23,114 nt of DNA from a bacterium (lineage in GTDB: Bacteria > JAMOTN01). Positions 1-23,114 of the stretch are shown here, piece by piece. How positions within the stretch are numbered: position 1 is the stretch's first letter; every line of letters begins with the position of its first letter. The notes below the pieces were generated by a model that did no database searches, was not told where the DNA came from, and saw only the letters and a list, made by a program, of their open reading frames with translations. The stretch spans positions 1 through 23,114 of the forward strand of contig JAMOTN010000065.1 of assembly GCA_027062325.1 (NCBI GenBank), given 5' to 3'. The position numbers were made by a program, and so were the translations under genes.

Positions 1-2
1 GA

Positions 3-194
3 TTGGGGCAGAAGGTGTTTATGAATACGTCAGCAGTAGTTTTGCAACATTTGTTTCATGGTTTCTTGATAGGAGCTACAGTCGTTGCTTTTGTTGTATT
101 TATCTGGGATTTAATTCTTGTATCTTCAATGGTTAAGAGGGTTATTGAAATAGCCAATAAGGATGAGTTGAAAGTAGCTGGTGGAGAGGAATAG
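3..194 (+). CDS. Small single-TM membrane protein (possibly 5' partial)
   Basis: The frame is open from the window edge, so this may be the C-terminal end of a longer protein. An ATG at 21-23 with GAAGGTG a few bases upstream could also be a genuine start, giving a 57-residue protein. From that ATG the sequence has a short polar N-terminus, one hydrophobic segment (about residues 10-34) and a short charged tail ending in Gly-Gly-Glu-Glu. No family is recognised. It runs convergently into the minus-strand gene that ends only 3 bases away. No hairpin with a T-tract separates them. Confidence 0.5.
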   Translation: MGQKVFMNTSAVVLQHLFHGFLIGATVVAFVVFIWDLILVSSMVKRVIEIANKDELKVAGGEE

Positions 195-197
195 AGC

Positions 198-554
198 CTA
201 AGATAACTTGATTACAGGTAGCATGCTTAGGATGATAAAATGGGAAATAGAAAACCATACGATGTTGAATAGTGAAAATAGCAGTGTGTTTATGGGGTTG
301 TATGTTAGAGGAAGAAGAGGTAAACCTACAAGTAAGAATGTGTAGAAGAGGAAAGGAGAGCCAGTTATTGAGGCGGCAAAAGGTGTGCTAAGAATGATAA
401 GAACGGGTAAAAAGTTGTCGAGATTTGATGTTTTGTACATAGTAGAGACGGACAAAGCAATTGGAAACAGTGTGGCCATCCAAAAAAGAGCCATATAGGT
501 ATTCAGCAATGATAGGTATATCAAAGCACTTAGTATAAACAGTATAAATATCAT
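198..554 (-). CDS. Hypothetical polytopic membrane protein
   Basis: This is an extremely hydrophobic protein of 118 residues with about four or five predicted membrane segments and almost no charged residues. Function is not recognised. The ATG at 554-552 is preferred over the GTG at 563 because AAGGTG sits 6 bases upstream of the ATG. It lies downstream of the minus-strand lipoprotein gene (about 25 bases between stop and this start), so the two are probably cotranscribed as an envelope-associated pair. The amino acid bias (Leu, Ile, Ser, Thr, Pro; few Val or Gly) reflects the strand composition and need not indicate foreign origin. Confidence 0.6.
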   Translation of the reverse strand: MIFILFILSALIYLSLLNTYMALFWMATLFPIALSVSTMYKTSNLDNFLPVLIILSTPFAASITGSPFLFYTFLLVGLPLLPLTYNPINTLLFSLFNIVWFSISHFIILSMLPVIKLS

Positions 555-578
555 ATCGCACACCTTGCCTTGTTAAAT

Positions 579-1217
579 TTACAATCCAAGGCTTCTTAAA
601 GTGGATGCAATTTTTAGAACAACAGGATTTGCTGGTTCAAGAGATAGTGCTTGAGAAAGCTTTGTACTGGCTGCTACTCTATCTCCTGAGAGAAAACTTA
701 TGAGCGCTTGGTAAGCGTAAAGTTCTCCAGCAGTTATTGCCAGTATATCTGATGAGTATAGAGTGACGTCATTGATGTCTGGGGATAATCTCCCGTCTGC
801 AAGGTTTACGAATGATTTGAGGACTTTTAACTCTGGTAGAGTTTCGGATTTTGTCGCATGTTTTTCCGCTTTTGCTAACCATGTCTTTACCTGCTCATCA
901 TCTGGATTTACACCAGGAATTCTAAGAAGATTTGATACAACTCCAATGCTACATCTCTCTTTTTCGATATCAGTCCTGGCAATTTCGTAAGCGCTTGCGA
1001 ATTTAGTGGCAGCTGCTGAGTAGTTTCCACTTTCAAGATAACTTCTTGCTTCATTAAATGCTGCGGCATACTCTGGAGTTTCTCCATTTGGTATAGATGG
1101 ATCTTCTGGATTTAGCTCCGTAATGGATTTTGAAGGTGATATGCAGCTTATGGTGAATAGGAGCATTATTGCAAGGACTATTACAACGAATGTTTCAAAT
1201 CTGAACTCAATCTTCAT
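579..1217 (-). CDS. TPR-like lipoprotein
   Basis: This 212-residue protein has a positively charged start, a hydrophobic stretch (about residues 10-24) and a lipobox-like Thr-Ile-Ser-Cys with Cys25, so it is predicted to be exported and lipid-anchored. The mature part is helical and Ala-rich. Segments such as the one around residues 50-80 (EARSYLESGNYSAAATKF) and the C-terminal 30 residues have the spacing of tetratricopeptide helices (small residues plus Leu/Tyr, and LSLEPANP between helices). TPR lipoproteins usually scaffold envelope complexes; the partner here is unknown. The ATG at 1217 has a strong Shine-Dalgarno (GGAGGAGA) directly upstream. It is divergent from feoA across a 77-base gap and is followed by a membrane-protein gene on the same strand. 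Confidence 0.75.
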   Translation of the reverse strand: MKIEFRFETFVVIVLAIMLLFTISCISPSKSITELNPEDPSIPNGETPEYAAAFNEARSYLESGNYSAAATKFASAYEIARTDIEKERCSIGVVSNLLRIPGVNPDDEQVKTWLAKAEKHATKSETLPELKVLKSFVNLADGRLSPDINDVTLYSSDILAITAGELYAYQALISFLSGDRVAASTKLSQALSLEPANPVVLKIASTLRSLGL

Positions 1218-1294
1218 TCTCCTCCCTCCCGTTCCTAAAATAGCTTTTCGGAAATAGATAGGATAAAATTAAGTGAAAGGAGGATGATAAGGCT

Positions 1295-1576
1295 ATGAGG
1301 AGTAAAATGGATAGGCTGAATAAACTTGGGGGATATAGCTTATTGGATGTTAGAGAGGGAGAGTGTGTGGAAGTTATAGGTTTTAACGCTGGACCGAATG
1401 CTAGACTGCGCCTGGAGAATATGGGAATAGGTGTTGGAGTTAGGCTTAAGGTGGTGAAAATTGGACCAGTTTTAGGACCTGTTTTGATAGAGAATTTGCA
1501 TGATGGCAACAAATTTGCTTTGGGAAGGAGATTGGCTGAAAAAGTTGTGGTGAGGTTGTGTGAAAAGGAGGCATAA
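1295..1576 (+). CDS. feoA: FeoA-domain protein (ferrous iron transport accessory)
   Basis: At 93 residues this is a single FeoA (SH3-like) domain. It has the typical opening Ser-Leu-Leu-Asp-Val, the central RLENMGI segment, a GPVLGPVLIE strand region and a closing LGRRLAEKVVV strand. In characterised systems FeoA is a small cytosolic partner of the FeoB ferrous iron permease. GAAAGGAGG lies 11 bases before the ATG at 1295. An alternative ATG at 1307 has GAGGAG five bases upstream, so four N-terminal residues are uncertain. No feoB is in the window; the next gene overlaps the 3' end and encodes a RecR-like protein. feoA opens a run of ten co-directional genes. Only a lone -10-like TAAAAT (1264-1269) was seen in the divergent gap. 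Confidence 0.85.
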   Translation: MRSKMDRLNKLGGYSLLDVREGECVEVIGFNAGPNARLRLENMGIGVGVRLKVVKIGPVLGPVLIENLHDGNKFALGRRLAEKVVVRLCEKEA

Positions 1577-2159
1577 GGAATTATTGAGTCTTGCTTATAG
1601 GGTTGCAGCCACCACTACTCTTGGTTACAAGACGAGCTTAAGGTTCTGTTATGATTTGGTGGGAAATGAACCGGCCATTCAAACACTTGAAACGTTAGTT
1701 GATTTTTTAAGGGAATTTAAACGCTGTGAGGTTTGTGGATGCTATAATCGTGGAAATAGATGCTCTTATTGTGATATAGAGAGTGAAGTAGTAGCTGTTT
1801 TGAAGGATCAGCTCATGGTTGATTTGATAGTTGAAGTTTTTACATTTAGGCCTTTTTTGGTTGATGAGGAAAGGTTTGCTGATCCTGAGTATTTATATTC
1901 TATGGTTAGTTCCTTAAAGAGAGTTGTGCAAAATGCGGGGATTAAGGAGGTTTTCTTAGGATTTGCAAATTCATCGGAAGATCAATTGGTGGCAGAGTAT
2001 ATATTGAGTTTTCTAGAGAGGGAAGGTTTAAAGATTAAAGTTACGGTTCCAGCTTTTTTGGGAAAAAATAAGGATTTTTATATTTTGGATCCTGAAATTT
2101 TGAGAGATATGGTTGTTTACAGAAAGAAATTGGGTGGTGTTGAAACTGATGGGATATAA
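1560..2159 (+). CDS. Degenerate RecR-like protein (zinc finger plus decayed Toprim)
   Basis: This 199-residue protein matches RecR in length and order of parts. Residues 15-34 resemble the RecR helix-hairpin-helix region. Cys56-x2-Cys59 and Cys68-x2-Cys71 match the RecR zinc finger in spacing. The C-terminal third (EVFLGFANSSEDQLVAEYI, then DPEILRDMVVYRKK) aligns with the end of the Toprim domain. The central Toprim signatures are lost: the usual Val-Val-Glu is Val-Leu-Lys, and the Tyr-His-Val-Leu-Gly-Gly/Ser-Pro-Leu segment is not recognisable. RecR works with RecO/RecF in loading RecA at gaps; whether this copy does so is unknown. The listed GTG start overlaps feoA by 17 bases, but AAAAGGAGG (1563-1571) lies inside it, so a TTG at 1584 is a serious alternative. 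The gene overlaps the STAS gene downstream. Confidence 0.7.
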   Translation: MKRRHKELLSLAYRVAATTTLGYKTSLRFCYDLVGNEPAIQTLETLVDFLREFKRCEVCGCYNRGNRCSYCDIESEVVAVLKDQLMVDLIVEVFTFRPFLVDEERFADPEYLYSMVSSLKRVVQNAGIKEVFLGFANSSEDQLVAEYILSFLEREGLKIKVTVPAFLGKNKDFYILDPEILRDMVVYRKKLGGVETDGI

Positions 2160-2460
2160 TGGCGTAGTTAACGGTAAATTTAAATTAGATGGTCGTTTAG
2201 ATGCCTATGAGGTTATGAAAATGGAGGAAGAGTTAAAAAAAGATGTGGAGAAGTTATTGAAGGGAAAAGACGGAAAAAATGTGGAATTAGATTTGACAGG
2301 TGTGACGTATGCTTCAAGTGCTTTTTTACGAGTGTTGTTGTGGATAAGAAAGAGAGTGGCTGCTCTTGGTGGAGGGAAAGTTGTTCTCGTAGGAGTTGGA
2401 AAAGAGTTAGAGAAGATACTTGATATATCTGGATTTAAACCATACTTTGAGTTGAAATAA
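2149..2460 (+). CDS. STAS-domain protein (anti-sigma antagonist-like)
   Basis: The 103-residue product is a lone STAS domain. It has an N-terminal strand and the Gly-Arg-Leu-Asp turn, a helix, the strand VELDLTGVTYASSAFL (residues 46-60), a helix and a Gly-rich final strand region with GFKPYFEL at the end. The Ser-Ser at 56-57 sits where SpoIIAA/RsbV-type proteins carry their regulatory phosphoserine, although the usual preceding Asp is Ala here. Such proteins normally relieve an anti-sigma factor kinase; no partner kinase lies in this window. The ATG at 2149 is preferred over the earlier TTG at 2113 because the domain begins there; GGTGG lies upstream. It overlaps the RecR-like gene by 11 bases, suggesting translational coupling. 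Confidence 0.75.
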   Translation: MGYNGVVNGKFKLDGRLDAYEVMKMEEELKKDVEKLLKGKDGKNVELDLTGVTYASSAFLRVLLWIRKRVAALGGGKVVLVGVGKELEKILDISGFKPYFELK

Positions 2461-2464
2461 CAGC

Positions 2465-3103
2465 ATGGTGATGAGGATGGATTTGAGAGTTGCAAAATTC
2501 AAGCTTTTAAGCTATCCGAATTTAAAAAAGAAGAGAAAATTTTACGAAGGAAAAGTTAAGGTTTGGTTGGAAGAGAATTTCCGTTGGAAGAAGAAGGTGT
2601 TTTTTTATTGTTTAAGTGCTGGATTTATTTTACTTGTGATGCTTTTTTTGATTTGGGGAATATTCAAGAGTTCGATTTATGCAAAATTAAATGAAATAGG
2701 AATACACAGCACTAAATTGAAAGGGAAATTCGTTATAAAATTTGAAGGCAAGGTTGTGCCTACTTTAAGGTTTGGTTCATATGTAAGTGGAGATTTCAAT
2801 CTTATCTCTTCTAAGTATAGTCTATATGTTGATGGGGAGATACTGTACGTGTATTACAATACTTTTGGTTTAGTTAATGGTGTTGCGACTATTAAAGTTA
2901 AGAGTGATAGTTTTCCTGTAACAGTGTTTTTGTATCCTGAAGGAAGGGCTCTCCTTGGAAAGGGGAAGTTTGTTTTGAAAGTGGACGGCTTAAGGGTGAA
3001 AGTTGAATGTCTTGAAGGAACGGGCTTGCTTACATTTGGTAAAAATAAGTATAGGCTTGTGAATGGAGCTAAGCTGAATTTCTACAATGGTAAGTTGATA
3101 TAG
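2465..3103 (+). CDS. Membrane-anchored protein with extracytoplasmic beta-rich domain
   Basis: I do not recognise the family. The 212-residue product has a basic cytoplasmic N-terminus of about 43 residues, one strong membrane segment (about residues 45-67) and a C-terminal domain of about 145 residues. That domain alternates short hydrophobic strands with Gly and Lys turns, like a small beta-sandwich facing the periplasm. The last 50 residues vaguely recall FecR-type repeats, but not enough to assign. The start is uncertain among closely spaced in-frame ATGs at 2465, 2471 and 2477; GATGAGG lies just before the last. It sits 4 bases after the STAS gene and 11 before pdxJ, so it is part of the same operon. 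Confidence 0.65.
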   Translation: MVMRMDLRVAKFKLLSYPNLKKKRKFYEGKVKVWLEENFRWKKKVFFYCLSAGFILLVMLFLIWGIFKSSIYAKLNEIGIHSTKLKGKFVIKFEGKVVPTLRFGSYVSGDFNLISSKYSLYVDGEILYVYYNTFGLVNGVATIKVKSDSFPVTVFLYPEGRALLGKGKFVLKVDGLRVKVECLEGTGLLTFGKNKYRLVNGAKLNFYNGKLI

Positions 3104-3114
3104 GGGGTGAGAAA

Positions 3115-3972
3115 ATGGATTACGGTTACATAAGACTCGGTGTCAATGTGGATCATGTAGCAACGCTCCGGCAGGCGCGTCTTACAAATTATCCGGATCC
3201 GGTTGAGGCTGCTATGATTGCTCTCGATGCAGGGGCGGATTTGATAACTGTTCATTTGAGGGAGGATAGACGTCACATTCAAGATGATGATGTATATGTT
3301 ATGAGAAGACTTGTACCATATTTGAATTTAGAAATGTCGGTTAATGAAGATATAGTCAAGATTGCAGAGGGTATTGTTCCAGACTGTTGTACTCTTGTTC
3401 CAGAGAGAAGAGAAGAGTTGACAACTGAAGGAGGACTAGATGTTGTTGGAAATTTTGAAAGAATTAAGGAAGTTATAGATCGTTTATTTACTGCAGGTGT
3501 GAAAAAAGTGTCGCTCTTTATAGAAGCGGATAAAAAACAGATTGGAGCTTCTCAAGAGGCGGGGGCTACGGCAGTAGAGCTCCACACGGGGCGTTATGCG
3601 GATACTCGTGGTAAAGAGCAAGAAAAAGAGTTAGAGCGTATAAAAGAGGCAGCGTACTTTGCAGCAGAGCTTGGCTTGGAAGTTGCGGCAGGACACGGGC
3701 TTAATTACGAGAATGTGGTTCCAATTGCTAAAATTTATGAAATAGAGGAGTTAAACATTGGTCACAGTATAGTGGCTGCTGCTGTTATTGAGGGAATGGC
3801 AAGTGCTGTTTGGAGAATGAAATCTATAATGCTTGCTTCAAGAGGTGGAGAGGATGTGTGGAATTATTGGGTACGTGGGGAAAAGATCAGTGGTTCCAGT
3901 GATTTTAGAGGGGTTATATCGCCTAGAGTACCGGGGTTACGATTCAGCTGGGATAGCGGTGGTATCGAATGA
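3115..3972 (+). CDS. pdxJ: Pyridoxine 5'-phosphate synthase PdxJ with C-terminal extension
   Basis: PdxJ condenses 3-amino-2-oxopropyl phosphate with deoxyxylulose 5-phosphate to make pyridoxine 5'-phosphate, in the DXP-dependent vitamin B6 pathway. Family signatures are clear: LGVNVDHVATLRQAR near the start, ITVHLREDRRHIQDDD, LEMSV, CTLVPERREELTTEGG, an ELHTGRYAD segment, AAGHGLNY and ELNIGHSIV. GGGGTGAG lies just upstream of the ATG. The conserved family end (MKSIMLASRG, compare E. coli MKRLMLEARG) is reached at about residue 244, but no stop follows there. The frame continues 41 residues to 3972, reading through the first 119 bases of glmS in another frame. The tail is unrelated to known PdxJ sequence as far as I can tell. 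A single base change (GGA to TGA at 3847) would restore a normal end. Confidence 0.95.
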   Translation: MDYGYIRLGVNVDHVATLRQARLTNYPDPVEAAMIALDAGADLITVHLREDRRHIQDDDVYVMRRLVPYLNLEMSVNEDIVKIAEGIVPDCCTLVPERREELTTEGGLDVVGNFERIKEVIDRLFTAGVKKVSLFIEADKKQIGASQEAGATAVELHTGRYADTRGKEQEKELERIKEAAYFAAELGLEVAAGHGLNYENVVPIAKIYEIEELNIGHSIVAAAVIEGMASAVWRMKSIMLASRGGEDVWNYWVRGEKISGSSDFRGVISPRVPGLRFSWDSGGIE

Positions 3973-5680
3973 TGGAAAACTTTATTTGAAGAAGGTTAAG
4001 GGAAAAGTTCGAGATTTAGAGCGCGCTATAGACTTTGGTGAAATAAAGGGAGCTGGAATTGGACATACAAGATGGGCAACGCATGGAAAGCCCACAGTTA
4101 CCAATGCGCATCCTCATACTGACTGTACTGAAAGTATAGTGTTAGTTCACAATGGAATAATAGAAAATTATGAGGAGCTGCGTGAAGAACTTGCTTCTAA
4201 AGGCCATGTCTTCAAGTCTGATACCGATACAGAGGTCATAGTTCATCTGATAGAGGATTTTTTGAAAGAGGGACTTGAAAAATTTGAAGCGGTAGTTGCC
4301 GCAATGCGTAAAGTTGATGGTGCTTACGCAGTTGGAGTCATATTCAAGGATGAGCCAAATGCGATATACGCTGCACGTCGGGGAAGTCCTTTGATAATTG
4401 GTGTTGGGGAAGCTGAAAACTTCATAGCTTCTGATATACCAGCTGTGTTGAACTATACTAGACGGGTTGTTGTTTTGAATGACTTTGAGATTGCAAAAAT
4501 TACTCCTGATGAAGTTGTTGTGAAGAGCATATTTGGTGATTTTGTGAATTACAAAGTTTTGGAGATACAGTGGTCAGCTCAGATGGCGGAAAAGGGTGGA
4601 TATCCTCACTACATGTTGAAGGAAATTCACGAGCAGCCCAGCGCCATAATGGATACAATGCGTGGACGTATAAAAGATGGAGAGGTTTTTCTGCCTGAAC
4701 TTGATGAATTGCTTGGTGAAGAGCTGCCATCACGCATATATATTGTGGCTTGTGGAACAAGTTACCATGCAGGATTAGTAGGTAAATACGCTATAGAAAA
4801 ACTTGCCAAGATTCCGGTTGAAGTTGACATAGCTAGTGAATTTCGTTATCGCGATGTGGTTTGGGATGATAGGGGAATGGCTTTGTTGATATCTCAGTCT
4901 GGAGAGACTGCTGATACATTGGCTGCAATGCATATGATTCAACGTGCTGGATTGAAGACAGTGGCAGTTGTGAACGTTTTAGGGAGCACTATGAGTCGTG
5001 ATGCAGACGTTGCACTTTATACGAGAGCGGGTCCTGAAATAAGCGTTGCCTCTACGAAAGCTTTTACCAGTCAGTTAACAGTGCTTTATCTATTTGCCTT
5101 GTGGTTGGCGGCAAAGAGTGATCCAAGGGGTACAGAGGTTTTGAAGAATATATTATCAGGATTAGCGTTTGTTCCCCAACTTGTAGATACAGTGTTAACA
5201 GCTGAGGAAAAGATTGCCTTTATGGCAGAAAAGTTCGCCTCTTTTTCCCACTTTATGTATCTGGGACGTGGTATAAATTGGCCTGTTGCTATGGAAGGAG
5301 CTTTGAAGCTTAAAGAAATCTCTTACATACACGCTGAAGCTTATCCAGCGGGTGAGATGAAGCACGGACCGATTGCTCTTGTAGATGATAAGATGCCTGT
5401 TTTTGCCATAGCTACGAAATCACGCGTTTATGAGAAGATGATCAACAACATAGAAGAAGTGCTTTCTCGCGAGGGAAGATTGATTGCTTTAATAAGTCAG
5501 GATGATAGGCGTCTTATGAATAAGGTTCAGGATGTCATAGTTATGCCAGAAGTTGCAGAAATTTTTTCACCTGTTGTCAACGTTGTTGCATTGCAGCTTT
5601 TTGCTTACTACTGTGCAATTGAGAGGGGACTTGATCCAGATAGACCAAGAAATTTGGCAAAGAGTGTTACTGTTGAATAA
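3854..5680 (+). CDS. glmS: Glutamine-fructose-6-phosphate aminotransferase (isomerizing) GlmS
   Basis: GlmS makes glucosamine 6-phosphate from fructose 6-phosphate and glutamine, the first step to UDP-GlcNAc for peptidoglycan and surface glycans. The product is 608 residues, normal for the family. Starting at the ATG at 3854 leaves Cys as the second residue, the N-terminal amidotransferase nucleophile after Met removal; GAGGTGG lies 5 bases upstream. The N-terminal class II glutaminase half shows LYRLEYRGYDSAG and GHTRWATHGKPT. The isomerase half has two SIS domains with CGTSYHAG, SQSGETADT, STKAFTSQ, AYPAGEMKHGP and the C-terminal RPRNLAKSVTVE. It begins inside the 3' end of pdxJ. No glmS ribozyme is possible in the usual position because the upstream DNA is coding. 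Confidence 0.97.
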   Translation: MCGIIGYVGKRSVVPVILEGLYRLEYRGYDSAGIAVVSNDGKLYLKKVKGKVRDLERAIDFGEIKGAGIGHTRWATHGKPTVTNAHPHTDCTESIVLVHNGIIENYEELREELASKGHVFKSDTDTEVIVHLIEDFLKEGLEKFEAVVAAMRKVDGAYAVGVIFKDEPNAIYAARRGSPLIIGVGEAENFIASDIPAVLNYTRRVVVLNDFEIAKITPDEVVVKSIFGDFVNYKVLEIQWSAQMAEKGGYPHYMLKEIHEQPSAIMDTMRGRIKDGEVFLPELDELLGEELPSRIYIVACGTSYHAGLVGKYAIEKLAKIPVEVDIASEFRYRDVVWDDRGMALLISQSGETADTLAAMHMIQRAGLKTVAVVNVLGSTMSRDADVALYTRAGPEISVASTKAFTSQLTVLYLFALWLAAKSDPRGTEVLKNILSGLAFVPQLVDTVLTAEEKIAFMAEKFASFSHFMYLGRGINWPVAMEGALKLKEISYIHAEAYPAGEMKHGPIALVDDKMPVFAIATKSRVYEKMINNIEEVLSREGRLIALISQDDRRLMNKVQDVIVMPEVAEIFSPVVNVVALQLFAYYCAIERGLDPDRPRNLAKSVTVE

Positions 5681-5714
5681 GAAAATGTGTTGAATTGTCA
5701 GTGAGGAGTTGCTT

Positions 5715-6968
5715 ATGGTGGAGGCGAAGGTTACACCAGATTTGAAGCCTGAGTTGAAGCTTAGGTTAAAACTCTATCCTAAGATACGCTTTTTTGTTGA
5801 TTTATTGGAAAAAAGTGGGGCAGAGTTGCAGGAAGAGATAAGAAGAGATCCCAGTTTTTTTTCGGGAATAGAATTTGTATCAAGTGGAGGCGAGCCTGAG
5901 AATTGGGAGAGGATTTCTCAGGAGAGTGAGAATTTACGTGCCAAGTTATTTGAACAGTATTCAATGATGGAAGATGATCCTATCAAGCTAAAAATTGCGG
6001 AGTTTCTTATATATTCGGCAGATGAAAAGGGATTTTTACCTATCAGTGTAGAAGAGGTTTCGAAATATTTGGATGTGAATCCTGAGCTTGTTGAGAAGGT
6101 TCGTCAAGAGATTGCCCTTCTTGATCCACCGGGGGTTTGCGCTCTGAATTGGCGGGAGATGCTGAAGTTTCAAGCAATTGCGAAAGAAGCGCCGTCTGAG
6201 GTTTTGACGTTCATAGAAAATGTAGAATTGGCGCTTGAGAAGCCTGAGGAGTTTTCAAAAAAATTTGGAATTCCGCTTGAAAAGATAGAAGAGATAAAAG
6301 AATACGTTGCAAATAATATGACTCCGTACGTTATGTTGGAACCTGCAAGTAATGAACTCAAAACGACAAGAATAGACATGGAATTTAAAAAAGATCCTCA
6401 TAAGGGGTGGCAGGTGGAGCTGCACAATGTACCAAACATAACAATATCCAATGCTTATCTATCACTTGTTGACGATCCTGCTGTTTCTGAAGAACAAAAG
6501 AGATATATCCGTAATCAAATAAAGAAAGCTAGAATGATAATAGATGCTATAAAGAGGAAATATGAGCTTTTAAAAAAGGTTGGTGAGTACATAGTTGTTC
6601 GCCAAAAAAAGTTTTTAGAGGGTGAAGGAGAGCTTGAGCCACTTACAATGACGGAGATTGCGCGGGCTTTCGAAGTTGAGCCCTCAACAATTTCTCGACT
6701 TGTTAAAAATAAGTTGGTTAAAACCCCACGTGGAATAATGAATTTGCGTGATTTTTTTGTATATGGTGTGAAAGGTGTAAGTCAGAAAGAGATTGAGAAG
6801 AGAATTCGTGAAATTGTTGACAATGAGGACAAGTCTAATCCTCTTTCGGATTCTGAAATTGCTAAGATTTTAAAAGAGGAGGGGATTAGGATATCGAGAA
6901 GAACCGTAGCAAAGTATCGTCGAAAGTTAAGAATTCCCCCGTATACACAGCGAAAAGCAGAGGCTTGA
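5715..6968 (+). CDS. rpoN: RNA polymerase sigma-54 factor RpoN
   Basis: This is sigma-54 (417 residues), which directs RNA polymerase to -24/-12 promoters and needs AAA+ enhancer-binding proteins to open them. The C-terminal RpoN box (about residues 394-403, SRRTVAKYRR) and the preceding HTH-like region (LTMTEIARAFEVEPSTISR, then VKTPRGIMNL) are clear. So is the core-binding region with DPPGVCALNWREML. Region I is recognisable (ELKLRLKLYPKIRFFVDLLE, then ELQEEIRRDP) but almost lacks the glutamines typical of it. The ATG at 5715 is chosen because GAGGAG lies 6-7 bases upstream; the TTG at 5709 abuts that site. It follows glmS by 34 bases and ends in a TTGA overlap with tsaE. A likely target promoter lies upstream of dnaK in this window. 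Confidence 0.95.
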   Translation: MVEAKVTPDLKPELKLRLKLYPKIRFFVDLLEKSGAELQEEIRRDPSFFSGIEFVSSGGEPENWERISQESENLRAKLFEQYSMMEDDPIKLKIAEFLIYSADEKGFLPISVEEVSKYLDVNPELVEKVRQEIALLDPPGVCALNWREMLKFQAIAKEAPSEVLTFIENVELALEKPEEFSKKFGIPLEKIEEIKEYVANNMTPYVMLEPASNELKTTRIDMEFKKDPHKGWQVELHNVPNITISNAYLSLVDDPAVSEEQKRYIRNQIKKARMIIDAIKRKYELLKKVGEYIVVRQKKFLEGEGELEPLTMTEIARAFEVEPSTISRLVKNKLVKTPRGIMNLRDFFVYGVKGVSQKEIEKRIREIVDNEDKSNPLSDSEIAKILKEEGIRISRRTVAKYRRKLRIPPYTQRKAEA

Positions 6969-7354
6969 AGGATACAGAAGAGATTGCTGCTGCAATACTT
7001 GATATATTTAGGGGATTAAAAACGGGTGATGATAACGGTCCTTTTTTAGTGGGATTGGTAGGAGAATTAGGAAGTGGTAAAACGGAGTTAGTGCGCTGTT
7101 TTGTTAGAATTTTAGGAGAGAGAGAAGAGCTAGTACGTAGTGTTTCTTTTTTGGGGAGCACTTCATACGGCAGGATTTTACACTGTGATTTTTATCGAGT
7201 TGGAGATGTTCAAGTGATGGAGGATAATTGGGAGTGGGTGTTTATAGAATGGCCAGAGGCTGATTTGGCAGTTGATGCGGTTGTAAACATAGAGTTAGAG
7301 GAAGATGAGGTAGCAGAGGATGGCTTTGCCCGCATAGTTAAAGTTTTTGTGTGA
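6965..7354 (+). CDS. tsaE: tRNA t6A37 biosynthesis ATPase TsaE
   Basis: TsaE is the small P-loop ATPase that works with TsaB and TsaD to attach threonylcarbamoyl to A37 of ANN-decoding tRNAs. The 129-residue product carries a Walker A at residues 33-40 (GELGSGKT), the HCDFYR segment (compare HxDxYR) and the conserved Ile-Glu-Trp-Pro-Glu. The usual Ser-Pro-Thr-Phe switch is degenerate (SVSFLGSTSYG), and the stretch between HCDFYR and IEWPE is shorter than usual. The TTG start overlaps the rpoN stop as TTGA and its own stop overlaps tsaB as GTGA. Adjacency to tsaB supports the assignment. Confidence 0.88.
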   Translation: MKDTEEIAAAILDIFRGLKTGDDNGPFLVGLVGELGSGKTELVRCFVRILGEREELVRSVSFLGSTSYGRILHCDFYRVGDVQVMEDNWEWVFIEWPEADLAVDAVVNIELEEDEVAEDGFARIVKVFV

Positions 7355-7980
7355 GGTGCTTGGTTGTGCTTAATTTTGCCAATAAAAGAGGTTCTTCTAG
7401 GGTTTTTTTAAATACGGTTTACTTTCCGAATGCGTTTGTTGTTGAAAAAGAAGGTGAGATTGTAACAGAAGTTTTAGCGGATAGATCCTCTAAAGTTGTT
7501 GGAAATTTTTTGAAATTTATGGAGGAGATACTCAGCTGTGAGGATAGTTTAGATGTGTACTATATTGCAGGACCAGGGAGTTTTACTGGAATAAAAGTAG
7601 CTTTTTCTTTGATGAAGGCTTTTAAGAAGGTGGATAATATATTTTGGTATGGATTGAATCTTTTAGAAGTACTTGCTCACTTTGTTGAAGAAAAAGAAAA
7701 GATCTTATCAGGTGAGAAAAAGTTGAAATTTGCAGTGTACTTTTCAGCTCATCAAGGGGATGTTTTTGCTGCATTTAAAGGAGTTGACAGTGTATACTAC
7801 CTTTGTTCTTCAAAAAGTTATTTTTTGGATTTGGTGGATAGTATAGGAATTAAAAGCTATGAGTTCAAAAAAGGAGACTTTCCTAGGCCATCTGAAGTTT
7901 TGGAAATTTTGAATAAAGTAAAATTTTTTGTGAACAGACCTCTTTACATAAAAAGTCCTGTTATTGGGAAGAAAAAATAA
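7351..7980 (+). CDS. tsaB: tRNA t6A37 biosynthesis protein TsaB (divergent)
   Basis: TsaB is an ASKHA-fold pseudo-enzyme that dimerises with TsaD in the t6A machinery. The 209-residue product has the family hallmark GPGSFTGIK at residues 74-82, followed by a helix corresponding to the RIG...KGLA region and a Leu-Leu-Glu-Val-Leu-Ala segment. The N-terminal signature (normally Ile-Leu-Ala-Ile-Asp-Thr-Ser) is not recognisable and about 20 extra residues precede the first conserved part. It is translationally coupled to tsaE by a GTGA overlap. Its position beside tsaE is the strongest support, since tsaE, tsaB and tsaD commonly cluster; tsaD is not in the window. Confidence 0.82.
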   Translation: MRCLVVLNFANKRGSSRVFLNTVYFPNAFVVEKEGEIVTEVLADRSSKVVGNFLKFMEEILSCEDSLDVYYIAGPGSFTGIKVAFSLMKAFKKVDNIFWYGLNLLEVLAHFVEEKEKILSGEKKLKFAVYFSAHQGDVFAAFKGVDSVYYLCSSKSYFLDLVDSIGIKSYEFKKGDFPRPSEVLEILNKVKFFVNRPLYIKSPVIGKKK

Positions 7981-7999
7981 TTCAAAAGGGGGAATAAGG

Positions 8000-9613
8000 A
8001 TGGATAAGATCTTTACAGAGTGGAAAGAAGCGATTCAACTTAAAGACTGGATGTTTGAAAACGTTCGGGTTAAGGAGTATGATATTGCAGAATTGGAGAC
8101 TCTTTTTAAGGGAGCAAGCATCCGTTCAAAGTATGGAAGCTGGGTTTTTTATACTTCGGTTAGAAATAGAAGTGCAGCTAAAACGGTGTATTTTCCAAAA
8201 GAACTACAGCGTTCACTTTCGCCTCAAAAAGAGGAAATATACAACAGCTACAGAAAAACACTAGAGCTTTTCAAAAAATATGCGCTTAAGACAAGATTTG
8301 GTTATATAAAGCGTGTTATGGGTAAGAATAATGAGTTTACACCTGTATGCCACTTTTTCTTTTCTTTGAGAAAGCCTGAGTATGCTCGTCTTGCTTACAT
8401 GTGGGCTAAGACGTTGATTGAACCGGGTGAGGCTAAAGTTGCTCCTGGTTCTCCAGAGTTCGTATTAATAATGCTACCTGAGTGGCAGGAGAAGGACAGA
8501 CAGATATTAGTGTTTGCTGAGGAGAACATAACTTTTGTTTTTGGAACTGATTACTTTGGAGAAGTGAAAAAAGGTTTCTTGAGAATGGCTATGTACAATG
8601 CTAAAAAACGGGGAATGCTTGGGTTACACGCTGGTTCTAAAATAATAAAAGCCAAAACTAAGGATGGCTTAAAAACTAAGGGTATGCTGTTATTTGGCTT
8701 ATCTGGAACTGGGAAAACTACCCACTCAGTTCATCACCACTACATGTTTGAGGATGGAGAGGATGTGCGTATAGTTCAAGATGACGTAGTGTTTCTGAAA
8801 GAAGATGGTGGATGTTTGGGAAGTGAGGTTGGGTTTTTCATAAAGACTGATGGATTAACGCGGGAGAGCCAGCCTGTAATATACGATGCTGCGACTAAGC
8901 CTGGAGCTTGCTTTGAGAATGTGTTGGTGGATCTGAATGGGGAATTGTTATTTCAGGATTTGACTTTAACTGGAAATGGGCGCGGGATTGTTCTTGCCTC
9001 TGACATTGAAAATATGGCTGATACTATAAATTTAGATGCTTCCCAGATTGAAAAATTGGTTGTGCTGTTTATCACTCGTAGAAATACGGTTGTACCGCCG
9101 CTTTTAAAATTGAATCCAGAGCAGTCAGCTCTTTACTTCATGCTTGGGGAAAGTATAGAGACATCTGCTTCCGATCCTGCACGTGCAGGGCAAAGTGTAA
9201 GGGTTGTTGGTACGAATCCTTTTATTATGGGAGCGGAAGAGGAAGAAGGTAACAGATTTTATGATATTGTGAAAAATCTTGGTGACAAAGTTGAGGTTTA
9301 CCTTTTCAATACTGGTGGTATGGGAGAACTGAAAAAAGATGGAGAGGTAGTTAAGCCTTTGAAAAAAATTGGAATAAAGGAAAGTGCTTACTTGATTCGT
9401 GCAATTTTGAGGGAAGAGATAAAATACGAATACGATGAAACTTGGAAAGCTTATAGAGCGGCGAAAGTAGAAGGGGTGGATATGGAACTTGATCCTCGTG
9501 CTTATTATGAGGAGAATGAATGGAAAAAATTGGTTGAAGAGTTGAAACAAGAGAGAGTTGAATATATGAAACAGTTTAATAGTTTGAATTTTGATTGGGA
9601 AAGGTGGATTTGA
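8000..9613 (+). CDS. pckA: Phosphoenolpyruvate carboxykinase, ATP-type, divergent
   Basis: PEP carboxykinase interconverts oxaloacetate plus ATP with PEP, CO2 and ADP. The 537-residue length fits the ATP-dependent family. Family features in order are the TSVRNRSAAK loop (compare TGRSPKDK), GMLGLHAGS with the metal-binding His, a P-loop FGLSGTGKTT (about residues 232-241), a kinase-2-like Gln-Asp-Asp, a PP-x-Leu-x-Lys-Leu segment and YLFNTGGMGE (compare NTGW). Several signatures differ from E. coli-type PckA: the P-loop is followed by His-rich SVHHHYM, and the DDEHGW motif is reduced to Asp-Asp. It therefore belongs to a divergent subgroup whose nucleotide preference I cannot settle. AAGGGGG lies 7 bases before the ATG at 8000. 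It is the last gene of the long operon. Confidence 0.85.
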   Translation: MDKIFTEWKEAIQLKDWMFENVRVKEYDIAELETLFKGASIRSKYGSWVFYTSVRNRSAAKTVYFPKELQRSLSPQKEEIYNSYRKTLELFKKYALKTRFGYIKRVMGKNNEFTPVCHFFFSLRKPEYARLAYMWAKTLIEPGEAKVAPGSPEFVLIMLPEWQEKDRQILVFAEENITFVFGTDYFGEVKKGFLRMAMYNAKKRGMLGLHAGSKIIKAKTKDGLKTKGMLLFGLSGTGKTTHSVHHHYMFEDGEDVRIVQDDVVFLKEDGGCLGSEVGFFIKTDGLTRESQPVIYDAATKPGACFENVLVDLNGELLFQDLTLTGNGRGIVLASDIENMADTINLDASQIEKLVVLFITRRNTVVPPLLKLNPEQSALYFMLGESIETSASDPARAGQSVRVVGTNPFIMGAEEEEGNRFYDIVKNLGDKVEVYLFNTGGMGELKKDGEVVKPLKKIGIKESAYLIRAILREEIKYEYDETWKAYRAAKVEGVDMELDPRAYYEENEWKKLVEELKQERVEYMKQFNSLNFDWERWI

Positions 9614-9643
9614 AGGGGACTTGATTAAAAAATTGCTGATGAG

Positions 9644-9672
9644 TTGGGATGTGTAGAATTATGTGTTAAAAT
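9644..9672 (+). promoter_or_regulatory. Sigma-70-type promoter for the first pilin gene
   Basis: TTGGGA (9644-9649) and TAAAAT (9667-9672) are separated by exactly 17 bases, giving 4/6 and 5/6 matches to TTGACA/TATAAT. It lies in the 166-base gap after pckA and would start transcription near 9679, leaving a leader of about 100 bases before the pilin ATG. Confidence 0.5.
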
Positions 9673-9683
9673 AAGGGCAATGT

Positions 9684-9694
9684 TCCTAATAGGA
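9684..9694. promoter_or_regulatory. Short dyad just downstream of the pilin promoter
   Basis: TCCTA and TAGGA flank a single base, forming a perfect 11-base dyad about 5 bases after the predicted transcription start. Its position suits a repressor operator, but the match is short and may be chance. Confidence 0.25.
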
Positions 9695-9779
9695 GAGGAT
9701 GCGTCTAAAATAAATGGAGGGTTGATAGCTGTGTTTTATGGTGCAGAATTAAATTAATAATTGTGGGGAGGTGATTCGT

Positions 9780-10268
9780 ATGATGTTGAGAAAGAGAGGC
9801 AAGGGTGCCTTTACTTTGATGGAGCTCATGATCGTTATTGCTATCATAGGTATCCTTGCTACATTGGCAGTTCCATCTTTTAAAAAGGTACGTTTGTCAG
9901 CTAAGTGGCGTGCATGCCAGACAAACATGTCCACATTGGCAACAGCAATTGACTCTTGTGTGTCTGAGGCGGATGATGTTAGTGGTCAGTGCGGAGATAG
10001 CTACGATACACCAAGTGATTCAGCTATGAAGTTAAAGAAGGCTGTATTTGATGCGCTTGTGAAGGGTGGTTACTTGAAGAAAGCTTTGTATTGTCCATAT
10101 GCTCCTAAGAAGGATGATAATTACGCTTACTGTAATTCGGATAAAGGAAGTTGCAGTGAGACTTGTAATAGTGGAGATAACTTGCCAAGTGGAGAGTGCA
10201 AATGTACGGCGCATGATGCTTGCCAAAGTGACAAGACTCCAAAGAATCACTGGATACGCCGTAGTTAG
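9780..10268 (+). CDS. Cys-rich type IV pilin-like protein (major copy?)
   Basis: This 162-residue prepilin has a short basic leader (MMLRKRGKGA) followed by Phe-Thr-Leu-Met-Glu and a hydrophobic helix. Glu5 of the mature protein is the conserved assembly residue. Cleavage by prepilin peptidase would fall after Ala rather than the usual Gly. The globular part carries ten cysteines, many in the last 60 residues, and a Cys-Pro ... Cys-x2-His pattern shared with the next gene. GGGGAGGTG is 6 bases before the ATG at 9780, so this start is preferred over the GTG at 9771. It has its own promoter and is followed at once by a strong terminator, suggesting a separately and highly expressed subunit. Confidence 0.9.
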   Translation: MMLRKRGKGAFTLMELMIVIAIIGILATLAVPSFKKVRLSAKWRACQTNMSTLATAIDSCVSEADDVSGQCGDSYDTPSDSAMKLKKAVFDALVKGGYLKKALYCPYAPKKDDNYAYCNSDKGSCSETCNSGDNLPSGECKCTAHDACQSDKTPKNHWIRRS

Positions 10269-10288
10269 TGAAAAAATGTTTAGTTTTT

Positions 10289-10333
10289 AAGGGGCTGTCT
10301 CCTTAAGAGGGGATGGCCCCTTTTCTGTTTTTT
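10289..10333 (+). terminator. Rho-independent terminator after the first pilin
   Basis: A perfect 7-bp stem AAGGGGC/GCCCCTT (10289-10295 with 10316-10322) contains a nested second stem (TCTCC/GGGGA). It is followed by a T-rich tract (TTTTCTGTTTTTT). It separates the two pilin genes. Confidence 0.88.
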
Positions 10334-10371
10334 AATTTAGCTACAGGCAAAAATAATTAGAGGTGAGAGGG

Positions 10372-10800
10372 GTGTTAAGGAGAGCTTTCACTTTGATGGA
10401 ATTGATGATAGTGATAGCAATATTGGGAGTGTTAATAACGTTGGCTGTTCCTTCATTCAAAAAGGCTCAAATATCTGCTAGATGGAGAAAGTGTCAGAGC
10501 AATATGAAGACACTGGAAGGAGCTTTGGATAATGTTGCGTCTGAGCACGATGAAGGTGAGAGTGATATTCCAGCCAATATTAAAAAAGCTTGTTGGGATG
10601 ATAGCGCTGGAAAGGTTGATATTACTCAAACTGAAATGGAATATCTTTTGAAGTTTGGTTATATAAAGCACATTTTAAAGTGCCCTATTTCTAGTCAAGT
10701 TAAGTATCAATTTGATACTGATAAAGGTGAAATGTATTGTCCTTTTCATAAAGCTTATCGTTCTGCAAAAAATCCTTATACTAATAACGATAACTCCTGA
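10372..10800 (+). CDS. Type IV pilin-like protein, paralogue of the upstream pilin
   Basis: The 142-residue prepilin has a five-residue leader (MLRRA), then Phe-Thr-Leu-Met-Glu and the same hydrophobic helix as the upstream pilin. Again Ala replaces Gly before the cleavage site. Similarity continues into the globular part (SARWRKCQSNMKTLEGALD against SAKWRACQTNMSTLATAID). It has four cysteines: one in CQSN, one in ACW, and a Cys-Pro ... Cys-x2-His pair near the C-terminus. The GTG at 10372 is preferred over the GTG at 10363 because GAGGTGA sits before it, as at the upstream pilin. A terminator precedes it, so expression depends on readthrough or a weak promoter in the short gap. Possible role: minor pilin or pseudopilin. 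Confidence 0.85.
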   Translation: MLRRAFTLMELMIVIAILGVLITLAVPSFKKAQISARWRKCQSNMKTLEGALDNVASEHDEGESDIPANIKKACWDDSAGKVDITQTEMEYLLKFGYIKHILKCPISSQVKYQFDTDKGEMYCPFHKAYRSAKNPYTNNDNS

Positions 10801-10853
10801 GGTTAAAATAATGTCAATTTCCTGAGTTTGAACTGGGGATTTACTATTTAAAG

Positions 10854-10862
10854 TGTTATAAT
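10854..10862 (+). promoter_or_regulatory. Extended -10 promoter adjoining the TamB-like start codon
   Basis: TGTTATAAT is a perfect extended -10 (TGnTATAAT). The -35 region 17 bases upstream (TGGGGA, 10834-10839) is weak. The predicted transcription start is 6-7 bases after the -10, which coincides with the ATG at 10869. Confidence 0.6.
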
Positions 10863-10868
10863 TTGGAT

Positions 10869-13559
10869 ATGGGAAAAAAAGTGAAGAAGAATAAAAGCTT
10901 AAGGAGCTTGGTTTGGTTTTTTAGTATAGCTGTCTTAATTTTGATTTCATTGTTGGGTTCTATTTTATTGGCTCACAAGAGGTTGATTGAAGCGGGCATA
11001 AATTACTATCTGAAAACCAAAGGTGTTGAGTTTAAAAAGGCTTATGTAACTGATTATTACAGCCTAGTTATACAAGATTTTAAGTTTAAAAATTTGCAAG
11101 TTTCTACTGTTACTATATCCCCTAAATTCAAGGCTTTTAAACTGGTAGGAGCATCCATTTATTTTAATAATGCAACTATTGAGATTAGAAAGGGGAACAA
11201 GGCAGCTAAAGGTATAAAATTGCCGTTGCAGTTGGATTTGGTTGGTGAAAATTTGGTTGTTAAGTGGAAAGAGTTTAAGAGAAAGTTTGATACAGTTTTG
11301 TTGAGAAAATTGGGAGATATAGTGGAAGGCTATGCTAAGGGGAAAAATTGTTCTGCTAGTGTTAATGGTAAGGTTTTAAGGTTTAATACGAAACTTTCTA
11401 ACTTTTGGGAAGCTTTTGTGCCTAAACTAAAGGGTGGAACAGCGGAGGTTAAGTTAGCGTTATTGTTTAACCTGAGCCCACTCAAGATAAAGGATTGGAA
11501 ACTTACGGTAAAAGTTAAAGGGGGAGTTTTGAATTATAAGGATTTGCAACTTCAAGTTTATGACGCTTTGATTTCAAAAAGTTATGCCTCTCCAAAAGTT
11601 GTCTTGGAAAGTTCGAAAGGATTGCTAAAAGCCTTGAAAAGAGTAAGCATTGGTTTGAAAGGTGAAATTTGGCCTGAAGTTTCCTTGTCAGGTGTGTCTA
11701 GAGTCAAAGTTTTAGGAAATTTATTGAAGTTATCGTATCGCGTTTATAAAACAAAGCTTGATATAGTTTTTAGTTCAAAGAATTTATCCGGAAAGGCGTT
11801 TTTTGAATACAATGGGAATTGGGGGGTTAAAGCAAATTATGGTGGAAGGTTAGGAAAAATCTTGTTTTGCTATAATCCAAAGGGTTGCGAAGCTAATGTG
11901 CAGCTTTGTGGATTTGGAAGTGCAGAGGTCAAAATGGAGCAAAAGGAAGGAGAATTTATTTTTAATTTGGGTAAGGTAATTAACGTTGCTTCTCAAATAG
12001 AATTTGACAAAAAAAATGTTGGGCTAAGATTGAAATTTGCAGGGAATGCTATATCCCTAATTGATTTTTATGGAACTAGTGAAATATATGTAAATTTTTC
12101 CAAAAAGAATTTTATTGTGCTTGATATTGATGCTTGGGCAAAGGCATTCGTGGGAAAGATATTGAGGGTTCATCTTGTAAGGAACAAAGGAAACTTTGAG
12201 CTATTGGGGAGAAAATTTCCACTTGAACTTTCCATTATTCCAGGTATTACTATTAAAAGCAGCGTATTCAACGTTGCTATAGATGAGGATTTTGATGTAA
12301 ATGGGACGATTTTTGATTGGAATTTATCAGGAAGTTTAAAAAAATTGGGAATAGAGTTGAGAAAGGGTAAGTGGGTGATTGATATTTCTACTTCTGAGGT
12401 TATTTTAAAGGCTAAAGATGCCAAACTTGTTACCTTGTTTGAAAGTGTAAAGAAAATTGTTGGTGTGAATATTAATGGTTTAGATGCTAGGGTTAGTGGT
12501 GAGTTTGGATTGGTAGGGTGGAAACCATTTGCTCGAATGATAGTTAAAAAATTTACTTTGAGCAACTTTGAAAGATATATTGATTTAAAGGATATGCATA
12601 TCTCCAGCGATGGAGATTACTGGTTATTTGAAACATCGGGAAAATTTATTACTCAAAAGTTTAAAGTGTTGGGAAAGGTTTCGCCTTATATGGATAGGGA
12701 AAGATTTTTAAAGTTGGAGTTTGTAGGTAGTAAAAATTTACTTTTAGGTGGAGCAACTTTTGAAATAATGCCCTCTTCTGTTAATTTTTCAGGAACTATT
12801 TCTTTGAAGGAGACTACTTTTTCTGAGCTAAATGATAAAATTCTACGCTATTTCAAGAGTAAAAAAGGCGATGAAAGAGTGAAGTTACCCAAATTTTTGA
12901 ATGGAAATTTGTATTTAGATGTAAGGGGGCTCACGTACAATAGTGCTGTAGTAAATGTGAGGTTTTCTGGAGCTGGAAAGCTTCAGATAAAAAATGGGAG
13001 TTTGGAAGTTGCACTAAACTTGACTATGAAGGAGGGAAATTTGCTCATATCTGATGATAAATTGATTCCACTTACCGATGGAAGGGTTGTTTTGAGTTAC
13101 GATGGAGAAAGAGCCCAGGTGAGGTATGAGTTTGACATAGCTAGAAAGGTCAAAGGAGGTAAGGTTTATCTAAAGCTTCATGGTGATTATCCTTCGTTTA
13201 AAGTAGATATATCTTCAGATCCCAAAATGTCAACAGCTGTGGCGCTTTCTAAGTTGGCAGAGAGTTATGGAATTAAGACTACCGAGTTGGCAGGATTGCT
13301 AAAAGACTCTCTGATAGCAGAACTTTTGAGTTCTAAGGTTGCTAAAAAGTTAGGATTAGGGTATTTGCGTGTTGATAAAGGTGGAGTAAGTGTTGTAAAA
13401 AAGCTTGGCAAAGGTGTTGAGATAAAGTATAGTGCGGGAGAAAAGGATGGATTTAAGGTCAAGTTGAAGCTGAATGAAGAGGTTTTCTTTACGATAGGAG
13501 GTCCTGATAAGGACACGGAGAATATCTTTGGAATTGAAGTAAAAACTAAATTTAAGTGA
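10869..13559 (+). CDS. TamB/AsmA-like envelope protein
   Basis: The 896-residue protein has a Lys-rich N-terminus, one membrane anchor (about residues 14-35) and a very long periplasmic body. The body is made of repeating short beta-strands with Lys/Gly turns, typical of the AsmA/TamB bridge-like lipid-transfer superfamily. The C-terminal 140 residues fit the TamB (DUF490) end: FKVDISSDPKM, a helical LSKLAESYG segment, LLSSKVAKKLGLGYLRVD, then alternating strands. Family members span the periplasm and are linked to phospholipid transport or outer-membrane protein assembly. No BamA/TamA homologue is in the window. No Shine-Dalgarno precedes the ATG; a perfect extended -10 lies six bases before it. 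gpmI follows after a 40-base gap. Assignment rests on fold-like pattern and C-terminus, not on a strict motif. Confidence 0.75.
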   Translation: MGKKVKKNKSLRSLVWFFSIAVLILISLLGSILLAHKRLIEAGINYYLKTKGVEFKKAYVTDYYSLVIQDFKFKNLQVSTVTISPKFKAFKLVGASIYFNNATIEIRKGNKAAKGIKLPLQLDLVGENLVVKWKEFKRKFDTVLLRKLGDIVEGYAKGKNCSASVNGKVLRFNTKLSNFWEAFVPKLKGGTAEVKLALLFNLSPLKIKDWKLTVKVKGGVLNYKDLQLQVYDALISKSYASPKVVLESSKGLLKALKRVSIGLKGEIWPEVSLSGVSRVKVLGNLLKLSYRVYKTKLDIVFSSKNLSGKAFFEYNGNWGVKANYGGRLGKILFCYNPKGCEANVQLCGFGSAEVKMEQKEGEFIFNLGKVINVASQIEFDKKNVGLRLKFAGNAISLIDFYGTSEIYVNFSKKNFIVLDIDAWAKAFVGKILRVHLVRNKGNFELLGRKFPLELSIIPGITIKSSVFNVAIDEDFDVNGTIFDWNLSGSLKKLGIELRKGKWVIDISTSEVILKAKDAKLVTLFESVKKIVGVNINGLDARVSGEFGLVGWKPFARMIVKKFTLSNFERYIDLKDMHISSDGDYWLFETSGKFITQKFKVLGKVSPYMDRERFLKLEFVGSKNLLLGGATFEIMPSSVNFSGTISLKETTFSELNDKILRYFKSKKGDERVKLPKFLNGNLYLDVRGLTYNSAVVNVRFSGAGKLQIKNGSLEVALNLTMKEGNLLISDDKLIPLTDGRVVLSYDGERAQVRYEFDIARKVKGGKVYLKLHGDYPSFKVDISSDPKMSTAVALSKLAESYGIKTTELAGLLKDSLIAELLSSKVAKKLGLGYLRVDKGGVSVVKKLGKGVEIKYSAGEKDGFKVKLKLNEEVFFTIGGPDKDTENIFGIEVKTKFK

Positions 13560-13599
13560 AGTTTATGTCATTTTCACAATGAAAGGAGTGGTAAAGTTG

Positions 13600-15153
13600 A
13601 TGCAAGTAAAGCCAAAGCAAAAGCTTATTTTGATAATTATGGATGGTTGGGGAATTTCTGAAAGAAAGGAGTGGAATGCTGTTTACACGGCGAAAACTCC
13701 GAATTTTGATAAGTTGAGTTCTAATTGGCCATTTACTCAGCTTTTGGCAAGTGGTGAGGCTGTTGGACTTCCTGATGGGCAGATGGGGAATTCAGAGGTT
13801 GGACATTTAAATATCGGTGCAGGGCGCATAGTATATCAAGATTTTACACGTATAAACAAAGCTATTGAAGATGGTAGCTTTTTTAAAAATGAGGCTTTAA
13901 AAAGAGCATTTCAGGTGGCCAAGGAAAATGGATCAAAGGTTCACTTTATGGGGTTAGTATCGGATGGTGGAGTTCATTCTCACATTAAGCATCTATTTGC
14001 CTTGCTTGAGTTTGCGAAGCGTGAGGGGATGGATCCTGATAAGGTCATCGTGCATGCGATTACTGATGGACGTGATACTTCTCCTGTTTCAGGGGTCAAT
14101 TATATTACTGATCTTCAAAGTAAGATTGAGGAGCTTAAGGTTGGAAGGCTTGCTACAGTTATAGGGCGCTATTGGGCTATGGATAGAGATAAGAGATGGG
14201 ATAGAACAAAGGTTGCCTACGATGCTTTTACTATGAGAAAGGGTAGAGTTGTTGAAGATTTAATTGCGGCGATGAAAGAGGCTTATTCAAGAGATGAGAC
14301 AGATGAATTTTTGAAGCCAATTTTGAATGGAAATTTTGATCAGGACGAATTACGTGTTGATCCTGAGGATGCGATAATATTCTTCAACTTTCGTGCTGAT
14401 AGAGCACGCCAGATAACGCGTAGTTTTACAGAGGAGAATTTTGCTGAGTTTGAAAGGGAGAGAAAAGTTGTTGTGTCTTACTATGTTTGTATGACAGAGT
14501 ATGATAAAACGTTCAATTTGCCTGTTGCTTTTCCACCGCTTGAGTTGAAAAATGTACTAGCTGAGTGGTTTTCAAAACTTGGATTGAAGCAATTTCATAC
14601 AGCTGAAACTGAAAAGTATGCCCATGTTACCTTCTTTTTCAACGGTGGGCGTGAAGAGCCATTTGAGGGTGAAGATAGGCTTCTTATTCCATCTCCAAAG
14701 GTTGCAACTTATGATTTAAAGCCGGAGATGAGCGCTTTTGATGTGAAGAATGCGGCAAAAGAAAGGTTGTTGTCTGGGAAATACGACTTTATAGTAGTAA
14801 ACTTTGCAAATGCGGATATGGTTGGGCATACCGGTGTTTTTGAAGCAGCAGTTAAAGCTGTTGAGACAGTTGACAAATGTGTTGGTGAACTAGTGGAAGC
14901 TGCTCTTTCTGAAGGTTGGGCTGCAATTGTGACGGCAGATCATGGGAATGCTGAGCAGATGATTGATTATGAAACAGGAGTTCCATTTACGGAGCACACT
15001 ACTAATCCTGTTCCATTTATTTTAATTGGAAAGGATTTTAAAAAAGGAATAAAGTTGAAAGAAGGAAAGCTTGCAGATATTGCTCCGACGATTTTACATA
15101 TTATGGGGCTTGATATACCAACTGAGATGGAAGGGGAGATGTTAATTAAGTAG
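13600..15153 (+). CDS. gpmI: Phosphoglycerate mutase, cofactor-independent (GpmI)
   Basis: GpmI interconverts 3- and 2-phosphoglycerate using two Mn ions and a phosphoserine intermediate. The 517-residue length is normal. The catalytic Ser is at about residue 65 in GNSEVGHLNIGAGR. Metal and substrate motifs are visible: MDGWG near the start, HAITDGRDT, FFNFRADRARQ, NADMVGHTG, TADHGNAE and EHTTNPVPF. An ATG at 13579 is also in frame, but AAAGGAG (13582-13588) lies inside that extension, so the ATG at 13600 is preferred. It is probably cotranscribed with the TamB-like gene. Together with the PEP carboxykinase it covers steps on either side of enolase in glycolysis/gluconeogenesis. Confidence 0.97.
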   Translation: MQVKPKQKLILIIMDGWGISERKEWNAVYTAKTPNFDKLSSNWPFTQLLASGEAVGLPDGQMGNSEVGHLNIGAGRIVYQDFTRINKAIEDGSFFKNEALKRAFQVAKENGSKVHFMGLVSDGGVHSHIKHLFALLEFAKREGMDPDKVIVHAITDGRDTSPVSGVNYITDLQSKIEELKVGRLATVIGRYWAMDRDKRWDRTKVAYDAFTMRKGRVVEDLIAAMKEAYSRDETDEFLKPILNGNFDQDELRVDPEDAIIFFNFRADRARQITRSFTEENFAEFERERKVVVSYYVCMTEYDKTFNLPVAFPPLELKNVLAEWFSKLGLKQFHTAETEKYAHVTFFFNGGREEPFEGEDRLLIPSPKVATYDLKPEMSAFDVKNAAKERLLSGKYDFIVVNFANADMVGHTGVFEAAVKAVETVDKCVGELVEAALSEGWAAIVTADHGNAEQMIDYETGVPFTEHTTNPVPFILIGKDFKKGIKLKEGKLADIAPTILHIMGLDIPTEMEGEMLIK

Positions 15154-15196
15154 CTGATTGCTTTTAGAGTTTGAAATATTGGATGGAGGCAGAGAC

Positions 15197-17698
15197 ATGA
15201 TTTTAAAGCATATTGTGTTGTTTCTAGCTGTTGCCTCTGTGATTATTTTTGTAGGGTGTTCGTTGTTTGGAAGTAAAGAAGAGTATGCCTCTAAGGTTGA
15301 AGTTTGGGCAGTAGATGATGCTTGGAAAGAATGGTATTTACGACTTTACAAGTGGAGCAATGGTTGGAAAAAAGAACGAGAGGTATTTGTAGATAACTAC
15401 TCGTTTCCTTTGAAATTGAATTTAGATGTGCCTGTAATGATTGAAGCGGAACATGCTACTAGACATGTTAAGATGTATGCTACTGTTTTCAGAGAAGATG
15501 TGCCTCCTTCAACGGCTCCTAAGTACAGAAAATTGTGTGTCAGTCCTTTGTCAACCTATATGTCTGTTGCAAGATCTCCTGAGGTAAGTGAAACTTTAAG
15601 GGGTAAGCTTACCACATTTGTTCAAAAAGCTGAATTGATGAAGTTGGATCTGTTTTATGCTACAACACCAGCAGATATTATGGTGAATGAGCCGTCTCAG
15701 GTTTCCTACAATACTTACAAATTTATAGAAAGCGTTTTTGGGAAAAAATTTGCAAGGAAATTATACAGTCGTCCAGATTCTACGGAAAAGGTTGTGTGTT
15801 TGTGCAAAAAGCTTGCCGATGCTGATACTTTAGGTAGAGGTTCATTAAAATCCATAGTAAAATCCTGTGGAATTAACGATGATCCGGATCCAGATGGTAA
15901 AACTTTGATGACTTTGCAGGCAATTTATGTTAGAGAGAGAATGCTTCCCTATATGAAATTTTCTAATATCGTTGGTACTCCAATTCATGTTAGTATGGGG
16001 ACCAACGAAACTGAATATAATACTACAAATTACTACATGTATGCCCATTTTGGGAAAAAAACTTTGAATTATTTGGATTACGTTGGTAGTGATTGGACGG
16101 GAGAGAGATGGGTAGGAGATGAGCCGGTCGGCAATTATTCTGATATAGATGGTAACGGTATTTTTACCGATTTTGATAAAATTTTTCAGTATAAGGATGA
16201 TCATGAAAATCCTTATGCCCTAAAATTCTATTTTCCCATAGCTGATTACGCTTTTGTAAGAACTAAGATGGCTTTTAGGTTTTTATTGGAATCTCAGATT
16301 GCTTTGAATGCTGGGCGTCCTAAGGATTTGGTGTGGAATTCAAAGGATTCTTATTTTGTTGTTGAAAACCTTACAATAACAAACTACGGAGATGCCAGTT
16401 TAGAAGTTGATGCAACAAGTTGTGAGGTTGTAATGCTAGATGAGACAAAAATTTTGGATTTAACGGGAGTTTTTTATTTTACTGTTGTTGATGGTAAAGA
16501 AGTGTTTGTAATTGATTTTGGAAAGTTGGCAACAATTCTCGCAAAAAATTTTAACAATGTAATACTTCCCGATTTTGATGGTGTTAAATGGGGAAATTTT
16601 GATGGAGATATAGGTGATCTAAATGATGCTCCTTCTTATTTGAATACGGACTGGGTGTTTTACCGTGTTAGAATGGCTATACATTCAGCTTATGATTTGC
16701 TTATAGAGAAGGAAATGATGGTTTACGCTGATTACGGTTCTGTAAGGGTTGATGTTAAGGATACCTCAAGTTGGCCCATAGTTGTAGAAGTTGCTTTCAA
16801 GGATTTTGATAATACATATTCACCAGAGCTTGCTTTTGAAGGAGATGTTTATTCCCCTGAGCCCAATGATGAGATAATAGCGGTGGTTAAATCAGAGTAC
16901 TTTAAGAGTGATGTGCATTGGGATACTTTGAGTGCTGATGGAAATAAATTAGTTTATAAAAAGACTCTTAACACTCATGATAATATTAATTTCTTGGAGA
17001 AAGTAAACCCCTACGCTTTTAAAATGTATATCCCTCTCACTTCTACAAATTACAACGTAGCAGGGCCTCCTTATCAAGGAAAAGTAAAATTTGATTTGGA
17101 TTTGGCTATGTGGGGAACTGCGGAAACGCAAGATATATACACTACATTTGAGTGGCATTTAAAGTTAACTGACATAATTTTGACTATGGACAATGATACG
17201 GTTGAGTTGAGTTACTTAGGAGGAGTCGAATTGGAGGTGGGTGGTAGAACCTATCATCCTACTTTTGCTTTGTCTAGTGATGGAGTTGTTATAACGGTTG
17301 GAGATTATTCGGGCACGATATTTTTTGGATTTTACGACTGGGATTTCAAAAATGAAGATCCCCAGGACAAAGAGACTTATTGCATAGGTATAGATATGAA
17401 ACAACTTGCAAACTTGATGCAATGTACTGGTATATATGGAAAAACATTTCCTTCTTTTGTGACTTTAGGAAAATGGAGAAATACGTACGGTTGGGTTGAG
17501 TTTGGAGATCCAGGGCCTAATACTGGAGAAGAAGGAACAGATGATCACTTGATATATCACATGACGGTTAAGTTTGAAAATCCAGAGAGTTATGATACGC
17601 GTGAGAAGCTTGAAATGTGGGGAGTAGTTGGGGGGAAAAAATACAATATGGAGGATGGTATAGAGGTTACTATTGAGTTATTTGATGATGATTACTAA
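15197..17698 (+). CDS. Large acidic lipoprotein with internal duplication
   Basis: I do not recognise the family. The 833-residue product has a signal peptide with a lipobox-like Phe-Val-Gly-Cys (Cys21) and a long, acidic, aromatic-rich exported part with no further membrane segments. A calcium-loop-like sequence (DIDGNGIFTDFD, residues 316-327) matches EF-hand spacing. Two regions look duplicated: NPYALKFYFPIADYAFV and NPYAFKMYIPLTSTNYNV each open a module. Later in each comes a beta-rich stretch ending in an Ile-Asp-(Phe/Met)-(Gly/Lys)-(Lys/Gln)-Leu-Ala segment and a Lys-Trp motif. GGAGG lies 7 bases before the ATG at 15197, so the upstream TTG at 15158 is rejected. It follows gpmI by 43 bases. 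A surface-exposed or periplasmic binding role is possible but unproven. Confidence 0.75.
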   Translation: MILKHIVLFLAVASVIIFVGCSLFGSKEEYASKVEVWAVDDAWKEWYLRLYKWSNGWKKEREVFVDNYSFPLKLNLDVPVMIEAEHATRHVKMYATVFREDVPPSTAPKYRKLCVSPLSTYMSVARSPEVSETLRGKLTTFVQKAELMKLDLFYATTPADIMVNEPSQVSYNTYKFIESVFGKKFARKLYSRPDSTEKVVCLCKKLADADTLGRGSLKSIVKSCGINDDPDPDGKTLMTLQAIYVRERMLPYMKFSNIVGTPIHVSMGTNETEYNTTNYYMYAHFGKKTLNYLDYVGSDWTGERWVGDEPVGNYSDIDGNGIFTDFDKIFQYKDDHENPYALKFYFPIADYAFVRTKMAFRFLLESQIALNAGRPKDLVWNSKDSYFVVENLTITNYGDASLEVDATSCEVVMLDETKILDLTGVFYFTVVDGKEVFVIDFGKLATILAKNFNNVILPDFDGVKWGNFDGDIGDLNDAPSYLNTDWVFYRVRMAIHSAYDLLIEKEMMVYADYGSVRVDVKDTSSWPIVVEVAFKDFDNTYSPELAFEGDVYSPEPNDEIIAVVKSEYFKSDVHWDTLSADGNKLVYKKTLNTHDNINFLEKVNPYAFKMYIPLTSTNYNVAGPPYQGKVKFDLDLAMWGTAETQDIYTTFEWHLKLTDIILTMDNDTVELSYLGGVELEVGGRTYHPTFALSSDGVVITVGDYSGTIFFGFYDWDFKNEDPQDKETYCIGIDMKQLANLMQCTGIYGKTFPSFVTLGKWRNTYGWVEFGDPGPNTGEEGTDDHLIYHMTVKFENPESYDTREKLEMWGVVGGKKYNMEDGIEVTIELFDDDY

Positions 17699-17784
17699 GC
17701 TAGATTTGATGTTAAAAATTGTTATTGCGGTGGTAGGTGGGTAGTAGATATTTATAGAGGGAGTATTTAAAAGGAGTGAATGTC

Positions 17785-18186
17785 ATGTTTAAGATAATTA
17801 ATGTTGCACTTATCTACATAGTTATTGGAATACTGTTTGTTGTAATAAGCGGTTTTGCTGTGTATGGGGGTTACAAGTCAAAAATACCGCCTCAAGAAAA
17901 AAGGGTTACCTATGTAATGGGAGCGATAGGAATGGTTCTAGGGTTTTTAGCCATATTTTCATATTTGCCAGCGTATGTAAAGTATAGAAATGGACAATAT
18001 GAAACTTTTGAAGGAAAGGTGGAGGATGTGATTTATAGAGCAGGGTATTTAAGAGGATCGTTTACTTTTGTAAAGTGTGATGGTCATGAATTTAAATTAC
18101 CATTTTTTGTAAGGATTTTTAAAGGACAAAAGGTTAGGTTTTTCTTGGTAGAAGATAAAGTTGTGGCTTACTCTGTGTTGGATTGA
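17785..18186 (+). CDS. Two-TM protein with small C-terminal beta domain
   Basis: Family not recognised. The 133-residue protein has two membrane segments (about residues 4-27 and 40-61) joined by a short Pro/Lys loop. A soluble C-terminal domain of about 65 residues follows, built of alternating strands (TFEGKVEDVIYRAG ... KVRFFLVEDKVVAYSV) that recalls a small OB- or SH3-like barrel. AAAGGAG lies 8 bases before the ATG at 17785. It is separated from the upstream lipoprotein by 86 bases in which I see no convincing promoter or terminator, and it faces the minus-strand rsmB-like gene 18 bases away. Confidence 0.7.
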   Translation: MFKIINVALIYIVIGILFVVISGFAVYGGYKSKIPPQEKRVTYVMGAIGMVLGFLAIFSYLPAYVKYRNGQYETFEGKVEDVIYRAGYLRGSFTFVKCDGHEFKLPFFVRIFKGQKVRFFLVEDKVVAYSVLD

Positions 18187-18204
18187 GGGGAGTTTATTTA
18201 CTAT

Positions 18205-19812
18205 TTAGTTGGCGTGGTTAACGCTTAGCACAGTGCAGTAGCCTCCTGTTGAATTTTCAATGTGGGGTAAGAAAACTTTTTCAAATTTCAATTGAATGAG
18301 CGGAATGCCTGCTTGAAAAATTTCTGGTTGGCTTTTTGTTTTTGGTGAGGTTTGGAGAGTGTGTGATTTAAGAATGGTTTTTATGACCATCTGATTTTCT
18401 TCTTTAAAAATAGAGCATGTTGCATAGATTATATATGAAGTGGTTAGCTTAACAAATTTTTTAATAAATTCTACTTGTTTATAGGAGAACTCAATAGGAT
18501 CTTGTGGATTAATAAACCAGCGCCTTTCAGGATGTTTTTGCACAGTTCCGGATCCGGTGCAAGGAACATCTAGAATGGATATATCAAATGGGATTGTAAT
18601 TGAAAGATTTGTAGGTTTTATTGGTAGTTTTAGTGCGTCAGAGCATAAGAAGGCTATCTTTAGTTTTAAAATGTTGGAGATCTCTATCTTTATAAAACCA
18701 GCTTCTATCTGGACTAGACTAGTATGTTTGGGATTTAGTGGCTGTAAAATGCGCTTTATTTCCTCAATAGTTTGTTTTATGCGAGGAAACTGTATATCAT
18801 TTGAAATCACGATTACCTCTTTTGTGGTACTGGAGGTGTTGAAAATATTGTTAGCCGATTCTTTTTTATTATTGAGTAGAGCTTGGCCTACTAAGTATTC
18901 AATGATAGCTCCAAGTTTTTTGCCCGGAGCAGAGCATGCATCGAATACAACTACTTTGTCTTTTTGGTTTAAAAGTTCGATTATTAACTCGGCACTTTTA
19001 GCAGCTATTGAAAGAGCCATTTTGGACTGAACAGTTATCAAACCTTTTTTAAAAGCTTGGCTTTTTGATATCTCATAGGATTTTTCCTCTTTGAAATTTG
19101 ATAATATAGCAGTATTTGATTCAAGAGCTAATGATATGGCATTTATTCTCACAGGGGATATACCTTTGTTGTTGAAAAAATCTACAATTTTAAGAGCTGT
19201 GTTTCTCCCGTATTGCTTTTTTAATTTCTTGAAAAACCAAGCTGGAAAAGAATAATTTAATAATAGCTTGAAGTCTTCTTCTGATGCGGCAAGCGCTGGA
19301 GTGGAAAAATATTTGACGATTTTCCAGAGACTTGTGATTTTATTTTTTAAAATTTTTGCTTGAGTGGAACGTAGTTTTTTCAATACCCACTCTAAGCGTT
19401 TTGAAAAACCGGCATGGACTTTAAGGCGAGGATAGACTTTTATCAGCTTTTCTAAAATAGTGTTTACATTCACAGCGTTTGTAAGGATTTCTGTTCCTGT
19501 TACAAGAAGAGTAGCTCTAAGAAGAGATGACGACTCTTCAAATTTTTCTCTCTGAGAAGCCTCTATGAGAAGTTTAGTAAGTCCTAATTTTTTGGAAAGT
19601 GTGTATGTAAGAGCGGTTACTTCTCTTTTAACTTCAGGTTTTATTTGCCACTTTGAAAAAACTTGGTCTCTAGCTTTATTGAAGTTTTTACTTTTTAAGG
19701 CAATTTCTGTAATTTTTATGCTCCAGAAGAGAACGTCTGAGTAACGTTTAATACCTTTCCAATATTTTTTGGTTTTTATATTTTTTGTAACGGTATTTTT
19801 TTTTGTTGACAC
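18205..19812 (-). CDS. rsmB: RsmB-like 16S rRNA m5C methyltransferase
   Basis: The 535-residue protein combines an N-terminal NusB-like helical region with a C-terminal NOL1/NOP2/Sun SAM-dependent m5C methyltransferase domain. RsmB methylates C967 of 16S rRNA in E. coli. Motifs are the SAM loop DACSAPGKK (about residue 290), motif IV DVPCTGSG followed by HPERRW (Cys about 417) and motif VI YATCS (Cys about 463, the catalytic nucleophile). An insert rich in Asn/Ser/Lys lies between the SAM loop and the next strand. The frame stays open to a GTG at 19896, but GAGAGG lies 8 bases before the GTG at 19812, and the conserved part starts later. The composition (Lys, Ile, Asn, Thr; little Val or Gly) reflects being on the lagging strand. 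It is divergent from dnaK. Confidence 0.85.
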   Translation of the reverse strand: MSTKKNTVTKNIKTKKYWKGIKRYSDVLFWSIKITEIALKSKNFNKARDQVFSKWQIKPEVKREVTALTYTLSKKLGLTKLLIEASQREKFEESSSLLRATLLVTGTEILTNAVNVNTILEKLIKVYPRLKVHAGFSKRLEWVLKKLRSTQAKILKNKITSLWKIVKYFSTPALAASEEDFKLLLNYSFPAWFFKKLKKQYGRNTALKIVDFFNNKGISPVRINAISLALESNTAILSNFKEEKSYEISKSQAFKKGLITVQSKMALSIAAKSAELIIELLNQKDKVVVFDACSAPGKKLGAIIEYLVGQALLNNKKESANNIFNTSSTTKEVIVISNDIQFPRIKQTIEEIKRILQPLNPKHTSLVQIEAGFIKIEISNILKLKIAFLCSDALKLPIKPTNLSITIPFDISILDVPCTGSGTVQKHPERRWFINPQDPIEFSYKQVEFIKKFVKLTTSYIIYATCSIFKEENQMVIKTILKSHTLQTSPKTKSQPEIFQAGIPLIQLKFEKVFLPHIENSTGGYCTVLSVNHAN

Positions 19813-19858
19813 TTTGATCGCCTCTCTTTTGGTATGTGTAAGAATTGATATTTTTGGT

Positions 19859-19876
19859 TTGTAATATGGAATACAA
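19859..19876. promoter_or_regulatory. Inverted repeat upstream of the dnaK sigma-54 promoter
   Basis: TTGTA and TACAA flank 8 bases. It ends 37 bases before the -24 element. Enhancer-binding protein sites are usually dyads, often 80-200 bases upstream, so this one is close and only a weak candidate. Confidence 0.25.
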
Positions 19877-19913
19877 GCTATGTTGAATTTTACCACAATT
19901 TTGAATGAATTAC

Positions 19914-19928
19914 TGGCACGTATTTTGC
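19914..19928 (+). promoter_or_regulatory. Sigma-54 (-24/-12) promoter of dnaK
   Basis: TGGCACG (19914-19920), four bases, then TTGC (19925-19928) gives all 11 core positions of the sigma-54 consensus TGGCACG-N4-TTGC, with the required GG-N10-GC spacing. It lies in the rsmB-dnaK intergenic region. The predicted start is near 19940, leaving a 40-base leader before the dnaK ATG. The rpoN gene is in the same window. Confidence 0.8.
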
Positions 19929-19979
19929 GAAATAATAAATGCGGCAGAATGAGTTTGAGAAAAACAGGAGGTGTGTAAT

Positions 19980-21860
19980 ATGGCGAAAGTTATCGGTATT
20001 GATCTTGGAACAACAAACTCTTGCATGGCGGTAATTGAAGGAGGAGAACCCGTAGTTATTCCAAATGCAGAGGGAGAAAGAGTAACTCCTTCGGTTGTAG
20101 CTTTCAAAAAAAATGGAGAGATAATTGTTGGAACTCCGGCTAAGCGTCAGGCTTTGATAAATCCAGATAGAACTATTCGCAGCATAAAGAGGAAGATGGG
20201 AACTAACTACAAGGTAAGTATTGATGGTAAAGAATATACGCCAGAGCAGATCTCAGCTTTCATTTTACAGAAGTTGAAGAGAGATGCCGAAAGCTACCTT
20301 GGAGAGAAGGTTGAAAAGGCAGTTATAACAGTACCTGCTTACTTCCACGATTCGCAGCGTCAGGCAACCAAGAATGCTGGAAAAATTGCAGGACTTGAAG
20401 TTTTGAGGATTATAAATGAGCCAACTGCTGCAGCTCTTGCTTATGGATTCAACAATGAGAAGGAGATGACAATAGTAGTTGTTGATTTGGGTGGTGGAAC
20501 GTTTGATGTCTCAATCCTTGAGATTTCAGAAGGTGTCATTGAAGTTAAGGCGACGAGTGGAGATAACCACCTGGGTGGAGACGACTGGGATAAGAAGATA
20601 ATTGATTGGTTGGTGGAGGAGTTTAAGAAGCAGACAGGAATTGATGTTTCAAATGATCCACATGCTATGCAGCGCTTGTGGGATGAAGCGGAAAAAGCTA
20701 AGAAAGAGCTGTCTCAACAGCTTGAGGTTGAAATAAACATACCGTATTTGACAGCAGATGCAAGCGGACCTAAGCACTTGCAAACTAAGCTCACACGTGC
20801 CCAGTTTGAGGGTATGTGCCAGGATCTTTTAGAGAGACTAGAGAAGCCAATTTGGCAGGCATTAAAGGATGCAAAGCTTGAGCCAGAAAAGGTGGATAAG
20901 GTTCTGCTAGTTGGTGGATCGACCCGTATGCCAATGGTTCAGGAAAAAGTGCGCCAGATATTCAAGAAAGAGCCGGAAAAAAGAATAAATCCTGATGAGG
21001 CGGTTGCAATAGGGGCAGCAATTCAAGCAGGAATTTTGACAAAAGAGGTAAAAGATGTGCTGTTGCTTGACGTTACACCGTTGTCACTCGGTATAGAAAC
21101 ACTTGGTGGAGCGTTTACTGTGCTCATTCCAAGAAACACACCAATACCAACTAAGAAAAGTGAAATATTTACAACAGCAGAAGACAATCAGACAGCAGTT
21201 ACCATCCACGTACTTCAAGGAGAGCGCCCAATGGCTAAGGATAACATAAGTCTTGGATACTTCCACTTGATTGGAATTCCTCCGGCTCCAAGAGGGGTAC
21301 CCAAAATTGAAGTTACTTTCGATATAGATGCGAATGGAATACTTACGGTTACGGCAAAAGATCTTGGAACTGGAAAAGAACAACAGATGAGGATAGAGGC
21401 ACCGACTTACTTGAAGGAAGAAGATATAAAGAGAATGAGAGAAGAGGCAGAAAAGCATGCAGAAGAAGATAAAAAGAAGAGAGAATGGCTTGAGTTAAAG
21501 AATAAGACTGATCAGTTGATATACAGTATCGAAAAGATGTTTGAAAATTCAGAACTTGCCTCGAAGGTAGATAGCAATTTGAAGTCTCAAATTGATGAGA
21601 CCATCAAGAAGATAAAAGAGGTAATGGATGATTACGAGAAGAAAGATGATCTTGAGAGATTGTTCAATGAGTTGACACGCTTGACTCATGAAATTAGCAA
21701 GCAAGTTTATGGTGATGCAGCTGGTGGTGCTCAAGGTGGTTTTGCAGGTGGAGCCAACTTTACGGATAATGCAGGTCAAGCGACTGCTGGAACTAGTGGT
21801 GTTCAGGGATCTCAAAGTCAGGGATCGGATGATGAAGTTATAGATGCGCAATTTGAGTAG
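19980..21860 (+). CDS. dnaK: Chaperone protein DnaK (Hsp70)
   Basis: DnaK is the ATP-dependent Hsp70 chaperone that works with DnaJ and GrpE on unfolded proteins. The 626-residue product has the full architecture: the ATPase domain opens with [12 protein letters not shown], has [22 protein letters not shown] and the linker [13 protein letters not shown]; the substrate domain follows, then a helical lid. A Gly/Gln/Ser-rich tail ends in [18 protein letters not shown] is 6 bases before the ATG at 19980. The roughly 25-residue insert that proteobacterial DnaK carries between the IKR(K/H/L)MG segment and the following PxQIS motif is absent; the region resembles the Bacillus form. grpE and dnaJ are not adjacent and no CIRCE element was found; a sigma-54 promoter lies upstream and a strong terminator follows. 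Confidence 0.99.
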
Positions 21861-21932
21861 AAGGGAAGGAATAGAGAAAAGAGTGTGGGAGATGAGAAGT
21901 TTCATAAAGTACGAAAATAGGCGAAAATTATT

Positions 21933-21966
21933 AGGGGGGTGATAAGCCCCCCTTTTTGTTTTTTGT
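21933..21966 (+). terminator. Rho-independent terminator of dnaK
   Basis: AGGGGGG (21933-21939) pairs perfectly with CCCCCCT (21947-21953) across a 7-base loop and is followed by TTTTTGTTTTTTG. It starts 72 bases after the dnaK stop and isolates dnaK as a single-gene transcript. Confidence 0.92.
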
Positions 21967-22034
21967 ATGATTCGAAGTTTTAAAGAATGTTAAGAGAATG
22001 TTCTGAAAAATTTGCAAAATCAGGAGTGATTGAT

Positions 22035-22883
22035 ATGTTTGACTTTTTAATAGTGTTACAAGCACGAAGTGGTTCTACGCGTCTTCCAAGAAAGGCTTTT
22101 TACAGGTTGTCTACAAATGGTGAATGGCTAGTTAAGCGTTGTTTGATACGGCTTAGCAGATTGCGTGAAGAACTTGAAAAATTAAAAAAAAGAGCCAAAC
22201 TTGTTTTAGCAGTTCCTGAAAATGATGAATTTTTGGATAAGTTCAAAAGAGCTGCTTATGAACTAGGTGTTGAACTCTTAATGGGAAGTGAAGAGCATGT
22301 TTTAAGTAGATTTTGGAAGGCTTTGGAGAATTGGTCAAGTTGCTATGTAGTAAGAGCTACTGCTGATAATGCGTTTGTAGATGTTAAAGCAGCTATTGAG
22401 TTGTGTGAGGAGATAGAAAAACGGGAGGTTGATTATTGTGCTTTAAAGAATGAGCCGTTGGGAGTAGGTGTTGAAGTAGTAAAAGCTGATGCTCTTTTGA
22501 GTTTAAAAAATGAGAAATTGAATGAAAAGGAAATTGAGCATGTTACTTATGCAATTCACAATACTAGAAAAAAAAGATTTAAAATAGAAAAAATGGATTT
22601 TTCGAAAGTTTATCCAGCCCTTAAAATTCAAAATGTACGTTTAACACTTGATACTCTGTTTGATTGGATTTTTCAGAATTTTTTAGCAAAGGAGATCGAG
22701 GTTAAATTCAGAAATTGGAAGATGTTTGATTTTGATCATTTAGATGAGATATTAGAAAGTAAAAGAGAACTTTTAGTTTTGGAGAAGGTGGCTTCTTTGT
22801 ATGCAGCAGGAAAAGTTGCGATTGAAATTGGTAGTAGTATTGACTTGATAAAGTTTCTTGACATAGAAAAATTCAGTGGGTAA
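22035..22883 (+). CDS. SpsF/NeuA-like cytidylyltransferase-family protein
   Basis: The 282-residue protein opens with a nucleotidyltransferase signature, IVLQARSGSTRLPRK (residues 6-20). LVLAVPENDEFLDKF, MGSEEHVLSRFWKAL and a VRATADNAFVD metal/sugar-binding segment follow. This order matches the CMP-sugar/SpsF cytidylyltransferase family (GT-A-like fold), whose members activate sugars for spore coat, flagellin or surface polysaccharide. The C-terminal third is family-like but not diagnostic of a substrate. AGGAG lies 8 bases before the ATG at 22035, so the ATG at 21987 is rejected. It stands alone between the dnaK terminator and a tRNA gene, with no glycosyltransferases nearby to indicate its pathway. 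Confidence 0.8.
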   Translation: MFDFLIVLQARSGSTRLPRKAFYRLSTNGEWLVKRCLIRLSRLREELEKLKKRAKLVLAVPENDEFLDKFKRAAYELGVELLMGSEEHVLSRFWKALENWSSCYVVRATADNAFVDVKAAIELCEEIEKREVDYCALKNEPLGVGVEVVKADALLSLKNEKLNEKEIEHVTYAIHNTRKKRFKIEKMDFSKVYPALKIQNVRLTLDTLFDWIFQNFLAKEIEVKFRNWKMFDFDHLDEILESKRELLVLEKVASLYAAGKVAIEIGSSIDLIKFLDIEKFSG

Positions 22884-22912
22884 AATTTAATTGCTTAGGT
22901 GGAGTAAAGAGT

Positions 22913-22987
22913 CGGGGCGTAGCTCAGTCTGGCTAGAGCACTGGCCTTGGGAGCCAGGGGTCGCAGGTTCAAGTCCTGCCGCCCCGA
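22913..22987 (+). tRNA. tRNA-Pro (UGG anticodon)
   Basis: A complete cloverleaf is visible: acceptor CGGGGCG/CGCCCCG, D stem GCTC/GAGC, anticodon stem CTGGC/GCCAG with loop CTTGGGA (anticodon TGG at 22948-22950), and T stem GCAGG/CCTGC with loop TTCAAGT. The discriminator is A. CCA is not encoded, so the tRNA needs a CCA-adding enzyme. A seven-T run follows the acceptor stem directly and may act in termination. Confidence 0.97.
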
Positions 22988-23002
22988 TTTTTTTATTTGT
23001 AC

Positions 23003-23114
23003 TTATTTTTTGCTCAGTGTAAAGGCTTTGATGCCTATTCCGGTTGTAACTGCTTTGAGTATATCGTTTAAGATAAATGGCCAGAGACCGAGTTCAAGAA
23101 CATGTTTCCATGAG
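23003..23114 (-). CDS. ECF transporter substrate component, BioY-like (C-terminal part)
   Basis: On the minus strand the last 37 codons of a gene run from the window edge to a TAA at 23005-23003. The encoded end contains LELGLWPFILNDILKAVTTG, resembling the C-terminal region of BioY-type biotin S components (Gly-x-x-Pro-Phe-Ile-x-x-Asp-x-x-Lys). If so, it binds vitamin substrate in the membrane and pairs with an energy-coupling module. Only the end is visible, so the identity is tentative; another S component (for example ThiT- or HmpT-like) is possible. It converges on the tRNA-Pro gene. Confidence 0.55.
   Translation of the reverse strand, partial: SWKHVLELGLWPFILNDILKAVTTGIGIKAFTLSKK

Follow-up and report, generated by a model that had tools for sequence, protein, structure and literature searches.

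A predicted sigma-54 promoter before dnaK and a small set of stress and DNA-uptake genes in an unplaced bacterial lineage

The dnaK gene of this bacterium is preceded by a sequence that resembles a sigma-54 promoter, which raises the question of whether its central chaperone depends on RpoN and, if so, whether it does so alone or together with other genes. We analyzed the whole stretch of DNA that carries the gene (23,114 nucleotides; hereafter, the window) and scanned the assembly (1.65 Mb, 84% complete). The reading that we favor, at a probability of roughly 0.83, is that a putative RpoN promoter drives dnaK as part of a small promoter set, and that groES-groEL-hrcA-grpE and dnaJ are placed under CIRCE-like operators.

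The dnaK leader and its promoter core

The first-pass annotation had claimed that TGGCACG-N4-TTGC with exact GG-N10-GC spacing precedes dnaK, that this is the only such match between genes, that rpoN lies in the same window, and that no CIRCE dyad is visible; all four points were borne out. The core reads TGGCACG-TATT-TTGC, with GG at 19915-16 and GC at 19927-28, and 51 nt separate it from the dnaK ATG (Table 1). When it was compared with TGGCACR-N4-TTGCW, every specified position fitted except the last, which is G where A or T is usual. In a search for TGGCACN5TTGC with zero mismatches, the dnaK site was the one match in the window and, in the whole genome, the sole match between genes; a good one-mismatch match at 1504-1518 falls inside a 93-aa open reading frame (1295-1576). 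The transcript start that had been expected near 19940 agrees with the position predicted from the sequence when C is placed at -12.

A DnaK search gave a single strong match in the whole assembly. The divergent neighbor of dnaK encodes an RsmB/F-like protein with a methyltransferase domain (Pfam), and its start is probably the GTG at 19815 on the minus strand, which is preceded by the ribosome-binding-like sequence GAGAGGCG. In the dnaK leader, no CIRCE-like dyad was found at ≤ 6 mismatches (19781-20010 searched). Similarly, in a scan of 19780-20000 for sigma-70-type promoters, the dnaK strand gave none, and the sole match, at chance level, was on the minus strand.

This last result bears on tandem control, in which the sigma-54 site is real and adds conditional transcription to that of a basal sigma-70 promoter. 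Such an arrangement is compatible with our main claim, although it would alter what that claim implies, and has a precedent in Chlamydia, where hrcA-grpE-dnaK has tandem sigma-66/sigma-54 promoters (PMC8762339). Furthermore, basal DnaK is usually required, the AT-rich dnaK leader could mask a poor promoter, and TATACT occurs just upstream of the rpoD site. However, the scan was empty on the dnaK strand, yet groES of the same genome has TTGACA-N18-TATATT. We regard tandem control as possible, but less likely than not.

Table 1. Features of the dnaK region, genes preceded by the motif, and elements of the two control arms. Positions are those of the window unless a contig or locus is given.
Feature	Position	Strand	Promoter core	Remark
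Sigma-54-type promoter core	19914..19928	+	TGGCACGTATTTTGC	exact consensus and exact spacing
-24 element TGGCAC	19914-19919	+		part of dnaK promoter core
-12 element TTGC	19925-19928	+		part of dnaK promoter core
Predicted dnaK +1	19940	+		predicted from the -12 position
dnaK ribosome-binding site AGGAGG	19966..19971	+		read directly
dnaK (Hsp70), 626 aa	19980..21860	+	TGGCACGTATTTTGC	Pfam HSP70, E 5.7e-240
Intergenic region, dnaK / divergent RsmB/F-like gene	19816..19979	.		start of neighbor predicted
rpoN (sigma-54)	5709..6968	+		Pfam, NCBIfam TIGR02395, alignment to solved sigma-54; start codon uncertain
rpoD (main sigma factor)			AGGCACAAATTTTGC
hsp20			AGGCACGCATTTTGC	only hsp20 of the genome
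ClpB-like Hsp100			TGGTACAGTTTTTGC
comEC-like			AGGCACAGATTTTGC
comEA-like			TGGTATACTTTTTGC
Pseudopilin			AGGCATACTTTTTGC
YifB/ComM			AGGCATGAATTTTGC
Secreted protein			AGGAACAGATTTTGC
CIRCE-like dyad of dnaJ	genome contig 64, 17490-17516 (L371:1501-1527)			directly upstream of full-length dnaJ
hrcA	L219:3797-4753			divergent HrcA; TIGR00331 1e-25 (below cut-off), PF03444 (above cut-off)

Occurrence of the motif in the genome

When one mismatch to the textbook consensus was allowed, ∼100 matches were obtained in the genome, nearly all of them within genes. The intergenic ones preceded dnaK, rpoD, hsp20, the ClpB-like gene, and the comEC-like gene, and were close to WGGYAC-N3-TTTTGC. Because the exact textbook pattern finds dnaK alone between genes, a refined motif was needed for the wider set. 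The refinement led from the one-mismatch matches to their intergenic subset and, through further scans and the sequence contexts, to WGGHAYRNWTTTTGC, which had 12 exact matches genome-wide. Although 92.4% of the examined DNA is coding, 10 of these 12 matches were intergenic and 2 were inside genes, and nine of the intergenic matches face a start codon 30–79 nt downstream. By comparison, 400 column-shuffled motifs produced 92 matches in total, of which 5 were intergenic and 2 were promoter-like; here, the fair comparison is that of the intergenic fraction and not the count, because the scanned DNA is enriched for motif matches, and WGGHAYRNWTTTTGC is partly fitted to its own members. The less fitted pattern WGGCACN5TTGC gave 10 matches, 5 intergenic and 4 promoter-like (shuffled means 0.63, 0.08, and 0.02, respectively). 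At one mismatch to WGGHAYRNWTTTTGC with GG and GC kept, the intergenic share (2/41) was that of the background. The nine other intergenic sites define the motif by themselves, and the dnaK site fits it. In addition, a purine, which is part of the sigma-54 consensus, follows GGHAY in 10/10 intergenic sites, and most of these sites came from scans that left this position unspecified. Because all ten sites have this purine and the unchanging GG-N10-GC of the sigma-54 signature, we read the dnaK core as a sigma-54 element.

The identities of the motif-bearing genes (Table 1) were assigned with Pfam and NCBIfam. The best model for the Hsp100 was ClpB (996 bits, under that model's cut-off), and the comEC and comEA products were under the NCBIfam cut-offs but over the Pfam cut-offs for their domains; because of these sub-cut-off scores, all three are named “like.” One target had been considered as HtpX, and this identity was rejected in favor of ComEC-like by Pfam and NCBIfam. 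Ahead of hsp20, no promoter other than the sigma-54-type site was recognised. The comEA-like gene (genome contig 81; L218:1798-2326) looks split into two overlapping frames, possibly by a frameshift or an assembly error. Two neighboring genes of the window (9771-10268 and 10363-10800) encode pseudopilin-like proteins with N-terminal methylation motifs and have no motif copy in front. One exact match, AGGCACACTTTTTGC (genome contig 37, 3237-3251, minus strand; L277:1502-1516), lies between genes with no recognisable gene ahead; it could be the promoter of a small or antisense RNA, or a chance match. A hairpin interpretation of the 15-mer (GCA...TGC in RNA) was also considered but not retained, since pairing would be broken or weakened in the GGA and GTA variants.

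No extra conserved column was detected around the ten intergenic sites, which means that they lack a sigma-70 -35/-10 pair at any constant distance. Instead of a sigma-54 promoter, the 15-mer could be the site of another transcription factor, one by which stress genes and DNA-uptake genes are coordinated. In favor of such a factor, the TTTT-rich core of the ten sites is narrower than that of generic sigma-54 sites, GG is preceded more often by A than by T, and RpoN binding is a prediction from sequence. On the other hand, the motif has no dyad symmetry, it agrees with the sigma-54 consensus in both spacing and fixed columns, the sites keep the above distances to their start codons with no fixed-offset sigma-70 promoter, and rpoN and activators are present. 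We consider such a factor improbable. No inverted repeat or shared word above the shuffles was found that would mark an activator-binding site common to the stress set; for the competence set, the search gave a weak, AT-rich excess.

Very improbable, in our judgment, is that dnaK is under a sigma-70-family heat-shock factor of the RpoH type. The 84% complete assembly contains six sigma-70-family proteins: none of the three that were scanned reached an RpoH cut-off, and, as judged by reading, the remaining three resemble FliA and ECF factors. The 245-aa protein of contig 51, which is small, non-housekeeping, and of unclear type, could be such a factor, but it scored far under the RpoH cut-offs and best against RpoD/RpoS-type models, and no sigma-70-type promoter was found on the dnaK strand in the scan. 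Finally, that the dnaK match arose by chance and has no function, a reading suggested by the ∼100 loose-consensus matches, nearly all within genes, is scarcely credible given the intergenic fractions of the refined and shuffled motifs (10/12 vs. 5/92) and the other heat-shock genes among the targets.

RpoN, its candidate activators, and the HrcA arm

The rpoN gene of the window is the only one in the genome, and its product combines a core-binding domain, a DNA-binding domain, and the RpoN box SRRTVAKYRR. Region I of the protein, which contacts the activator (window 5709-5900), is divergent: Pfam gave no hit for it, and it aligned only weakly with solved sigma-54. Transcription from sigma-54 promoters requires an activator. 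Four sigma-54 activators with an intact GAFTGA were identified in the assembly: those on contigs 45 and 38 have receiver domains, that on contig 66 has an unrecognised N-terminal domain, and that on contig 81 (L062:1039-2022) consists of AAA+ and DNA-binding parts in a PspF-like layout, without a sensory domain. The last is a candidate for the orphan enhancer-binding protein suggested in the first-pass annotation. It is encoded ∼3.5 kb from the comEA-like promoter site and, in view of this proximity, may serve the competence genes. Taken together, the intergenic and oriented motif set, rpoN, and the four GAFTGA activators support the proposal that dnaK is under a sigma-54 promoter.

The genes groES, groEL, hrcA, and grpE lie in a row. 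The groES promoter mentioned above overlaps the CIRCE-like dyad TTAGCA-N15-TGCTAA, whose exact form occurs only twice in the genome, before groES and before dnaJ. The divergent HrcA was missed by Pfam PF01628 but recovered with TIGR00331 and with PF03444, a model of the HrcA DNA-binding part (Table 1). HrcA-type control is probably in use in this genome, and dnaK is probably not included in it. The further chaperone genes that had been named as possible sigma-54 targets (groESL, clpB, dnaJ, and grpE) are split accordingly in the genome scan: the ClpB-like gene shares the dnaK core, as does hsp20, and groES, grpE, and dnaJ are found under CIRCE-like operators instead. As judged from these DNA motifs, the chaperone network appears to be divided, with sigma-54 for Hsp70, Hsp20, and Hsp100 and HrcA for GroESL, GrpE, and one DnaJ.

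Under the established sigma-54 mechanism, polymerase carrying the window-encoded RpoN would first form a closed complex at TGGCAC and TTGC; ATP hydrolysis by an AAA+ enhancer-binding protein would then open the dnaK promoter. The activated arm would then consist of Hsp70, Hsp20, and Hsp100, and the repressed arm of GroESL, GrpE, and DnaJ. It is a tentative and rather doubtful extension of this scheme that sigma-54 has replaced the role of sigma-32 in the lineage, so that one activator, with damaged proteins or a common stress signal as its cue, switches on dnaK, hsp20, clpB, and rpoD along with the DNA-uptake machinery, and HrcA separately governs GroESL, GrpE, and DnaJ. If this were true, there would be a joint heat-shock and competence regulon under an ATP-dependent activator.

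Comparison with other genomes and known systems

The kinship of the comparison genomes to this one was at domain rank only, and a DnaK search of a second collection returned other phyla only. Among 82 dnaK leaders scanned (this one included), two others had a near-consensus site, at -61 and -64 (L036 and L039; other phyla), and one more had a weak site at -185; 1.7 matches are expected at that loose threshold, which makes the excess slight. For hsp20, 3/30 leaders had a site at ≤ 1 mismatch vs. 0.34 expected (L349, L351, and L357; other phyla), and one of these three sites is far upstream, at -154. Of the five genomes with such dnaK or hsp20 sites, rpoN was found in four, and the fifth is 59% complete. 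Sigma-54 control of small heat-shock proteins and some dnaK genes may be recurrent.

The first-pass annotation had stated that dnaK is controlled mainly through sigma-32 or HrcA. This is true of model organisms, but chaperone genes under sigma-54 have been predicted before in Planctomycetota and Bacteroidota and reported for Chlamydia and E. coli ibpB. A survey of the first two phyla predicted sigma-54 control of DnaK, IbpA, GroEL, GroES, GrpE, and DnaJ (Carrera-Reyna et al., 2025; PMC12316311). Our set resembles these predictions in DnaK, an IbpA-type small heat-shock protein, and ATP-dependent proteases (COG0542 and others). However, GroEL, GroES, GrpE, and DnaJ, which belong to the predicted cluster in that study, carry CIRCE-like operators here, and our set adds rpoD and DNA-uptake genes in a lineage without a relative below domain rank among the compared genomes. 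As in Chlamydia, a sigma-54 promoter, here a predicted one, lies ahead of a transcript containing dnaK, but the Chlamydia gene belongs to an hrcA-grpE operon that has CIRCE, whereas here dnaK stands alone, with no CIRCE and no visible sigma-70 promoter. The HrcA/CIRCE system itself is represented before groES and dnaJ, and is absent from dnaK. As cited in PMC4316790, ibpB of E. coli is also a small heat-shock gene with a sigma-54 promoter; there it is a second promoter inside an operon of sigma-32, whereas the site before the only hsp20 here is the sole promoter recognised. In Ralstonia, natural competence requires rpoN1 (PMC4371752), and the pilus and competence genes in our set fit this link of sigma-54 to pili and DNA uptake. 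The known target in Ralstonia is pilA, whereas here the comEC-like, comEA-like, and YifB/ComM genes carry the core, alongside chaperone genes. New here are the way in which the chaperone genes are divided, the presence of clpB and rpoD in the set, a motif in common with DNA-uptake genes, and the unplaced lineage; in the part of the literature covered, we found no description of that combination.

With the central chaperone behind a sigma-54 promoter, folding capacity would be set by a switchable AAA+ protein, and not by the stability of a sigma factor. The predicted split would also separate the regulation of DnaK from that of its own co-chaperones, DnaJ and GrpE, and the presence of the core at DNA-uptake genes suggests that stress and transformation share one program. 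The named promoters and the four candidate activators make these predictions testable, and an unplaced lineage joins Planctomycetota and Bacteroidota as a group with predicted sigma-54 control of chaperone genes.
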